Source of the DNA: Bacteroidales bacterium
GTDB taxonomy: Bacteria; Bacteroidota; Bacteroidia; Bacteroidales; JAADGE01
NCBI GenBank assembly: GCA_021108035.1
Contig: JAIORQ010000072.1
Location: forward strand, 1 to 64,000
Direction of reading: 5' to 3'
Length of the DNA: 64,000 nucleotides
Part shown: in pieces, positions 1 to 64,000 of the stretch
Numbering within the stretch: the first letter of the stretch is position 1
Layout: each line of letters starts with the position of its first letter
Position numbers and translations under genes: made by a program
Notes under the pieces: model-generated
Databases searched by the model: none
What the model saw: only the letters and a program-made list of their open reading frames with translations
What the model was told of the DNA's origin: nothing

Positions 1-1809
1 CCCAACTACTGAAAGCCGTGCATTTGGAAATAATTCTTCGGCTTTTTTATGCAATAATTCATTTTCGTATTTTAACTCTTTTGAATTATATGTTTTTACT
101 TCTATCATCATTCGAAGTCGCCTATATTCATAATCCATCCAGTATTCAGCTTCTGTGCCGCCTGCGTTTTCATACAATAAAAGCATTTGTGCAACCTGTT
201 CCCGATTATCGGGAATGTTGTAATATTCTTCATTATCCTCGTTAAGCACTTGGTTCATATCTTTTATAATGTCCAATACAGTAGTAGTGCGTTTTGTAAG
301 TTCAAATGAGTTAACATATTGTGTAAGTTCATCGAACTTTTTTAATATTTCAGGTTGTTTTGCCATTCCTTCTTCCGGAAATTCAATCATTAAATCGTAA
401 GAATAAAGCGAGCCAAGTTCTGTTTCGGATATCTCAACCAGATTTTTAACATAAGGGATTTTAGTGCCCATTGTTTTCTCAACATCAAAAGCAGCTTCAA
501 CTTTTGTCATTCCGTAAATAAGTATGCCGGCAATAATAATTGACACAGTAATAATAATTTTTGGATAATTAAGAATCCAATTTCCAAATTTTTCAAGACG
601 GAAAGCAAGCCATGATTTTGTGTCTCTTTTAACATTATTTTTTGGTTTACTGTCTTTTCCGAAACTAAGCAAGGCAGGCATCAGAAACATAACAATAAGA
701 AATATTGCCGCAACATTTGAAGCAGTTATTAAACCAATAAGACGCACTGATTGCACGGGGATTATAAGAAATGAGAGTAATGCACTTATAGTTGTAAGCC
801 CTGTAAAAAACAGGGGCCAGCCAGTTTCTTCCAAAGCAAAAATTACCGATTCTTTGCGTTTGCCTGTTTCGCGCTTGTGTTTCTTAAAAAAAGTAAAAAT
901 ATGTATTGAATAACCAATCGAAATGGCAATTGAAAGAAGTATTGGAATAGATAAAATACTTCCGTCAATAGGAATATTTAAAAATCCCACAGCACCAAAC
1001 ACTATTATTACTGAACCAATTGCAGATACTATCGGGACAATAACACCACGTATTGAACGTGTTGAAAAAGCAAGAAAAATAAATGCAATCAATAAAGCCA
1101 AACCCATTACCCGTGGTGATTCTGCATCAAAAAAAACAGATTTTTTATAATTAAGGTAAGGCATTCCGGTGCCGCGTGGATGTAAAGATTTGTATTTTTT
1201 TTGTGTAATAATTTGCTCCACTTTTTCCCCAACCTGTATTTCGGGCATTTTCTTTCCTTTTTCTTTATGGTATTCCGGGAAAGTAAGTAATTTCATTGTA
1301 ATCCAAGTATATTTGCCGTCTTTTGATACTAATTTTTCGGCAAAATTCTTTTTGCTGTATGCTTTTTTCCTGATCTCTTCCAAAGCAGTTTTATCCGCAG
1401 GTATTTCTTCCGGAACTATCTGGATAATTTCCATACCGTATTCAGTGCCAACAGTAAATTCTATATCGGTTAATGAAGTGAGTTTATCGGCATAAGGAAC
1501 GCTGTCTAACAATTCATTACTTAATTCACGTAAAAGTTCAAGGTTCTTTTTTGTGAAAAGAGCATCGCTTTCAACGAGTACCCCAACATAATAGTCGTTA
1601 CCAAAAATTTCTTTAAACTCATCAGTCATAACAACCATTGGGTCATCGGGCAAAAAATATCCATCATTTGAATACTCCACAACCATTCTTTTAAGCCCAA
1701 AAAAACCGCTTGCCACGGCAAGCAGGAAAACAGCAATGATAAGCCACCTAAATTTAATTATAGACGATGCTTGTTTTTTAAACCATAAATTAATTTTTTT
1801 AATTTTCAT
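1..1809 (-). CDS. MMPL/RND-superfamily exporter (partial, N-terminal 603 codons)
   Basis: The reading frame is open from the ATG at 1809 to the window edge, so the C-terminus is missing. Residues about 23-40 form the first membrane helix, followed by a large extracytoplasmic loop to about residue 235. A bundle of five or so helices follows, then a loop and a second half opening with another helix. This half-repeat layout is that of MMPL/HAE3 exporters of lipids or hydrophobic compounds. The helix equivalent to the proton-relay segment reads SISIGYSIHIF, without the Asp found in many RND pumps, so its energy coupling is uncertain. It lies downstream of a TetR gene and a membrane methyltransferase and has its own operator-like site at 1830-1865. 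The substrate is unknown. Confidence 0.85.
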   Translation of the reverse strand, partial: MKIKKINLWFKKQASSIIKFRWLIIAVFLLAVASGFFGLKRMVVEYSNDGYFLPDDPMVVMTDEFKEIFGNDYYVGVLVESDALFTKKNLELLRELSNELLDSVPYADKLTSLTDIEFTVGTEYGMEIIQIVPEEIPADKTALEEIRKKAYSKKNFAEKLVSKDGKYTWITMKLLTFPEYHKEKGKKMPEIQVGEKVEQIITQKKYKSLHPRGTGMPYLNYKKSVFFDAESPRVMGLALLIAFIFLAFSTRSIRGVIVPIVSAIGSVIIVFGAVGFLNIPIDGSILSIPILLSIAISIGYSIHIFTFFKKHKRETGKRKESVIFALEETGWPLFFTGLTTISALLSFLIIPVQSVRLIGLITASNVAAIFLIVMFLMPALLSFGKDSKPKNNVKRDTKSWLAFRLEKFGNWILNYPKIIITVSIIIAGILIYGMTKVEAAFDVEKTMGTKIPYVKNLVEISETELGSLYSYDLMIEFPEEGMAKQPEILKKFDELTQYVNSFELTKRTTTVLDIIKDMNQVLNEDNEEYYNIPDNREQVAQMLLLYENAGGTEAEYWMDYEYRRLRMMIEVKTYNSKELKYENELLHKKAEELFPNARLSVVG

Positions 1810-1829
1810 GTTTTTTATTTTTACTTATT

Positions 1830-1865
1830 AATAACGAACAGTGTTCTTTTGTGTTCAAAAAAATT
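1830..1865 (-). promoter_or_regulatory. Operator-like site A upstream of MMPL exporter
   Basis: A 36-base segment 21 bases upstream of the exporter start matches site B (2492-2527) at 32 of 36 positions. Read on the minus strand it has GAACA, 11 bases, then TGTTC, a 21-bp inverted repeat of the size typical for TetR-family operators. Copy A also has the tighter palindrome GAACACTGTTC inside it. It lies between the methyltransferase stop and the exporter start. Inference: it is the binding site of the TetR regulator at 2526-3140. Confidence 0.6.
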
Positions 1866-1873
1866 TATACTTA

Positions 1874-2452
1874 TTAAGTTTTGTTTTTACAGCCATTTTT
1901 CAATTTAAAATACCTTGGTGTTTTTTTCATATATTCACGATATTCTTCGCCGTATTTTTCAAGACAAAAACGTTCTTCTCCTTTAATTATCAAGTGTTGT
2001 GGAATTGCATACATTATTATTAATAACATTATCAGCCATGAAGTTCCGGCTATTGCAACGCTTATAAGTGCTGTTATGCTAAAAAAATATTGCGGATGTC
2101 TTGAGAATTTGTAAACGCCTTTTGCAGCGAATTTGCCTGAAGGCACAGTCCGATAAGTTACATAAGCATTTATTAAAGCAATTAAACTTACGATATAAAC
2201 AATAAACGCTGTGGCAAACAAGATTGTCCCAAACTTTAGTGATACAAAAAGTGAATAGAGAGCAATAAAATAATAAGGGATCATACATAAATTAATCACT
2301 CTTTTTTCTTTTTTAGAGTACCAAGATATATCACCAGCGCGTTTGGCAGATTCTTTATTTGACATAATAATAAGTAATCCGGCAAGAAATAAAGGAAATA
2401 CAAGCAGCCAAGTATTTAACAGTCCAATTTTAAATTCAGGTATTAAAGTCAT
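1874..2452 (-). CDS. Integral membrane methyltransferase, PEMT/ICMT-like
   Basis: A 192-residue protein with about five hydrophobic segments. It carries the C-terminal signature of the phospholipid/isoprenylcysteine methyltransferase group: KGVYKFSRHPQYF at 111-123 and GEERFCLEKYG at 158-168, followed by a TPRYF end. Members transfer a methyl group from SAM to lipid or prenyl-cysteine substrates at the membrane. Placement between a TetR regulator and an MMPL exporter suggests it modifies a membrane lipid or the compound handled by the exporter; this is inference. It has its own operator-like site upstream (2492-2527). The exact substrate cannot be read from the sequence. Confidence 0.75.
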   Translation of the reverse strand: MTLIPEFKIGLLNTWLLVFPLFLAGLLIIMSNKESAKRAGDISWYSKKEKRVINLCMIPYYFIALYSLFVSLKFGTILFATAFIVYIVSLIALINAYVTYRTVPSGKFAAKGVYKFSRHPQYFFSITALISVAIAGTSWLIMLLIIMYAIPQHLIIKGEERFCLEKYGEEYREYMKKTPRYFKLKNGCKNKT

Positions 2453-2491
2453 ATTAATTCTCCTTTTATTTATTTAATTTTTAACCAATTC

Positions 2492-2527
2492 AATAACGAA
2501 CAGTGTTTTTAATTGTTCAAAAAAATT
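2492..2527 (-). promoter_or_regulatory. Operator-like site B upstream of methyltransferase
   Basis: Second copy of the 36-base segment found at 1830-1865, with the same GAACA-N11-TGTTC inverted repeat on the minus strand. It starts 40 bases upstream of the methyltransferase start and touches the stop codon of the TetR gene. Two copies at two gene starts of one locus, and none found upstream of the TetR gene itself, point to a local regulon of the two effector genes. Confidence 0.6.
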
Positions 2528-3140
2528 ATCTTTTTAAAACTGCCAACCAACCATGAAATAAAAAAGTATTAATTTCTTCGGCATATTGTTCCATTTCCTT
2601 TTTTGATAAATCATGCATAATAATTTCATTTATAATATTAAAATAGAATGATACAATATTATGAATAAACCAATCGGAAACATTGGAATTTAATTCATTA
2701 TTAAATGTTTTTAAAAGAGTAAGATTTTTTAAATATAATTCTGTAAATAAATCTATATACTTATCTTTTGTGTTTTCGTATTCGGAACATTGTGATTTAA
2801 AAAGTAACAATTCAAGGTTGCTCCTGTGTTTATCAAGAAAAATAAATAAAACTTTTGTTTTTTGCCAACTGTTTTCGATTGTAAAATTATTTGAACAATT
2901 ATCCAAATTATCATTAAAAAAATAACGTTCAATCAATTGGTCGGAAAGCAAAATAGTAGGAGAAACAATTTCTTTAAATATTTCATCTTTTCCGCGAAAA
3001 TAATTATAAATATTACTTACTGAAATCCCTACTTTTTTTGCAATTTTTCGCATAGAAGCATTTGCAAAACCTTTTTCCTGAAATTCAGCTTTTGCGATTT
3101 CTGTTATTTTATTTTTTATTTTATCTTTTTTTACCTGCAT
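2526..3140 (-). CDS. TetR/AcrR family transcriptional regulator
   Basis: 204 residues, the usual TetR length. The N-terminal helix-turn-helix lies at about 27-52 (SMRKIAKKVGISVSNIYNYF, then GKDEIF), which is the classical TetR DNA-binding signature; the rest is a divergent helical ligand-binding and dimerisation domain. The gene precedes a membrane methyltransferase and an MMPL exporter on the same strand. Matching inverted repeats sit in front of both of those genes, so it probably represses them and is released by a hydrophobic ligand. Ligand and autoregulation are unknown; no copy of the repeat is visible upstream of its own ATG at 3140. Confidence 0.9.
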   Translation of the reverse strand: MQVKKDKIKNKITEIAKAEFQEKGFANASMRKIAKKVGISVSNIYNYFRGKDEIFKEIVSPTILLSDQLIERYFFNDNLDNCSNNFTIENSWQKTKVLFIFLDKHRSNLELLLFKSQCSEYENTKDKYIDLFTELYLKNLTLLKTFNNELNSNVSDWFIHNIVSFYFNIINEIIMHDLSKKEMEQYAEEINTFLFHGWLAVLKR

Positions 3141-3148
3141 AATAACAT

Positions 3149-3982
3149 TTACTTAATAATTATTTTTCGGCTAACAATTGAGTTATTTGTCTGTATTCTA
3201 ATAAAATACATTCCGGTGCTTAAATTTTCGCGAGTAAATGTTATTGAGTTTTTACCGGCTGTAAAATTCTTATTACAAATACTTTTTACTTTTGAACCTA
3301 TTGAATTATATATTGAAATTTCAACTTTTTTATTAGCCTGTAAATTAAAATTTATAGTTGCTGATTGATTCACAGGATTAGGGAATACTATAAAATCAGC
3401 AGTAGTATTAACATAATTTACTCCTGTTATCCCTTCAATTTCAAGATATGGGTGATAGTTGGCAGCATCTTTTGAATAAAATTCAGCAAATTTAGTGTTT
3501 GAATCAGCTATTATCACCAAGCCATAATTTGAAATTGTTTCACTAAGCCATTCATTTACCAAAGAGCTTATATCTATTTCGTACCAGCCGAGTGTTGATG
3601 TGAATTCCGGTGTGGCATACTCGGTTGTGCCGTGAGCAACATTGCTTGATGCGGGCCAGGTTGTTTCATCCCAATCTTCAGTAACAGCGAAAATTTTTGA
3701 TGAAGTGGGAGAACCGTCCGGTGCATGAAAGAACTGATAAACTTTTAATTTTGCACTTGTAATTGTCTGTCCTGTATATTGACTTAAATCAAACTTGATT
3801 AATGTTTGATGATAATTTTGCATAGCATCCCAATTGGCTATCCATAGTTCTTCATCAGTCGGCATCATTCCTGAATTTCCTGTTTGGGTTGTCATATCAT
3901 CAGTTGGGTAAACTGTTGTTTGTGCATTTGTAAATGATAAGCCAAATAATACGGCTGCAATTGTAATGTAAAATGTTCTCAT
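3149..3982 (-). CDS. Secreted DNRLRE-domain protein with T9SS sorting domain
   Basis: 277 residues. An N-terminal signal peptide (about 1-20) is followed by a DNRLRE-like beta domain (about 23-185), with the usual elements: FDLSQYTGQTITSAKLKVY, the EDWDETTWP segment and the final NYHPYLEIE strand. The C-terminal ~75 residues are a type A T9SS sorting domain (FPNPV start, then IYNSIGSKV, then LSTGMYFIRI, ending in basic residues). The protein should cross the inner membrane by Sec and the outer membrane by T9SS, and be anchored or released at the surface. DNRLRE domains are often linked to carbohydrate binding. It lies just downstream of the TonB receptor gene on the same strand. Confidence 0.85.
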   Translation of the reverse strand: MRTFYITIAAVLFGLSFTNAQTTVYPTDDMTTQTGNSGMMPTDEELWIANWDAMQNYHQTLIKFDLSQYTGQTITSAKLKVYQFFHAPDGSPTSSKIFAVTEDWDETTWPASSNVAHGTTEYATPEFTSTLGWYEIDISSLVNEWLSETISNYGLVIIADSNTKFAEFYSKDAANYHPYLEIEGITGVNYVNTTADFIVFPNPVNQSATINFNLQANKKVEISIYNSIGSKVKSICNKNFTAGKNSITFTRENLSTGMYFIRIQTNNSIVSRKIIIK

Positions 3983-4006
3983 GATAAATATATTTAAAAG
4001 TTATTA

Positions 4007-6322
4007 CTAAAAATTAAAATTAAAACCGGCATTAAAACTGCGTCCGGGTTTTCTCATCCAATCGTATTGATAATGTTCTCTGTAATCTTGGTTTAGTACA
4101 TTTGTTACTGATAATATAATTCCGAAATATTTATTAAATTTCAGACCGGTTGAAATATCAAAAACATAAAAATCATCGGCAGGCACGTCACCAACAGCAA
4201 CTTCATATTCTTTTGCCGAATATCTTCCGCTTATACTCATCCAAAATTCTTTTTTAATAATAAAATATTTAATATTTGTATATGCCTGAAAAGGCGGCAC
4301 ATTCATTAAAGGTTCTTTATTTTCTGATTCATAAGCCGTGATATAAGATATGTTTCCGTTAATAAATATTTTTTTAGATATTTCATAATTAAAAAGAAGT
4401 TCTGTTCCGTATAATAATGTATTTTTATTTGCAAATTTCCCTGAGGCATGCAACGAATCCCATTCAATAATAATCATATCATTAATATAATTTCTGAAAA
4501 GAAACAATGAAACATTATTTCGATGATTATTTTTATTTTTGAATTTAATACCGAGATCAATATTCAAACTTTTTTCAGGAACTAATGAATCGTTGGATAA
4601 ATTCATTCCGCCCGGTGTAACAGTGTTTACAAATAATTCTTTTGAAGACGGAACACGAAATGCTTGTCCGATATTTGCAGTAATATTTATATTTTTCTTC
4701 GGCAAAAATGATATTCCGAAATTGTTACTGAAAGCTTCATTATTTTTATTTTTTTTATCGTAAGTATTATTGCTGTAATCATAAGGCGGCATGTTCGTTG
4801 TATTTACAAGATTTACTGTTGTATTAAATTTATTCCAACGCAAACCGCCGTTTAAATAAATTTTTTCTGATAAGGAATAATTTATATGAGCAAAAACGCC
4901 GTAACTTCTTTGATATGAATTGTCTATAATTGTGTCTTGTGGTCCTTCATATACTAATTCGCCTAAATAAAACAGTGAATTGTCAGGGTCATATAAATAA
5001 GATTTCGTTTGTTCATCTATATGAACAGCTCCTCTTTCATAAAAATCAAATCCTGTAAGAACTTTTAATTTACCGGTAATTTTGATATTAAAATCTTGTT
5101 TGCAGCTAATATCCGTATTATAAAGATTTTTTTGCATATTTATTACTCTGCCCCACTTTACAGGTATGTAATTGTAAATTCGAGCATTGATATTATGTTT
5201 ATGATAAGATGCTTTTACAGACATATTTTGTAACCACGGCGTAATATTTTTCAGCTTATAATTAACACCAAATTTATAGTGGTCGTCATTTGGATGCAAA
5301 GCATTCAGAGAATCGGAAAATGCGGGTTTCCCAATTGAATCTGCTTCACTTAAAAACATATTAAGTTGTAATTTGTGATTTTTATTCGGCTTAAATGTAA
5401 GTTTTGAGCTAACTGATTTTTCATCAAAATTAGTTCCCTGAACTTCATCGCCTTTTGCATTTTTATATGAATTTGCTTTTCGTTTTCCGGCAGTCAGGTG
5501 AATGAAAAATTTATCAGATATTTTACTGTTTAATAAAAGGTTTGCATTATATCCGTTACTAATTGATTGATAATTTGTTATTAATGCTCCGCCGACATAT
5601 TTATTTGACAGCGGCACTTTATAATCTTGTGTTATAATATTTACAACACCTCCGACAGCATCAGAACCGTAAAGTGTAGAATACGGACCTCTTAATATTT
5701 CTATATTTTTAATATCCAACGGATTAACATAAGTTCCCGCAGCACCTTCATTTCTTTCCGAACTAATTCTTTCTCCGTCAACCATAATAATAACTCGCTT
5801 ACTTGCCAATCCTCTTACCGAAGGCGAACGATGGTAGCCTTGTCCGGCGAGTGAAACCGCCGGCATTTGTGTTAATATGTCCGGAATATTCTGTGTAGAA
5901 TTTTCAATTATATTATCATTAGTAACTATTGATACAGGGGTGGTTTGTTCAAAGATTGTTAATTGATTTTTTGCAGAAACAACTACAATTTCAGCAATAG
6001 AAACAGTTGCAGGTTTTAGCTTTATTTGAAAATAATTTGTGCCTGCAATTGAGATTATTTTTTCTTGTGTTTTAAATCCAATTAAAGAAAATACAATTGT
6101 TATAGTGTCAGAATTTTGCTTGTTCAATTGAAATTCACCGGTTTCATTTGTTATTGTGCCGGTTGTTGTATTTTTAATAAATACGTTTACTCCAAATAAT
6201 CTTTCTTTGGTTTCTTCATTAATTACGTTTCCTTTAATGCTTAACTTCTGTGCTGTTGCATTATAAAATAAAAATAAAAACAAAGTTAAAATAATAAACT
6301 TTGAAATATTATTGTTGCTCAT
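4007..6322 (-). CDS. TonB-dependent outer membrane receptor
   Basis: 771 residues. A signal peptide (1-24) is followed by a carboxypeptidase-like regulatory beta domain (about 27-108, with VNVFIKNTTTGTITNETGEF). The plug follows (about 120-232, with PSVRGLASKRVIIMVDGER and ILRGPYSTLYGSDAVGGVV), and then a 22-strand barrel ending in an aromatic residue (NAGFNFNF). The plug and barrel resemble receptors for ferric siderophores, haem or cobalamin rather than SusC, and no SusD partner is present. It uses TonB energy at the outer membrane. The upstream region holds palindromes (6338-6352, 6392-6409) that suggest metal-dependent control. The substrate cannot be decided from sequence alone. Confidence 0.9.
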   Translation of the reverse strand: MSNNNISKFIILTLFLFLFYNATAQKLSIKGNVINEETKERLFGVNVFIKNTTTGTITNETGEFQLNKQNSDTITIVFSLIGFKTQEKIISIAGTNYFQIKLKPATVSIAEIVVVSAKNQLTIFEQTTPVSIVTNDNIIENSTQNIPDILTQMPAVSLAGQGYHRSPSVRGLASKRVIIMVDGERISSERNEGAAGTYVNPLDIKNIEILRGPYSTLYGSDAVGGVVNIITQDYKVPLSNKYVGGALITNYQSISNGYNANLLLNSKISDKFFIHLTAGKRKANSYKNAKGDEVQGTNFDEKSVSSKLTFKPNKNHKLQLNMFLSEADSIGKPAFSDSLNALHPNDDHYKFGVNYKLKNITPWLQNMSVKASYHKHNINARIYNYIPVKWGRVINMQKNLYNTDISCKQDFNIKITGKLKVLTGFDFYERGAVHIDEQTKSYLYDPDNSLFYLGELVYEGPQDTIIDNSYQRSYGVFAHINYSLSEKIYLNGGLRWNKFNTTVNLVNTTNMPPYDYSNNTYDKKNKNNEAFSNNFGISFLPKKNINITANIGQAFRVPSSKELFVNTVTPGGMNLSNDSLVPEKSLNIDLGIKFKNKNNHRNNVSLFLFRNYINDMIIIEWDSLHASGKFANKNTLLYGTELLFNYEISKKIFINGNISYITAYESENKEPLMNVPPFQAYTNIKYFIIKKEFWMSISGRYSAKEYEVAVGDVPADDFYVFDISTGLKFNKYFGIILSVTNVLNQDYREHYQYDWMRKPGRSFNAGFNFNF

Positions 6323-6337
6323 ATTCCTAATTGTTAT

Positions 6338-6352
6338 TTAGATTAAATCTAA
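6338..6352 (-). promoter_or_regulatory. 15-bp palindrome upstream of TonB receptor
   Basis: TTAGATTAAATCTAA is a perfect palindrome with one central base, placed 16-30 bases upstream of the receptor start. Position and form suit a repressor operator. Metal-responsive repressors of the DtxR/MntR and Fur families bind AT-rich palindromes of this general kind, but the assignment is inference. Confidence 0.45.
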
Positions 6353-6391
6353 TTTACACAACAAAAAAAATAAGAAAAGAAAATTTATACA

Positions 6392-6409
6392 ATACCTACA
6401 TGTTGGTAT
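6392..6409 (-). promoter_or_regulatory. 18-bp near-palindrome upstream of TonB receptor
   Basis: ATACCTACATGTTGGTAT pairs with itself with one mismatch per arm. A half-site copy (ATACCTACAT) recurs at 6484-6493. It may be a second operator or activator site for the receptor gene. Confidence 0.3.
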
Positions 6410-6435
6410 TTATAAAACTACAATGCGTATATTGC

Positions 6436-6453
6436 TTAATGCGAGAGCATTAA
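6436..6453. other. Short hairpin in the TonB receptor upstream region
   Basis: TTAATGC, loop gaga, GCATTAA: a perfect 7-bp stem with a four-base loop between the receptor and the SUMF1-like gene. No T-run follows on either strand, so it is not a standard intrinsic terminator. Confidence 0.35.
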
Positions 6454-6550
6454 CGGCAAGCAGATTAAAGTTAATAAATAAAAATACCTACATTTAGGGA
6501 TAAGAAGAAAATCATCTTTCATTATTTTATTGGTCAAAAATGAAATCTTG

Positions 6551-7417
6551 TTAATTTCTTGCAGGAGAAAAAGTTTCAACATCTTTCACAACACGGAATC
6601 CGATAGTTGCTTTTTGAGATTTTGGATTAGATGCTCTTCTGTTTGTAATTCTTATCATTTTTTCAGAATTATACCATGATCCGCCTCTGTAAACCTTAAA
6701 ATCTGCATTACCGGGCCCTTGTGGGTTTTCTTTTTCAATTTCTGAATAATAATCAGGTAAATACCAATCGTTACACCATTCATCCAAATTTCCCGACATA
6801 TCAAAAACATTTGCTTTATTCGGATATTTAGTCCCGACTTTATGAATTTTTCTTTCTGAATTTTCTTTGTACCAAGCTACCGAAATAGGATCATTACTGC
6901 CTGAAAATTCATAATATCGTTTAAACAATATTTTAAAAAAATTACCTTTCCCGCCTTTTGCAGTGTATTCCCATTCTGCTTCTGTTGGCAATCTGTATCC
7001 GTAATATTTACAATAAGCATTTGCTCCGTACCAACTTACATAATTTACCGGATAGTTTTCATAATCTTTTTCAACTTTAAATTCATTACTGTCTTTATAT
7101 ATTCTGCAATTAAGATTAGACCAACTTCCTTTAATATCAATATATGTTTTTAAAGTATCATCATGAGGTTTCAATTTATTCAAAAAATCGCAATATTGCT
7201 TATTTGTAACTTCATATTTTGAGATATAAAAATCATTTATATAAATTTTTGTCATTGGCATTTCGTCTGTATCTCCTTTATTATTACCGATATAGAAATA
7301 TCCGTTTTCTATATACACAAAAGAAGAATCTTTTTTATTAATTTGTGAAAATAGATCACCGGCATTAAAAAAAATAATGCATACTGTGAGAAAAAAATAT
7401 CCGATAAACTTATACAT
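6551..7417 (-). CDS. SUMF1/FGE-sulfatase domain protein, probably non-catalytic
   Basis: 288 residues with a signal peptide (about 1-25). The rest is one formylglycine-generating-enzyme fold domain: EVTNKQYCDFLN, YPVNYVSWYGANAYCKYYG, RLPTEAEWEYTAKGG, FDMSGNLDEWCNDW, VYRGGSWY and the final IGFRVVKD. True FGE enzymes need a cysteine pair just after the RGGS motif; here that stretch (YNSEKMIRITNRRASNPKSQ) has no cysteine, so formylglycine formation is unlikely. Bacteroidota use such domains in gliding and T9SS lipoproteins (GldJ/GldK type) and as ligand-binding modules. There is no lipobox, so it is probably periplasmic or exported. It lies upstream of the TonB receptor on the same strand. Confidence 0.85.
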   Translation of the reverse strand: MYKFIGYFFLTVCIIFFNAGDLFSQINKKDSSFVYIENGYFYIGNNKGDTDEMPMTKIYINDFYISKYEVTNKQYCDFLNKLKPHDDTLKTYIDIKGSWSNLNCRIYKDSNEFKVEKDYENYPVNYVSWYGANAYCKYYGYRLPTEAEWEYTAKGGKGNFFKILFKRYYEFSGSNDPISVAWYKENSERKIHKVGTKYPNKANVFDMSGNLDEWCNDWYLPDYYSEIEKENPQGPGNADFKVYRGGSWYNSEKMIRITNRRASNPKSQKATIGFRVVKDVETFSPARN

Positions 7418-7447
7418 ACATTAATTAATTATTTATGTTTCTATTGT

Positions 7448-7580
7448 TGAGTCCACTCCGAAAAGTATAAAAGCCACGAATGCACGAATTTTATTAAATA
7501 TTAAAACGCTATATATCATACTGTTACGCTTTATCAAATTACCTCTAATTTCCGAAAACTTCATTTTCGGAGTGGACTCA
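7448..7580. mobile_element. MITE-like element with 17-bp terminal inverted repeats
   Basis: The ends TGAGTCCACTCCGAAAA (7448-7464) and its exact reverse complement (7564-7580) enclose 99 bases with no gene. ATTGT occurs just outside the left end (7443-7447) and at the right end (7580-7584), compatible with a short target duplication that overlaps the terminal A. No transposase is present, so it would be non-autonomous. It sits in the divergent gap between the SUMF1-like gene and the SDR gene. Confidence 0.5.
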
Positions 7581-7620
7581 TTGTTAAATTACTTCATTGT
7601 TAAAAATTGTTATGTTTAAG

Positions 7621-7654
7621 GTTTAAAAGCCTGCCCCGCACTTGTTTCGGGGTT
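7621..7654. repeat. 34-bp dispersed repeat with CCCCG hairpin, copy 1
   Basis: An exact 34-base match to 15125-15158. The core AAGCCTGCCCCGCACTTG continues with TTTCGGGGTT and can fold as CCCCG-nine bases-CGGGG. It is flanked by TTTAAG/TTTAAAG runs. It is probably a REP-like intergenic element. Confidence 0.7.
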
Positions 7655-7716
7655 TAAAGTTTAAGTTATAGAATTTTTAATAAAGCATTTGATTTACAAA
7701 AATTAATAATTTTAAG

Positions 7717-7724
7717 TATGTTTG
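7717..7724 (+). promoter_or_regulatory. Bacteroidota -7 element (TATGTTTG) for SDR gene
   Basis: TATGTTTG matches the Bacteroidota -7 consensus TAnnTTTG and lies 30 bases upstream of the SDR start. The nearest TTTG upstream (7688-7691) is 25 bases away, longer than the usual spacing, so the -33 element is doubtful. Confidence 0.4.
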
Positions 7725-7753
7725 CAAAACAAATGTAACAATTAAAACTCAAA

Positions 7754-8548
7754 ATGTTTTTTAAAGATAAAACTGTTTGGATTACGGGAGCTTCATCAGG
7801 AGTCGGAGAGGCTATGGTTTATGCTTTAAATAAAGAGAAAGCACAATTAATTATTTCTTCACACGAACCGGAAGAATTAGAAAGAGTAAGGAAAAATTGC
7901 AATTTTGAATCTGAAAAGATATTTGTTTTACCTTTCAATCTTCAGGAACATGATAAAATACCGAATTTGGTCAGTACCGTAATTGAAAAATTTAAAAAAG
8001 TTGACATACTGTTCAATATCGGAGGTGTAAGTCAACGATCATTAGTGAAAGATACCATTATTGATGTTGATAAAAGGCTAATGGACATTAATTATTTCGG
8101 GGCAATAATATTAACAAAAGCCCTTTTACCTGAGATGATTAAAAATAAATCGGGCCATATTGCCGTTATGAGCAGTCTCGCCGGAAAATTCGGAATACCT
8201 TTACGCTCGGCATATGCTGCGTCTAAACATGCTTTGCATGGTTTTTTCGATACATTAAGAGCAGAAGTATATGAATACAATATCAAAGTAACATTATTTT
8301 GTTCGGCATATATTAAAACCAATATAGCAGTAAATGCACTTACAGAAGACGGTTCACCACAAAAGAATAATGATCCCGGTGCTGCAAATGGAATACCTCC
8401 TGAAGTTTTTGCTCAAAAGGCCTTAAAAGCTGTCAGAAAGGGTAAACAAGAAGTTCTTACCGGAGGGAAAGAGATTCTCGGTGTTTATTTGAAAAGATTT
8501 ACACCTCGACTTTTCTCTAAAATCATCAGAAAACAAAATGTGAGGTGA
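7754..8548 (+). CDS. Short-chain dehydrogenase/reductase (SDR)
   Basis: 264 residues, a standard classical SDR length. The NAD(P)-binding motif TGASSGVG is at 11-18, the NNAG-equivalent reads NIGG at 88-91, and the catalytic set is S141, Y154 and K158 (YAASK). The C-terminal extension with FTPRLFSKIIRK resembles the DHRS7-like group, which is often membrane-associated. It catalyses NAD(P)-dependent oxidation or reduction of an unidentified alcohol or carbonyl substrate. It stands alone on the plus strand between repeat-rich gaps, so context gives no pathway hint. A TAnnTTTG motif precedes it at 7717. Confidence 0.88.
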   Translation: MFFKDKTVWITGASSGVGEAMVYALNKEKAQLIISSHEPEELERVRKNCNFESEKIFVLPFNLQEHDKIPNLVSTVIEKFKKVDILFNIGGVSQRSLVKDTIIDVDKRLMDINYFGAIILTKALLPEMIKNKSGHIAVMSSLAGKFGIPLRSAYAASKHALHGFFDTLRAEVYEYNIKVTLFCSAYIKTNIAVNALTEDGSPQKNNDPGAANGIPPEVFAQKALKAVRKGKQEVLTGGKEILGVYLKRFTPRLFSKIIRKQNVR

Positions 8549-8554
8549 ATAGTA

Positions 8555-8586
8555 TTATAGTGTGACAGGTTTATAGTGTGATAGGT
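8555..8586. repeat. 16-bp tandem repeat x2 (GTGTGATAG family)
   Basis: TTATAGTGTGACAGGT (8555-8570) and TTATAGTGTGATAGGT (8571-8586) are adjacent and differ at one base. The core ATAGTGTGATAG reappears as inverted copies at 27138-27242, so this is a dispersed family. Confidence 0.6.
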
Positions 8587-8621
8587 TTACAGCCATATTC
8601 AAATATTTTTTTATAAATTGC

Positions 8622-8661
8622 ATTGTTAAATTGCTGAATTGTTTCATCGTCAAATTGCTGA
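8622..8661. repeat. 8-bp-period array, ATTGnnnn x5
   Basis: ATTG/ATCG cores start at 8622, 8630, 8638, 8646 and 8654, an exact 8-base spacing, with variable second halves (TTAA, CTGA, TTTC, TCAA, CTGA). It belongs to the dispersed octamer-period family also seen at 8706, 12605, 16392 and 40458. Confidence 0.6.
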
Positions 8662-8666
8662 TTTAA

Positions 8667-8907
8667 TATTTATGGTTCTACTCCGAATTTATGGGAATAT
8701 TTACAAATGCTATAATGATTAAATGCTACAATGCTATAATAAAAAAAGTCATAATTATAAAACTATATATTAATATTATTGATTAAACTATCTGTGTTTT
8801 AATTATTTAATTATTTAAGCAGTAAATCATTACAGCATTTAAGTCAGTAAGATAACTGCATATATAAAAAGATATTTCCGGTAAAATACCGGTAGAACTA
8901 TATTTAT
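8667..8907. mobile_element. MITE-like GGTTCT element, long copy with 7-bp direct repeats
   Basis: Direct repeats TATTTAT (8667-8673 and 8901-8907) enclose 227 bases that begin GGTTCTAC and end GTAGAACTA. The left 70 bases and right 25 bases match the short copy at 16360-16450, including an 8-bp-period AATG array (8706, 8714, 8722, 8730, 8738) and the TTCCGGTAAAATA end. There is no coding capacity. It fills most of the gap between the SDR and methyltransferase genes. Confidence 0.65.
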
Positions 8908-8913
8908 AAGTAA

Positions 8914-10062
8914 ATGTCAGACAAAACTAAACATAAAGAAATTTACAAATTGACTGCGAAAACATTTCACGGGCTTGAGAAAATTTTATCTTCAGAACTA
9001 AAAAAAATCGGAGCAAGTGAAATAACAATTTTAAAAAGAGCTGTCAGTTTCACAGGCGATCTTGAAGTTATTTATAAAGCAAATTATTTATTAAGAACTG
9101 CTATAAATGTTCTATGGGAAATTCATACTTTTAAAGCAAAAACTTCAGATGAACTTTATTCGAATGTCAATAAAATAAATTGGGATAAATATCTTGATCT
9201 GAATGAAACATTTTCAATTGACAAAACCGTTTACTCTACTTTTCATTCTCACTCACATTTTGCAGCTTTAAAAGTAAAAGATGCAATTGCTGATTATTTT
9301 AATACAAAATATAATAAACGGCCGTCAGTAAATATAAAAACTCCTGATAAAAAGATTCATTTACACATAAAAGGTAACGAATGTACAATCTCAATAGATA
9401 CATCCGGAGATGCATTATTCAAAAGGAATTACAGAAAAGATACTGATGTTGCACCTTTAAATGAAATACTCGCGGCAGGTATGGTTATGATGACAGATTA
9501 TAAAGATATAGAATATTTCTACGATCCTATGTGCGGCTCAGGAACAATTTTAATTGAAGCAGCGAGGATATTTATGAACATGCCGGCTCAATACAGTCGA
9601 AAAAAATTCGGCTTTCTGAAATTTGCAAATTATGATTACAGAATATGGAATTCGATAAAAAGAAATGCCGAAAAAGAAATTAACAGAGAAATTAACATAA
9701 AGATAATCGGAACTGATATTAGCGAAAAAATAATTACTATTGCAAGAAAAAATATATCAAATGCAGGTTTAAGACATTACATTAATATTCAAACAAAAGA
9801 TTTTATTAATTCAAAATTTGAAAATAAAAGGGGTTTAATCGTTACAAACCCACCATACGATATTCGCATAAAATCTGAAAATATTAATAATTTGTACAAA
9901 GAAACAGGCAATACTCTAAAAAAAGGGTTTAAAGGTTGGAAAGCATATATATTCTCCGGAAATAAGGAAGCCGTTAAAAACATCGGGTTAAAACCGGAAC
10001 AAAAAATCATTTTATTTAACGGAAAAATTGAATGCCGATTATTAAAATATGAAATTTATTAA
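8914..10062 (+). CDS. THUMP-domain class I RNA methyltransferase (RlmL/YcbY N-half type)
   Basis: 382 residues. The N-terminal half contains a THUMP RNA-binding domain (about 60-165, ending in the ISIDTSGDALFKRNYR segment). The C-terminal half is a Rossmann methyltransferase with DPMCGSGTILIEAA from D204 and the N6/N2 methylation motif NPPYD from N312. This layout matches the 23S rRNA m2G2445 methyltransferase domain (RlmL) without the fused RlmK domain of E. coli, as is usual in Bacteroidota. It would act on 23S rRNA in the cytoplasm. The ATG lies 7 bases after the end of the MITE-like element, so that element may supply its promoter region. Confidence 0.88.
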   Translation: MSDKTKHKEIYKLTAKTFHGLEKILSSELKKIGASEITILKRAVSFTGDLEVIYKANYLLRTAINVLWEIHTFKAKTSDELYSNVNKINWDKYLDLNETFSIDKTVYSTFHSHSHFAALKVKDAIADYFNTKYNKRPSVNIKTPDKKIHLHIKGNECTISIDTSGDALFKRNYRKDTDVAPLNEILAAGMVMMTDYKDIEYFYDPMCGSGTILIEAARIFMNMPAQYSRKKFGFLKFANYDYRIWNSIKRNAEKEINREINIKIIGTDISEKIITIARKNISNAGLRHYINIQTKDFINSKFENKRGLIVTNPPYDIRIKSENINNLYKETGNTLKKGFKGWKAYIFSGNKEAVKNIGLKPEQKIILFNGKIECRLLKYEIY

Positions 10063-10081
10063 TTTCTTTTGATTTTTTTTA

Positions 10082-10089
10082 TATATTTG
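10082..10089 (+). promoter_or_regulatory. Bacteroidota -7 element (TATATTTG) for siaB-like gene
   Basis: TATATTTG fits TAnnTTTG and lies 36 bases upstream of the SiaB-like start. A matching TTTG at the right distance upstream is not evident. Confidence 0.4.
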
Positions 10090-10124
10090 TTCAGATATTT
10101 AAAAATGAACGCCAAGGATATACA

Positions 10125-10673
10125 ATGTCTTTTGATTTATCAAAATGGTATAATAAGCATACTGAAGGAAAAACATTATTTTCTTATCTTGGTGAGGTAA
10201 CGGAAGAAACTATCAGTAATATTTTAGATGAAATTGAAGTTTTATTATCTAAAGAAGGAGAAGATACTAAATTATTTAAACGTGTTTATTACATTTCGGT
10301 GGAAACTTTGCAAAATTTATTTCACCATTCAGATATACCGGTATCACAAAATAACGGTTCTGTAATTGAGAAAAATGTTGTATTTATATTAAGTGAAAAG
10401 ATTAGCAACAGGTATCATATCACAACCGGAAATTTTATTAAACGCTCAAATATAAGAGTTTTAAAAGAAAGGATTGATCAATTAAATTTTTTATCAAAAG
10501 ATGAAGTAAGAATCTTATATAAATTGATTCTTAATAACGAAGAATTTTCAGACAAAGGTGGCGGAGGCTTAGGAATGATTGACTTAGTTAAAAGAACGGG
10601 CAATAATTTAAGCTATAATTTTTATAATTTTGATGAAGAATACATTTTTTTTAGTCTAAGAATTGCAATTTAG
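10125..10673 (+). CDS. siaB: SiaB-family protein kinase (DUF6272)
   Basis: 182 residues. The fold is an HATPase-like kinase: an N-box-like helix VETLQNLFHHS (E60, N64, H67/H68) and a glycine lid GGGGLGMID (145-153). This matches the SiaB family, which in Pseudomonas aeruginosa phosphorylates SiaC and is opposed by the phosphatase SiaA. The next gene downstream (10723) is a SiaC homologue, which supports the call strongly. SiaA and the diguanylate cyclase SiaD are absent here, so the output of the switch must differ from the Pseudomonas model. AGGA eight bases before the ATG could aid initiation. Confidence 0.85.
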   Translation: MSFDLSKWYNKHTEGKTLFSYLGEVTEETISNILDEIEVLLSKEGEDTKLFKRVYYISVETLQNLFHHSDIPVSQNNGSVIEKNVVFILSEKISNRYHITTGNFIKRSNIRVLKERIDQLNFLSKDEVRILYKLILNNEEFSDKGGGGLGMIDLVKRTGNNLSYNFYNFDEEYIFFSLRIAI

Positions 10674-10685
10674 AATTATCATTAT

Positions 10686-10693
10686 TAAATTTG
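10686..10693 (+). promoter_or_regulatory. Bacteroidota -7 element (TAAATTTG) between siaB and siaC
   Basis: TAAATTTG fits TAnnTTTG and lies 30 bases upstream of the SiaC start. It could give siaC a separate promoter, which would allow more phosphoprotein than kinase. Confidence 0.35.
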
Positions 10694-10722
10694 TCGAATA
10701 AGAAAAATATTAAAAAAACATT

Positions 10723-11103
10723 ATGGAGTCTATAAAAATTGAAAGAACAAGAAAAACCCCCGATGTAGTATTCAATGCTGAGACAGGGAAAATTCAAATT
10801 GAAGGAAAATCTATTCCTGAAAATTCTATTGAATTTTACAAACCACTTGTAGATTGGTTAGATGAATACGGTAATAATCCCGTAGAAAATACTGAAGTTA
10901 ATATTAAGCTTGAATATTTTAATACAAGTTCATCAAAATGTATTCTTGATGTATTTAAGAAACTGGAAACCATTTATAAAGGAGATAACAATGTTATTAT
11001 TAACTGGTATTACGAAGAAGATGATGAAGATATGCTGGAAGCCGGAGAAGATTATCAATCTATTCTGAAAATTCCTTTCAAAATGATTGAAATGGAAGAA
11101 TAA
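10723..11103 (+). CDS. siaC: SiaC-family regulatory phosphoprotein (DUF1987)
   Basis: 126 residues, the usual SiaC size. It has an N-terminal RTRKTPDVVFN segment, the FYKPLVDWLDEY helix, and the phosphosite loop EYFNTSSSKCILD with the threonine at residue 68, which coincides with phospho-Thr68 of P. aeruginosa SiaC. In that organism unphosphorylated SiaC binds and activates a diguanylate cyclase. Here the only nearby partner is the SiaB-like kinase directly upstream. The acidic C-terminus (YYEEDDEDMLEAGEDY) is typical. The gene ends before a strong intrinsic terminator, so siaB-siaC forms a two-gene unit. The downstream effector is unknown. Confidence 0.88.
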   Translation: MESIKIERTRKTPDVVFNAETGKIQIEGKSIPENSIEFYKPLVDWLDEYGNNPVENTEVNIKLEYFNTSSSKCILDVFKKLETIYKGDNNVIINWYYEEDDEDMLEAGEDYQSILKIPFKMIEMEE

Positions 11104-11142
11104 TACATTACATTACTTTTATAGACTGCATTTATATACAGA

Positions 11143-11177
11143 AGACAAGAAACGTTTTACATTTCTTGTCTTTTTTT
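11143..11177 (+). terminator. Intrinsic terminator after siaC
   Basis: AGACAAGAAA, nine-base loop, TTTCTTGTCT: a perfect 10-bp stem immediately followed by a run of T. It terminates the siaB-siaC unit and touches the rodA stop on the opposite strand. Confidence 0.85.
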
Positions 11178-12594
11178 ACGAAAATACTGTATTTCTTTCA
11201 GCATCAAGCCTTATAAAAATAAAGAGGAAAAAAGAAAATGCAAATAATGAAGACCCTCCATAACTAAAGAAAGGCAACGGAATACCAATAACAGGAGCCA
11301 AGCCTACAGTCATTGCAATATTAACTGCATAATGGAAAAACAATACAGAAGCCAAAGAATAACCAAATACTTTGGAGTAAACAGATTTCTGCCTTTCAGC
11401 GAGATAAACTATTCTGAACAGTAAAACGGTAAAAAGAATTATGATAATTGATGTGCCGATAAATCCCCATTCTTCCCCAACTGTACAAAATATAAAATCA
11501 GTATCTTGCTCCGGTACGAAATCATATTTTGTTTGAGTACCTTTCAAATAACCTTTTCCGGAAAATCCTCCTGAACCTATTGCTATTTTTGATTGATGAA
11601 CATTATATCCTTCATCAGTAATATTCTTATCAATTCCGAATAAAACATTAATTCTTTTTCGGTGATGGTCTTCCAACACATTATTAAACGCATATTCTAC
11701 GGAATAAACCGAACCAATAAACATTAACATAATTACCGGGATTATAAAGGCAACCTTTTTTCTTTTATTCAATGCCTTTACAATTGAATAAACAGATAAG
11801 ATAAAAACTGAACATGCAATAACAATATGTGCATCAATATTTAATCTTAAGAATACAATAATTGCAAAACCTACTGTCGTTAATCCTAATATTATTAAAA
11901 AACCCAAGATTGACTCTTTAAAATTGCCTGATAAATATCTGTATGCAATCAATGAAAATATTATCAATATAATAAATATCATGTATTGCGGTAAGAAGAA
12001 AAATGCAATAAAAATCAGTATCTCAATAAAAATAAACAACAACCAATAAAAAGGCAAACCCATGCGATAAAGAACTAAAATAAATGCAGAGAAAACCAAT
12101 GCAGAACCGGCATCGCCTTGCAATAATATTAAAAAAGCAGGAAACACAATTAATGCTGCAACAATAAAGAAATCTTTTAAATTAGATGTAAATTTGATAT
12201 TATCATTTCCTAAAAATTTAGACAGAGCAAGTGCTGTTGCCAATTTTGCAAACTCTGCAGGTTGTAACTTAAAACTTCCGATAATAAACCATGAACGTGA
12301 ACCACCTGTTTTATCTCCGAGAAACAAAACGGCTATCAGCATTAAAATAATAAACCCGAATATATAATAAGAAATTGTAGGAATAATATGCCCTTCGAGA
12401 AAGAATACTGCAACCAAGAAAATTAGATTTATTCCGATCATTAAAAATTGCTTACCATATCTTGAACTAAGGTTAAAGGAAGATCCTTCTTCATATGCGG
12501 AAGAATAAATATTCATCCATCCCATTATCACAAGCAGCAAATAAAGCCCTATGGTTATCCAATCAATATTATATATTTTAGATTTATTTGCCAT
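11176..12594 (-). CDS. rodA: RodA, SEDS peptidoglycan polymerase
   Basis: 472 residues with ten or more membrane helices. SEDS hallmarks include GGSRSWFIIGSFKLQPAEFAKLA near the first third, the QGDAGSAL segment, GSGGFSGKGYLKGTQTKYDF-VPEQDTDFIF in the large loop, and PFFSYGGSSLFAF at the C-terminus. RodA polymerises lipid II glycan chains at the inner membrane during side-wall growth and works with the class B PBP2 encoded just upstream (12717-14507). The PBP2-RodA gap (12595-12716) carries an 8-bp-period array. The protein is slightly longer than E. coli RodA (370 residues), with extra helices in the middle, as in other Bacteroidota. Confidence 0.92.
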   Translation of the reverse strand: MANKSKIYNIDWITIGLYLLLVIMGWMNIYSSAYEEGSSFNLSSRYGKQFLMIGINLIFLVAVFFLEGHIIPTISYYIFGFIILMLIAVLFLGDKTGGSRSWFIIGSFKLQPAEFAKLATALALSKFLGNDNIKFTSNLKDFFIVAALIVFPAFLILLQGDAGSALVFSAFILVLYRMGLPFYWLLFIFIEILIFIAFFFLPQYMIFIILIIFSLIAYRYLSGNFKESILGFLIILGLTTVGFAIIVFLRLNIDAHIVIACSVFILSVYSIVKALNKRKKVAFIIPVIMLMFIGSVYSVEYAFNNVLEDHHRKRINVLFGIDKNITDEGYNVHQSKIAIGSGGFSGKGYLKGTQTKYDFVPEQDTDFIFCTVGEEWGFIGTSIIIILFTVLLFRIVYLAERQKSVYSKVFGYSLASVLFFHYAVNIAMTVGLAPVIGIPLPFFSYGGSSLFAFSFFLFIFIRLDAERNTVFS

Positions 12595-12604
12595 TTTATA
12601 AATG

Positions 12605-12660
12605 AATGCTTAAATGAAAGCATTAACTCATTGAAGCATTGTAGCATTATTAAATTATTT
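12605..12660. repeat. 8-bp-period array between PBP2 and rodA genes
   Basis: Cores at exact 8-base steps: AATG 12605, AATG 12613, CATT 12621, 12629, 12637, 12645, then AATT 12653. On the minus strand it reads as AATGCTAC, AATGCTTC, AATGAGTT, AATGCTTT, the same consensus as the other arrays. The orientation switch from AATG to CATT gives a small inverted repeat at its left end. Confidence 0.55.
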
Positions 12661-12716
12661 AATATATATTCTGTTTTTGCAAATCAATTACCTTTATAAT
12701 AACTATATAACTATAA

Positions 12717-14507
12717 TTATTCATTTTTAATGAAACTTTTTTCAGATATTCTTTTTTCAAGCCACGGCTTTGAAATTGAACCTGTTAAATATTTTTCTAT
12801 CATTAAACCTGCAATAGGTGCAGCCCAAGTTGATCCGTATCCGGCATTTTCCACTAAAACAGATATAGCAATCTTGGGATTATCTTTTGGTGCAAAGGCA
12901 ATAAAGATAGAATGATTATCCCCATGCGGATTTTGAGCTGTTCCGGTTTTCCCGCAAATCTCTATGCCCGGAGTATAAACAATCATTGCCGTTCCTGATG
13001 AAACAACTTTTTCCATTGCTTCTATAACCGGTTCAAAATAAGAATTATTAACTTTTGTATATTGCTTTTGCTTAAATTTCTTTTCTATACTTTCTCCTTC
13101 AATCTCTTTAACAACATGCGGAATTATGTAATACCCTCTATTTGCAATTGCAGCTGTCATGTTTGCTGTTTGTAAAGGTGTAAAACCCAGCTCACCTTGA
13201 CCTATTGCCAAAGAAATAATTGTATTGTAATTCCACCTTCCTTTCCCGTAATATCTGTCGTAATAAGAAGACGAATATAAAATTCCTTTTTTTTCAAAAT
13301 CCATATCTGTTCCTAAATTTACTCCCAGTCCAAAAGATTCTACATATTCTTTCCATCTCTCGTATGCTTCGGCATAATCGGAATAATTTTTATTTGCAAT
13401 GATTCTTTTAAAAACATTACAGTAATAGGCATTGCAAGAAAGTTGTATTGATTTCTCAAAAGTTACGGCACCAAAAACATGATCCCTCACTATGTGAGTA
13501 CCGGCATCATAACCTGATGTTACAAATACGGTTCTGTCTGTAATCACTTTTTGGTCTAATCCTATTAATGCGTTTACCGTTTTAAAAGTTGAACCCGGTG
13601 GTTGCATAGATCTTAAGGCTCTGTTAAAAAGAGGTTTTCCTTTTCTGTTTTTAACTTCCGGATAATTCTCCGGTAAATTTTTTCCGACAAACAATTCGGG
13701 ATTATATCCCGGACCGGTTATTAACGATAAAATTTCACCTGTTGCCGGTTCAATTGCCACTATACCGCCTATCTTATTTTGCATTAAAAATTCACCATAT
13801 GCTTGCAGTTCAGAATCAATAGTTGATACTAAATATTTTCCTGCAACAGCTGATGTATCATATTTCTCTTCTTTATATTTTCCTTGAATTCTGCCGTGAA
13901 CATCAACAACAAAGATGTTAACACCTTTTTTACCTCTTAAGTATTTTTCATATATTTTTTCTATACCACTTTTTCCAATAAAATCACCGAGTTTGTAATA
14001 TGCATCATTTCTTATTTCATTAACATCAACTTCGCCGATATATCCCGAAAGATGTGCTGCAATAGGGAGAGCATATTCTCTTAATGTTCTTTTTTCGACA
14101 TAAAAATCCGAATATTTGAACAAATATTCTTGTATAAATCCAAATTCTTCCTGACTTATCTGTTTTTTAACAATTACAGGTTGATAAGATTTTTTTGATT
14201 TATTAATTAATTTTCTAATCTCATCAATATTTATATTAATTAATTTGCAAAAACTAACTGTGTCAAATTCCTTTAAACTTCTCGGAACAACCTTCAAATC
14301 ATAATAAGCTTTATTACTTACTAATATATTTCCGTTACGATCATAAATTACACCTCTTGAAGGATACTGAGTAACTTGTCTTAATGTATTGTTTTCGGCA
14401 GATAATTTATAATCTGTATCAATAACTTGAATAAAGAATAATCTGACTATAAAGATCAAAGCCGTTACAGTAAAAATACCTCCAATTATTATGACCTTTG
14501 TTCTCAA
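12717..14507 (-). CDS. mrdA: Penicillin-binding protein 2, elongasome transpeptidase
   Basis: 596 residues. A single N-terminal membrane anchor (about 4-24) precedes the PBP dimerisation domain (RGVIYDRNGNILVSN near 55-70). The C-terminal transpeptidase has the three penicillin-binding motifs: S306-TFK, S357-CN and K520-TG. It crosslinks peptidoglycan on the outer face of the inner membrane together with RodA. The likely start is TTG at 14507, because the frame opens right after the mreD stop and no ATG lies in the first helix; the zero-base junction suggests translational coupling. mreD, mrdA and rodA form one minus-strand unit. Confidence 0.93.
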   Translation of the reverse strand: MRTKVIIIGGIFTVTALIFIVRLFFIQVIDTDYKLSAENNTLRQVTQYPSRGVIYDRNGNILVSNKAYYDLKVVPRSLKEFDTVSFCKLININIDEIRKLINKSKKSYQPVIVKKQISQEEFGFIQEYLFKYSDFYVEKRTLREYALPIAAHLSGYIGEVDVNEIRNDAYYKLGDFIGKSGIEKIYEKYLRGKKGVNIFVVDVHGRIQGKYKEEKYDTSAVAGKYLVSTIDSELQAYGEFLMQNKIGGIVAIEPATGEILSLITGPGYNPELFVGKNLPENYPEVKNRKGKPLFNRALRSMQPPGSTFKTVNALIGLDQKVITDRTVFVTSGYDAGTHIVRDHVFGAVTFEKSIQLSCNAYYCNVFKRIIANKNYSDYAEAYERWKEYVESFGLGVNLGTDMDFEKKGILYSSSYYDRYYGKGRWNYNTIISLAIGQGELGFTPLQTANMTAAIANRGYYIIPHVVKEIEGESIEKKFKQKQYTKVNNSYFEPVIEAMEKVVSSGTAMIVYTPGIEICGKTGTAQNPHGDNHSIFIAFAPKDNPKIAISVLVENAGYGSTWAAPIAGLMIEKYLTGSISKPWLEKRISEKSFIKNE

Positions 14508-15020
14508 CTATTTTCTGAATATTAAATATTGACTGATCAATACTAAAATTAATGTCAATAAACTTGTTATTAATACTTTAAAAAGCGTAAGCATAAAACC
14601 GGCAAAACTAAATTCATACATAAAATAAAAAACAAAATGATGAATAATTGTCAAAATCCCTGCATATTTATAAAACCATGAAAATCCGTAATGTAATATC
14701 ACAGGACTTGTTTCAGTTGCATAACCGTCTCTTAAGCTTAACATTCTTAAAATTAAAGGTCTTATATATGCAATAAAAACAGATGCTGAAGCATGAGCTC
14801 CTCCGGTATCACAAAACATATCAATGGTAAGCCCTAAAAAAAAAGCAAATAATAACAAGACCCACCCCGGAGTTTCAAAGGGCAATAATATGATTAATAT
14901 TATATAAAAATACGGGGTTATTCCATATTCTGTTAAGTTAATATTATTTAATAATAAAACTTGTAATAAAATCAGAAATACAAATCTGCCGATATATTTT
15001 AATAATATATTTAAAGTCAA
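14508..15020 (-). CDS. mreD: MreD, rod-shape-determining membrane protein
   Basis: 170 residues, five predicted helices, starting LLKYIGRFVFLILLQVLLLNN and including the TPYFYIILIILLPFETPGW and GLTIDMFCDTGGAHASAS segments usual for MreD. It belongs to the MreBCD-RodA-PBP2 elongasome. The start used is TTG at 15020; no nearby ATG precedes the first helix. Normally mreB and mreC sit directly upstream; here that space (15021-15198) holds only repeats, and the next gene is mqnE. The call rests on hydrophobic profile and position before PBP2. Confidence 0.85.
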   Translation of the reverse strand: MTLNILLKYIGRFVFLILLQVLLLNNINLTEYGITPYFYIILIILLPFETPGWVLLLFAFFLGLTIDMFCDTGGAHASASVFIAYIRPLILRMLSLRDGYATETSPVILHYGFSWFYKYAGILTIIHHFVFYFMYEFSFAGFMLTLFKVLITSLLTLILVLISQYLIFRK

Positions 15021-15198
15021 GACAATTTATTGAAAAGAGATTAATCAGGTGTCAAATGTAAAGATTATTTATCGGACATTAAAAAATTTCCGGTTCTTTC
15101 TTAAATAAGTTCAAAGTTCAAAGAGTTTAAAAGCCTGCCCCGCACTTGTTTCGGGGTTCAAAAGAATTTAAACGTTCAAAGTTTAAAGTTCAAAGAGT
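15021..15198. repeat. Repeat-filled gap where mreC would be expected
   Basis: The gap holds an exact second copy of the 34-base GCCTGCCCCG repeat (15125-15158; CCCCG hairpin). On both sides are runs of GTTCAAA/GTTTAAA units, for example 15110-15130 and 15160-15198. There is no coding sequence. The first copy is at 7621-7654. Confidence 0.6.
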
Positions 15199-16335
15199 TT
15201 AATCTTTGATGTTTACAGTATTAATGATATTATACAGTGTGTCTCTCTCCGCCGGAATTCTGTGTGCCTGTTTAATTAAAAAAATAATATCTTGAGATGA
15301 CATTTTAGGATTCTTATCCTCTGCACCGGCCATAGAATATATCTTTGTCGTATCATCAATCGTTCCGTCAATATCATCAACACCGAATGATAATGATAAT
15401 TGAGATAATTGCTTACCAATCATAGGCCAATATGCTTTAATATGAGGGAAATTATCCAAATAAATTCTTGAAACAGCAAAATTCTTAAGATCTTCTATTG
15501 AAGAAACTTCACCGATATGTGAAAGACTGTTATTTTCTTTTCGATATTTTAAGGGAATAAAAGTATTAAATCCGCCGGTTTTATCTTGTAATGCACGTAA
15601 TTTTGATAAATGATCAATACGATGAGAATAATTCTCAATATGACCATATAAGATTGTTGCATTTGACGGCAAACCTACTTTATGTGCTGTTTCATGAATA
15701 GTTAACCACATACCGGAAGTTGCTTTTTCATCACAAACTTTGTTCCTCACATCCGGATGGAAAATTTCTGCTCCGCCACCGGGAAGTGAATCTAATCCGT
15801 ATTCCTTCAACTTTATCAAACCGTCTTCTAAAGATAATTTTGCCTTTTTTATCATAAATTCAAGTTCAACTGCAGTAAAAGCTTTAATATGAATATCAGG
15901 CCTTATTTCTTTTATTTTCTGCAACATTTCACCGTAATAATGCAAATCTCTTTTCGGATGTACACCTCCAACAATATGAACTTCTGTGATTGGAATATTA
16001 TCATAAGACCTTACTTTATTAAGAATATCTTCAATTGAATATTCCCATGCTCCTTTTTCATTGATTTTCCTGACATATGAGCAAAACTTACAATTATAAA
16101 TGCAAATATTTGTCGGTTCGATATGAAAATTACGATTAAAAAAAGTATAATTCCCATGCTTTTTTTCTCTTACAAAATTTGACAGAGAACCGAGAAAAGC
16201 AAGCTCGCCTTTTTCAAATAATAATAAACCTTCTTCATCAGTAATTCTCTTATTATTTAAAACTTTTTCGGCAATTTCTTTCAAATCACTTGATCCATAT
16301 TTTCCGGTAAATATTTTATATCTGTTGTTTTGCAT
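15199..16335 (-). CDS. mqnE: Aminofutalosine synthase MqnE (radical SAM)
   Basis: 378 residues. The radical SAM cluster ligands are C78, C82 and C85 in NICIYNCKFCSY. Family features include HIEPTN before the cluster, VHIVGGVHPKRDL, LPGGGAEIFHPDVRNKVC, SNATILYGHIEN and LQDKTGGFNTFIPL. The IFHPDVRNKVC-DEK version fits MqnE better than the sister enzyme MqnC. MqnE joins chorismate-derived 3-enolpyruvylbenzoate to the adenosyl group of SAM to form aminofutalosine, so this organism makes menaquinone by the futalosine route. It stands alone; other mqn genes are not in this window. Confidence 0.88.
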   Translation of the reverse strand: MQNNRYKIFTGKYGSSDLKEIAEKVLNNKRITDEEGLLLFEKGELAFLGSLSNFVREKKHGNYTFFNRNFHIEPTNICIYNCKFCSYVRKINEKGAWEYSIEDILNKVRSYDNIPITEVHIVGGVHPKRDLHYYGEMLQKIKEIRPDIHIKAFTAVELEFMIKKAKLSLEDGLIKLKEYGLDSLPGGGAEIFHPDVRNKVCDEKATSGMWLTIHETAHKVGLPSNATILYGHIENYSHRIDHLSKLRALQDKTGGFNTFIPLKYRKENNSLSHIGEVSSIEDLKNFAVSRIYLDNFPHIKAYWPMIGKQLSQLSLSFGVDDIDGTIDDTTKIYSMAGAEDKNPKMSSQDIIFLIKQAHRIPAERDTLYNIINTVNIKD

Positions 16336-16352
16336 TTTTCAAGTGGTTATTA

Positions 16353-16457
16353 ATTGTTTGGTTCTGCCACGAATTTAGTGGAAAATTGACAAATGCTGTA
16401 ATGCTTAAATGCTATAATAAAAAAATTCCGGTAAAATAACAGTAGAACCAATTGTTT
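16353..16457. mobile_element. MITE-like GGTTCT element, short copy with 7-bp direct repeats
   Basis: Direct repeats ATTGTTT (16353-16359 and 16451-16457) enclose 91 bases beginning GGTTCTGC and ending GTAGAACCA. The interior holds an 8-bp-period AATG array (16392, 16400, 16408, 16416) and ends with TTCCGGTAAAATA, as in the long copy at 8674-8900. It looks like an internal-deletion derivative of the same element. It lies between mqnE and the rpmH terminator. Confidence 0.65.
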
Positions 16458-16478
16458 ATAACATATAAATTTACAAAC

Positions 16479-16507
16479 AAAAAAACCCTCGACAAAAAAT
16501 CAAGGGT
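16479..16507 (-). terminator. Intrinsic terminator of rpmH
   Basis: Read on the minus strand: ACCCTTGA, seven-base loop, TCGAGGGT, followed by seven T. The stem is 8 bp with one G-U pair. It lies 39 bases after the rpmH stop. Confidence 0.85.
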
Positions 16508-16545
16508 ATAAAATATAATATTTTTACTTTTTTATTAAAAAGTAA

Positions 16546-16704
16546 TTAAGCCTTATGCTTTAATTCACACGAAACAGATAATTTTTTTCTGCCTTTTCTG
16601 CGTCTTCGGTTCAATATATTTACACCTCCTACGGTTGACATCCTTTCCCTGAATCCGTGCTTATTTTTTCTTTTTCTGTTTGAAGGTTGAAATGTTCTTT
16701 TCAT
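16546..16704 (-). CDS. rpmH: Large ribosomal subunit protein bL34
   Basis: 52 residues, start ATG at 16704 and stop TAA at 16546. The protein begins [20 protein letters not shown] and contains [20 protein letters not shown], the near-invariant bL34 signature. It then carries a short Bacteroidota-type tail ([10 protein letters not shown]). It binds 23S rRNA in the large subunit. It has its own promoter (16768-16797) and terminator (16479-16507), so it is monocistronic. In many bacteria rpmH neighbours dnaA and rnpA; neither is here. Confidence 0.96.
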
Positions 16705-16767
16705 TACTCTGTATTTTTATATCCTAAAAGGATTTTGATTAATTTTATCTTATTTATTTTCGGCTTG

Positions 16768-16797
16768 CAAAGTTATTATTTTTATTTTTTAAACAAA
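16768..16797 (-). promoter_or_regulatory. rpmH: Bacteroidota promoter of rpmH
   Basis: On the minus strand: TTTG (16797-16794), 18 bases, TAACTTTG (16775-16768), a good fit to the Bacteroidota -33 TTTG and -7 TAnnTTTG elements. The predicted transcript would start near 16761 with a leader of about 57 bases. Confidence 0.65.
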
Positions 16798-16825
16798 AAA
16801 AATGTACGATTTTCTGCTTTTTTAA

Positions 16826-17092
16826 TTAATAATGACCTTTAAATGACGAAATATCAATTTCTTTGTTCTTTTCATAAATTGTATAAATCATTCTGTCTTT
16901 ATGATTTACACGCCTGCTCCATACTTCTTGCTCAAAATATTTTAGTCGTTCCGGTTTACCTAATCCTTGTCGCGGTTGTTCAATTAATGCTCGTACTAAA
17001 TCAAAACATTTAATATAACATTTTCTGTCGTTTTTACGAAACCAATCTAAATCCTTATCTGCTTTATTAAGAATTAAAACTTTATAAGTCAT
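16826..17092 (-). CDS. yoeB: YoeB-type mRNA interferase toxin
   Basis: 88 residues when the ATG at 17092 is used. This gives a start that overlaps the antitoxin gene by 11 bases, as is typical; a longer frame upstream adds unrelated residues. It has the RelE/ParE fold of YoeB: KADKDLDWFRKNDRK, LGKPERLKY with a glutamate at 48, WSRRVNHKDRMIYTI, and the terminal His87-Tyr88 pair that is catalytic in YoeB. It would cut mRNA in the ribosomal A site when freed from the YefM-like antitoxin upstream. All catalytic positions appear intact. Confidence 0.93.
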   Translation of the reverse strand: MTYKVLILNKADKDLDWFRKNDRKCYIKCFDLVRALIEQPRQGLGKPERLKYFEQEVWSRRVNHKDRMIYTIYEKNKEIDISSFKGHY

Positions 17093-17348
17093 AAAAAGCT
17101 TGTTGAATTGTTTTACCCTCTGTTTTGTTTGAACTATTTCTAATATTATGCCCTTCAATAAGTGCTTTTAAAGATTGCTTATCTTTTAAAAGTTTTATTG
17201 TTTCCATAATATTATTCCACTCACTTTGAGCGATTAAGACAACAGCTCCTTTTTCACTTACAATTACAGTTTCTTCGAAATTATTAACTGTATTTTCAAT
17301 AATTTTTGGGAAATCAGTTATGGCTTTTTTAATTGTTATTGTATTCAT
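17082..17348 (-). CDS. yefM: YefM-type antitoxin (Phd/YefM family)
   Basis: 88 residues. The N-terminal Phd/YefM dimerisation and DNA-binding domain reads NTITIKKAITDFPKIIENTV, with the EETVIVSEKGAVVLIAQSEWNNI segment. The C-terminal half (about 58-88, EGHNIRNSSNKTEGKTIQQAF) is the disordered toxin-wrapping tail. It neutralises YoeB and normally represses its own promoter. The ATG at 17348 is 18 bases from a TATATTTG promoter motif flanked by ATACAA repeats, a likely autoregulatory site. The pair is inserted between rpmH and rsmG. Confidence 0.92.
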   Translation of the reverse strand: MNTITIKKAITDFPKIIENTVNNFEETVIVSEKGAVVLIAQSEWNNIMETIKLLKDKQSLKALIEGHNIRNSSNKTEGKTIQQAFYDL

Positions 17349-17365
17349 ATTGGTTATTTTATATA

Positions 17366-17373
17366 CAAATATA
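17366..17373 (-). promoter_or_regulatory. -7 element (TATATTTG) of yefM-yoeB
   Basis: On the minus strand TATATTTG fits TAnnTTTG and is followed after about 18 bases by the yefM ATG. The site lies within direct ATACAA/ATATACAA repeats that may serve as the YefM operator. Confidence 0.45.
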
Positions 17374-17395
17374 CAATATTAATTTTAACCTGATA

Positions 17396-18031
17396 CTATA
17401 TAATAAAAACAGGCAAATAAATAACTTTCTTTGTTTTAAAGAATTCATCATCAAAAAAATCACTAATTTCAAAAACTTTTACAGCATTAAATGTCTTAAT
17501 TTCTTCATCAAAATTTCCGCCTTTCAAATACAAAACAGCTTTCTCTTTTTTTCCTTTTTTAAAAAGATGCTTTACAGAATTATAAAATAAAGGAAATGCT
17601 GTTACGGCTCTTCCTGTTATATAATCAAAAGAACCTTCTAACTGTGTGCTTTTAATTTGCTTGGTTCTTACATTTTTTAATTCAAGTGAGTCAGCTATTT
17701 CTTGTGTTACCTTAACTTTTTTTGCAATTGAATCAACTAATGTAAACTGTACATTTGGAAACATTATTGCTAAAGGAATGCCCGGAAATCCTCCTCCGGT
17801 TCCTACATCCAGTACCCTTACATTGTCTTGGAATGATTTTACTTTTACAATTGCTAATGAATGAAGAATATGTCTTATAAAAATATTATCAATATCCTTA
17901 CGTGAAATTACGTTAATTTTTTCATTCCAATATTTATAAATAGTCGGCAGTTTTATAAATTGTAACTTTTGAGCAGAACTAATTTCAGGGAAGCATGATT
18001 TTAAAGTCTCAATTTCAGAATTTTTCGTCAT
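17396..18031 (-). CDS. rsmG: 16S rRNA (guanine-527 N7)-methyltransferase RsmG
   Basis: 211 residues, normal for RsmG/GidB. Motifs: KINVISRKDIDNIFIRHILHS in the N-terminal region, the SAM-binding loop VLDVGTGGGFPGIPLAI, VDSIAKKV, and FDYITGRAVTAF. It methylates N7 of G527 in 16S rRNA in the cytoplasm; loss causes low-level streptomycin resistance in other bacteria. Its start overlaps the sigma-factor gene stop by 17 bases, so the two are co-transcribed and probably coupled. Confidence 0.95.
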   Translation of the reverse strand: MTKNSEIETLKSCFPEISSAQKLQFIKLPTIYKYWNEKINVISRKDIDNIFIRHILHSLAIVKVKSFQDNVRVLDVGTGGGFPGIPLAIMFPNVQFTLVDSIAKKVKVTQEIADSLELKNVRTKQIKSTQLEGSFDYITGRAVTAFPLFYNSVKHLFKKGKKEKAVLYLKGGNFDEEIKTFNAVKVFEISDFFDDEFFKTKKVIYLPVFII

Positions 18032-18635
18032 GTATGTTATGTTTTTTCAAAGTACTCAATAATAATTCTCTGGAACGATATAATCTTGCCTTAACAGTTC
18101 CTAATGGCAGATCTAATTTTTCAGAAATTTCACTGTAGGAATATTCTTCAAAGTATCTTAAAACAATAATCCTCCTGTAATCGGGCGGTAATTTTTGAAT
18201 AATATTCTTTAAAATATTTTTTTTTTGAATACTCACTATCTTTTCTTCAGGATTTAAGGAATCTTCGGCTATTACAACCTTATTATAAAAATCATCATCA
18301 TAACTAATATCGCTTTCAATATAAACATCGTTCATTCTCTTTTCGGAAGTTCTTAAAAAATCAATACCATGATTTGTAGCAATTCTGAATAACCAAGTAC
18401 TAAAAGCATATACAGGTTTATAAGATCCAATTTTTCTAAAAGCTTTTTCAAAAGTTTCAATTGTCAAATCTTCAGCATCCTCTTTTGAATTAACCATTTT
18501 CAACAAAAGATAATATAATGATTCTCTGTAATATCCCATTAATTCAGCAAAAGCAATCTGGTTGCCTTTTTTCGCTAATTGAATCAGATCATAATCCCTT
18601 TTAGCTTTATCTGAAAAATTAGGACTCAATTCCAT
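18015..18635 (-). CDS. ECF-type RNA polymerase sigma factor
   Basis: 206 residues with only sigma regions 2 and 4. Region 2 covers about 27-100 (FAELMGYYRESLYYLLLKMV, DAEDLTIETFEKAFRKI, FSTWLFRIATNHGIDFLR). Region 4 covers about 145-200 (LPPDYRRIIVLRYFEEYSYS, then EISEKLDLPLGTVKARLYRSRELL). It directs RNA polymerase to alternative promoters. No anti-sigma gene follows; instead it overlaps rsmG downstream and the glycosyltransferase gene upstream, so it appears to be a housekeeping-operon member. Target promoters cannot be inferred. Confidence 0.93.
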   Translation of the reverse strand: MELSPNFSDKAKRDYDLIQLAKKGNQIAFAELMGYYRESLYYLLLKMVNSKEDAEDLTIETFEKAFRKIGSYKPVYAFSTWLFRIATNHGIDFLRTSEKRMNDVYIESDISYDDDFYNKVVIAEDSLNPEEKIVSIQKKNILKNIIQKLPPDYRRIIVLRYFEEYSYSEISEKLDLPLGTVKARLYRSRELLLSTLKKHNIHDEKF

Positions 18636-19732
18636 TCCTTCTTCTGAATAAAAATATTAGTTATTATTACAAATAAATTTAATGTCGGTATTAAAATGTC
18701 AAATATAGGAATAAAAATCAATATTTTTTTCTCTTCAATTTTTTTTGCAAACAAACCTATTATAAAAAACTGAATAATATATCTGATTATAAAAACAGAA
18801 ATCAATAACAATACATATTTACAAAAAACTAAACCTGCAATAAATGCAAGGTAAAAAATTAATTTTGATAAGGGTTCAAGAGAAAGTAGTATTTTATGTA
18901 TAAATTTATAATGAAATCCTGTCGTTATATGTCTCCTTTTTTGAACAATCCAATCTTTAAATTTCATTTTAGGAACCGACTTAGTGAAACTGTCTTTATT
19001 AATTGTTACAGCTGTATTAGTTATGTTTGATATTTTATTTATATGCAAATCATCATCACCTGATAATATATGCATATGACCTGAAAAGCCTGAATGCTTT
19101 ACAAACAACTTCTTTTTATAGGATAAATTACGACCGACTCCCATATATGCAATACCTAATTTTGCAAAAGCAAAATATTGTAAAGCAATAAAAAGTGTAT
19201 CAAACCTTATTAACTTATTTAAAAATCCTTTTTTAAATGCATATCCTCCGTATCCCAAAACTATATCTTTCCCGGCAGAATAAGTTGCCGTAATACTTTG
19301 AATCCAAAATTGTGAAACAGGATAACAATCAGCATCTGTAAATAACAGATGCTCATATTTTGCAATATTTATTGCTTTAGTTAAAGCATACTTCTTCCCT
19401 GTTGCATTTTTTTCATTAAAATCAATTGTTACCACTGATAAATTACTGTATCTTTTTTGGAATGCTTCCAAAATATTTTTTGAATCATCATCAGACCTGT
19501 CATTTGCTACAATCACTTCAAATTCTTTATAGTTCTGATTAAGCACAACCGGTAAAAACTTTTTTAAATTTTCACTTTCATTTCGTGCACTTATTATTAC
19601 TGAAACAGCTTTTGATATTTTTTTATTTCCGGAGTCCTTTAAAAACAATACTCCGGAATAAATTGCAGTATAATAAATGAACTGTAACAGGAAAGACAAA
19701 AAAAGCAATAATATTATGATCTTTTCAAACAA
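18626..19732 (-). CDS. Membrane-anchored family 2 glycosyltransferase
   Basis: 368 residues. An N-terminal helix (about 5-25) is followed by a GT-A domain: AVSVIISARNESENLKKFLP, VIVANDRSDDDS, the DxD-like TDADC, GDDDLHINK, and a QKRRH motif in the QxxRW position. About three helices form the C-terminus. These features are those of processive or single-addition GT2 enzymes that use an NDP-sugar at the inner membrane. The acceptor is unknown. The start is TTG at 19732, one base after the pdxA stop; the downstream sigma-factor gene overlaps its stop by 10 bases. Confidence 0.88.
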   Translation of the reverse strand: MFEKIIILLLFLSFLLQFIYYTAIYSGVLFLKDSGNKKISKAVSVIISARNESENLKKFLPVVLNQNYKEFEVIVANDRSDDDSKNILEAFQKRYSNLSVVTIDFNEKNATGKKYALTKAINIAKYEHLLFTDADCYPVSQFWIQSITATYSAGKDIVLGYGGYAFKKGFLNKLIRFDTLFIALQYFAFAKLGIAYMGVGRNLSYKKKLFVKHSGFSGHMHILSGDDDLHINKISNITNTAVTINKDSFTKSVPKMKFKDWIVQKRRHITTGFHYKFIHKILLSLEPLSKLIFYLAFIAGLVFCKYVLLLISVFIIRYIIQFFIIGLFAKKIEEKKILIFIPIFDILIPTLNLFVIITNIFIQKKEWN

Positions 19733-19733
19733 A

Positions 19734-20780
19734 TTAATTATTATTTTCTTGAGTATTTAAAGGATTTTCAGAAATCTCTTTGTATAATTTTCTGTTTTTA
19801 TAAATTTCAATTGCCGTATAAAGTGCTCTTCTAAAAGAATCGGGAGATGCAACACCTTGACCGGCAATTTCAAAAGCAGTTCCGTGATTAGGAGATGTTC
19901 TTATTATTGGTAATCCGGCAGTAAAGTTCACTCCGGTCGCAAATTCCACTGCTTTAAAAGGTGCTAAACCTTGATCGTGATACATTGCTAATATTGCATC
20001 AAATTTCATGAATGATTGAGAACCGAAAAATCCGTCAGCCGGATACGGCCCTATTGCCATAATACCTTCATCTCTTGCCTTATTAATTGCAGGTATGATA
20101 ATTTCCTCTTCTTCATGCCCGATAACTCCTTCATCACCTGCATGAGGATTTAAGCCTAATACAGCAATCTTTGGTCTGCGAACTGAAAAATCTTCAAGAA
20201 GTGACTGGTTTAAAATACGAAGTTTTCTCAATATTTGCTCTTCTGTTATCATCGAAGGAATATCTTTTAAGGCTACATGACCGGCAACAACACCTATCTT
20301 CATCATTTCTCCTGTCATTAACATTAAAACATCATCAGAATCAGTCTTATTTTGAAAATACTCTGTATGCCCCGGAAAACCAAATTTATCAGATTGAATA
20401 CTCTTTTTATTTATAGGAGCTGTAACCAATACATCAATTTTATTATCCAGCAAATCATTGGTTGCTGCTTCAAGTGATTCATATGCTGCTTTGCCTGAAT
20501 CATCTGTTGACTTTCCTAATTCTATCCGAGCATTTTCAAATACACAATTAATAATGTTCGGTCTTTTAGGATTTGCATCATTAGGATTTTTAATAATATT
20601 TAAACTGAAATTTTCAAAATTAATGGCTTTTCTGTGATATGCCGCTAATTTTGGAGAACCGTAAACAATCGGGATACATAAGTCATTTATTCTTTTATCC
20701 GACAAAGTTTTAATAATAACTTCATAACCAATTCCGTTTATATCTCCGTGGGTTATTCCTAATTTTATTTTATTTTCCAT
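19734..20780 (-). CDS. pdxA: 4-hydroxythreonine-4-phosphate dehydrogenase PdxA
   Basis: 348 residues, within the normal range. Motifs: LGITHGDINGIGYEVI at the N-terminus, the metal and substrate histidines in FPGHTEYFQ and LAMYHDQGLAPFKA, AVLGLNPHAGDEG and PNHGTAFEIAGQG. It oxidises 4-phosphohydroxy-L-threonine with NAD to 3-amino-2-oxopropyl phosphate in the DXP-independent branch point of the PdxA/PdxJ pyridoxal phosphate pathway. It begins the overlapping set pdxA, glycosyltransferase, sigma factor, rsmG. Confidence 0.95.
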   Translation of the reverse strand: MENKIKLGITHGDINGIGYEVIIKTLSDKRINDLCIPIVYGSPKLAAYHRKAINFENFSLNIIKNPNDANPKRPNIINCVFENARIELGKSTDDSGKAAYESLEAATNDLLDNKIDVLVTAPINKKSIQSDKFGFPGHTEYFQNKTDSDDVLMLMTGEMMKIGVVAGHVALKDIPSMITEEQILRKLRILNQSLLEDFSVRRPKIAVLGLNPHAGDEGVIGHEEEEIIIPAINKARDEGIMAIGPYPADGFFGSQSFMKFDAILAMYHDQGLAPFKAVEFATGVNFTAGLPIIRTSPNHGTAFEIAGQGVASPDSFRRALYTAIEIYKNRKLYKEISENPLNTQENNN

Positions 20781-20830
20781 TTAATTTATAATTTATCTTC
20801 TTTTATAACAATCAATAATTTACACCTAAA

Positions 20831-22264
20831 CTAACTTTCGTAATTTTTTAAAAAATCATATAATAATCTCACTCCGTATCCGCTGCCTCCGACTGTTCGA
20901 TAAGAACTCTTTTTACTTAACATTGCAGGTCCGGCAATATCAATATGTATCCATGGATATTCCGTAAAATACTCAAGAAATTTCCCGGCAGTAACAGCAC
21001 CGGCTTCCCTGCCTCCGATATTCTTTATATCTGCTATGTTCGATTTGAGCATTTCTTTATATTCATCCCAAAAAGGAAACTTTACAACTCTTTCATAAAC
21101 GTCTTCCCCACTCTTTTCTAACTTATTAAAAACTGATTCACCGGCAGTTCCCATAACAACAGCAGCCTCTGTTCCCAATGCAACGGCAGCGGAACCTGTT
21201 AAAGTTGCCAAATCAATAACTAATTCAGGATCATCTTTTTGAGCATAACTTAAAGCATCAGCAAGAATCAATCTCCCTTCTGCATCTGTATTTAATACCT
21301 CAACAAACAAACCGTTATGCATTTTAATAACATCTCCCGGAACATAAGCCTTTGCATCAACGGCATTATCAGTAGCAGGTATCAAAGCAATGATATGCAA
21401 GGGTAATTTATTTTTTGATACAGCATACATTGTTCCGATTACCGCAGCAGCTCCCGCCATATCAAATTTCATCATATCCATAGAATTTTTTGTAGGCTTA
21501 ATGCTGTATCCGCCTGTATCAAATACAATTCCTTTGCCAACTAAAATAATAGGTTTGGTGTTTTTTGCGTTATCAGGTTTCCATTCCATAATTGAGAATG
21601 TCGGTGGTTTCTCACTTCCTTTATTAACAGCCAAAAGACCTCCCATTTTCTGTTCTGCAATTTTTTCTTTATCAAAAACAGAAACCTTAAAACCGGAATC
21701 TTTACCAAGTTCAATAATTCTGTCAGCTAATTGTATTGCATTCAATCCTGAAAACGGTTCATTAGCAAGATCGCGTGTAATATATACAGCTTTAAGGATA
21801 TTTTGTAATTCATAAATATTGTTCTTATTTACTGAGCTTGATATAATATTTATACTATTCAAAGATGATTTTTTTGATTTAATATCTTTATAATATTTTA
21901 TAAACTTATAATTCCCGAGAACAATACCTTCAATAAAAGCATACAATACTTCAAAATTTGAATTTGTTTCAATAATACTTACGGAAGTTTGCTTATATGA
22001 ATCTACAATTGATACCAATTTACTGCCAATTTTTCCGGCAATTTCTTTTTTGTTTTTTACAATTTTATCTGTAAAATTAATAAAGTATATAAAACTGTTA
22101 TATTGATTTATTGTTACAATTGATTTATCATTTTTAAATTGATCATCAATATATTTTTTCTGATCTCCGGTCAATTCAAAAACTTTAAAATCTTTTATAT
22201 CACCTATAAATACAATATTATCATTTTTTTTAGTATCTTTATTTAAATTTATTTTTATACTCAT
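20831..22264 (-). CDS. pepA: Leucyl aminopeptidase, M17 family
   Basis: 477 residues. The N-terminal domain (about 1-165) is variable and the C-terminal catalytic domain is strongly conserved: NEPFSGLNAIQLADRI, VGKGIVFDTGGYSIKPT, MKFDMAGAAAVIGTMYA, the signature NTDAEGRLILADAL and the ITGS-type ATLTGSAAVALG. These hold the two metal ions and the catalytic Lys/Arg of cytosolic M17 aminopeptidases, which release N-terminal residues from peptides. It is the first gene of the minus-strand run and is divergent from the gene at 22401. Confidence 0.93.
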   Translation of the reverse strand: MSIKINLNKDTKKNDNIVFIGDIKDFKVFELTGDQKKYIDDQFKNDKSIVTINQYNSFIYFINFTDKIVKNKKEIAGKIGSKLVSIVDSYKQTSVSIIETNSNFEVLYAFIEGIVLGNYKFIKYYKDIKSKKSSLNSINIISSSVNKNNIYELQNILKAVYITRDLANEPFSGLNAIQLADRIIELGKDSGFKVSVFDKEKIAEQKMGGLLAVNKGSEKPPTFSIMEWKPDNAKNTKPIILVGKGIVFDTGGYSIKPTKNSMDMMKFDMAGAAAVIGTMYAVSKNKLPLHIIALIPATDNAVDAKAYVPGDVIKMHNGLFVEVLNTDAEGRLILADALSYAQKDDPELVIDLATLTGSAAVALGTEAAVVMGTAGESVFNKLEKSGEDVYERVVKFPFWDEYKEMLKSNIADIKNIGGREAGAVTAGKFLEYFTEYPWIHIDIAGPAMLSKKSSYRTVGGSGYGVRLLYDFLKNYES

Positions 22265-22400
22265 ACATAATATTTAGTCAATTAAAAACGTAAAATTAAT
22301 AATATAATCTTATAATTAAATACCTTCATCTTGATTTTGTATAGAGGGAACTGTTAAATATTTAGCACGCAATTTGTTATAAATTTAAAAATACTTACTG

Positions 22401-23066
22401 ATGAAAAAAATAACTTTAATTATTATTTTGATATTCGCCTGCATTACAACTTTTTCCCAAGAAAATCCATTTGGTAATGAAGTTGAACTTGATGAAAAAG
22501 AATATTATTTCGCAATAAGATTATTACCAAGCTTAAACGGGAGCCTTATACAAGTTGCTGTTAAGAAAAAAAATTCAGTAAATAATGATGATATTAAATT
22601 TTTAACAATAAACAGTTGGGCAAGGCAACTTGCAGGTTATGAAACTTCAGAAGCCAATCCTGACAGAGAAAACTTGATAGAAAAACACAAGATATTTGAA
22701 GTGCCTTCTGAGGCAAGCAATAAGGGTAATGAAGAAATTGAATTTTACACTGTAAAAAAAACCGAAGTCATTCTCAATAACTTATGGAGATTGAAATATT
22801 CTGAATATCCTTATTTTAATTCGGAAAAAAATGACGACAAAGGTTGGGCAAAACATCCCGATGAAAAGATAACTTGGTTACCGTCAGAAAGCCAAATGAA
22901 TATCCTCAGAACGTACGGTATTAATGAATTAAGTGATTTTATTGAAGGCAAACAAGTTATACGATTATTAAAAGATGTCAGAAACAGAGATTGGCAAAAC
23001 AGATATATCCAAAGTGCAGGAGTATATCAATATGAAGAACTAAATGATACTATTCCGAATAATTAA
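22401..23066 (+). CDS. Exported protein of unknown function upstream of parA
   Basis: 221 residues. A clear signal peptide (about 1-19, KKITLIIILIFACITTFSQ) is followed by a soluble domain with no motif I recognise. Notable segments are LKYSEYPYFNSEKNDDKGWA and KITWLPSESQMNILRTYGI, and the sequence is rich in aromatic residues. It is probably periplasmic or surface-exposed. It is the first plus-strand gene before parA-parB, but the 165-base gap and the separate parA promoter motif argue against one operon. It seems to be a lineage-specific Bacteroidota protein; no function is assigned. Confidence 0.7.
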   Translation: MKKITLIIILIFACITTFSQENPFGNEVELDEKEYYFAIRLLPSLNGSLIQVAVKKKNSVNNDDIKFLTINSWARQLAGYETSEANPDRENLIEKHKIFEVPSEASNKGNEEIEFYTVKKTEVILNNLWRLKYSEYPYFNSEKNDDKGWAKHPDEKITWLPSESQMNILRTYGINELSDFIEGKQVIRLLKDVRNRDWQNRYIQSAGVYQYEELNDTIPNN

Positions 23067-23180
23067 TTCATCTTTTATCGGTAATTTCTTCTCTTGTATT
23101 AAAAGATCGTATTATAAGAAGTTGTTGATTACACGTTAATAAAAGATTAACAAAAACACAGTAATTAATAATTAAAGTTA

Positions 23181-23188
23181 TATTTTTG
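23181..23188 (+). promoter_or_regulatory. -7 element (TATTTTTG) of parA
   Basis: TATTTTTG fits TAnnTTTG and lies 44 bases upstream of the parA ATG. No clear TTTG occurs at the -33 distance. Confidence 0.4.
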
Positions 23189-23231
23189 CAAAAATTTTAT
23201 CCTATTTTATTAAAGAATAAACAAATCTATA

Positions 23232-24005
23232 ATGTCAAAAGTTATTGCATTAGCAAATCAAAAAGGTGGAGTCGGTAAAACGACAACTGCAATAAACCTT
23301 GCAGCAAGTCTTGCAGTATTGGAAAAGAAAATACTGATAGTTGATTTTGATCCTCAAGCAAATGCTACTTCAGGAATCGGCTTTAACCTGAAAGAGATTG
23401 AACACAGCATATACGATTGTTTTATCGGAAACGTACAACCTAATGATGTAATTCTGAAAACACATATTGACGGACTTGAATTATTACCTTCACATATTGA
23501 TCTTGTGGGTGCAGAAATAGAGATGTTGGGTGAAGACAGAAGAGAATATTTTTTAGATTCTGTGATTAATAAAATTAAAAAAAATTACGACTTTATATTT
23601 ATTGATTGCTCTCCTTCATTAGGTTTATTAACAGTTAATGCGTTAACAGCTGCTGATTCGGTAATTATTCCTGTTCAATGTGAATATTTTGCTTTGGAAG
23701 GCTTGGGAAAATTATTGAATACAATTCAAATGATACAAAAAAATATTAATACTGAACTTGAAATCGAAGGTTTTTTATTAACAATGTATGATGCAAGATT
23801 AAGACTTTCTAATCATGTTGCTGCTGAAGTAAGAAAACATTTTGAAAGCATGGTTTTTGATACAATAATCCAAAGAAATATTAAATTAAGTGAAGCACCA
23901 AGTTACGGTATGGCTGCAATCCAATATGATGCAAATTCAAAAGGTTCAATAAATTACTTAAATTTGGCCGAGGAATTGTTGGAAAGAAATAATTCAAAAA
24001 GCTAA
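23232..24005 (+). CDS. parA: Chromosome-partitioning ATPase ParA (Soj)
   Basis: 257 residues. The deviant Walker A motif KGGVGKTT is at 11-18, Walker A-prime/switch DFDPQANAT follows near 38-46, and Walker B is FIFIDCSPSLG. It is the short chromosomal ParA type without an N-terminal DNA-binding extension. It forms an ATP-dependent gradient on the nucleoid that moves ParB-parS complexes and so segregates the origin. parB follows 22 bases later. Such pairs often lie near the replication origin, though dnaA is not seen here. Confidence 0.96.
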   Translation: MSKVIALANQKGGVGKTTTAINLAASLAVLEKKILIVDFDPQANATSGIGFNLKEIEHSIYDCFIGNVQPNDVILKTHIDGLELLPSHIDLVGAEIEMLGEDRREYFLDSVINKIKKNYDFIFIDCSPSLGLLTVNALTAADSVIIPVQCEYFALEGLGKLLNTIQMIQKNINTELEIEGFLLTMYDARLRLSNHVAAEVRKHFESMVFDTIIQRNIKLSEAPSYGMAAIQYDANSKGSINYLNLAEELLERNNSKS

Positions 24006-24027
24006 AAGAACAATAAAAGATTAAACT

Positions 24028-24915
24028 ATGGCAAAGAAAAGTCCGTTGGGAAAAGGTTTAGGAGCATTAATTGACAATACAAAATATGAAAAAAAGAGTA
24101 TTGATGAAGCTGTATCAACTAGTGCAGTTGCTGAAATTGATATCGAAAAAATTGAATTGAATCCTTTTCAACCACGTAAAGAATTTGATAAAGAAACATT
24201 AAAAGAGCTTGAAATATCCATAAAAAAACACGGTATTATTCAGCCTATTACCGTAAGAAAATTAAAAACCGGTAATTTTCAATTAATTTCAGGAGAGAGA
24301 CGTTTAAGAGCATCAAAAGATGCCGGCTTAAAAAAGATTATTTCATTTGTAAGAGAAGCAGATGATCTTGAAATGCTTGAAATGGCTCTTGTTGAAAATA
24401 TTCAAAGAGAAGACCTGAATGCCATAGAAATTGCAGTATCTTATCAAAGATTAATTGATGAATGCCAAATAACTCAAGACAGGTTAGGTAACAGAGTCGG
24501 TAAAAAAAGAGCAACCATTTCAAATTATTTACGACTGCTTAAACTCCCGGCAGAAATCCAATCAGGACTTCAAAATAAAAATATCTCAATGGGGCATGCA
24601 AGAGCATTGGTAAATATTGATAATGAAGAAACTCAAGTTAAAACATATAAAAAAATTATCGAAAGAAACCTTTCTGTCAGAGAAACCGAAAACTTAATAA
24701 GGGAAATAAATTATCCGATTAAAAAAGGAACAAAAGGAGCAAAAAAGACAAAATTACCTGAAGATTTTATAAAATTTAAAGAACAACTTTCGGGTGTTTT
24801 TAACAGCAATATAAGCATAAAAAGAAATAATGCAGGAAGAGGAAGTTTAGTAATTCCGTTTACATCCGATAAAGAATTTAATAAAATCAAAGAATTACTG
24901 TTAAAGATCAATTAA
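24028..24915 (+). CDS. parB: Chromosome-partitioning protein ParB (Spo0J)
   Basis: 295 residues. It starts with KKSPLGKGLGALI, the usual ParB N-terminus that stimulates ParA. The CTPase/ParB core follows (IELNPFQPRKEFDKETLKEL, GIIQPITVRK, LISGERRLRASKDAG, VENIQREDLNAIEIAVSYQR), then the HTH (QDRLGNRVGKKRATISNYLR) and a dimerisation C-terminus (FNSNISIKRNNAGRGSLVI). It binds parS sites, spreads as a CTP-dependent clamp and loads SMC. No parS-like sequence was found in this window. It is operonic with parA and with the DUF5683 gene 3 bases downstream. Confidence 0.95.
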   Translation: MAKKSPLGKGLGALIDNTKYEKKSIDEAVSTSAVAEIDIEKIELNPFQPRKEFDKETLKELEISIKKHGIIQPITVRKLKTGNFQLISGERRLRASKDAGLKKIISFVREADDLEMLEMALVENIQREDLNAIEIAVSYQRLIDECQITQDRLGNRVGKKRATISNYLRLLKLPAEIQSGLQNKNISMGHARALVNIDNEETQVKTYKKIIERNLSVRETENLIREINYPIKKGTKGAKKTKLPEDFIKFKEQLSGVFNSNISIKRNNAGRGSLVIPFTSDKEFNKIKELLLKIN

Positions 24916-24918
24916 ATA

Positions 24919-25530
24919 ATGATTGTCAGGATATATATAATAATCAGCTTATTCATTTTAATCAGCTCAGAAAATTTTGCACAAACAGATTCTATAAGAG
25001 TTGATACTGAATCAGACACTCTAATTATTCTTGAAGAAGATATTATTGAATCTGAAAATACAAATAAAAAAAAACCTGCAAGAGCATTTTTATATTCTGC
25101 TGTTTTGCCCGGACTCGGGCAAGCTTATAACACAAAATATTGGAAAATACCGGTAGTTTATTCTGCTCTCGGAGGAGTTGCTTTCTTATTCAATTATAAT
25201 AACAAACAATATAATAGGTTTTTAGACGGTTATAAGGAATTACGTGAACATGAAATTGACTCAACATCCCAAATTACAATTTTTACTGACAATCCGGAAA
25301 TTGAAACAATTAAACAATATAAAGATAAATTCAGAAGAAACAGAGACCTTTCAGCATTAATATTTATTGTTGTTTATGTATTAAATTTTATTGATGCAAC
25401 TGTAGATGCACATCTATATGACTTTGACATAAGCGATGATCTGTCTTTCAAAATAAGGCCTGAAGTTCTCCCGATATATACTCTGAAAAACAGCAATACA
25501 ATAGGACTTACATTTAGTTTCAAATTTTAA
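24919..25530 (+). CDS. DUF5683 membrane protein
   Basis: 203 residues. A signal peptide (about 1-21, ending SENFAQ) is followed by an acidic linker and then the conserved DUF5683 core: KKPARAFLYSAVLPGLGQAYN, the NTKYWKIPVVYSALGGVAFL helix, FRRNRDLSALIFIVVYVLNF and the IDATVDAHLYDFDIS turn. Two or three membrane helices are predicted. The family has no known function but repeatedly follows parAB and precedes a lytic transglycosylase in Bacteroidota, as here, so a role in envelope growth linked to the cell cycle is possible (inference). Confidence 0.88.
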   Translation: MIVRIYIIISLFILISSENFAQTDSIRVDTESDTLIILEEDIIESENTNKKKPARAFLYSAVLPGLGQAYNTKYWKIPVVYSALGGVAFLFNYNNKQYNRFLDGYKELREHEIDSTSQITIFTDNPEIETIKQYKDKFRRNRDLSALIFIVVYVLNFIDATVDAHLYDFDISDDLSFKIRPEVLPIYTLKNSNTIGLTFSFKF

Positions 25531-25540
25531 TTAAGAACAT

Positions 25541-27118
25541 ATGAAAACTCGAATTATATTATTATTATTATTTATCAATGCAGCATTTATTTTAAATGCT
25601 CAAAGATCAAATAAATCCGGCAATGATGATTTTGATGCTTTAGCTCAACAATCTGAATATATTGATCAATTAGTGAATAATTGGTACGTGAAAAGAAGCT
25701 TAAGCGGTAATGAAAATTTTACCGGTAATGAGAATGTTATAAATAATACAGAGATACCTGACTCAGTTTATATAGAAAGACTTTTCAAAATGCCGACAAT
25801 CGTTCCTATGTCATATAATGATATTGTGAAAAAATGGATTCAATTCTATACAAGAAATACTTCTACCAGAAGATATATGCTTGGTATATCTGAATACTAC
25901 ATGCCGTTTTTTGAAGAAATTTTTGACAGATACGATTTACCCTTAGAGTTAAAATATATGTCCATTATTGAATCTGCTTTAAATCCCAGAGCAAGATCAA
26001 GATCCGGAGCTGTAGGCCTGTGGCAATTTATGTATCCGACCGGCAAAATGTACGGACTGGAAATAAACTCATATGTTGATGAACGTATGGATGTATTAAA
26101 ATCAACTGATGCTGCAGCAAGATATCTAAGAGATATGTATAAGATTTTCGGTGATTGGAATTTATCTATTGCTGCATATAACAGCGGTGCAGGAAACGTA
26201 AAAAAAGCAATTCACAGATCAGGCGGTAAAACTGACTATTGGGAAATTTATCCCTATCTCCCTAAAGAAACAAGAGGTTATATTCCTGCCTTTATTGCAG
26301 CTTTATACTCAATGAATTATTATAAAGAGCATAATATAATTCCTAAAAAAATTAATATGAAGATCATAACTGATACTGTTATGATTAATAAAAAACTTCA
26401 CCTTAAACAAGTCGCAGAATATCTGAAAATTGATTTTGACAAACTAACAATTTTAAATCCCCAATATAAAAAGCATATTATTCCGGGTCATTATAAATCC
26501 TATCCTCTAAGATTACCTTTTGAAAATATAAGTGCTTTTTTAGTTTCAGAAGATGAAATTTATAAATACAAAGACAGTATATTTTTAACAGATCAAGTTA
26601 ATATAATAGAAGCTTCAAAAGATTCTCGACCATATATCAGTAATTATAATTACAATCCTCCGTCAAATAAAGGTAAAAAGAAGCTGCAATACACAATAAA
26701 ATCAGGTGATACATACAGTAATATTGCTGAATGGTATGATGTATCAACTAATGATTTAAAATATTGGAATAATACAAGAAGTACGAAACTTCAAATTGGA
26801 CAAAAAGTTGAAATTTGGGTTCCTGCAAGTAAATACAGTCATTACAGTAAGATTAATTCGATGAACGATAAACAAAAAGATGAAACAAACATTCCAAGTA
26901 ATAATAATAAAAATAACAGTACTAAAAAAAGCAATCTCACAAAACCGAATCCAAGCAAACATGTACTTTATACAATAAAATCAGGAGATAATCTTTGGTC
27001 AATTGCAAAAAATTATCCCGGGGTTTCAGCCGAAAATATTAAAGCTATAAACGGCTTTACTGATGATGATTTAAGAAGCCTAAAAATAGGTCAAAAGATA
27101 ATTATTAAAAATAAATAG
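25541..27118 (+). CDS. Lytic transglycosylase with two LysM domains (MltD-like)
   Basis: 525 residues with a signal peptide (1-20). The SLT catalytic domain has ELKYMSIIESALNPRARSRS with the catalytic glutamate near 147, then GAVGLWQFMYPTGKMYGL and LSIAAYNSGAGNVKKA. Two C-terminal LysM modules follow (about 383-428, YTIKSGDTYSNIAEWYDVST; about 477-524, YTIKSGDNLWSIAKNYPGVS), joined by an Asn/Ser/Lys-rich linker. It cleaves glycan strands of peptidoglycan in the periplasm with formation of 1,6-anhydro ends. It is the fourth gene of the parA-parB-DUF5683 run and starts 10 bases after DUF5683. Confidence 0.93.
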   Translation: MKTRIILLLLFINAAFILNAQRSNKSGNDDFDALAQQSEYIDQLVNNWYVKRSLSGNENFTGNENVINNTEIPDSVYIERLFKMPTIVPMSYNDIVKKWIQFYTRNTSTRRYMLGISEYYMPFFEEIFDRYDLPLELKYMSIIESALNPRARSRSGAVGLWQFMYPTGKMYGLEINSYVDERMDVLKSTDAAARYLRDMYKIFGDWNLSIAAYNSGAGNVKKAIHRSGGKTDYWEIYPYLPKETRGYIPAFIAALYSMNYYKEHNIIPKKINMKIITDTVMINKKLHLKQVAEYLKIDFDKLTILNPQYKKHIIPGHYKSYPLRLPFENISAFLVSEDEIYKYKDSIFLTDQVNIIEASKDSRPYISNYNYNPPSNKGKKKLQYTIKSGDTYSNIAEWYDVSTNDLKYWNNTRSTKLQIGQKVEIWVPASKYSHYSKINSMNDKQKDETNIPSNNNKNNSTKKSNLTKPNPSKHVLYTIKSGDNLWSIAKNYPGVSAENIKAINGFTDDDLRSLKIGQKIIIKNK

Positions 27119-27137
27119 TTTTTTGTATGATAGTTTT

Positions 27138-27242
27138 ATAGTGTGATAGTTAGTTGTAATCATAATTTATAAGTATTTCAAAAAGTTATTTATAAAAAAC
27201 TATCACACTATTTTTACTATTAACTATAACACTATCACACTA
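27138..27242. repeat. Inverted GTGTGATAG repeats before first SGNH gene
   Basis: ATAGTGTGATAGTT (27138-27151) is matched by its exact reverse complement at 27198-27211, and ACTATCACACTA recurs at 27231-27242, 8 bases before the SGNH start. The same core is present as a tandem pair at 8555-8586. The structure could form a hairpin between the lytic transglycosylase and SGNH genes. Confidence 0.55.
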
Positions 27243-27250
27243 AATAAAAA

Positions 27251-28771
27251 ATGACACCTAAGAAAATACTGGTTTTTGTAATATCTATATTTTTCATTCT
27301 TTTATTGATCACAATTGTTTTTCCTTCAGAAGGAATAAAAATTACTGATGAATTTACTTTAAATTTCATAACATTTGAAGAACTGATAAATCCTCCGAAA
27401 CAAGCAAAAGTTGACATTTCAGGCATACTTAATAATACAGATATTGATGAAAACCAAACCGACAGTTCTGCTTTTGAAATAGTAAAAAACAGCAAATATG
27501 ATTCGGTAATGATTGATTCTCAATACGTTTATTATGAGCCTGTTCCTATAAGAATTGATTCAGTTGTAAGGTATATTGAGTTTCCGGATAAAACCCGATC
27601 AAGTTTAAATCGTTTTTTTGAAATTCTTGCTAATATAAAAAATGAAAATAAAATAGTAAGAATTATGCATTACGGCGATTCTCAAATTGAAACAGACAGA
27701 ATAACCGATTATTTCAGATACAAATTGCAAACACAATTCGGAGGTTACGGAGCCGGCTTTGTTTCTGCCGTAAAAGCTTATGATTTTAAATCTCCGATGA
27801 TCCAAATTAACAGCGGAGATTGGAAACGACATACTGTTTACGGAAGAAGAGACACAACAATAAAGCACCGAAGATTCGGAATGTTAGGTAATTTTGCCAG
27901 ATTTTCTCCGGTAATTACAGATACTGCAGAAACATTCATCATGAATGAAGCAATTATGCCTAATAAAATCTTTAATTATGCAACTGTAACAATTAAGCAA
28001 TCTCCATATTCATTCAAACCTACAAAAAATTACAAAAGGTGTCGAATGTTCTATGGTTATAATAAAGCAGAAGTTAAAGTAAAAGTATTTTCAGATGAAG
28101 TTTTAATCAGTGAAGATGTACTTCCTGCAATTGAAGATTATACAAGTAAAACATGGACATTTGAAACTTCACCTCAAAGTTTAAGATTTGAATTTGAAGC
28201 TGAAGACAGTCCGGAAATTTATGGTTTTTCATTAGAAGCATACTCCGGAATTAATATTGATAATATTGCAATGAGAGGTTCAGGAGGGCTGTTCTTTACA
28301 AGAATGGATCTTAGTATGTTAAGTCGTTTATATTCTCAACTTAATACAAAACTTCTGATTTTACAATTCGGAGGTAATATTGTTCCGGGACAAAGAGAAA
28401 AATATGGATGGTACAGAAAAAGTTTTTCTCGCCAATTACGCACAATAAAAAAAATAGCTCCTGATATTACAATTATGGTAATCGGTCTTGCAGATATGTC
28501 AATGAAAGATAAAGATATGTATGTAACCTACCCAAACATTCCTCTTATCAGAGATGCACTGAAACAAGCAAGTTTTGATAATGATTGTGCCTATTGGGAT
28601 ATGTTTGAAGCAATGGGTGGTGAGAATTCTATGCCGAGTTGGGTATTTCACGACCCGCCTCTCGGAGAAAAAGATTTTACACATTTTACACCTAACGGAG
28701 CAAGGTATATTGCTAAAATGTTTTACAATGCTTTTATGTATGAATATAATCGGTATTTGAAGAAAAGATAA
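27251..28771 (+). CDS. SGNH/GDSL-fold protein, envelope O-acetylation locus (1)
   Basis: 506 residues. One N-terminal membrane helix (about 7-26) anchors a long extracytoplasmic region. The SGNH motifs are block I MHYGDSQIETDR (D143, S144), block III FGGN near residue 375, and block V D475-FTH478. The Ser/Asp/His set of an esterase or transacylase is therefore complete. Together with a second SGNH protein (28980) and an MBOAT acyltransferase (30697) on the same strand, this resembles systems that move acetyl groups across the inner membrane onto a polysaccharide or peptidoglycan. The acceptor is unknown. Confidence 0.82.
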   Translation: MTPKKILVFVISIFFILLLITIVFPSEGIKITDEFTLNFITFEELINPPKQAKVDISGILNNTDIDENQTDSSAFEIVKNSKYDSVMIDSQYVYYEPVPIRIDSVVRYIEFPDKTRSSLNRFFEILANIKNENKIVRIMHYGDSQIETDRITDYFRYKLQTQFGGYGAGFVSAVKAYDFKSPMIQINSGDWKRHTVYGRRDTTIKHRRFGMLGNFARFSPVITDTAETFIMNEAIMPNKIFNYATVTIKQSPYSFKPTKNYKRCRMFYGYNKAEVKVKVFSDEVLISEDVLPAIEDYTSKTWTFETSPQSLRFEFEAEDSPEIYGFSLEAYSGINIDNIAMRGSGGLFFTRMDLSMLSRLYSQLNTKLLILQFGGNIVPGQREKYGWYRKSFSRQLRTIKKIAPDITIMVIGLADMSMKDKDMYVTYPNIPLIRDALKQASFDNDCAYWDMFEAMGGENSMPSWVFHDPPLGEKDFTHFTPNGARYIAKMFYNAFMYEYNRYLKKR

Positions 28772-28864
28772 ATCAGTTTGTATTTTACAATAAATACGGC
28801 ATCTTTGCCCTGTATTTTTTAACTTTTACTATCTGTATTGCCTTGTATTTTTAAATAAAAAATA

Positions 28865-28951
28865 ATGAATAAATTTACAATCACTTTGTTTCGTCCTGTA
28901 AACACCAAAGAACCGGAATTAATAAAAGAATTGTTGGCGAAATTGAAGTAA
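28865..28951 (+). CDS. Possible 28-residue ORF (uncertain, may be a remnant)
   Basis: ATG at 28865 gives MNKFTITLFRPVNTKEPELI plus eight residues, and ends TAA at 28951, just before the second SGNH gene. The TITLFRPVN start looks like the N-terminus of a small Bacteroidota protein family, but the rest is absent, so a gene remnant is as likely as a real peptide. No motif supports function. Confidence 0.2.
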   Translation: MNKFTITLFRPVNTKEPELIKELLAKLK

Positions 28952-28979
28952 TTGCAAAATATCAGAAAGACAATCAAAA

Positions 28980-30221
28980 ATGAAAATTAAACATAATACT
29001 TTGTTGATATATATAATATTCAATATTACATTGACAATATCCGCACAAGACTACCCCTATTCCAATCAAGAATATAATTTTATCAGATACGATAAAAACA
29101 AAATAAATTTTCCCGGAGACAGTTCTCAATTTGAAAATTTATTTAATAAGTTTGATAAAGTTATAAAAACCGGAGAAGGTAAAATCAATATAATTCATAT
29201 AGGAGGATCGCATATTCAAGCAGGGGTTTATTCAGGTGTCGTTCGAAAAAAAATGCAAACATTTTTTCCCGGATTAAACGGAGGCAGGGGTTTAATATTT
29301 CCATACAGAATGTCTAAAACCAATAGCCCGAAAAATTATAAAATTACATGGACAGGCGAATGGGAAACTTGTAGAAATGTTAAGAAAACAGGTTGTGAAC
29401 TTGGTTTATTGGGTATTTCTGCAACATGTAAAGAAAAAGATGCTCAAATTGAGATAAAATTAGCAGAAAATTATGTTCGATATGATTTTAATTCTGTTAA
29501 GATATTTAATAAAATTGGTGATACATATATGAAAGTATATCCTGAAGATATAAATTGTGTATTTACTGTTGAAGAATTTCCTGAAGAAGGATATACACAA
29601 ATAATAACTGAAGATTATATTAAAGAACTGAAATTTAAATTGGTACAAACCGATACTATTCAAAAAGAATTTGTATTGTTCGGAATCAGCCTTGAAAATG
29701 ATAATCCCGGTGTTGTATATAGTGATGTAGGTATAAACGGAGCAAGTATTCCGTCCTTTCTTGCTTGCAATCTATTGGAACAACATACAGAAGTTATTAA
29801 TCCCGATCTTGTAATATTGTCTCTCGGAACAAATGATACCTACACAACTAACTTTAATCCTGACTATTACAGAAGGAACTACAAAAAACTTATTCAAACT
29901 ATTAGAAAAGCTGCACCTGAAGCAGCCATCCTCATTACTGTGCCTAACGACAGTTACTACAGAAGACGAAACCCGAACAATAATACAGCTCTCGCTGAAA
30001 AAGCCATCATTCAACTTGCCGAAGAATTATCTTGCGGTGTTTGGAATTTCTATAAAATAATGGGCGGATATAATTCATCTTATCTTTGGTTTAAAGAAAA
30101 ATTAATGCATACTGACCTTATCCATTTTTCAAAAAAAGGTTATATTATTAAAGGAGATTTGATGTTTGAAGCTATACTAAAAGCTTATGATAATCATATT
30201 GAAAAAGGAAATGAATCTTAA
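28980..30221 (+). CDS. SGNH-fold exported protein, envelope O-acetylation locus (2)
   Basis: 413 residues with a signal peptide (about 1-22, ending TISAQ). Block I reads IIHIGGSHIQAG with the putative nucleophile S77, but the usual GDS is GGS. Block III is SLGTNDTY, a strong SGNH signature, and block V is D379-LIH382. It is probably a periplasmic acetyl-esterase or transferase that works with the MBOAT protein downstream and the membrane-anchored SGNH protein upstream. It could give the locus both attachment and removal activities; which protein does which is not decidable from sequence. Confidence 0.8.
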   Translation: MKIKHNTLLIYIIFNITLTISAQDYPYSNQEYNFIRYDKNKINFPGDSSQFENLFNKFDKVIKTGEGKINIIHIGGSHIQAGVYSGVVRKKMQTFFPGLNGGRGLIFPYRMSKTNSPKNYKITWTGEWETCRNVKKTGCELGLLGISATCKEKDAQIEIKLAENYVRYDFNSVKIFNKIGDTYMKVYPEDINCVFTVEEFPEEGYTQIITEDYIKELKFKLVQTDTIQKEFVLFGISLENDNPGVVYSDVGINGASIPSFLACNLLEQHTEVINPDLVILSLGTNDTYTTNFNPDYYRRNYKKLIQTIRKAAPEAAILITVPNDSYYRRRNPNNNTALAEKAIIQLAEELSCGVWNFYKIMGGYNSSYLWFKEKLMHTDLIHFSKKGYIIKGDLMFEAILKAYDNHIEKGNES

Positions 30222-30276
30222 ACGAATTTTTACTTTATCAAAAAAAGCATTAACTTTGTTATAAATATTTGTATAA

Positions 30277-30513
30277 ATGTCAATTATTACATTAGAAATA
30301 GATAAAAAGAAGCATTTAAAATTATTTCTTAATTTTTTAAAAGGATTAAACTTTCCTGTTAAAATAATTTCATCAGATTATAAAGATGAAGATAATAATT
30401 TCAACTCAAATTTTGAAACATCTGAAATTAATCCTGATGAATTGTTTGGCATTTGGGAAGGAAAAGACATAACGCTTGAAAAAATAAGAGAAAAAGCATG
30501 GAAAAGAAATTAG
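30277..30513 (+). CDS. Antitoxin-like small protein, VapB-type partner of a broken VapC
   Basis: 78 residues. The N-terminus (SIITLEIDKKKHLKLFLNFL) looks like a beta-strand plus helix DNA-binding or dimer domain. The C-terminus (DELFGIWEGKDITLEKIREK) ends in AWKRN, a tail typical of antitoxins that pair with PIN-domain toxins in Bacteroidota. The ATG of a toxin frame (30498) overlaps its end by 16 bases, as in intact VapBC modules. That toxin is deleted internally (see 30498-30658), so this is an orphan antitoxin. The gene lies between the SGNH and MBOAT genes. A TAACTTTG promoter-like motif precedes it (30251-30258). Confidence 0.6.
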   Translation: MSIITLEIDKKKHLKLFLNFLKGLNFPVKIISSDYKDEDNNFNSNFETSEINPDELFGIWEGKDITLEKIREKAWKRN

Positions 30514-30658
30514 TGTTATAATGCAAAGGTTTTACTTAAACCACACAATGCAAATACCTGATGCGATTATTGCATCTACCTCTATAATATCAAACCTCCC
30601 ACTATTTACATATAATAAAAAAGACTTCCGATTTATTCCAAAAATTAAATTATATTAA
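30498..30658 (+). pseudogene. Internally deleted VapC-like PIN toxin remnant
   Basis: The frame from ATG 30498 reads MEKKLVL and then stops at 30519-30521, the position where VapC proteins continue with the catalytic CDTN segment. From 30521 a second frame encodes 45 residues, with HTMQIPDAIIASTSIISNLP and then LFTYNKKDFRFIPKIKLY. That is the C-terminal quarter of a PIN toxin, containing the IPDAIIA helix and the KDF strand. The two parts are in different frames, so most of the gene, including the acidic residues of the active site near the N-terminus, has been lost. A toxin function is not expected. Confidence 0.65.
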
Positions 30659-30696
30659 ATTAAGTAATATATTTTTATATATTCGCACTCGTTTTT

Positions 30697-32214
30697 ATGA
30701 ATGACTTTTTAAGAAATATATTCCTTTTTAATCAAGACGCACCGTTAATATTTACACGGTTTTATTTTTGGGCATTCTTTGCGATTGTTATGGCTTTATA
30801 TTCAGTCATACACCAAAAGAAAAAGCCCAGAAATGCATATTTATTTTTGGTAAGCCTGTTTTTTTATTACAAAACAAGCGGAATATTTTTCTTATTATTA
30901 ATATTTTCCACAATTGCAGATTTCTTTATCGGAAGAGGAATTTACAATTCAGAAATCAAATTGAAACGAAAACTTCTGGTTGCTTTGAGCGTAACTATAA
31001 ACCTCGGAGTTCTTGTCTATTATAAATATTCCGGTTTTTTTACTGAAAGCTTTAATTATTTGCTTGGTATTGAATTAGAACCTGTTGACCTTCTTGCTAA
31101 ATGGACTAATCAATTTACCGGAACTCATTTTACGATAGATAAAATTATCTTACCTGTCGGAATTTCATTCTTCACTTTTCAAACAATAAGCTATTCGGTT
31201 GATATATACAGAAAAAAATTAAAACCGGTTAACAGTATCATTGACTTTGGTTTTTATGTATCTTTTTTTCCGCAATTGGTAGCCGGTCCCATTGTCAGGG
31301 CATCAGAATTCATACCGCAATTATACAAAAAATATAATATAACAAAAGCTGAATTCGGTATAGCAATCTTTATGATTCTCAACGGGTTAATAAAAAAATT
31401 GGTTATTGCCGATTATATTGCCGTAAACTTTGTAGATCGAGTCTTTAGTAATCCTTTGACATATGGCGGACTTGAAAACTTAATGGGAATTTACGGATAT
31501 TCCATCCAAGTATATTGTGACTTTTCAGGTTACACAGATGTAGCAATCGGAGTGGCATTATTGATGGGATTCAGATTACCTGTAAACTTCAATTCACCGT
31601 ATAAAGCTTTGCATACCGGTGAATTCTGGAAACGATGGCATATTTCTCTGTCTTCGTGGTTAAGAGATTACTTGTATATTCCGCTCGGCGGTAACAGAAA
31701 AGGAAAAGTAAGAACTAACTTTAACTTAATGCTTACTATGCTGTTAGGCGGATTGTGGCACGGCGCAAGTTGGCAATTTGTTATATGGGGCGGATTAAAC
31801 GGTGTTGGTTTGATAGTATATAAATACTGGCGAAAAATCAGCCCTTTCAAGGACAGCAAAACGTGGGCAGTTAGATTTTATGCAATATTTTTAACATTTA
31901 ATTTTATTACTGTAACAAGAATTTGGTTCAGATCAGAAAGCATGCAAGCAGTAAACGGAATTATGCACCAAATATCAAATGCTTTCGATTTTTCACAGAT
32001 AGGAGAGATAATTATTGCTTATAAAAATATATTTGCATTAATGTTAATTGCATTAATTATACATTGGTTGCCCGTAAATGTTAAAAATTCATATAAACAA
32101 ATATTCATCAATTTTCCTCAATGGGCAAAAGCTGCTACTGTCATCATTGCCGTATTTGTTATTTGGCAAGCCAGAACTGCCGGTTTGCAACCGTTTATTT
32201 ATTTCCAATTTTGA
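30697..32214 (+). CDS. MBOAT-family O-acyltransferase (AlgI/PatA/DltB-like)
   Basis: 505 residues with about ten membrane helices. MBOAT signatures are present: FPQLVAGPIVRASEFIPQL, YCDFSGYTDVAIGVALLMGF, WKRWHISLSSWLRDYLYIPL-GGNRKG, and GGLWHGASWQFVIWGGLNG with the invariant histidine at 355. AlgI-type members move acetyl groups from a cytoplasmic donor across the inner membrane to an SGNH-type partner. The two SGNH genes upstream (27251, 28980) are the natural partners. The substrate could be exopolysaccharide or peptidoglycan. It is separated from them by the toxin-antitoxin remnant and has its own gap upstream. Confidence 0.92.
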   Translation: MNDFLRNIFLFNQDAPLIFTRFYFWAFFAIVMALYSVIHQKKKPRNAYLFLVSLFFYYKTSGIFFLLLIFSTIADFFIGRGIYNSEIKLKRKLLVALSVTINLGVLVYYKYSGFFTESFNYLLGIELEPVDLLAKWTNQFTGTHFTIDKIILPVGISFFTFQTISYSVDIYRKKLKPVNSIIDFGFYVSFFPQLVAGPIVRASEFIPQLYKKYNITKAEFGIAIFMILNGLIKKLVIADYIAVNFVDRVFSNPLTYGGLENLMGIYGYSIQVYCDFSGYTDVAIGVALLMGFRLPVNFNSPYKALHTGEFWKRWHISLSSWLRDYLYIPLGGNRKGKVRTNFNLMLTMLLGGLWHGASWQFVIWGGLNGVGLIVYKYWRKISPFKDSKTWAVRFYAIFLTFNFITVTRIWFRSESMQAVNGIMHQISNAFDFSQIGEIIIAYKNIFALMLIALIIHWLPVNVKNSYKQIFINFPQWAKAATVIIAVFVIWQARTAGLQPFIYFQF

Positions 32215-32215
32215 C

Positions 32216-32256
32216 TTTTGAACGTCCGCAGGACTTCAAAATGTCAGATTTTTTTT
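32216..32256 (+). terminator. Hairpin terminator after MBOAT gene
   Basis: TTTTGAA-c-GTCC, loop GCA, GGAC-TTCAAAA forms an 11-bp stem with one bulged base, starting 2 bases after the stop. A run of eight T follows seven bases further on. The GTCC-GCA-GGAC core resembles a REP unit, so it may serve both roles. Confidence 0.5.
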
Positions 32257-32326
32257 AGTGAGATTGAGGTAGATTGAACAGAGCTGATTTGTTAATAAAT
32301 AGTCAATAATAAATAATCATTTAAAT

Positions 32327-32935
32327 ATGTCATCCGAAAAAGAAAACAATTTACCCGATAAACTAATCTACACTAAAGAAGTTATAGAATTTGTAACTGT
32401 TGCTAATGAATATTGTGTGTTATTAGAAAGTTTAGAAACTTTAACCAGAGAACAATTTATTGAAGAAACATATAAGATTTTGACTTTGCTTCATCTTAAA
32501 GCATTAACCCTTCCAAAACCTAAGGATATATCAAATGTTGAAACTGAAACTTTTATGAATGAAGCTGATTGGCATTTTATTGATACCGGCATCAGTACAA
32601 AACTCGGTTCTTTGGAAACATTTAATGATTTGAGAGAGCCAATAATACCTGATAATCCTGTAAACATAAGCATTTCGGAATGCTTAACAGACACTTACCA
32701 AGATTTAAAAGATTTTACACAATTATATCAAATCGGAAATGAAGATGCTGTAACGGAAGGACTGTGGGAATGCAAAAATAACTTTGAGCAAATTTGGGGT
32801 CCGAGAATTATTATTGTTATGAAAGAGTTTCACAACCTTATCTACGGAGATAACGATCTTTCAGAAGAAGAAAAAACTTCTCAAAAATTAAATCCTAAAG
32901 GTGAGAATTGGATTGATGATATTTTTGAAAATTAA
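32327..32935 (+). CDS. DUF5063-family protein
   Basis: 202 residues, soluble and acidic, with no signal peptide. The N-terminal helix TKEVIEFVTVANEYCVLLES and the following LTREQFIEETYKILTLLHLK match DUF5063 proteins of Bacteroidota, and the C-terminus has VTEGLWECKNNFEQIWGPRI. It is predicted to be an all-helical cytoplasmic protein. The function of the family is not known. Its stop overlaps the stop of the convergent omega-amidase gene (shared TTAA at 32932-32935). Confidence 0.7.
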   Translation: MSSEKENNLPDKLIYTKEVIEFVTVANEYCVLLESLETLTREQFIEETYKILTLLHLKALTLPKPKDISNVETETFMNEADWHFIDTGISTKLGSLETFNDLREPIIPDNPVNISISECLTDTYQDLKDFTQLYQIGNEDAVTEGLWECKNNFEQIWGPRIIIVMKEFHNLIYGDNDLSEEEKTSQKLNPKGENWIDDIFEN

Positions 32936-33705
32936 CAGTTAATCATAAAGCTGTCAGCATCGTTTGAAGCCGGAAATTTCTTTCGAAATGTCAGAAGTGC
33001 ATTATAATTTAATTCAACAGTCTTAATACCTTCTTTAAAAGCTTCAAAATCACATATAACATTCCCTTTAGGATCAATTATTAAGGAATCACCTGAATGA
33101 GCAATACCGTTACCGTCATCCCCTACTCTGTTAACTGCTATCACATATGCTTGATTTTCAATTGCTCTGGCAAATAATAGTGTTTTCCATGCTTCAATTC
33201 TTGCTTCAGGCCAATTGGCAACATATATAAGAATATCATAATCATTTTTATTTCTGCTCCAAACGGGGAAACGCAGATCATAACATATAAGAGGCTTTAT
33301 TTTCCAATCTTTCAAATTTGTAATTAATTGTTTTTCTCCTTGTGCGTAATATTGATCTTCTCCGGCAAATGAAAACAAATGTCGTTTATTATAAATATCA
33401 TAAGTTCCGTCGGGTTTCATCCAAATTAAACAATTATAAAAGTTTCCTTTCACTTCTCTGATAATACTGCCGGTTATAACAGCATTCTTCATTAGGGCAT
33501 GCTCTGAAAGCCACTTAGTTTGCATATTTGCAAACTTTGAAAACTTATTGGGTTTCATTGAGAATCCGGTTGCAAACATTTCCGGTAAAACTATTAAATC
33601 AGTTTCTTCTTTTAATGATTTAATCTTTTCTGAAAAATATTTTAAATTTTCTTCAACATTCTCCCAAATCAAATTTGCTTGAATTATTGTTACTTTTAAA
33701 CTCAT
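32932..33705 (-). CDS. Omega-amidase, nitrilase superfamily (YafV/Nit2-like)
   Basis: 257 residues, the usual size. The carbon-nitrogen hydrolase triad is complete: E42 (LPEMFATGF), K107 (YNKRHLFSF) and C141 (LICYDLRFP). The GEDQYY and YVANWPEAR segments fit the omega-amidase branch, which hydrolyses alpha-ketoglutaramate or alpha-ketosuccinamate from transamination by-products (metabolite repair). It acts in the cytoplasm. Its 5' side is bordered by the CACAGA repeats that enclose the GxxExxY gene. Confidence 0.88.
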   Translation of the reverse strand: MSLKVTIIQANLIWENVEENLKYFSEKIKSLKEETDLIVLPEMFATGFSMKPNKFSKFANMQTKWLSEHALMKNAVITGSIIREVKGNFYNCLIWMKPDGTYDIYNKRHLFSFAGEDQYYAQGEKQLITNLKDWKIKPLICYDLRFPVWSRNKNDYDILIYVANWPEARIEAWKTLLFARAIENQAYVIAVNRVGDDGNGIAHSGDSLIIDPKGNVICDFEAFKEGIKTVELNYNALLTFRKKFPASNDADSFMINC

Positions 33706-33711
33706 TTACTC

Positions 33712-33784
33712 TTTTTTGCGCACAGAACTCACAGATTTTCACAGATTATTATTTTTCTGTGTTATTCTGTGGCTTCTGTGTGAT
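33712..33784. repeat. CACAGA quasi-palindromic repeat, copy 1
   Basis: A unit of about 73 bases in which CACAGA-type hexamers at roughly 10-base intervals are followed by TCTGTG-type hexamers at similar spacing, so it can fold on itself. It is nearly identical to 33800-33873. It lies directly in front of the omega-amidase start. Confidence 0.7.
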
Positions 33785-33799
33785 ATTATTCTTACATAC

Positions 33800-33873
33800 T
33801 TTTTTGCGCACAGAACTCACAGATTTGCACAGATTATTGTTTTTCTGTGTTATTCTGTGGCTTCTGTGTGATA
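33800..33873. repeat. CACAGA quasi-palindromic repeat, copy 2
   Basis: Near-identical to copy 1, with a few substitutions (CACAGATTTGCACAGATT against CACAGATTTTCACAGATT). It ends one base from the GxxExxY stop codon. Confidence 0.7.
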
Positions 33874-33874
33874 A

Positions 33875-34261
33875 CTATTTATCAATAACACCATTAATAT
33901 ATCTTTTGATTCCGTCATTGATATTATATTCATTAAAATTAATAAGTATACCAAGTTTGAAACCTGTTAAATTTACATATGTCCCTAATATTTTATAATA
34001 AACCTTTGCTATTGTTTCAACAGATTTTATTTCAATTATTACTTTATTTTCTACAATTAAATCGGCTCTGAAACCATGTTCCATTTTTATATCTTTCCAA
34101 ACAACAGGAATTGCTTTTTGTCTGTCAACTTTTAGACCCAATTGTCTTAATTCATAATACATAATTTCTTCATAAACTGACTCAAGCAAACCGGGACCTA
34201 ACTCTTTATGTATTTCATATGCTACACCTCTAATTTTAAAAGACAAATCATTTTCAGTCAT
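33875..34261 (-). CDS. GxxExxY protein, PDDEXK-nuclease-fold family
   Basis: 128 residues. The naming motif G24-xx-E27-xx-Y30 lies in ELGPGLLESVYEEIMYYEL. The PD-(D/E)XK core appears as GFRADLIVENKVIIEIKSVE, with D67, E77 and K79, so the catalytic metal-binding residues are intact. Family members have a small nuclease fold and no settled role. The gene is bracketed by two pairs of CACAGA quasi-palindromes (33712-33873 and 34290-34427). That suggests it is the cargo or agent of a repeat-bounded element, or a protein that acts on those repeats; both are inference. Confidence 0.88.
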   Translation of the reverse strand: MTENDLSFKIRGVAYEIHKELGPGLLESVYEEIMYYELRQLGLKVDRQKAIPVVWKDIKMEHGFRADLIVENKVIIEIKSVETIAKVYYKILGTYVNLTGFKLGILINFNEYNINDGIKRYINGVIDK

Positions 34262-34289
34262 AATTAATATTTTTTGTATTTACAAGCAT

Positions 34290-34344
34290 AAATCACAGGT
34301 TTTCACAAATTCTTTTCTGTGTTATTCTGTGAATTCTGTATGAT
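34290..34344. repeat. CACAGA repeat, diverged copy 3
   Basis: A shorter, degraded version (AATCACAGGTTTTCACAAAT, then CTGTGTTATTCTGTGAATTC) on the upstream side of the GxxExxY gene. Confidence 0.55.
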
Positions 34345-34362
34345 AATTATTCTTTAATAACT

Positions 34363-34427
34363 TTTGCTCACAGAACTCACAGATTTGCACAGACTTTTTC
34401 TGTGGTATTCTGTGGCTTCTGTGTGAA
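34363..34427. repeat. CACAGA repeat, copy 4
   Basis: Closely matches copies 1 and 2 (TGCTCACAGAACTCACAG, TTTGCACAGAC, CTGTGGCTTCTGTGTG) with a short deletion in the loop. It ends next to the stop codon of the acyltransferase gene. Confidence 0.65.
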
Positions 34428-34428
34428 A

Positions 34429-34980
34429 TTAAATCTTAAATTTCCCTTTATAAAGACCTTCCATACCTTTGTAATGCTCTTTTATTGCCTTAATATCCTT
34501 TTCCATATTACCTGTAATTTTAAATTCACCGATAAACCCTGCTGTTTTGGATTTAAAATCAGAAAGAGTAAGATATATTGGCACATTTGCTGCTTGAGCA
34601 ATTCTGTAAAAACCGGTTTTCCAATTCGGATTAGGAGAACGAGTCCCTTCCGGAGTTATTGCTAATATCATTTTTTCAGTTTTTTTATATTCATCAGCCA
34701 TTTGATTTACAATACCACCCGGATATTTTCTGTTAATCGGAACAGCTCCCCAAAGCCTTAATAGTACCCCCATAGGAAAAAAGAAAAATTCCTTTTTAAT
34801 CATGATCTTAGGTTTCATTCCAAATGCCCAATTATACATCTTGCCCCAAATCATATCCCAGAAACTTGTATGCGGTGCAAGAACACAAACGTACTTTGGT
34901 ACATCAGGAACTTCTCCTACTAATTTCCAACCAATTATTTTAAAAAAAGATTTTCCGATAAATTTTGATACAGCTCCCAT
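34429..34980 (-). CDS. 1-acylglycerol-3-phosphate acyltransferase-like (PlsC family)
   Basis: 183 residues from the ATG at 34980; a TTG start 15 bases upstream is possible but less likely. The acyltransferase motif HTSFWD (H37, D42) and the ITPEGTRSPNPNW motif (E111) match the PlsC family. The WGKMYNWAFG and FFFFPMGVLLRLWGAVPINR segments are those of the short Bacteroidota members, which transfer acyl chains to lysophosphatidate or a related acceptor at the inner membrane. The strain may have other PlsC genes, so the exact acceptor is not certain. Confidence 0.85.
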   Translation of the reverse strand: MGAVSKFIGKSFFKIIGWKLVGEVPDVPKYVCVLAPHTSFWDMIWGKMYNWAFGMKPKIMIKKEFFFFPMGVLLRLWGAVPINRKYPGGIVNQMADEYKKTEKMILAITPEGTRSPNPNWKTGFYRIAQAANVPIYLTLSDFKSKTAGFIGEFKITGNMEKDIKAIKEHYKGMEGLYKGKFKI

Positions 34981-35133
34981 GTTTCTATATATCAATAACT
35001 TCCTAACTCACTAAATTAGATTTTCAACATTTAAAGAATCATCATTTAATTTACAATTGATTTTCTTTAATTAGTAATTTTATTTAGTTCTGAACTTTCA
35101 GCTGACAAATATAATAGATTTATCATATTTTAG

Positions 35134-35141
35134 TATCTTTG
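35134..35141 (+). promoter_or_regulatory. -7 element (TATCTTTG) of the DUF1848 gene
   Basis: TATCTTTG fits TAnnTTTG and lies 29 bases upstream of the ATG at 35170. The -33 element is not obvious. Confidence 0.4.
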
Positions 35142-35169
35142 AATTATTCAATTAAGCTTTTAAAATAAA

Positions 35170-36069
35170 ATGCTCAATTCTCATTCTCCGATAATAATTT
35201 CAGCAAGCAGAGCAACAGACATTCCGGCTTTGTATGGTGATTGGTTTATTAACAGACTAAAAGAAGGATATGTAATAAGGCAAAATCCGTTTAACGGTAA
35301 AAAATATAAAATTTCATTTGATAAAACACAATTGATCGTTTTTTGGACTAAAAATCCGGAACCGTTTTTTGATAAATTAGAATATTTAAATAAATACTAT
35401 CCTAATTATTATTTTCAATTTACTTTAAATGACTACGGCAAGAATATTGAAACAAATCTCCCGAATTTAAATAAACGGATTGATACATTTATTGAATTAT
35501 CAGAAAAAATCGGAAAAGAAAAAGTTATATGGAGATTTGATCCTTTACTTCTTACTGATAAAATATATGTTGATGATTTAATAAATAAAATTGACGGCAC
35601 AGCCGAAAAAATACATAATTATACGAACAAATTAGTATTTAGTTTTATTAATATTGAACAATACAAGAAAGTTCAAAGGAAAATAAAAAAATCAGGGAAT
35701 AACATTTATGAATTCAATAATGATAATAAAGAAGAATTTGCAAAAAAACTTGCAAAATTAAACCGAAAATATAATTTTGAATTAGCAACTTGTGCAGAAA
35801 ACATTAACTTTACAGACTATGGTATCTGTAAAAATAAATGTATTGATGATAATCTGATTAAAAAACTTTTCTCCGAAAATGAAGCATTAATGAATATGAT
35901 TAATCAAAAAAGAAATTTAAAAGACAAGGGTCAAAGAAAAGAATGCAGATGTATCATAAGTAAAGATATTGGTCAATATAATACTTGTACACATTCTTGC
36001 GTTTATTGTTATGCCGTAAGTTCAAAAATATCAGCATTAAAAAATTATCAAAAACTTAATTTAATATGA
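35170..36069 (+). CDS. DUF1848 protein (Fe-S, radical-SAM-related)
   Basis: 299 residues. The family signature is visible: SASRATDIPALYGDWFINRL at the N-terminus, NPFNGKKYKIS, VFWTKNPEPF, YYFQFTLNDYGKNIETNLPN, VIWRFDPLL, and a cysteine-rich C-terminus (RKECRCIISKDIGQYNTCTH followed by SCVYCYA). The cysteine set suggests an iron-sulphur cluster. The related spore photoproduct lyase/radical SAM enzymes have a similar TIM-barrel, but the reaction here is unknown. The next gene starts inside its stop (ATGA overlap at 36066), so expression is coupled. Confidence 0.85.
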   Translation: MLNSHSPIIISASRATDIPALYGDWFINRLKEGYVIRQNPFNGKKYKISFDKTQLIVFWTKNPEPFFDKLEYLNKYYPNYYFQFTLNDYGKNIETNLPNLNKRIDTFIELSEKIGKEKVIWRFDPLLLTDKIYVDDLINKIDGTAEKIHNYTNKLVFSFINIEQYKKVQRKIKKSGNNIYEFNNDNKEEFAKKLAKLNRKYNFELATCAENINFTDYGICKNKCIDDNLIKKLFSENEALMNMINQKRNLKDKGQRKECRCIISKDIGQYNTCTHSCVYCYAVSSKISALKNYQKLNLI

Positions 36070-36575
36070 ATATTAAATTACTTTTACTAATTATTTCAAT
36101 TCTGTCTGTATCTGATACTGCTGTTGTACATCCTGTCCATATATCAATAATTAATTTGGAATATTCAGTAAGTAATCAAGAATTTGATTTGTTAATCAGG
36201 GTCTTTAAAGACGATTTTGAAGCAGTTATAAATAAAGATCAAAAAATTAACATTAAACTTAATGAAAATACAATTTTAAAAAATCGTAAATTTATTGATC
36301 GTTATATTCACAACAATTTTAAAATTTATTTTAACAATAAAAATGTAACAAACAATATAACTTCATATAAGGTGTTAATAAATGAAGATGAAAACACAAG
36401 CGAAATTTTTTATAAATTTAAAAGTAAAATTCCAAAAAAAATTAAAGTTATAAACACTTTGTTTAAAGGTTTTTTCAGAGACCAAAAAAATTTATTTATC
36501 TTTACTTGCAATAATACGCAAGAAGCTGTTAAATTTGACAGATCAAAAATACAAAGTGAATTTATCGTAAAATGA
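36066..36575 (+). CDS. DUF6702-family exported protein
   Basis: 169 residues with a signal peptide (about 1-19). The family start HPVHISIINLEYSVSNQEFD and RVFKDDFEAVINKDQ are recognisable DUF6702 features, followed by a beta-rich domain with an IYFNNKNVTNNI strand. Proteins of this family are periplasmic or surface-associated in Bacteroidota, function unknown. It overlaps the DUF1848 gene by 4 bases upstream and the CHU_C gene by 4 bases downstream, giving tight translational coupling of three genes. Confidence 0.72.
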   Translation: MNIKLLLLIISILSVSDTAVVHPVHISIINLEYSVSNQEFDLLIRVFKDDFEAVINKDQKINIKLNENTILKNRKFIDRYIHNNFKIYFNNKNVTNNITSYKVLINEDENTSEIFYKFKSKIPKKIKVINTLFKGFFRDQKNLFIFTCNNTQEAVKFDRSKIQSEFIVK

Positions 36576-39190
36576 AAAACTTAATCATTATAATATTTTC
36601 TTTTTTATCTCTGCAAGTATTTGCTACTCATAACAGAGCAGGTGAAATTACTTATGAATACATTTCGGGTAATACATACAGAATTACTTTGATTACTTAT
36701 ACATATACTCCCAGTGCAGCAAATGAAACTCGAGATTATCTAACGATGATATGGGGTGATGATACCCAATCTGAAATTCAAAGGATAAGTATTGAATATT
36801 TACCTGATGAAATTCAAAAAAACACATACATCGGAACACACACTTTTCCCGGAACAGGAGTTTATCAAATGGTAATGTCAGACCCCAACAGAAATGAAGG
36901 TATTGTTAATATTCCAGAATCTGTAACAGTAGTTTTTACTATTAAAACAACACTTAAAATAGACCCTGAGATAGGCCCTAATAATACTCCTGTAATGCTA
37001 AATCCTCCTGTTGACAAAGCAGCTCTAAATCAAAGGTTTATTCACAACCCAAATGCATTTGACCCTGACGGAGACAGTATTTCATACAAGTTAACAGTTT
37101 GTCTGGGAAATAACGGACTTCCCATACCCGGTTATACTTTTCCGGAAGCCGATAATGAGTTATATGTTGATGAAATAACAGGTGACTTTGTTTGGGATGC
37201 ACCTGTTCAAATAGGAGAATACAATGTAGCAATGGAAATTGAAGAATGGCGTAACGGTATTAAAATCGGCAGTATTATAAGAGATATGCAAATTGAAGTT
37301 GAAGAAACTGATAATAATCCTCCAATTATTGCAAACTTACCTGATTATTGTATTACTGCAGGAGAATTCTTAACTTTCGATGTAACAGCAACTGATCCTG
37401 ACGGTGATAATATTACATTAACTGCTTCAGGCGGTCCTTTTGAATTTGACAACAACCCTGCACAATTTCCCGAAGTAATCGGATCCTCTCCGGTAACCGG
37501 TACTTTTGAATGGAATACACTCTGCGAACATATTCGTCAACAACCTTATAATGTATTATTCCGAGCAGAAGACGATAATCCGGAAGTCGGCCTGACTGAT
37601 TATGAAAATGTAATGATAGAAGTTGTAGCTCCTGCGCCTGAAAATCTTAATGTTAATCCAACTTCTAATTCGGTTATACTAAATTGGGATAATTATCAAT
37701 GTCAAAATGCTGAAGGATTCAAAATATACAGGAGAAACGGCTCTTTCCCGTACACACCCGGTGATTGTGAGACCGGTATTCCGGCAGGTTCCGGATATAT
37801 ACTTGCAGGTACAGTCAATAATCCGGCAGATGTAAGTTTTACTGATAATAATAACGATATCGGATTAGCACAAGGTTACGAATATTGTTATAGAATTATT
37901 GCATATTTTTTAGATAATGCTGAAAGCTATGTATCAAATGAAGCCTGTACCGAACTTATAAAAGCATCACCTGTTATAACAGAGACTTCCGTAAATTATA
38001 CAGATTTGCAAAACGGCAGTATTCATCTAAGATGGATGCAACCAACAGAATTTGATACCGGAATATATCCCGGACCATATAAATATGTTGTTGAATCTAA
38101 CGAAGGACAGGTTTGGGAAAACTTCTCAAATCCGATTGACATCTTCGGAATAACAGATACAACATATACTGACACATTAATTAACACACAAGACTCATCT
38201 TGGTCTTATAAAGTTACTTTATTCAGCCAAAACGGAAGCAATTGGGATCAAGTAGGAAGCCCTTCACACAGTTCATCTGTTTTTATTGAAGGAATTCCCG
38301 GAGACAGAAAAATGACTGTTATAATAAACGATAATACACCATGGACTAACAAGCAATACGTTATTTACAGAAAAAAATCTGATGAAAATTGCAATTCGAA
38401 TACATTATCTTATGACTCAATAACAACAACTTCATCTTTAGAATATACTGATCGTAATTTGAAAAATGATACAAGTTATTGGTATGTAGTAAAAAGCATA
38501 GGTGAATATGATTTAGATTTTATTCCGAAACCTTTAATAAATTTCTCTCAAGAAGCTTGTCTTACTCCACAGGACACAACACCTCCTTGTCCGGTAAATT
38601 TAACACTTGAAACAGACTGTGATCTTTTTCAAAATTATCTGTATTGGACAATCAACCTTTCATGTGCCCCTGATATTGATAACTTCTTAATATTTTATTC
38701 CGACAGCTATACCGGAGAATTTCAACTTATAGATACTATTTATGATAATGAAGTAAGAGCATACATTCACGCTCCGACTGAATCACTTGGTGCATGCTAC
38801 GTAGTTTCAGTACAGGATTCAGCAGGAAATTATATTAGTCCTGATCAATTAACAAGAGTTTGTATTGACGAATGTTACTATTATGAATTGCCTAATGTAT
38901 TTACGCCAAACGGCGACGGCATTAACGACCTTTTTATACCATACCCTTATAAATTTGTTGAAAAAATTGATATGACTATCTATAACAGATGGGGGAATCC
39001 TGTTTTTGAAACCGAAGATCCGGATATTAATTGGGGCGGAATTGATTTTGAAAGCAATAAGCCGGTATCTGACGGAGTATATTATTATGTATGTGATGTA
39101 TATGAAAGAAGGTTATCCGGAATAGAAGTGAGAAATATTGCGGGTTTTATAAGAATTTTTGCAAATACCGGAAACACCGGAAAAGAATAA
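36572..39190 (+). CDS. Large T9SS-secreted protein with CHU_C (type B) sorting domain
   Basis: 872 residues with a signal peptide (about 1-18, ending VFATH). The N-terminal HNRAGEITYEYISGNTYRIT module is a common start of Bacteroidota surface proteins. Cadherin/PKD-like repeats follow (NPNAFDPDGDSISYKL; DVTATDPDGDNITLTA), then fibronectin type III-like units with cysteine-containing loops (about 345-690). The C-terminal ~90 residues are the gliding-motility-associated CHU_C domain: LPNVFTPNGDGINDLFIPYP, IYNRWGNPVFET and VSDGVYYYVCDVYE. It should be exported by T9SS and act in adhesion or matrix. It overlaps the DUF6702 gene by 4 bases. Confidence 0.9.
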   Translation: MKNLIIIIFSFLSLQVFATHNRAGEITYEYISGNTYRITLITYTYTPSAANETRDYLTMIWGDDTQSEIQRISIEYLPDEIQKNTYIGTHTFPGTGVYQMVMSDPNRNEGIVNIPESVTVVFTIKTTLKIDPEIGPNNTPVMLNPPVDKAALNQRFIHNPNAFDPDGDSISYKLTVCLGNNGLPIPGYTFPEADNELYVDEITGDFVWDAPVQIGEYNVAMEIEEWRNGIKIGSIIRDMQIEVEETDNNPPIIANLPDYCITAGEFLTFDVTATDPDGDNITLTASGGPFEFDNNPAQFPEVIGSSPVTGTFEWNTLCEHIRQQPYNVLFRAEDDNPEVGLTDYENVMIEVVAPAPENLNVNPTSNSVILNWDNYQCQNAEGFKIYRRNGSFPYTPGDCETGIPAGSGYILAGTVNNPADVSFTDNNNDIGLAQGYEYCYRIIAYFLDNAESYVSNEACTELIKASPVITETSVNYTDLQNGSIHLRWMQPTEFDTGIYPGPYKYVVESNEGQVWENFSNPIDIFGITDTTYTDTLINTQDSSWSYKVTLFSQNGSNWDQVGSPSHSSSVFIEGIPGDRKMTVIINDNTPWTNKQYVIYRKKSDENCNSNTLSYDSITTTSSLEYTDRNLKNDTSYWYVVKSIGEYDLDFIPKPLINFSQEACLTPQDTTPPCPVNLTLETDCDLFQNYLYWTINLSCAPDIDNFLIFYSDSYTGEFQLIDTIYDNEVRAYIHAPTESLGACYVVSVQDSAGNYISPDQLTRVCIDECYYYELPNVFTPNGDGINDLFIPYPYKFVEKIDMTIYNRWGNPVFETEDPDINWGGIDFESNKPVSDGVYYYVCDVYERRLSGIEVRNIAGFIRIFANTGNTGKE

Positions 39191-39248
39191 TTACAGCTTA
39201 TTCAGATTTGTAATCCGAATGTAATAATTAAATAACATAAAAAAACAT

Positions 39249-40448
39249 ATGAAAATAACTATCATACTGTTATTCAGTTTTTTATATATAAACACAATGT
39301 CCCAAGTATCGGCAGATGATTTATATATGAACGCAATTGTTTTGTCAAAAAACAGTGATAATGAAAAAGCAATTGAAGCATTGAACAAAGCAAAAATATC
39401 TGATAATTCTAATGAGAAGATATATTTCTTACTGGGAGAATGTTATTATAATAATTTTGAATATAAAACAGCAGCAGATAATTTTAACAAATCCTATAAA
39501 TTAAAAAATAATAATGCATTATATAAAATTGCTGAATGTTATTCTCAATTAGATAAACCATATAAATCTGTTGAATATTTAAAATTATATTTGGAGACAA
39601 AAGATAAACTGTTAAAATCTGAAATCAGATCAAACAAAGCTTTTAGGAATATTGAAGATTCAAAAGCTTGGATAAATTTATGGAAAGAAAAGCATTACAA
39701 TAATTATGAAAAAAAGTTAGATGATGCAAAATATCTCATAAGTAAAGAAGATTATGCTAATGCTTTCAATATTCTTGATAAATTATTGATTAAAAACAAT
39801 AAAAGATACAGAGCGCTCGAAATGAGAGGAGATATTTTAAATCATACCTCCGATTATAAAAATGCCGCTAAAGATTACCTTGCTGCTTCCGGTATTAAGA
39901 AAAAAAATATAAGATACAAAATTAAAGCAGCTGATGCTTGGTTCAAAGCCGAAAAATATAAAAGGTCTTTTGAACTTTACAAGCTGATTATTGAAGAAAA
40001 CCCTTTTGAAATTGATATATTAATTAATAAAGCAAGAACAGAACTGTTTTTATCCGAAAATTCCAATGCCCAAAATACAATAACAAGTTATTTAAAACAC
40101 TTTCCCGAAGATCCTACAGCATTAAATATATCCGGAATGATTTTTTATTCTGAAAAAGACTATATAAATGCTTTAATCAAATTTAATCTTTGTCTTAAAA
40201 TTGATCAATCAAAACCGGAATATTTTATAAACAGAGGTGATACATATTCTGCTGTTAAAATGTTTGAAAATGCCGTATATGATTATTCCATGGCATTAGA
40301 TCTCAATCCTAAACAAGCTGAAGTATATTATAAAAGAGGAATTACAAATTTGAATATCAATAAAAATGAATCATGCAACGATTTTAAAGAAGCATTGAGA
40401 ATGAATTATCATAAAGCAAATGATTATATTGTAAGGCATTGCAAATAA
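39249..40448 (+). CDS. Exported tetratricopeptide-repeat protein
   Basis: 399 residues with a signal peptide (about 1-19, ending TMSQV). The rest consists of TPR-like helical pairs; the clearest are KIYFLLGECYYNNFEYKTAA, ALYKIAECYSQLDKPYKSVE, and in the C-terminal part YFINRGDTYSAVKMFENAVY and AEVYYKRGITNLNINKNESC. It is probably periplasmic, serving as a scaffold for protein-protein contacts. It starts 58 bases after the CHU_C gene and may belong to the same transcript, so a role in surface-protein handling is possible (inference). Confidence 0.85.
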   Translation: MKITIILLFSFLYINTMSQVSADDLYMNAIVLSKNSDNEKAIEALNKAKISDNSNEKIYFLLGECYYNNFEYKTAADNFNKSYKLKNNNALYKIAECYSQLDKPYKSVEYLKLYLETKDKLLKSEIRSNKAFRNIEDSKAWINLWKEKHYNNYEKKLDDAKYLISKEDYANAFNILDKLLIKNNKRYRALEMRGDILNHTSDYKNAAKDYLAASGIKKKNIRYKIKAADAWFKAEKYKRSFELYKLIIEENPFEIDILINKARTELFLSENSNAQNTITSYLKHFPEDPTALNISGMIFYSEKDYINALIKFNLCLKIDQSKPEYFINRGDTYSAVKMFENAVYDYSMALDLNPKQAEVYYKRGITNLNINKNESCNDFKEALRMNYHKANDYIVRHCK

Positions 40449-40457
40449 GCCGATTAC

Positions 40458-40521
40458 ATTGCTGCATTGTTTTATTGCTGTATTTTAACAATTAAATAAT
40501 GAATCAATGCAACAATTTAAC
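40458..40521. repeat. 8-bp-period array upstream of the DegT gene
   Basis: Eight phased units at exact 8-base steps: ATTG 40458, 40466, 40474; ATTT 40482; AATT 40490; AATG 40498 and 40506; AATT 40514. The array ends 21 bases before the likely start of the aminotransferase at 40543. Confidence 0.6.
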
Positions 40522-40542
40522 TACAATATTCAAAAAAAAAAT

Positions 40543-41664
40543 ATGAATAAGAAAATATGGCTGTCTTCTCCGCATATGAGCGGTAATGAGATAAAATATA
40601 TTAATGACGCTTTTGAAAATAATTGGATAGCACCTCTGGGTCCGAATGTTGACGGATTTGAAAAAGATTTGCAAAATTACTTGAATATAGACTACGCAGC
40701 AGCATTAAGTTCCGGAACAGCAGCTCTTCATTTGGCTCTGATTCTTTTGGATGTTAAAAGAGATGATGAAGTTATTGTTTCAAGTTTCACATTTTCGGCA
40801 AGTGTTAATCCGATAATTTACCAAAGTGCTAAACCTATCTTTATTGACAGTGAAAAAGACACTTGGAATATGGATCCGCAATTATTGGAAGATGCAATAA
40901 AAAGCAGAATTAATAAAGGAAAAAAACCTAAAGCAATAATAGTTGTTCATTTATATGGTATGCCGGCAAAAATGGATGAAATCCTTAATATTGCAAATAA
41001 ATATGATATCCCTGTAATTGAGGATGCTGCAGAATCCCTCGGAAGCAAATATAAAGGAAAAGCAACAGGAACACTTAGTATGTTTGGTATTTTCTCATTT
41101 AACGGAAATAAAATCATTACAACTTCCGGCGGCGGTGCATTAGTTTCAAATAACAAAGAATTAACAGAAAAAGCAAGATTCTTGGCAACTCAAGCAAGAG
41201 ATGAAGCTCCGCATTATCAACATTCACAAATCGGATATAATTACAGGATGAGCAATATTGCAGCGGGAATAGGAAGAGGGCAGATGCATGTACTTAATTC
41301 CAGAGTTGAAAAAAGAAGAGAAATAAATAATAGATATAAAGATGCTTTAAGCGAAAGAGAGGGTATTGAGTTCTTAAATGAATTAAATGCAGATTATTAT
41401 TCAAATTTTTGGTTAACTACAATTATTATTGATAAAGAAAAAATCGGTAAAAACAAAAAAGACATTCTTAATACACTGAATGCCAACAATATTGAATCGA
41501 GACCTGTTTGGAAACCTATGCATTTGCAACCGGTGTTTAAAAATTATTTAAGTTTTACAAACGGAGTTTCAGAATCATTATTCAATACAGGTCTTTGTTT
41601 ACCGTCAGGTTCAAATTTGGAACAAAAAGACCAAGATAAAATTATAAAATTAATTATAGATTGA
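40543..41664 (+). CDS. DegT/DnrJ/EryC1-type sugar aminotransferase (PglE/EpsN-like)
   Basis: 373 residues. The start chosen is the ATG at 40543 (NKKIWLSSPHMSGNEIKYIN), because the earlier ATG at 40507 lies inside the octamer array and adds 12 residues unlike the family. PLP enzyme features: SSGTAALHLAL, FTFSASVNPIIY, VIEDAAESLGS and SFNGNKIITTSGGG with the PLP lysine at 190. The EAF-NNWIAPLGPNVDGFE-like start resembles PglE and EpsN, which aminate UDP-4-keto-sugars to give UDP-4-amino sugars (bacillosamine type). PglC- and PglD-like genes lie at 44704 and 44097, but in opposite orientation. A PglF-type dehydratase is not in the window. Confidence 0.88.
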   Translation: MNKKIWLSSPHMSGNEIKYINDAFENNWIAPLGPNVDGFEKDLQNYLNIDYAAALSSGTAALHLALILLDVKRDDEVIVSSFTFSASVNPIIYQSAKPIFIDSEKDTWNMDPQLLEDAIKSRINKGKKPKAIIVVHLYGMPAKMDEILNIANKYDIPVIEDAAESLGSKYKGKATGTLSMFGIFSFNGNKIITTSGGGALVSNNKELTEKARFLATQARDEAPHYQHSQIGYNYRMSNIAAGIGRGQMHVLNSRVEKRREINNRYKDALSEREGIEFLNELNADYYSNFWLTTIIIDKEKIGKNKKDILNTLNANNIESRPVWKPMHLQPVFKNYLSFTNGVSESLFNTGLCLPSGSNLEQKDQDKIIKLIID

Positions 41665-41849
41665 AGAATGTTTTTATATACAGCTGTTAAATCTGAATAT
41701 ATTGCTGCATTTAGTATTTTTACATATAAAACCATTGATAATTCAAAGATCAGGTAAATGATATGTGAAATATTATAAAACAATGGTGAAACTATTTTTA
41801 ATCAAACATAAATTTTACTTTCTTTACGGACAATTTTAAAATACAGAAA

Positions 41850-42725
41850 ATGGAAAACAACAAAAACGAAATTGATTTAATTGAACTTCTTATTAAAATA
41901 TATTTATACTTAAAAAAATACTATTGGGTTTTTTTAATAGCAATTGTCGCAGGGTTTGTATTTGCATTTATAAAGAATAAATACTTTTCAAAAGAATTTG
42001 AATCTTCAATGATTATATCAGTAAAGTCAGATAATGATTATATTAATTATAATCTGAGTGAAAAACCTAAAACCTATAAAAACCAAAGAGAAATTATTGA
42101 AAAACTGATAAATTCAATTAACTCTCAAATTATTTCCGAGAACTTTACCGATTTATCAAAAAAATTGCTGATTCCTGAAAATCAATTAACTGATATCAAA
42201 TCAATTAAGTCTGATAATAATGAAGAAGACAAATCAGAATTAAGTAATATATACAAAATTGATGTTGTAATTAAAGATACTGAAATTTTAAATTATTTTG
42301 GAGAAGGTATAAAATACTATATTAATAACAACTCATTCATAAAAAAACAAATAAAATCTGATTCACTGTTTTTGACTTCTGTTATTTCTAAAATTGAGTT
42401 AAAAATTATTGAATTAGACAATCTTCAGAAACAAATATTAGAAGAAAATTTCCGGCAATCGAATTTAGCAATAATCGGAAACAGGTCATATATTACTGAA
42501 AGCATACGACTTGTTTCTTTACGGGAGAAGTTGCAATCTGAATTATTTAATTTGGAAAAAGTCAATATCATTGAAGAATTTTATATTCCCACCAAACAAA
42601 CCGGCTCATTAATTAAAGATTTATTCCTTTCAGTTGCAATTATGTTATTTATTGGTTTTATTATCATTTCCTTAATAATTCTTAATAATAAAGCTAAACA
42701 ATACAAGAGCAATAAGCCGGGTTAA
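41850..42725 (+). CDS. Wzz/GumC-like polysaccharide chain-length protein
   Basis: 291 residues. Membrane helices lie at about 25-44 (YYWVFLIAIVAGFVFAFIKN) and 258-283, enclosing a periplasmic domain with a predicted coiled-coil segment (about 175-235). This two-helix layout is that of Wzz co-polymerases, which set O-antigen or capsule chain length. There is no C-terminal tyrosine-kinase domain. It opens the polysaccharide locus on the plus strand and meets the ligase-like gene tail to tail, with adjacent stops at 42725/42726. Confidence 0.8.
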   Translation: MENNKNEIDLIELLIKIYLYLKKYYWVFLIAIVAGFVFAFIKNKYFSKEFESSMIISVKSDNDYINYNLSEKPKTYKNQREIIEKLINSINSQIISENFTDLSKKLLIPENQLTDIKSIKSDNNEEDKSELSNIYKIDVVIKDTEILNYFGEGIKYYINNNSFIKKQIKSDSLFLTSVISKIELKIIELDNLQKQILEENFRQSNLAIIGNRSYITESIRLVSLREKLQSELFNLEKVNIIEEFYIPTKQTGSLIKDLFLSVAIMLFIGFIIISLIILNNKAKQYKSNKPG

Positions 42726-44000
42726 TTATTTTTTTACAGGAACTGAATGAACAAAAATAAAATAATTCAAAAAGTAGCAGAGAAATACAATGCCTGCTAT
42801 TGTATTTAACATTGATTCAAATATCAAGTTAATTACAATTAATATTAAGAATAAAATGAATAATTCATTTTTTGCTTTTACAGCATAATAGAAGCTATAT
42901 AAAACTATCATTAATAAAATAAGAAAACCTATTAGACCTGATGACATAAAAGTTTCCAGAAATTGATTATGTGCATTAAGAAAACTTATTTCATCATTTT
43001 TAAAATTACCCTTTTTTATTATTTCCGAAAGTTTTTCTTGAGCATCACCTGTTCCGGTTCCTAACCAAAAATTTTCCTCTGTCACTTTTACTGCTGATTC
43101 CCATAATACCAATCTTGCAGGATAAGATTCATATTCTTTTCCTTTAATAAATGTATTTTTTACATCATAATATGTCCTTATTATTCTGCTGTTTTGAGAT
43201 AAAACTATAATTCCGGCAATAATAATAACAACACTAAACAGTTTAATTAAAAGTCTTTTGTGCTTCTTAACATAAAGTAGAATTTTCCATACTATTAATA
43301 TAAAAGCTGTAAAAATTCCGGCTCTTGATGATAAAAAATAAACCATAACTAAAAAAAAACCAACTATTAAATAAAATAATACTTTTTTCTTATTTGTATT
43401 AAATAAAACATCATTGCTTTTCAAATAAAACAACACAGCAATCGAAAACACAATATACATACTGAAATATGCCGGATGATGAAAGACTGAAAGCAAAGAA
43501 TATCTAAAATAGTTATTTTCATCTTCATTTATTGAATTAAAAAACAAACTGCCTTCATTATAATCGACAGATTGATATATAGCATGAACAATACAAATTA
43601 CAGAAGCAACAATATTTCCCAATACAAATAATTTTAAAAAAAGATTTTTTTTGTCTGAAAATTGCTTGCCGGAAAAAATAAATAAAACAGGAAAGATAAG
43701 AAAAGATAATTTTTTAACAATAATTTCTGCAGCGTATTCTTTATCTTTACTATAAAAATATCCAAAAATAATAAGAAGAAAAAAACATATCTGAATCAAA
43801 AAGAAAATAATCTTTTTTTTAGAATAATTTTCTAATAAACGCAACTTAAAATTTGTTTGCAGAATACTAAATAACAGCCAAAAAGAAATAAACATTGACA
43901 GCACAAATTTGTATTGCGGTATCCAAAATGAAATTAGTAGTGCAAAGAATAAGCATACATTTTGAATTGATTTCTTATAGTTTATCTCTTTTAATTGCAT
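42726..44000 (-). CDS. O-antigen ligase/polymerase family membrane protein (Wzy_C)
   Basis: 424 residues with about eleven membrane helices. The Wzy_C signature region reads FWLGTGTGDAQEKL followed by FLNAHNQFLETFMSSGLIGF, with the conserved His in NAHNQFLE and the ESYPARLVLWESA arginine segment before it. WaaL-type ligases move undecaprenyl-linked glycan to lipid A core or protein; Wzy polymerases share the domain. A second such protein (52447-53679) is present, so one is probably polymerase and one ligase. This copy has the better ligase-like motif. Confidence 0.82.
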   Translation of the reverse strand: MQLKEINYKKSIQNVCLFFALLISFWIPQYKFVLSMFISFWLLFSILQTNFKLRLLENYSKKKIIFFLIQICFFLLIIFGYFYSKDKEYAAEIIVKKLSFLIFPVLFIFSGKQFSDKKNLFLKLFVLGNIVASVICIVHAIYQSVDYNEGSLFFNSINEDENNYFRYSLLSVFHHPAYFSMYIVFSIAVLFYLKSNDVLFNTNKKKVLFYLIVGFFLVMVYFLSSRAGIFTAFILIVWKILLYVKKHKRLLIKLFSVVIIIAGIIVLSQNSRIIRTYYDVKNTFIKGKEYESYPARLVLWESAVKVTEENFWLGTGTGDAQEKLSEIIKKGNFKNDEISFLNAHNQFLETFMSSGLIGFLILLMIVLYSFYYAVKAKNELFILFLILIVINLIFESMLNTIAGIVFLCYFLNYFIFVHSVPVKK

Positions 44001-44096
44001 TTTATTCTATATAATTGATATTATTTTTCGGAAAAATGATTTTTTCAATGTTCTTTTTAATATCCACTCATACGAAGTGATGAAAGCCAGATAATA

Positions 44097-44702
44097 TTAA
44101 TCATTTTGTCTGATTTTTTTTGCCGGAACTCCAACTGCTACATAATTATCAGGAATATTTTTTGTAACAACTGAACCCGCACCTATGATTACATTATTAC
44201 CTATCGTAATATTGGGAATAATTGTTGCTCCAGCACCAATATGTGAAGCTTCACCTATAGAAACATTCCCACAAAGTATAGAGCCGGGTGAAATATGTAC
44301 ATAATCACTAATGATGCATTCATGGTCAATTGAAGCTGAAGTGTTTATTATCACATGATTTCCAATAAAGGTATCTGAATTTATAACAACATTAGGCATA
44401 ATAACAGTACCTTTACCTATTTTAACACTTGAAGAAATAATTGCAGATGTATCAATTGCAATTCCAAAACTTACTTCTTCTTTTAATTTACTTACGATTT
44501 TCTTTCTTATTGAATTATTGCCTATTGATATTATTAATTCATCATTATTAAGAATGTTTTTGTTATATGAACCAAAACACTTGAATTTACCAAATACCTC
44601 TATTTGAGGATTATCATCAAATAGTCCGCCTATTAAAACGTTGTTTTTCAAAAGAATATCAATGATCACTTTTGCGTGACCGGAAGCTCCGTACAAAAAC
44701 AT
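44097..44702 (-). CDS. Sugar O/N-acyltransferase, PglD/NeuD family
   Basis: 201 residues. The N-terminal Rossmann-like part (MFLYGASGHAKVIIDILLKN) is followed by a left-handed beta-helix of hexapeptide repeats (KIGKGTVIMPNVVINSDTFI, CIISDYVHISPGSILCGNVS, HIGAGATIIPNITIGNNVII) and the end DNYVAVGVPAKKIR. The DHE histidine in SASIDHECIISDYVH corresponds to the catalytic His of PglD. It would acetylate a UDP-4-amino-sugar in the cytoplasm. It overlaps no neighbour but lies 1 base from the sugar transferase gene, and the two almost certainly work in one pathway. Confidence 0.88.
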   Translation of the reverse strand: MFLYGASGHAKVIIDILLKNNVLIGGLFDDNPQIEVFGKFKCFGSYNKNILNNDELIISIGNNSIRKKIVSKLKEEVSFGIAIDTSAIISSSVKIGKGTVIMPNVVINSDTFIGNHVIINTSASIDHECIISDYVHISPGSILCGNVSIGEASHIGAGATIIPNITIGNNVIIGAGSVVTKNIPDNYVAVGVPAKKIRQND

Positions 44703-44703
44703 A

Positions 44704-45306
44704 TTAATTGCCTTTAAATTTTTCCATTGTAACAGAAGTATTTGAACTTATACCTTCAGACTTAATAACTTTTTTAAAGGTTAAAAATAAAATTTTTAAA
44801 TCAAGTAAAAAAGAAATATTATCAATATACCAAACATCATACTCAAACTTTTTTTTCCAACTTACGGCATTTCTGCCATTCACTTGTGCCCAACCGGTAA
44901 TTCCGGGCTTTACTTCGTGTCTTCTTTTTTGAAATATATTATATAGGGGTAGATATTCCACCAATAATGGACGGGGACCTATCAAAGACATATCACCTTT
45001 TATTACATTAATTAATTGAGGAATTTCATCAAGAGATGTCCTCCTTATTATTGCACCGATTTTCGTAATTCTTTTCTCATCCGGTAATAAATCTCCATTC
45101 TCATCATTTTTATTGGTCATTGTTTTGAATTTAACTAAGTTGAATATCTTTTCATTTTTACCCGGTCTTTTTTGAATAAAAAAAGGTTTGCCTTTATTGA
45201 CTTTTAGAAGCAAAATTACAACTATTAACAAGACACAGCTTACTAGTATTAAACCAATTAAGGAAAATACAATATCAATTATTCGTTTAAAATAGTTTTT
45301 ATACAT
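44704..45306 (-). CDS. Initiating sugar-1-phosphate transferase (PglC-like)
   Basis: 200 residues. A single N-terminal hydrophobic re-entrant segment (about 9-32) and the conserved bacterial sugar transferase domain: [61 protein letters not shown], and [19 protein letters not shown]. It is the short monotopic PglC type. It moves sugar-1-phosphate, probably a UDP-diacetamido-trideoxyhexose, onto undecaprenyl phosphate at the inner leaflet, the first step of repeat-unit assembly. It starts inside the stop region of the WbuB-like gene (8-base overlap). Confidence 0.93.
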
Positions 45307-46477
45307 TCGAAATTATCGTATTATAAGCCTCCTCAACATTCAATTTTTCAAATAGATATTTATACCCGTCCTCTCCCATTTCTTTTCTCAGTTTAGAATT
45401 ATTAAATAATATTAATAAATTTTTCTTATAACTTTCTAAATCTCCGGTTATTGACCATAAACCTGCTTTTGATTCTTGAAGCATTTTACCATAATCAGTA
45501 TTTTTATCTATTGCAGCTAAAATTGGTAATTTTGCCTCGAAATAAGCCAATGTTCTTGAAGGGATATTGGGAATTGTAAATTTATCAGAAAGATTTACCA
45601 ATCCGATATCACATTGTTTCACAAGTTCCTGGTAGTCTTCTCTTGGTAAATAATCCCTTATTTCAACATTTGTAAGATTTATTTTAGCTAATAAACTTTT
45701 TAGCTTGTTTTTATGAGTTCCTTGTCCAATAATGAGAAAAACAATATCTTTAATATCTTTTACTGATTCCGCTAAATCTAAAATAAATTCTGCTTTCTGC
45801 GGAAGACCAATATTCCCACCATAAATGGCAACAAATTTCTCTTTTAATCCATACTTTTTTTTATAATCCATTTCAGAAATTGAATAAGTTTTGGCTTTTA
45901 TCCAATTAGGTAATAAATGCAGCTTTTTATCTTTGACTTCAGGATTATGTCTTTTCACAAAATCAATATTTGCCTGAGACATACAACCAATATAATCTGA
46001 TATCCCATAAATTTGTTTTTCCTTTTTCCTAAAATAATTAAATAATACAGAATTATTCAGTATCCCTAAATCCTTAGCATTCTGAGGGAAAATATCCCTT
46101 AGTATTAAATAGGACTTACATTTATTTTTTTTCTTTATACTAATTATTGTAGAATAAAAAGTAATTGGTGGTGTTGGAGTTATTATTAAATCAATTTTAA
46201 CTCCTTTCAAATATTTATTGATCGTTCTTGTAAATTGGTATGGTAATCTTACATTTGAAATTCCTTTTATTACAGGATTTACATTAAATAACTTTCCGGA
46301 TTTAACACGCAAAACAAAAATACCCTCTTCTTTTTTTAACTCATTTTTATTTAAAAAACTTGGTGCAACAACATATACATTATGATTATTTTGCTTAAAC
46401 TCAAGGACTAAGTCGGTATATAGATTAGTATTCTGACTTACATCCGGATATGAAATCATTAAAAAAATTACATTCAT
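45299..46477 (-). CDS. Family 4 glycosyltransferase, WbuB-like
   Basis: 392 residues. The GT-B fold is visible: the N-terminal domain [20 protein letters not shown], the [20 protein letters not shown] loop, and the donor-side segments [20 protein letters not shown] and [20 protein letters not shown], with [17 protein letters not shown]. WbuB-type enzymes transfer N-acetyl-L-fucosamine in E. coli O26 and similar loci. The three genes immediately upstream make UDP-L-FucNAc, so this is the probable user of that donor. The order CapE-CapF-CapG-WbuB is the same as in many O-antigen clusters. Confidence 0.85.
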
Positions 46478-46483
46478 AACATT

Positions 46484-47617
46484 TTATTTACTCCAAACAA
46501 CTCTATTAATATAATCTACATATGAAATTATAATTCTTACAACTTTTTCTGATACATTTGGCATCGAATAATCTGATACAGAATGTAATGTTCTCTCATT
46601 TCCTCTTTTCTGAGAATCCAATACGACCAATCCCTGCATAATTCGATCTTCATTCAAACCAACCATCATAACAGACGCTTCTTCCATAGCCTCCGGCCGT
46701 TCGTGAGCTTCTCTTAAATTTAGGGCAGGGAAATTCAGAATTGATGACTCTTCGGATATTGTACCACTATCAGATAAAACAGCTTTTGCATTTATTTGTA
46801 AATTATTATAATCTGAAAAACTCATAGGTTTCATCAATTTAACTAAAGCATTAAATTTTATTCCTTTTTGTTCTGTCATATTTCTTGTTCGCGGATGTGT
46901 TGATACAATTACAGGATATTTGTATTTTTCAGCAATAAAATTTAATGAGTTAACAAGACCATTAAAATTACTGTCAGAATTTATATTCTCCTCTCTATGA
47001 GCAGAAATTACAAAATATTTATACTTTTCCAAACCTAATTCATTTAGAATGGTTGAAGCTTCTATTTTTGGTAAATACGAGTTCAGAACCTCAAACATTG
47101 GACTTCCTGTTTTAATAACTCTATCTGAAAGTAAACCTTCTCGTAATAAGTATTCTCTTGCAATATCACTATAAGTTAAATTAATATCGCTAATATGGTC
47201 AACAATTTTACGGTTTGTTTCTTCAGGAACTCTTTGATCAAAACATCTGTTTCCAGCTTCCATATGGAATATAGGAATTTTTCTTTTTTTTGCAGGTATT
47301 GCGCACAAACAACTATTTGTATCACCTAACACTAAAAATGCATCAGGATTTATTTCCTCTAAAACAGGATCAACGTTAATTATTATCTGTCCTATCGTTT
47401 CAGTAGCATTAGCACCGGCAGCATTTAAAAAAAAATCAGGCTTGCGTAATCCTAAATCACTAAAAAAAACTTCATTTAACTCATAATCATAATTTTGGCC
47501 TGTATGAATTAGAATATGTTCAATACTTTTTGTGTTATCCAATGCTGTCATCACTTTAGATAATCTAATTATTTCAGGACGAGTACCTACAACAGTTACA
47601 ACTTTTAATTTTTTCAT
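46484..47617 (-). CDS. fnlC: UDP-N-acetyl-L-fucosamine synthase (CapG/FnlC/WbjD)
   Basis: 377 residues of the UDP-GlcNAc 2-epimerase fold: VVGTRPEIIRLSKVM at the N-terminus, HTGQNYDYELNEVFF, VLGDTNSCLCAIPAKKRKIP, HMEAGNRCFDQRVPEETNR, STHPRTRN, and LSDSGTISEESSILNFPALN. The family includes WecB and the FnlC/CapG C2 epimerases. The position after CapF and CapE homologues makes the last step to UDP-L-FucNAc (C2 epimerisation of UDP-L-PneNAc) the best call. It lies 7 bases from the WbuB-like gene. Confidence 0.9.
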   Translation of the reverse strand: MKKLKVVTVVGTRPEIIRLSKVMTALDNTKSIEHILIHTGQNYDYELNEVFFSDLGLRKPDFFLNAAGANATETIGQIIINVDPVLEEINPDAFLVLGDTNSCLCAIPAKKRKIPIFHMEAGNRCFDQRVPEETNRKIVDHISDINLTYSDIAREYLLREGLLSDRVIKTGSPMFEVLNSYLPKIEASTILNELGLEKYKYFVISAHREENINSDSNFNGLVNSLNFIAEKYKYPVIVSTHPRTRNMTEQKGIKFNALVKLMKPMSFSDYNNLQINAKAVLSDSGTISEESSILNFPALNLREAHERPEAMEEASVMMVGLNEDRIMQGLVVLDSQKRGNERTLHSVSDYSMPNVSEKVVRIIISYVDYINRVVWSK

Positions 47618-47638
47618 TTATAACAACAATTTTATTAA

Positions 47639-48757
47639 TTAAACTTCCTCAAAAAATGTATCCGGGTCTTCAGAATCATACCATTCATTTATCCAAAATT
47701 GTGTATATAATTCCTCGTCACCTATATTTGTGATATTGTGTGTATACCAAATTGGAATATCCACATATGATGGCTTATTTCCATCTAATTTAAAACGCAT
47801 CTTTTCTTCAGTTCCAATTTTTCTTAGTTCAATGAGGGCTTGACCTTTAATGACAGCAAATCTTTCAATTTTCCTGGTATGGTAATGATTGCCTCTTGTT
47901 ATACCCGGAACAGTAGTTGAAAAAGATACTTGTCCTCCAATTCCAAGCTTAATTACTTCAACAAAGTCTCCCCTTTTGTCACTATGCTTTGTCAGCATAT
48001 ATGGATACCTTTTATTAAAATCCATATAAGAAGTTAAAGTGTTAAACAGATTTATATCGTTTTTATCCAATAATTTAGGAATAATTCCTTGTTCAATATA
48101 AGAGTCTTTGAAATATTCAAGTTTTAACAATACTTCACTCACTTTACTCTCAAAATCATAGGATACATCCACCTTTCTTATTTTAGATGAACTTTTTGAT
48201 GCTTCTTTTGAAATAAACTCAGCTAATGAACCAACATAAATAAGCTTAACCAAACCATCATTTTTAATTTCCGCCTTTTTATTATTGTTAAGTTGGTAAC
48301 AAAATGTTGCAATAAACGAGTTATAAAAAGGTATTCCAAAAGGACCAAATACATTCGGAATAACTAATCCGGTAAAAGGGGCATTATTCTTTTCAGCCCA
48401 TGCCTCAAATAATTTTCTTCCTTTTTGTTTTGATTTGCCGTATAAATTATCTCTTTCTTCCTGTGTTGATGATGAGAACAGAACATGAGGAGTAACTTTC
48501 TCCTTTTCCATTGCCAAAATTACTTTTTTGACAAGTTCAATATTTGTATTGAATATAACATTTTCATCATCATGCCTATTCATTGCAGCAAAATGAACTA
48601 TAACATCACATTCTTTTACAAAACGTTTTAATTCCTGTTCATCCAGAAAATAGTTGTCTTCAAAATGAATTCTCTGATACTCATCTTTTGTTCCCAATAA
48701 ATTATATAAATGGGTACCAATAAAACCATCCTGTCCTGTTATACCAATTTTAATCAT
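47639..48757 (-). CDS. fnlB: Bifunctional SDR-cupin CapF (FnlB/WbjC)
   Basis: 372 residues. An N-terminal SDR (1-~245) with the GITGQDGFIGTHL nucleotide-binding motif is followed by a C-terminal cupin (about 258-372: SDKRGDFVEVIKLG, GNHYHTRKIERFAVIKGQAL, WYTHNITNIGDEELYTQFWI). The cupin epimerises at C3 and the SDR reduces the C4 ketone, converting the CapE product to UDP-2-acetamido-2,6-dideoxy-L-talose (UDP-L-PneNAc/TalNAc). Both halves look complete. It is the middle enzyme of the FucNAc pathway, between CapE and CapG homologues. Confidence 0.92.
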   Translation of the reverse strand: MIKIGITGQDGFIGTHLYNLLGTKDEYQRIHFEDNYFLDEQELKRFVKECDVIVHFAAMNRHDDENVIFNTNIELVKKVILAMEKEKVTPHVLFSSSTQEERDNLYGKSKQKGRKLFEAWAEKNNAPFTGLVIPNVFGPFGIPFYNSFIATFCYQLNNNKKAEIKNDGLVKLIYVGSLAEFISKEASKSSSKIRKVDVSYDFESKVSEVLLKLEYFKDSYIEQGIIPKLLDKNDINLFNTLTSYMDFNKRYPYMLTKHSDKRGDFVEVIKLGIGGQVSFSTTVPGITRGNHYHTRKIERFAVIKGQALIELRKIGTEEKMRFKLDGNKPSYVDIPIWYTHNITNIGDEELYTQFWINEWYDSEDPDTFFEEV

Positions 48758-48784
48758 AATTCTAAAACTACATACTTAACAAAT

Positions 48785-49801
48785 TTATTTTTTACGAATA
48801 TCATTCCTAATACTCTCAAGCTTGAGCAAAAGTTCTTTGGCTCCATTAACATCAAGCCGCTTAGTGTTATGTGAGTGATAATCTTCAATACTCGAAATAT
48901 TTTTCTTGCCTTCCGAAAAATAGTGATCATAATTAAGATCTCTGGTATCAGCAGGTATTCTATAATACAAACCCATATCTTCGGCTTTTGCCATTTCTTC
49001 TCTATTTACGAGAGTTTCATAGAGTTTTTCACCATGGCGTGTACCAATAATCTTAATATCACTTTTTACGTTATATAACCCAATAACTGCTTTAGCTAAA
49101 TCACCAATAGTAGAGGCAGGAGATTTCTGAACAAATAAGTCACCACTCTTACCATGTTGGTATGCGTATATAACCAAATCAACTGCATCATACAGAGTCA
49201 TCATAAAACGAGTCATATTAGGATCAGTAACTGTAAGGTTTTTACCTTGTTTTATTTGATGTACAAATAAAGGAATTACAGAACCACGAGAGGCCATTAC
49301 ATTACCATACCTTGTACAACAAATAATTGTTGAAGGATTATCACCAAGGTTACGTGCCTTTGCTACAGCAACTTTCTCCATCATAGCTTTTGAAATACCC
49401 ATTGCATTAATTGGATAACATGCTTTATCAGTGCTTAATACTATTACACGCTTTACTTCAAATTCAATTGCTGAATCCAAAACATTTTCAGTCCCTAATA
49501 CATTGGTTTGTACAGCCTCTACAGGAAAAAATTCACAAGAAGGAACCTGCTTTAATGCAGCAGCATGAAAAACATAATCCACACCACGCATTGCATAATC
49601 AACGCTTCGTTTATCTCTAACATTCCCAATATAAAACTTAACCTTTGGATTATTAAGTTTATGACGCATGTCATCTTGTTTTTTTTCGTCACGCGAAAAT
49701 ATACGTATCTCTTTTATATCAGTATCTATAAACCGATTTAGAACAGCATTTCCAAATGAACCAGTACCGCCAGTAATGAGTATAATTTTATTATTAAACA
49801 T
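48785..49801 (-). CDS. fnlA: UDP-GlcNAc 4,6-dehydratase/5-epimerase CapE (FnlA/WbjB)
   Basis: 338 residues of the extended SDR type. The nucleotide loop is GGTGSFGNAVLNRF (10-23). The GNVRDKRSVDYAMRGVDYVF and HAAALKQVPSCEFFPVEAVQ segments follow, with VLSTDKACYPINAMGISKAM, in which Met-Gly-x-Ser-Lys replaces the usual YxxxK, as in CapE/FlaA1-type dehydratases. It converts UDP-D-GlcNAc to a UDP-4-keto-6-deoxy-L-hexosamine, the first committed step to UDP-L-FucNAc. It heads the cassette CapE, CapF, CapG, WbuB on the minus strand. Confidence 0.94.
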   Translation of the reverse strand: MFNNKIILITGGTGSFGNAVLNRFIDTDIKEIRIFSRDEKKQDDMRHKLNNPKVKFYIGNVRDKRSVDYAMRGVDYVFHAAALKQVPSCEFFPVEAVQTNVLGTENVLDSAIEFEVKRVIVLSTDKACYPINAMGISKAMMEKVAVAKARNLGDNPSTIICCTRYGNVMASRGSVIPLFVHQIKQGKNLTVTDPNMTRFMMTLYDAVDLVIYAYQHGKSGDLFVQKSPASTIGDLAKAVIGLYNVKSDIKIIGTRHGEKLYETLVNREEMAKAEDMGLYYRIPADTRDLNYDHYFSEGKKNISSIEDYHSHNTKRLDVNGAKELLLKLESIRNDIRKK

Positions 49802-51004
49802 TTATTTATTATTTATCAATGAACGATATACTTCATCCATTTTTTTAGCATTTTTTTTTGCATTAAAATTTCTATTTGACAATTCATATGCTTTTTCGCC
49901 CATCTCTTCCATTTTTTTAGGATTATAATAAAAATATTCAATGCCCTTAACTAATGACATTACATCTTTTTCTTTTATACAAATACCTGTAATCCTATCA
50001 ATAATAGTATCTTCTAAGGGATTCTCAATTGCAACAATTGATGGCTTTCTATAAAATCCGGCTTCAAAAACCGGTCGACCAACAGCATTTAAATGAGATG
50101 GAAAACATAAAACATCAATTGTTGGCAAAATAGTATTAATATTCATAATTGTACCTAAAAAATGGACATTTTTATTCAATGAATATTTCTTTACAATATT
50201 TATCATCTTTTCTTTCAAATCCGCAGAAATCCCCAGTAACTTAAATACAATTTTTCTTACTATACTATACTTAGGATTATCACCTATTAGCACAAAATTA
50301 ATATCCAATTTTTTATCAAAACAAATAATCTTAGCAGCTTCAATAAACTCACAATGTCCTTTTATTTTCAGGAAATTTCCTAGCATAGCTACAGTTAATT
50401 TCCTATTAGGTATTTTTTTAAACTCATTTTCATTTGTGTCTATTTTTTTTTGTGTATCAAAACCATTATGGATAACATGTGTCTTATTTGATAAACTATG
50501 CGATTTTTCAACTGTTTTATCAATAGGTATTACAATATCTACATATTTTGAAAAAAAATACTTATAAATTCTATAATAACAACTATTACCGGAAGCTCTA
50601 TTCAAAAATCTTGCATGAACAACAATAGGTTTTTTTAAAAGTAATTTAGCAAAAAGAACAGGAATCAACAAATTAGCATCATTTATATGAACGATATTAA
50701 TATCTTTCCATTTATATTTGGCTCTAAGAATAACATAAAAAGTTGGTATTAAAAAAAATAATTCTCTTAAAACAGCGAACCATCTATAACCCTTATAATT
50801 ATCAAATTGTGTAATGCCAACAGTTCCTATAGTATCAATATTATTATTTTTGAAAACAGTTTTAGATGTGCCGTTAGGGATTATTAGATAGGGTTTTATT
50901 ACATTTTCCGGAAAAGCATTAATCATCTCTAAAAGACTTCTTGACGATCCTCCAAAAACACCACAGTGTTGAATGTATAATATTTTTTTAATATTCTTAT
51001 TCAT
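49802..51004 (-). CDS. Family 4 glycosyltransferase
   Basis: 400 residues from the ATG at 51004; an upstream TTG at 51034 would add ten residues and overlap the next gene. The GT-B fold shows as KKILYIQHCGVFGGSSRSLL at the N-terminus, HAR in KKPIVVHARFLNRASG, VAMLGNFLKIKGHCEFIEAA, NVHFLGTIMNINTILPTIDV and CFPSHLNAVGRPVFEAGFYR, an EX7E-like donor site. It is a cytoplasmic, membrane-associated glycosyltransferase of the polysaccharide locus. Donor and linkage are unknown. Its stop abuts the CapE start (49801/49802). Confidence 0.88.
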   Translation of the reverse strand: MNKNIKKILYIQHCGVFGGSSRSLLEMINAFPENVIKPYLIIPNGTSKTVFKNNNIDTIGTVGITQFDNYKGYRWFAVLRELFFLIPTFYVILRAKYKWKDINIVHINDANLLIPVLFAKLLLKKPIVVHARFLNRASGNSCYYRIYKYFFSKYVDIVIPIDKTVEKSHSLSNKTHVIHNGFDTQKKIDTNENEFKKIPNRKLTVAMLGNFLKIKGHCEFIEAAKIICFDKKLDINFVLIGDNPKYSIVRKIVFKLLGISADLKEKMINIVKKYSLNKNVHFLGTIMNINTILPTIDVLCFPSHLNAVGRPVFEAGFYRKPSIVAIENPLEDTIIDRITGICIKEKDVMSLVKGIEYFYYNPKKMEEMGEKAYELSNRNFNAKKNAKKMDEVYRSLINNK

Positions 51005-51026
51005 AATTAATGTCCCAAATGAACGT

Positions 51027-52394
51027 TTAATCAACCAAATGCCTCAACACTTTTCTTATATTTAGTTCATAGTTTTCAATAAAGTTTATCGAATTATCTA
51101 TTTTCGTTTTATTTTTTTCTTCAAGTTGTGCAAAAGCTTGTACATATTCTAATAGATCATTAACAATAATTGTTGTTTCAGAATTTAATGTATCAGCAAA
51201 ATAATTTTGCGACAAATTATTATAATTATAAAGGATATTTGAAACTTGCAACGAAGGCACTTCAAGAGCACAAGTTGAATATATAGTTGTGTGGTAATTA
51301 CAATGTTTAATAGTTTGATAAAAGTTTTCAGTATTGGATGTTATAATGTTAGGAGGCAAATCTATGTTTGAAATGTCATTTTTATATTCTCCGCGTGGTA
51401 TTAAAATAAAAGCAACATTTGACAGCTTATGTGCCACTTTTTTTATAAAACCTATTAATTCCAATTCAAAATCCAGCTGAAGTGAAACACCGACAGAAGT
51501 TTTATAACCCTCTATTTGAGCTCTCAGCTCAGAACTTCCTGAAAAATTTCTATTAATATAATCAAGGTAGAAACTTCCTACTGTGAATAATTCCGAATTC
51601 TTATATATACCTGATTTGTTGAGCCATTTTCCGTCATTCTTACCATTAAGAAGAATTGCAGACGGATAAAATAAGGTATCAAGACTAAGTGTGCTATTAT
51701 ATGCAGGATGTGACCGTCCTATTAAACCATGTTGTATCTCTATTGTTTTAATTCCCAGCTTATTTGCTGCATATACAATAGCCATTTTCCCATATGCATT
51801 GTTGACAAAAATTGCTTTTGGTTTATACATACGTAATATCAAAGTGTAAAGTCTCACATCAATATAAAACCTATTTGCTAATTCTTTTAAAGGGGCTCTT
51901 AATTTAAGATTATAATCTTTTAAAATAGCATTAATAATATCCTCTCTTTCAATTTTTAAAGCTGAAAATTTCAAAATAATTCTAAAGATAACTCGAACTA
52001 ATTCTATAAACCTATATGAAGCTATTTTTTTTGTATAACATTTATCTTTCGAGAAATGATTTGGATCCGGAAACTCGATATATAAACACTTTTTTTTCCC
52101 TAATTCATCTATTATAAAATCAACAGATTTATCAAACATTCTATTATTTATACGCACCCTTTGGTTTGAACTGGAAAACACTAAATAATGGTATCCAGAA
52201 AACCAATTAGTAAATCCGTAGAATATTTCTTTAAATGTTCTTATAGAAAAACTTCTGTTAATTTTCTTACTCGTATACTCTTTAATTGATAAATACATAA
52301 AATCCAACCTCAACCAGGGCCATATTTGTTCATCTTTAATTTTCACTGCGAAAACCTTGTAGCTTTTTTCTATTTCCTTAAAAACATTACTCAT
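51027..52394 (-). CDS. Surface-polysaccharide protein, possible GT-B glycosyltransferase
   Basis: 455 residues, no membrane helices. I do not recognise an exact family. The C-terminal half has AVYAANKLGIKTIEIQHG-like sequence (KLGIKTIEIQHGLIGRSH), LFTVGSFYLDYINRNF, and NCHYHTTIYSTCALEVPSLQ-like motifs (CNYHTTIYSTCALEVPSLQ). These recall GT-B enzymes such as capsule glycerol/Kdo transferases, in which an EIQHG strand and a TIYSTCALE donor loop occur. Position between the flippase/polymerase pair and the GT4 gene supports a glycan-transfer role. The substrate is unknown. Confidence 0.6.
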   Translation of the reverse strand: MSNVFKEIEKSYKVFAVKIKDEQIWPWLRLDFMYLSIKEYTSKKINRSFSIRTFKEIFYGFTNWFSGYHYLVFSSSNQRVRINNRMFDKSVDFIIDELGKKKCLYIEFPDPNHFSKDKCYTKKIASYRFIELVRVIFRIILKFSALKIEREDIINAILKDYNLKLRAPLKELANRFYIDVRLYTLILRMYKPKAIFVNNAYGKMAIVYAANKLGIKTIEIQHGLIGRSHPAYNSTLSLDTLFYPSAILLNGKNDGKWLNKSGIYKNSELFTVGSFYLDYINRNFSGSSELRAQIEGYKTSVGVSLQLDFELELIGFIKKVAHKLSNVAFILIPRGEYKNDISNIDLPPNIITSNTENFYQTIKHCNYHTTIYSTCALEVPSLQVSNILYNYNNLSQNYFADTLNSETTIIVNDLLEYVQAFAQLEEKNKTKIDNSINFIENYELNIRKVLRHLVD

Positions 52395-52446
52395 TATAAT
52401 ATATTCATGTATTATAGGTTTGAACCTTTATAAGCATTTCTTATTA

Positions 52447-53679
52447 TTATATAAATTTAAATTCTTTATTATTTATGTTTCCTACAAAGACTAAAAATAA
52501 AAAGTTGTAAGGAACAATAAAACTACCATATGAAATCATTAAAATAAACATTGAAACTGTTAAACCGTACAAAGCAGGATTATTATCTTTAACTGATCTC
52601 TTAATGATGAAGAAAAAGAATGCAATAAAAAATATTAAAAAGATGCCAACCTTAACCATTAAATCTGTTAAATATGATTCCGTAAAATTAGTATTCATTT
52701 GTTTTTCAGATTCTGACAAATATTCCTTAATTTCGTAACTCCCTTTTCCAAATATTGGATTTTCTTTATAAATCTCAAAATGTTTATCCCATAACCAGAT
52801 TCTGTAATTTTGTTTTTCTAATTGTTTTTCATTTGTAATTTTTTTTTCAGATTTAAAAACTAAACTATTTATAAAACTGTTATTTAAATTGTATAAACTT
52901 AAGGTAAATGAATTAAAAAAATAAACAACCAAAACAATTGCTAAATAGAAAAAGCTTAATCTTAAATACCCTTTAGTCTTATGAAATGGCCTAAAATAAA
53001 GGATAAATTTGAAAGATGCTACAACCGCAAAAGCCAAAATTGCAGTTCTTGAACCACTCAATATTAAGAAATAAACTGATAATAATATTATTAACAATCT
53101 TCCTAAACTTTTGTGCTTCCAATTCTTAAAAATATTTAATATAAATATAAATAAAGAAAAAAATGCACTATTCGGAATAGCAGGGAAAAGGGAAATTCTC
53201 CATCCAAGACCCATGTGAAGATTTGTTTTTGCCATTCCCGGAAGAAAGCCATATAAGTTTGTACCCATATAATAGCTTATAATACTACCAATTATTGACA
53301 GAAGAAATAAGGCATTTATAAACCTTAAACTTAGTTTTAGGTTAATATTTATTCCTATTAAAAGCAGAAAACATAAAGACGAAATCTTTATAATATTATG
53401 AAAGTCAAATCTTATTAAAGAGATTATGGAAACAGTAAAAACAAAAAAAAGTAAAATAATACTCTCCCAAGACCATTTTCTTTTTATTAAATAAACTGAA
53501 TTAAATAAAATAAATAAATATACAGGGATAACTGTAATAAAGTAAATAAAAGAGAACCTTTCTATAGATTCTCCAATGTTATAAAAAAATTGTAATATCC
53601 AATAGTAAAATACTAAGAGATAAAAGAACAATTGTTTGATATAAGTTCTGTTAATTGTAATATTTTTATAAGTAATCAA
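52447..53679 (-). CDS. Wzy-like O-antigen polymerase family membrane protein
   Basis: 410 residues, about eleven helices and almost no soluble parts other than one loop (about 265-320) with KQNYRIWLWDKHFEIYKENP followed by IFGKGSYEIKEYL, similar to the periplasmic loop of Wzy polymerases. The start is TTG at 53679, preceded by an AAGGAAAAGAGG purine run that could act as a ribosome-binding site; no ATG lies near the first helix. It lies next to the flippase and is the better candidate for the repeat-unit polymerase, with 42726-44000 then the ligase. Wzy proteins are poorly conserved, so this call is by profile and context. Confidence 0.7.
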   Translation of the reverse strand: MITYKNITINRTYIKQLFFYLLVFYYWILQFFYNIGESIERFSFIYFITVIPVYLFILFNSVYLIKRKWSWESIILLFFVFTVSIISLIRFDFHNIIKISSLCFLLLIGININLKLSLRFINALFLLSIIGSIISYYMGTNLYGFLPGMAKTNLHMGLGWRISLFPAIPNSAFFSLFIFILNIFKNWKHKSLGRLLIILLSVYFLILSGSRTAILAFAVVASFKFILYFRPFHKTKGYLRLSFFYLAIVLVVYFFNSFTLSLYNLNNSFINSLVFKSEKKITNEKQLEKQNYRIWLWDKHFEIYKENPIFGKGSYEIKEYLSESEKQMNTNFTESYLTDLMVKVGIFLIFFIAFFFFIIKRSVKDNNPALYGLTVSMFILMISYGSFIVPYNFLFLVFVGNINNKEFKFI

Positions 53680-53718
53680 TGCCTCTTTTCCTTATATGAA
53701 TATCTAATAATATTATTT

Positions 53719-55179
53719 TTAGAATATATTAGTATTATCAACTTCCTTTAAATTTACTTTCTTTTTTTTGAAAATTGCTGCAAACTTTAGAATATCTGAT
53801 TTGTAATAAAAGTATAACACAATTGTGATTATTAATACAATAACTACTTTTAAAATGATTAAATAATACAATTCGATAAACGACAACAAAGATATTGAAA
53901 AAAATAATATAATAATTGAATACATTTTTTTCCAATTGAATGTTATTACTTCAGATCTGTTAGACATAATCAGGGCTATAATACTTGTGACAATATTTGA
54001 AATTAAAGATGCAATTGCAGCACCAATAATCATATATTTAGGAATTAATAACAAATTTAGTATAATGTTAATAACTGCTCCGCTAATACTTATAATCGGA
54101 ATTAATTTTGTTTTTCCAAGTTTATAGAAAAGTGTTGCACTAAAAAAATAATATAGGCAGTGAAATACATATGCAAATCCAATAAATGGAATTATTTTCC
54201 ATCCTTCATGAAAATTTACACTCGTCATAATTCCAACAGCTTCTTCTCCAAATAATGAAAGAATAAGACATATATAGCTTATAATAATCACAATTAATTC
54301 AGAAAATTTAAGGATATCTTTTTTATTTCCTTTTTTCAAATTTTGAAAAAACCATGGTACAAATGCTTGATTTATTGCAGATGATATAATATTAATAATA
54401 TTCCCAAATTGAAATCCTACTGTATATATTCCAACAGAAGAAGTGTTTATCATCGAATTTAGAAGAAATCGATCTGCCATTGTCTGTATCCAACTTGACA
54501 ATGCATGCGGAATTAAAGGTACAGAATAGTGGAGAGAAGAATTTAACATTCTCTTGGATATACCATATGCTAAGAAGTTTTTATTTTTATAAAGCGTGTA
54601 TAAAAAAAGGGCAAAATTTGCTGTAGCAATTGCAATGACTATACTCAGAACACCAAGTTCAAACTTCACCAATAAAACTAGGGTAACTGATATATTTATT
54701 ATAAAAAATACTGAAGTGTTGATTCCAAATTTCACACCTTCTTGCAATGTTTGCAAATATTGCTGATAAATTAAATAAACTGATGAAAAAAATGCCGTTA
54801 AAACGGCTAAAAAAAGAAATGGGTAAAAACTAACCCCTTTTATTTCAATAATCGGGAAAAAGAAATTAAAGAGGATTATCAAAAATGATATAGTAAAACC
54901 AAGAATTATAACAAATAAAAAAATCGTTCCAAATAGTCTTCCAACATCATCAGGATTGTTTGCATACTCAAAATAAAACCTTTTTCCGGCTGCATGAAGA
55001 GAAAAAGTGTAAAAAATTGCCAGTATGCTAATTATCGGTAATACTAAACCTACCACACCCATCCCGGTTGTTGATAAATAAGCAGTGAAAACCGGCAACA
55101 ATAAAAAAGTTGTAGCTTTTTGAAGTATTGTTATTCCGCTATAAATAATTGAATTTTTAAATACCTTCCTGGTTGACAT
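53719..55179 (-). CDS. Wzx-type polysaccharide flippase (MATE/MOP superfamily)
   Basis: 486 residues with about fourteen helices. The N-terminal KNSIIYSGITILQKATTFLL-LLPVFTAYLST segment and the middle SVPLIPHALSSWIQTMADRF and GIYTVGFQFGNIINIISSAI sequences are typical of polysaccharide transporters of the PST family. It would move undecaprenyl-diphosphate-linked repeat units to the periplasmic side of the inner membrane. It precedes the Wzy-like gene on the same strand. An 18-bp perfect palindrome is found 28-45 bases upstream of its start. Confidence 0.92.
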   Translation of the reverse strand: MSTRKVFKNSIIYSGITILQKATTFLLLPVFTAYLSTTGMGVVGLVLPIISILAIFYTFSLHAAGKRFYFEYANNPDDVGRLFGTIFLFVIILGFTISFLIILFNFFFPIIEIKGVSFYPFLFLAVLTAFFSSVYLIYQQYLQTLQEGVKFGINTSVFFIINISVTLVLLVKFELGVLSIVIAIATANFALFLYTLYKNKNFLAYGISKRMLNSSLHYSVPLIPHALSSWIQTMADRFLLNSMINTSSVGIYTVGFQFGNIINIISSAINQAFVPWFFQNLKKGNKKDILKFSELIVIIISYICLILSLFGEEAVGIMTSVNFHEGWKIIPFIGFAYVFHCLYYFFSATLFYKLGKTKLIPIISISGAVINIILNLLLIPKYMIIGAAIASLISNIVTSIIALIMSNRSEVITFNWKKMYSIIILFFSISLLSFIELYYLIILKVVIVLIITIVLYFYYKSDILKFAAIFKKKKVNLKEVDNTNIF

Positions 55180-55206
55180 TTCAATTTTTAAAAAGTAAGG
55201 ATAATT

Positions 55207-55224
55207 GAGAAATAATTATTTCTC
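55207..55224. promoter_or_regulatory. 18-bp perfect palindrome upstream of wzx
   Basis: GAGAAATAATTATTTCTC is fully self-complementary and starts 28 bases upstream of the flippase start. The rest of the 304-base gap to the NeuB-like gene is AT-rich with no gene. It may be an operator or a transcript hairpin. Confidence 0.35.
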
Positions 55225-55483
55225 GGATTACTTTATTAATTAGATTTTTAAATATTATTTTTCTTTAAGATTAATATTTAGTATAAACTTGAAATTCATT
55301 TATTAATTTGTTTAAATACAAAAATGAATAAATGATTTCTTTTCTGTTAATATTTTAAAATTTCTGTTTAATGCTCATTAAGCATAAGATTGCTTATACA
55401 GAAATATTTCTGATCACAGATTATTATATAATATCTTTCTTATAAGATAGAATAAAATAATAGAATAATATATTATGATTAAA

Positions 55484-56986
55484 TTACTGCCAATCTTTAA
55501 TAATTGTTTTTCTTTGCATTGGATCTAAATCTGAAATGTATTTATCTTCATAATATGAATCTCCTCTGCGATGGGTTGATGAAATTTCTTCAAATATAGC
55601 ACCGTTAACAGAAGTGAAATCGTGCATTATATTTTGTTCAATTAAGAAAAGTTCCCCAGGTATTAAATCAATTTTTTTATCCTTTAAATTTATTGTAAGA
55701 TCTCCGCTTAATAATTGAAAAGTTTCTTCCTTTATTTTATGCATATGCATTGGATTAGTTTGACCGGGTAAACAAATTAAAATTTTCTTGCAATACTCTC
55801 TGTTTACTATACTAAATATTATTGCACCAAACTGTTTTAATTTGCTTATACCGTAATGATGTGAAATCTCTAACTCTGCATTTTTTGGAATAATTATTTT
55901 TGATTCATGAAGCATCCCTTTTACAGTATGAATTATCTCTCTAATTATACTTACATCATCCCCTGAATATGGTGTTTCAATTATCTTTTCATTTGCTTTA
56001 TAATCCTTATATGCAATATATTCTGCTCTGTATCTGCCAAATTCGCCACTTGATAACTGACTTTCTTGACACGGCATAGCAAAATAAACTTGGTCTTTTA
56101 TAATATTTTCTCCCTTTTTTATATTTTCTTTTGCGTATACTCCCCTCTTAAGTGATAATAACGACTGAATTTCATCTTCAGTAATATCCTTATTATCTGA
56201 ATTACCGCATATAGTTCTGGCTTTATGTACTGACTCAAGCCATTCAGTTGTTTGAGCAGGATTCATAGAGTATGCATTCAATTTTATTTCATCAGTTTCC
56301 AATCCAATATGTCTTTCAAGCATTTTTGCTCCTTTTGCTACTGCAATTTTTGCAGGTTCATTATTTGTAGGTGCTTCATGTCCTGACCATCCAATATTTA
56401 ATTTCGGATATCGGTGTATCATTTTGCCTAAAAAATTCATATGAATATCTTCATTTTCAGCAGGGTACATACCTACACAATGCATCAATCCAAAATTGCA
56501 TTCTCTATGTTTAAAATAACTGACTAATGCATCTATATCATGAAGAGTACTTCCGCCAGTTGATAGAATAATCGGTCTGTTTGTTTGTGATATTTTGTCT
56601 AATAAAGGCCAATCTTGAGCACTACAGCTGGCAACTTTTATTATATCTACTCCAAAATCCAAACATTTGTCAACTGAAACTTCATCAAATGGAGTCGCCA
56701 TAGTAATCAAATCTTCTTGCTTAACAGCATTTAATAATGTTTTAAATTCATTATCAAATAATTTAGTAGACTGAAACCTGGGTATATGTTTTACATCTGT
56801 TCGATCTTTAAAATCTTTGTGAATAAATGTATCTAAATTTCTGTATTGGAATTTTACAGCTGCATTTATTTTGTATTTCCTTTTAAGTTTTCCCAGCTCT
56901 TTTATAATATTTATACCATGTTGAAGGCTGCCTTGGTGATTATTTGCCATCTCAAAAATGATAAGGTCTTGAAATAAATTATCCAT
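55484..56986 (-). CDS. NeuB-family nonulosonate synthase fused to a cupin domain
   Basis: 500 residues. NeuB barrel (1-~250): FEMANNHQGSLQHGINIIKE, AVKFQYRNLDTFI, ATPFDEVSVD, KVASCSAQDWPLL, STGGSTLHDID and GWSGHEAPTNNEPAKIAVAK then RHIGL. A SAF antifreeze-like domain follows (about 283-345: SLKRGVYAKENIKKGE, GRYRAEYIAY). The extra C-terminus (about 350-490) is a cupin with QTNPMHMHKIKEETFQLLSG and PGELFLIEQNIMHDFTSVNG, in the style of sugar isomerases. It condenses PEP with a six-carbon sugar to a 2-keto-3-deoxy-nonulosonate; the exact sugar is not known. The fusion suggests that the cupin prepares or senses the substrate. Confidence 0.85.
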   Translation of the reverse strand: MDNLFQDLIIFEMANNHQGSLQHGINIIKELGKLKRKYKINAAVKFQYRNLDTFIHKDFKDRTDVKHIPRFQSTKLFDNEFKTLLNAVKQEDLITMATPFDEVSVDKCLDFGVDIIKVASCSAQDWPLLDKISQTNRPIILSTGGSTLHDIDALVSYFKHRECNFGLMHCVGMYPAENEDIHMNFLGKMIHRYPKLNIGWSGHEAPTNNEPAKIAVAKGAKMLERHIGLETDEIKLNAYSMNPAQTTEWLESVHKARTICGNSDNKDITEDEIQSLLSLKRGVYAKENIKKGENIIKDQVYFAMPCQESQLSSGEFGRYRAEYIAYKDYKANEKIIETPYSGDDVSIIREIIHTVKGMLHESKIIIPKNAELEISHHYGISKLKQFGAIIFSIVNREYCKKILICLPGQTNPMHMHKIKEETFQLLSGDLTINLKDKKIDLIPGELFLIEQNIMHDFTSVNGAIFEEISSTHRRGDSYYEDKYISDLDPMQRKTIIKDWQ

Positions 56987-57011
56987 TGTTGTATTTATTT
57001 ATTAGTTTATA

Positions 57012-58052
57012 TTATTTAATAAATTGTTCTAGTTCTCTAATGCTAATTAATCTATCATCAACGTAATATGCAGCTGCGGGTTTTCCAAGATATAGTTCAT
57101 TATATTTCAAACCCCATTTTCTCATTTGTTCTTCTGTTTCCTTTTTCCAATTAATCCCTGATGCACTTCCTCTTGCTGTATATAAAATAATATCAAATCC
57201 TTTTTCATAAAGTTTGTTTATTAAATCAATTACATCAGTATTCGGTAGTGCTTGATTATAGTCATTTTGAGGACTTAATGAAGCAATAATCCCATCAATA
57301 TCGAAACAAATTGTCTTTTCTTTTGGATTTGAACAAGAAAGATTAATTAAATTCATCTTTTGAGTGACTCTTTCCATATCTTCCAATGTGTCTATATCAT
57401 TTAATTTAGATTCTATTATACCAAGAATTTTGGAGCCTGTCATTGATTTTTTTTTCAGAATAGTATCTGACTTAACAACGTCAATATTTGCAGTTTGAAG
57501 ATAAGTCTTTGGTAAAAATTGACGTGGTTCATTATAAGGTTCACTAATTTCATTACATTCTATCAATGGTTTTAGTGTCATATCTTCATTTAAAAACCAC
57601 ATCTTATAAGGAGTGTGTGGTGATTCAACAACAGTTCTTACAGAATCTGAGCCAGGATCATTTATTAACTTCTTTATAGCATCATCAATTGCACCACCTT
57701 CTCTAATTGGAGCTGTTGGTCTCAAATGAACGCAATAATCAGGAACATAATTCTCATTTTCTTTCAACCAATTGAGTGCATGTTGAAACACTTCCAGATC
57801 TGTACTGTTATCTTTTGCTAATTCATCAGGTCTTATAAAAGGAACTTCAGCTCCATATTGTTTAGCAATTTCAGCATATTGCACCGAATCAGTACTTACA
57901 AGTACCCTGTCAATAAGTTTTGATTCAAGTGCTTGAATAATAGTCCACGCTATTAAAGGCTTTCCTGCAATTGACCTAATATTCTTATGAACAACAGTTT
58001 TAGAACCGGAACGAGCCGGAATTAATGCAATTATTTGTCCTTTCTTTTTCAT
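57012..58052 (-). CDS. CMP-nonulosonate synthetase (NeuA-like) fused to HAD phosphatase
   Basis: 346 residues from the ATG at 58052. The N-terminal two thirds are an acylneuraminate cytidylyltransferase: IIALIPARSGSKTVVHKNI, VSTDSVQYAEIAKQYGAEVP, LAKDNSTDLEVFQHAL, CVHLRPTAPIREGGAI and PRQFLPKTYLQTANIDVV. The C-terminal domain (about 235-346) is an HAD-type phosphatase with KTICFDIDGIIA (DxDG), LYTARG, and KPAAAYYVDDRLIS. It activates a nonulosonic acid with CTP. The HAD part could dephosphorylate a 9-phosphate intermediate from the NeuB-like enzyme downstream. It lies 25 bases from that gene. Confidence 0.87.
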   Translation of the reverse strand: MKKKGQIIALIPARSGSKTVVHKNIRSIAGKPLIAWTIIQALESKLIDRVLVSTDSVQYAEIAKQYGAEVPFIRPDELAKDNSTDLEVFQHALNWLKENENYVPDYCVHLRPTAPIREGGAIDDAIKKLINDPGSDSVRTVVESPHTPYKMWFLNEDMTLKPLIECNEISEPYNEPRQFLPKTYLQTANIDVVKSDTILKKKSMTGSKILGIIESKLNDIDTLEDMERVTQKMNLINLSCSNPKEKTICFDIDGIIASLSPQNDYNQALPNTDVIDLINKLYEKGFDIILYTARGSASGINWKKETEEQMRKWGLKYNELYLGKPAAAYYVDDRLISIRELEQFIK

Positions 58053-58614
58053 TAAATATGTAAATGTAATTTTATTATTTTGTTTCAATAAGAAAATACC
58101 TATAATTATTATATTATATCTGTTTAATCATCATGATATTCTTTTCGATCAGTTATTTGATCAACTTAAGATATCTTCAGGAAATTAAACACAAAATAAT
58201 ATTTGAAGATTTAAAAAATAGCAAAAATACTAATTATTCTAAAGAAAATGCAAATTATTAATTACTTTATATATAGAAATATCCCTATCATCAATCTTGA
58301 ATAAACTTCTTACCCTATAATTAATTATTATTTTTACTTTGATCTAATATTCAAATCTCTTATTTTATTCGTTAAGTTGCCACTTTGATACAACAACATA
58401 AATCAAAAAACACTTATCCTTTAAGTTGAATTTATAAGAAGTTATAAGACTGTCTTATCATATATGATTTGTTTTTATCTTTTTAATAAATGAAAGTGCT
58501 CAATATATATCTTTAATAATCCCACAATTAATAAAATTTTTATGTTTTGATACAAATATTCATATTCAAGGATTAACTGAATATCGATGTTATTACATGT
58601 TTTCATTTAAATTA
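58053..58614. other. AT-rich gap without a gene
   Basis: About 560 bases between the NeuA-like start and the epimerase pseudogene. I see no frame of credible coding, no RNA gene, and only a small inverted repeat (GATCA...TGATC near 58148-58163). It may be a decayed gene or a long leader of the NeuA-NeuB genes. Confidence 0.4.
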
Positions 58615-59474
58615 CTACAAGTTTTCCCAATACCACATTATTGCTTTTTCTAAACCTGCTTTTAATGAAAATTTAGGTTTATATCCAAGCAGCCTCTTTG
58701 CTTTTTCAACAGAAGCAAGTGAATGTCTTATATCTCCTGCTCTTTCGGGTCCGTGAATTGGTTTAACATTTTTAATCTTTTGATCATAACCGGTTAAGTA
58801 TTCTCTCAAATAGTCAAACAGTTGATTTAATGTGTTGCTTTCCCAAAAAGCAACATTATAAACTTGATTAAGAGCGTTTTCATCTGTAACTTTTGCAGCC
58901 AAAATATTTGCCTGTATTACATTATCTATATAAGTAAAATCTCTGGAATGTTCTCCGTCTCCGTTTATCACCGGAGATTTATAATTTATCAAGCTTTTTA
59001 CAAACAAAGGTATTACTGCCGTATATGCTCCGTGATGATCTTGCTTTCTCTCAAACACATTGAAATATCTCAAACCTATGATTTCTAAATCATATATTTC
59101 TGCAAAGTTTTCAGCATATAATTCATCAACATATTTGGTTATAGCATATGGTGATAAAGGTTTCCCAATAAAACCACCAATATTATCATCGGTTGTACTA
59201 ACAGGATCATCAATTAAACGTGGTACAGATCCTAATGCTGCTTGGTGGAAAATAAAATCAATATCTTTTGTTGCTTGTAAGCAATCATTATAATTCCTTA
59301 TATCCCCTTCTATCATTTTGAAATTGGGATTCGGAAAAAAAGGCTCGATTTTTTTTTACCGGTCGAAAAATTATCCAAACAAACCACATAATTATCTTTC
59401 TGCAATAAATATTCAACCAAATTATATCCTATAAAACCTGCACCTCCCGTTACTAATACTTTCTTATTTTTCAT
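58615..59474 (-). pseudogene. UDP-GlcNAc/GalNAc C4-epimerase (WbpP/TviC-like), doubly disrupted
   Basis: From the ATG at 59474 the frame reads [20 protein letters not shown] through [11 protein letters not shown] and then runs off at a run of nine T (59349-59357; nine A in the coding strand). One more A, or two fewer, restores [20 protein letters not shown]. Further on, DDNIGGF joins directly to IGKPLSPYAITKYVDELYAE; WbpP/TviC homologues have about 36 more residues there, including the SSSTYGD catalytic serine region. The YAITK motif remains. Frameshift plus in-frame deletion make activity very unlikely. The C-terminal 230 residues are otherwise well preserved, so the decay is recent. Confidence 0.85.
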
Positions 59475-59499
59475 TATTAACAATCTGAATTTAAGATTA

Positions 59500-60834
59500 T
59501 TATAGCACTTCTAATACTAACGTTTCATAAACATCCCTATACCCATCCCACTCATCAACATTAAAATTATTATTATGCCAAAGAACGACAAAAATACCTG
59601 AATAATTTTCAACTGTATCTTTTAATTCAATAATTTTTTTATAAAATTCATTTTTATCGGGATATTTCTTGGCTAATGCTTGCTCCATTACAATTAGAGG
59701 GCGTTCTTTTAACTTCAGTTTTTCTCGTGTAAGAATATTAAATAACGAATACTCATAACAAGTTCCGGAACGAAACCCGGCATCACTCATAAACCCAATA
59801 CTGCTGTCTGTTTTTAAACCGGCATCTTCGTATATTTGCCAAGTTACAGGGTTTTCAAATCTAAGAAAATGTTGCCTGCCTTCTTCAATTTTAATTTCTT
59901 TTGGGAATCGTTTTAATTCTTCTTTAAAAAGTTTTGCATCTTTATATGAGCGATATGCCCCGTGAATCCCAACAATGTGTCCCCTCCTCTTTATATTTTC
60001 CATTGTGCAAACAACTGCTTTATCTGATATATTATATTTTGCATCCGGCTCTCCGAGAATTGCCGGAATAAAATAGAAAAAAGATTTTTGACCGACACTT
60101 TCTGATATATCCATTAAATAATCAAAAGTATCATAAGGATCTTTTTGTTTTCCTTTTTTAATTTGAAAATACGATTGAAGGGTGTTTATTGCTTTTTTAA
60201 AACTTTTTCTTTTGAAAACATCACCGGCTATTGCTTTTATTACTTTTGTAAACCTGTCATATCTTGCAAAAAAATCAATATCGTGAGTAATTTTAGGAAT
60301 ATAATTATGCTTGTTTTCAATATTAAAACCAAGATAAACAAACATATTTCTTAACATCTCAACATTTTCATTAACAATTGGTCTATAATGAAAATTATTT
60401 TTGACGGAGAATTGCATTTCATCCGGAATTCTTCCGTGCTTATCTTTTTCAGTAATCACATTTTCTTCCCAACGTGTAAGCATAAAAAAAGATGAAGCAA
60501 AAATATCAATACCGCATTTTATTGTATTTTCAGAAGTTTTAATTTCAGTATTTCCGTATAAAACAGGGATATTTGCTTCCGTAGTGAATTTATTTTCAGC
60601 AAAAATAACCTTCAAAGGGATATTTTCTTTTTTTAAATATGATAAATCTTCCGGGAATTGATTAAAAAAAGCATCTTTAATTTCTATTATTTTATCCTGA
60701 AAATTAATCTTATAGTTGTCTGTATCAGCTTCTTCTATCTGATATTCTATGCACAAAAATTCCTTGAAGAAGACATTAATTATATATCTTCTTTCGGGTA
60801 TATTATTTTTTGGTATTTGGATTTTCACAGTCAT
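59500..60834 (-). CDS. Polysaccharide deacetylase family protein
   Basis: 444 residues, no signal peptide. An N-terminal helper domain (about 1-175, of the sort found before deacetylase domains in Bacteroidota) is followed by the NodB-like part: [18 protein letters not shown] with the metal-binding aspartates, [79 protein letters not shown], and VVLWHNNNF near the end. It probably de-N-acetylates a polysaccharide precursor. It lies between a GT4 gene and the epimerase pseudogene; no overlap. The substrate is unknown. Confidence 0.82.
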
Positions 60835-60841
60835 TCTCTAC

Positions 60842-61963
60842 TTATTCAATAAAAATTTCTTTTAAAACCAACTCTTCATTTTCCCAACACAAGTCATCTG
60901 ATGCTTTTTTCAAATTTTGCTTCCAAAAGTTTACCTTTTCTGCTGATTGCAACATATATTTTATTTTCTCTGCTATATGTTCAGGATTGTGGTTTTCAAT
61001 ATAACAGCCAATATCATATTTATTAACTGTTCGTTCAATTTCAGGCAATCTGCTGACAAGAACGGGCACATTAGCTCTGATATAATCAAACAATTTATTA
61101 GGTAATGCGTAGTAATAATTTAAACCTAAATTTTCTTCAATTGAAATTCCAATATCAGCTTTTTTTGTATAAGCAAAAAGTTGATTAAACGGAATTCTTC
61201 CCGTAAATATTACCTTTTCTTGCAATTTATTATTTTCAACAAGTTGCTCTAATTTTGCCTTTATGTCACCGTCTCCAATTATCAAAAAAACGGCATTTTC
61301 TAAAAATTGCATTGCTTTGATTACCTCCTCAATCCCTCTGCCAATATTAACGGCTCCTTGATATAAAATTACTTTTTTGTTTTTTGTTTTTTCGTAAACT
61401 TCACTTGTAATATCCTTTAATTTCATCTCACATTCAGGAATATTACGAACAACTTTCATGTTTATATCATACTTCTTATTATAAATTTCAGCAATTGAAC
61501 CGCAAACAGTGTAAGAATATTTAATTTTCGGAAGAATTCTTTTTTCAATGCTTTCCCAAATACATTTTACTCTTTTCCTCTTAACAAGTTCAGGAACTTC
61601 CGTAAAATATTCGTGGCTGTCGTAAACAAGTTTTTTGCGTCTGATTTTTGATGCAAGAAAATTTGCCGGCAAAGTATCTAAATCATTCGACAAAAAAACA
61701 TCTGCTTTTCTGAAAAGTAAAAAGAAAAACAATCTGATGTTATATTCAGCATAAAATACAGCACTTTTATTAAAAAGTAATCTAAACCGCTTTGTATTGT
61801 ATATGCGATCTACGGGAAGACTTCCTTTCAATTTCCTGCCTACAAGCAATACATCATAACCGAATTTCAATAAAGATACAGAAACTTTATGCACTCTGTT
61901 GTCAGCGACAAGATCATTCGTTACGGAAACGATTATTATTTTCTTTTTATTATTATTGTTCAT
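60842..61963 (-). CDS. Family 4 glycosyltransferase
   Basis: 373 residues of GT-B type. The N-terminal domain has IIVSVTNDLVADNRVHKVSV and LVGRKLKGSLPVDR; the acceptor side shows YDSHEYFTEVPELVKRKRVK. The donor domain has VILYQGAVNIGRGIEEVIKA, VFLIIGDGDIKAKLEQLVEN, KVIFTGRIPFNQLFAYTKKA and NYYYALPNKLFDYIRANVPV. It is a cytoplasmic transferase and is the first minus-strand gene at this end of the polysaccharide locus. It starts 8 bases upstream of the deacetylase stop's end, so both are likely co-transcribed. Donor and acceptor are unknown. Confidence 0.88.
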   Translation of the reverse strand: MNNNNKKKIIIVSVTNDLVADNRVHKVSVSLLKFGYDVLLVGRKLKGSLPVDRIYNTKRFRLLFNKSAVFYAEYNIRLFFFLLFRKADVFLSNDLDTLPANFLASKIRRKKLVYDSHEYFTEVPELVKRKRVKCIWESIEKRILPKIKYSYTVCGSIAEIYNKKYDINMKVVRNIPECEMKLKDITSEVYEKTKNKKVILYQGAVNIGRGIEEVIKAMQFLENAVFLIIGDGDIKAKLEQLVENNKLQEKVIFTGRIPFNQLFAYTKKADIGISIEENLGLNYYYALPNKLFDYIRANVPVLVSRLPEIERTVNKYDIGCYIENHNPEHIAEKIKYMLQSAEKVNFWKQNLKKASDDLCWENEELVLKEIFIE

Positions 61964-62113
61964 CAGAAAATAAATAAGTTATACCATTACAGAAAATTAT
62001 AAACTACTTGTTTCGGAAAACATTGCTTGAGCCATTTTTTTGGAAACTCTCAAAAAAATATATATTCTTCTATTCAAAAAAGCAGTTTCTTCAATATTTT
62101 TTCTGTTACGAAC

Positions 62114-62185
62114 AGGGATATTCTACTAAATGTTTCTATTTGTAATAGAAACATTTAACAGAATACCCCTATTACAAATAGAAAC
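62114..62185. repeat. Nested inverted repeat between surE and the GT4 gene
   Basis: A 13-bp perfect hairpin AAATGTTTCTATT-tgt-AATAGAAACATTT (62128-62156) is enclosed by AGGGATATTCT (62114-62124) and AGAATACCCCT (62160-62170), 10 of 11 pairs. A further 17-base inverted copy of the stem (CTATTACAAATAGAAAC) is at 62169-62185. There is no T-run, so this looks like a REP-type element rather than a terminator. Confidence 0.65.
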
Positions 62186-62193
62186 TAATCCTC

Positions 62194-62973
62194 TTATTCA
62201 TTAAAATTCCATTCAGAAAGTTCGCTGATAAAATCATAATAATTAAAATCGACCTTAATCGGAACAACGGTAGCAAATCCTTGTTTTAATTGATAGATAT
62301 CGGTATCTTCTTTCCCTTCATCTTTATTATATAAGTCTCCTGTTATCCAAACAAAGTTACGCATATGCGGATCATTGGCTTTTACAAATCTTTCACCCCA
62401 AACACCTTTGGCACCTCTAACGGTTTTTATTCCTTTTATTTTTACTTTTGTAACATCAGGAAAATTTACATTCAAGCTTACTCCGGCAGGTAAACCTTTA
62501 TCCAAAACTTCCGAAATAATCTTTTCCATCCATGGAACAGCATCAGAGAAATCTGCATCGGAAAAATGATTATCTACAGAAAAACCAACAGACTTTATAT
62601 CATGCAAACTGCCTTCAATTGCAGCTCCCATAGTACCGGAGTATAATACACTGACAGAAGTATTCGCACCGTGGTTAATTCCTGACAGAATTAAATCTGG
62701 TTTTCGATCGGATATTTCATGTAAAGCCAACTTTACGCAATCGACAGGTGTACCTGAACATGAATATTCCAAATGTCCGTTAAATTCTTCAACTTTGTCA
62801 TATCTTATCGGAGATGCTTGTGTAATAGAATGCGATTTGGCAGATTGGTGTGAATCAGGTGCAACAACTATAACATCACCGAATTTTTTAGCAGTTTCAA
62901 TCAATATTCTTAAACCTTTTGCAGTTATTCCGTCATCATTGGTTACTAATATATATGGTATTTTATCTGACAT
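62194..62973 (-). CDS. surE: 5'/3'-nucleotidase SurE
   Basis: 259 residues from the ATG at 62973 (SDKIPYILVTNDDGITAKGL); a longer frame upstream adds twelve unrelated residues. The SurE metal site uses the TNDDG aspartates and the S-G-I-N-H motif (ILSGINHGANTSVSVLYSGT). VVAPDSHQSAKSHSITQASP and the GVSLNVNFPDV strand are also present. It dephosphorylates nucleoside 5'- and 3'-monophosphates in the cytoplasm as a stationary-phase survival enzyme. It is divergent from the YbgC-type gene at 63088. Confidence 0.94.
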   Translation of the reverse strand: MSDKIPYILVTNDDGITAKGLRILIETAKKFGDVIVVAPDSHQSAKSHSITQASPIRYDKVEEFNGHLEYSCSGTPVDCVKLALHEISDRKPDLILSGINHGANTSVSVLYSGTMGAAIEGSLHDIKSVGFSVDNHFSDADFSDAVPWMEKIISEVLDKGLPAGVSLNVNFPDVTKVKIKGIKTVRGAKGVWGERFVKANDPHMRNFVWITGDLYNKDEGKEDTDIYQLKQGFATVVPIKVDFNYYDFISELSEWNFNE

Positions 62974-63087
62974 TATATTTCTTTTTTTTAGATTTGTGCA
63001 AAGATACATAACAATATATACTATTATCTTGTGAAACTATGTTTTTTTGTTAAGTTTTGATTTTGAACTTTTAAACTTTAGACTAAT

Positions 63088-63495
63088 ATGTACACATCAA
63101 AAACAAAAATACGTGTAAGATACGGTGAAACTGACCAAATGGGATATGTTTATTACGGAAACTATCCTCTGTATTACGAAGTTGCCAGAACAGATATGAT
63201 AAGAAAACTCGGTTGGCCTTATAAAAAAATTGAAGAAAGCGGTGTAATGTTGCCTGTATTATCTCTTAATGTAAAGTATATTAAACCTGCTTTTTATGAT
63301 GATGAATTAACTGTAAAAACTTATATTAAAAAGTTACCGACTGTACGTATAGAATTTGAATATGAAGTGTATAATGAACAAAATGAATTAATCAATAAAG
63401 GAGATACAACTTTGGTTTTTGTAGATATGAAAACTATGAAACCTACAAGTGCTCCGCAAGGATTTATTGATGATATTAAAAAATACTTTGAATAA
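63088..63495 (+). CDS. YbgC/4HBT-family acyl-CoA thioesterase
   Basis: 135 residues, single hotdog fold. The catalytic aspartate is D16 in RYGETDQMGYVYYGNYPLYY, the family signature, followed by the EVARTDMIRKLGWPYKKIEE helix. It hydrolyses acyl-CoA thioesters, probably short chain, in the cytoplasm. Many Bacteroidota carry this gene next to unrelated genes, and here the neighbours give no pathway link. A strong hairpin follows the stop (63496-63525). Confidence 0.92.
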   Translation: MYTSKTKIRVRYGETDQMGYVYYGNYPLYYEVARTDMIRKLGWPYKKIEESGVMLPVLSLNVKYIKPAFYDDELTVKTYIKKLPTVRIEFEYEVYNEQNELINKGDTTLVFVDMKTMKPTSAPQGFIDDIKKYFE

Positions 63496-63525
63496 AAAGA
63501 TACTATCTGATATGATAGTATCTTT
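63496..63525 (+). terminator. Hairpin terminator after the thioesterase gene
   Basis: AAAGATACTATC, loop tgatat, GATAGTATCTTT: a perfect 12-bp stem that begins with the last base of the stop region. The 3' arm ends in TTT followed by AT-rich sequence, so termination is probable though the T-run is short. Confidence 0.6.
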
Positions 63526-63548
63526 AATAAATAATTTGCTATACTTTA

Positions 63549-63826
63549 TGATTCATCCGAATAATACGTATTTTTTAAACAATATGTGTCCCATAGGGAC
63601 AGTATATTGGTAAAATTGGTTTACTCTAATTGATTGTCGTGCCTTTAGGTACGGTATATATAATTTATAAATGTTATATATACCGTACCTGACGGCACGA
63701 AAAGTTAGTATATGTTGTGTATTTACCAATATATTGTCCCTACGGGACACAAAAATGAAATTCTGTTAAATTTTTTATTTTTGTTTCTGAATATATTTAA
63801 TAAATACGCATTATTCGGATGAATCA
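63549..63826. repeat. Three-layer nested inverted repeat
   Basis: Outer arms 63549-63573 and 63802-63826 pair at 24 of 25 bases (TGATTCATCCGAATAAT...). Middle arms 63586-63614 and 63722-63750 pair at 27 of 29 and include GTCCC-TA-GGGAC units. Inner arms 63637-63663 and 63674-63700 pair at 25 of 27 and include GTGCC..AGGTACGG. The centre is ten bases. Each arm also carries its own small palindrome, as REP sequences do. No coding sequence is present, and it fills the gap between the thioesterase and DsbD-like genes. Confidence 0.75.
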
Positions 63827-63832
63827 ACTTTA

Positions 63833-64000
63833 TTAATACTTTTCACCATTAATTCTTTTAAATTCATCTTTTCCTTTCTGTAGGAACTCGACAAATATAT
63901 CAACATCCAAATCATAAGTTCCGGGTTTTGCTAACACATTACCGCCATGATCAAGTAAAACATAATATGGTTGAGAATTACTGTTAAAATTTACTGCCTG
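63833..64000 (-). CDS. DsbD-like thiol:disulfide interchange protein, C-terminal fragment
   Basis: The last 55 codons and stop (TAA at 63833-63835) of a gene that continues beyond the right edge. The fragment reads NSNSQPYYVLLDHGGNVLAK, then PGTYDLDVDIFVEFLQKG, the end of the thioredoxin-like domain that terminates Bacteroidota DsbD proteins (QPYYVLLDPDG-type strand, then a final helix). DsbD carries electrons from cytoplasmic thioredoxin to the periplasm. The active-site CxxC lies outside the window, so the call rests on this C-terminal pattern only. Confidence 0.7.
   Translation of the reverse strand, partial: QAVNFNSNSQPYYVLLDHGGNVLAKPGTYDLDVDIFVEFLQKGKDEFKRINGEKY

Follow-up and report, generated by a model that had tools for sequence, protein, structure and literature searches.

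The stretch of DNA analysed here (the window, 64,000 nucleotides) contains a small gene of the GxxExxY family that is enclosed by repeats and has genes for an acyltransferase and a carbon-nitrogen hydrolase as its neighbours (Table 1). All three genes are on the minus strand, and the block at 33706-34427 fills almost exactly the space from the stop codon of the acyltransferase gene (34429) to the start codon of the hydrolase gene (33705). Four repeat units surround the GxxExxY gene, two per side, and units 1 and 2 match each other over 75 nt. The coordinates and this match confirm an earlier note on this DNA, which had described a near-identical pair of units on one side and two more, one of them diverged, on the other.

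Table 1. Features of the repeat-enclosed block and its neighbours
Feature	Position	Strand	Remarks
Whole element, 722 bp	33706..34427		Block missing from close relative G424 (L358)
Quasi-palindromic unit 1	33711..33785		Three CACAGA, loop, three TCTGTG; fold z -7.3
Quasi-palindromic unit 2	33799..33873		97% identity to unit 1; fold z -6.0
GxxExxY gene (TIGR04256, PF13366 PDDEXK_3), 128 aa	33875..34261	-	D67/E77/K79 kept; H88Y, Q91I
Diverged unit 3	34284..34350 (about)		86% and 67% to reference copy; fold no better than shuffles
Quasi-palindromic unit 4	34355..34427 (about)		Fold of 34355-34428 z -4.9
Carbon-nitrogen hydrolase gene (PF00795)	32932..33705	-	Boundary gene outside element; start codon abuts element
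Acyltransferase gene (PF01553)	34429..34995	-	Boundary gene outside element; stop codon abuts element

The words CACAGA and TCTGTG occur 20 times in the block, as against 12 times in the remaining 63 kb of the window. Units 1, 2 and 4 each have three copies of CACAGA (at 33721/33730/33740, 33809/33818/33828 and 34369/34378/34388) and three of TCTGTG (at 33756/33766/33775, 33844/33854/33863 and 34399/34409/34418), in steps of 9 and 10 nt (mean 9.5), while the diverged unit 3 retains two exact TCTGTG words (34316/34326). The earlier description of the spacing as about one DNA turn is therefore fair, although the steps of 9-10 nt do not amount to one exact turn. When units 1, 2 and 4 were folded as single-stranded DNA, none of 200 dinucleotide shuffles folded as well; the fold of unit 3 was unremarkable (z -1.2, with 27 of 200 shuffles as good). 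An Rfam search of 33000-35200 gave no match to rRNA, the element being situated between two protein genes, and no Rfam family reached its gathering score here, the only matches being miRNA models that scored far below it. Gene calling in the block found PDDEXK_3 alone, with no DDE or other known transposase and no S23 four-helix-bundle ORF.

The GxxExxY protein matches TIGR04256 with 133.4 bits (cut-off 35) and PF13366 with 126.7 bits (cut-off 22), library entries whose names carry no function. The active-site set of the family is E27, D67, E77xK79 and Q91xxxY95, an order that we take to be that of RecB-type nucleases, with QxxxY (Q91, Y95) presumably the RecB-type motif. In the window copy this set is incomplete, and two near-invariant family residues are substituted, H88 and Q91; the membership in the profile stands. 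The PD-(D/E)XK site that had been read from the window sequence is thus retained in D67, E77 and K79, but the active site is not retained as a whole. Orthologues at the same site in other genomes (L364, L365) have both the Q and the H. The family is under strong purifying selection: dN/dS is 0.025-0.080 in nine of ten close GxxExxY pairs, the tenth yielding no usable value. It is 0.056 between L364 and L365, and 0.11-0.12 between the window gene and either of these. Because its catalytic set is incomplete, the window copy is probably losing its function and decaying.

An AlphaFold (AF2) model of the window protein has a mean pLDDT of 94. Foldseek with this model found no match at E <= 0.001 (best 0.0021). 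In VIA-align, the best match is SSO0001 (Z 9.8), which we take to be a Cas4 protein, followed by a Spirosoma restriction-like fold (Z 9.0), and, with scores of 6-7, by Hjc and exonucleases; the range Z 6-10 is crowded with nuclease chains, and values under 8 can arise by chance, so these scores were used for the fold only. Searches with the sequence gave no match in the PDB and a best E of 0.073 in PHROGs. The modelled structure is consistent with a PD-(D/E)XK fold of the RecB/Cas4-like type.

We compared the window site with the corresponding site in 13 congeners and read nine of these; of the rest, two had a match to a single side of the site and two had none. G424 matches the window up to 33705 and again from 34428, with flanks that are 94% and 96% identical, and holds about 60 nt in place of the element (L358). 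These carry an unrelated small palindrome, and the site is therefore not a clean pre-insertion site. Among the eight further congeners, two have 10-15 nt at the site, two have 34 and one has 55; one (L363) has word-bearing arms of 169 nt that enclose no ORF; and in two the gene is present, accompanied by 2+3 and 3+4 units (counted by eye, degenerate units included). The empty sites could have arisen by recombination between strains instead of transposition. The earlier note had suggested looking for solitary repeats as marks of excision, and counterparts of these were indeed found in the ORF-less arms at the window site (L363), at a second site described below (L273) and in at least 21 further places. 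Small palindromes of other kinds are present at both sites where they have been vacated (L358 in G424 at the window site; L235 and L241 at the second site), and intergenic sites thus seem to exchange different palindromic elements.

To compare the arms of other GxxExxY genes, whose flanks were first read by eye, we scored the degenerate word CRCNRAK, counting as a pair two words with 1-5 bases between them. Genes shorter than 80% of the model (e.g., the broken gene of L026) and loci where a flank fell short of 150 nt were dropped, reducing 94 genes to 93 in a survey of the window's phylum and 83 to 77 in a multi-phylum set. The phylum survey consists of the two other GxxExxY genes of the window's own genome and of loci taken nearly in score order, and so is not a random draw; the window gene and a few loci at contig ends are excluded. 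The multi-phylum set comprises the best 80 of 578 relatives matched by one peptide pattern. At least one word pair lies within 400 bp of 88 of the 93 genes in the phylum survey (on both sides in 66 and inverted in 62) and of 68 of the 77 genes in the multi-phylum set (both sides 43, inverted 40). Near the genes the density of pairs is 5.6 per kb (phylum) and 5.0 per kb (multi-phylum), versus 0.32 and 0.29 beyond 800 bp, i.e., 17 times lower, and shuffled flanks have 0.009-0.016 pairs per flank. The earlier proposal of a repeat-bounded element would have been refuted if other GxxExxY genes had no such repeats and if the repeats were equally frequent elsewhere; neither these counts nor the genome-wide ones given below refuted it. 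The commonest words are CACAGAG, CGCAAAG, CGCAGAG, CACAAAG and CACGGAG, and in most cases 2 or 3 bases separate neighbouring words. Among the named loci, 56 are of known phylum and have at least three phased words; these span 12 phyla, one of the records being archaeal. A lag analysis that is blind to the words has its peak at 9-10; in a test on this basis, which is a modest one, 39% of 346 GxxExxY arms beat all 10 of their shuffles, compared with 10% of 346 controls. Tandem pairs of near-identical GxxExxY genes were also seen (L093 and L074, 97% and 99% identical).

We considered viruses and plasmids as carriers of the gene and rejected them. A pattern-limited scan of 2.9 million viral contigs gave 4 GxxExxY loci, with word pairs at 2 of 3 scorable genes; the gene occurs in 8 of 72,556 plasmid records, and 50,697 phage records gave no match. 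One record filed as a Bacteroides finegoldii plasmid (L374, NZ_OY725952.1) has radA beside a GxxExxY gene with clear arms, and may be a piece of a chromosome.

GxxExxY genes occur in 152 of the 296 sampled genomes of the phylum (149 of them above the family cut-off), with up to 12 copies. A stricter word pair was found in 96 of these 152 genomes versus 22 of the 144 without the gene, one of which has 15 matches. Gene-bearing genomes account for 737 of the 781 matches, and the reversed pattern gave 27; these genome-wide counts include the arms at the genes themselves, and the association takes no account of relatedness. Within family f6 alone, a count by hand gave the pattern in 15 of 22 genomes with the gene and in 2 of 7 that lack it.

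The window's own genome has three GxxExxY genes and at least 21 further repeat-like places (40 of 178 candidates were scored), none of them on the contigs of the two other genes. Two of these dispersed hairpins were folded, with z -10.7 (L003) and z -6.4 (L007). Several lie within larger composite repeats, of which at least three kinds could be distinguished by eye; in L325 and L331, the hairpin is at the centre of a larger repeat with outer inverted ends of its own (gaattaggc / gcctaattc). We checked four dispersed places in G424. One is common to both genomes over its whole length; of another, 317 of 449 nt are shared, and the hairpin is among them. A third has no match there, and for L003 the flanks match and the hairpin block is swapped for other sequence.

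The words differ between elements in a way that follows the protein. At the second site, the 36 proteins of at least 95 aa form two groups (G1 and G2) that are 37% identical. The 22 proteins of G1 (20 distinct loci) are accompanied by 1-7 CRCNRAGR words and 0-1 CACRRATT words, and the 14 proteins of G2 by 0-1 and 3-9, respectively. Mapped onto the protein tree (156 loci), base 7 of the word needs 7 changes versus a shuffled mean of 26.1 (lowest 22), and still 7 versus 13.5 (lowest 11) when the rows of the second site are left out. Between genomes of the phylum, the similarity of word profiles rises from 0.04 at 30-40% protein identity to 0.76 at 80% or more, the top identity bins containing syntenic copies. 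Different GxxExxY genes of one genome are no more alike in their words (cosine 0.18, 22 pairs) than genes of different genomes (0.21), while the left and right arms of one element have a cosine of 0.69 (n=60). In G236, four of 11 GxxExxY genes can be compared, and these have four word sets. The words are private to the individual element, and not to the genome. Because they follow the protein instead of the host genome, they lend indirect support to the idea that the GxxExxY protein recognises its words.

A finer word code across phyla was looked for and rejected, since the word profile does not vary with protein identity (Mantel r 0.002, p 0.46). A mutual-information scan pointed to candidate specificity residues (7 with base 5, 113 with base 7, and 122/123 with base 2). 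However, with independent pairs chosen in a tree-aware manner these were not significant (for residue 7, median p 0.125 and 0.0625, among the results listed), and we rejected them as well.

The two arms of a locus are also related to each other. One flank aligns to the reverse complement of the other with a score of at least 30 at 73% of loci, versus 18% for flanks of other loci and 3.6% for shuffled flanks (n=169). Own arms are predicted to pair at -18.6 kcal/mol versus -11.6 (sd 0.4) for permuted arms (n=115), a value that 0 of 100 permutations reached. For the second site the values are -27.9 versus -22.5 (sd 1.3) for G2, with 0 of 200 as low, and -17.2 versus -14.6 (sd 0.8) for G1, a value equalled by at least one of 200. 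Spacer columns in the aligned stretch are 75% alike in own arms versus 77-80% in permuted ones, and the own alignments are longer. This pairing fits either a maintained hairpin or a recent inverted duplication.

The second site, beside a gene that is presumably map, was searched for in 121 genomes of one genus. We took the best matches, 40 loci chosen by hand so that gaps of small and large size were represented, and seven earlier loci (L174 being from another collection); after L238 and L243, which lack a right flank, and the duplicates L220 and L225 had been dropped, 72 rows remained. The forms seen range from seamless empty sites and short gaps, through truncated genes and arms that have no ORF, to full elements. 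They were sorted into five states (empty 25, G1 21, G2 15, remnant 8 and other 3), with L229, L262 and the states "remnant" and "other" assigned by eye. On a quick tree of the flanks (667 columns), the five states need 38 changes, versus a mean of 39.0 when shuffled (as low in 82 of 200). The starred branches alone force 9 changes for the empty state, 11 for G1 and 10 for G2. Taken alone, the empty sites show slight clustering, at 18 changes versus 21.0 when shuffled (as low in 44 of 500). The scatter over the flank tree shows that elements at the second site were gained, lost or replaced repeatedly, through either transposition or strain-to-strain recombination. Neither a target-site duplication nor an excision product is visible by eye at this site or at the window site, and the sites compared have diverged.

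Three further observations were made at the second site, the first two by eye. L267 is a mosaic in which a G2 left arm is followed by a C-terminal remnant and the right arm of a G1 element. In L261 and L262, the G2 right arm passes without a gap into the early codons of the gene that follows, whose start is apparently a GTG of the arm. An unrelated insert of about 800 bp is present in L264 and L279.

The plan of an enclosed gene seems, from sequence comparison, to recur with other words and another period in the four-helix-bundle family TIGR02436, which is present in 114 of 148 genomes and has 14 genes in the window's own genome. Word pairs of the GxxExxY type occur at 1 of 30 TIGR02436 loci (L186-L215), and inverted arms at 22 of 30, versus 1 of 30 when shuffled. 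The arms have excess identity at lags 7, 14 and 21, and 44% of 59 beat all 10 shuffles. In L066 (3463-4091), about 620 bp that are absent from the related site L026 hold a four-helix-bundle-like ORF (by eye) next to a GxxExxY arm.

It is useful to compare the element with known systems. In REPtron or REPIN-RAYT systems, palindromic repeats are reported to flank a protein gene and also to be dispersed between genes, to form single-strand hairpins and to co-evolve with their protein (PMC3116915, PMC8266576). The similarities are one gene flanked by palindromic repeats, repeats that can fold into hairpins as single strands, dispersed related hairpins (at least 21 in the window's own genome) and co-inheritance of repeats and protein. 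A further mark of the REPtron group is a conserved tetranucleotide tag (GTAG/CGTC) next to the palindrome. However, RAYT is an HUH (Y1) transposase, whereas the protein here has a predicted PD-(D/E)XK fold (in Pfam, PDDEXK_3 only); moreover, the arms here consist of several phased 7-base words, and several unlike sets of gene and words occur per genome. The intervening sequences of 23S rRNA are reported to have a small S23 four-helix-bundle ORF in terminal inverted repeats and to span about 430 bp, and are called selfish (PMC4990558). The elements described here resemble that account in having a small ORF in terminal inverted repeats (at about 500-720 bp), but they are outside rRNA, encode an unrelated protein and have words phased at 9-10 bases.

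Other comparisons concern the enzyme. The GxxExxY family has the motif order E-D-ExK-QxxxY in common with Cas4, lambda exonuclease and Hjc. The likeness of the window protein to Cas4 (SSO0001), lambda exonuclease and the Hjc resolvase is at the level of the fold, the PDB search having found no sequence match. Free-standing homing endonucleases are nuclease ORFs within their own recognition sequence, and have empty alleles. The present element is similar in having a nuclease ORF in what is possibly its own recognition sequence, and empty alleles, but differs in its many words and many sites per genome. We found no paper on flanking repeats at GxxExxY genes among open-licence PMC papers, the scope of the literature search; three of these papers mention the family only in passing. 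The element would work like REPIN/RAYT with an unrelated enzyme, and it lacks the enzyme and the location that define REPIN/RAYT and the rRNA intervening sequences.

The explanation that we prefer, with a probability of roughly 0.6, is a minimal chromosomal mobile element in which inverted word arrays enclose a RecB/Cas4-like PD-(D/E)XK nuclease that reads its own arms. Comparison of loci establishes the plan at most members examined in many phyla, the presence or absence of the element as a block, ORF-less and truncated derivatives, a varying number of units, and words that are linked to the subfamily. As to mechanism, the nuclease would bind its own words, either as duplex or as the hairpin or cruciform that the arms can form, and would cut or resect there, so that the element and the ORF-less hairpins could be copied into intergenic sites or disappear from them, with host recombination doing the repair. 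We more tentatively propose, as a conjecture that could well fail, that this is an unrecognised and widespread class of elements whose sole enzyme is a RecB/Cas4-like nuclease of 125 residues, with private 7-base words every 9-10 bases; a genome would hold several orthogonal sets of gene and words, which would take each other's place at the same sites, and TIGR02436 would have the same plan with a 7-base period. To our knowledge, a PD-(D/E)XK nuclease fold has not been the sole enzyme of a transposing element.

Several observations speak against a mobile element: neither a target-site duplication nor an excision product was seen, 22 of 144 genomes in which no gene was found have the word pair, the fine word profile is independent of protein identity across phyla, the candidate specificity residues were not significant, own-arm pairing in G1 was equalled by permutation, Foldseek gave no match at E <= 0.001, and the window protein lacks H88 and Q91. 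In addition, synteny across genera, together with low dN/dS, is seen for many copies, as expected of a useful host gene. GxxExxY might be a structure-specific nuclease like Hjc or lambda exonuclease, the arms being regulatory or genome-maintenance sites and absence reflecting gene loss and allelic replacement. The dN/dS range of 0.025-0.080, the long synteny in one bacterial family and a fold within the range of Hjc and exonucleases agree with this. However, two subfamilies with different words alternate at one site in a pattern nearly free of phylogenetic signal, genes found together in a genome use words that are unrelated, and at the window site the number of units varies and ORF-less arms occur; we therefore consider a host gene of this kind unlikely. 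It is also rather unlikely that GxxExxY is cargo, and that the arrays are non-autonomous elements moved by another enzyme, e.g., a RAYT-type Y1/HUH transposase. The window's own genome does have 10 Y1_Tnp matches, its repeat places outnumber its GxxExxY genes (at least 21 versus 3), and several of these places, as seen by eye, are inside larger composite repeats, one kind of which has outer inverted ends of its own. Nevertheless, word pairs were found at 0 of 16 flanks (500 bp) of eight Y1 loci, the words follow the GxxExxY subfamily, and genomes that lack the gene seldom have word pairs.

We assign still lower probability to an action at the RNA level, in which the arms would form a hairpin in the transcript that the cell either tolerates or processes, as in the 23S rRNA intervening sequences, and the protein would act on RNA or be irrelevant. 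Paired with each other, the arms can form a stem that encloses the ORF, and the four-helix-bundle family reported from rRNA intervening sequences (PMC4990558) also has inverted word arms. Yet tandem hairpins and ORF-less intergenic hairpins have no obvious role in RNA, the fold is that of DNA nucleases, and no Rfam family reached its gathering score. Very improbable, in our estimation, is a defence-like or addiction module kept by anti-phage activity or by killing after its loss. The sporadic distribution and the nuclease fold fit such a module, but the only match in PADLOC is to a model for type IIG restriction, at 12.2 bits and E 0.0074, and no defence gene was recognised by eye among the ORFs at 28000-40000. 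The earlier note had allowed for either a selfish or a defence-like element bounded by repeats: of the latter we see no sign, while the arms at other genes and the gene-linked word pairs support the former.

GxxExxY genes are present in about half of the sampled genomes of the phylum, and have had no known function. If the mobile-element explanation is true, these genes and the hairpins around them would be one class of mobile DNA driven by a nuclease fold; the many unlike pairs of nuclease and words that exist in nature would then allow the recognition code to be tested directly.
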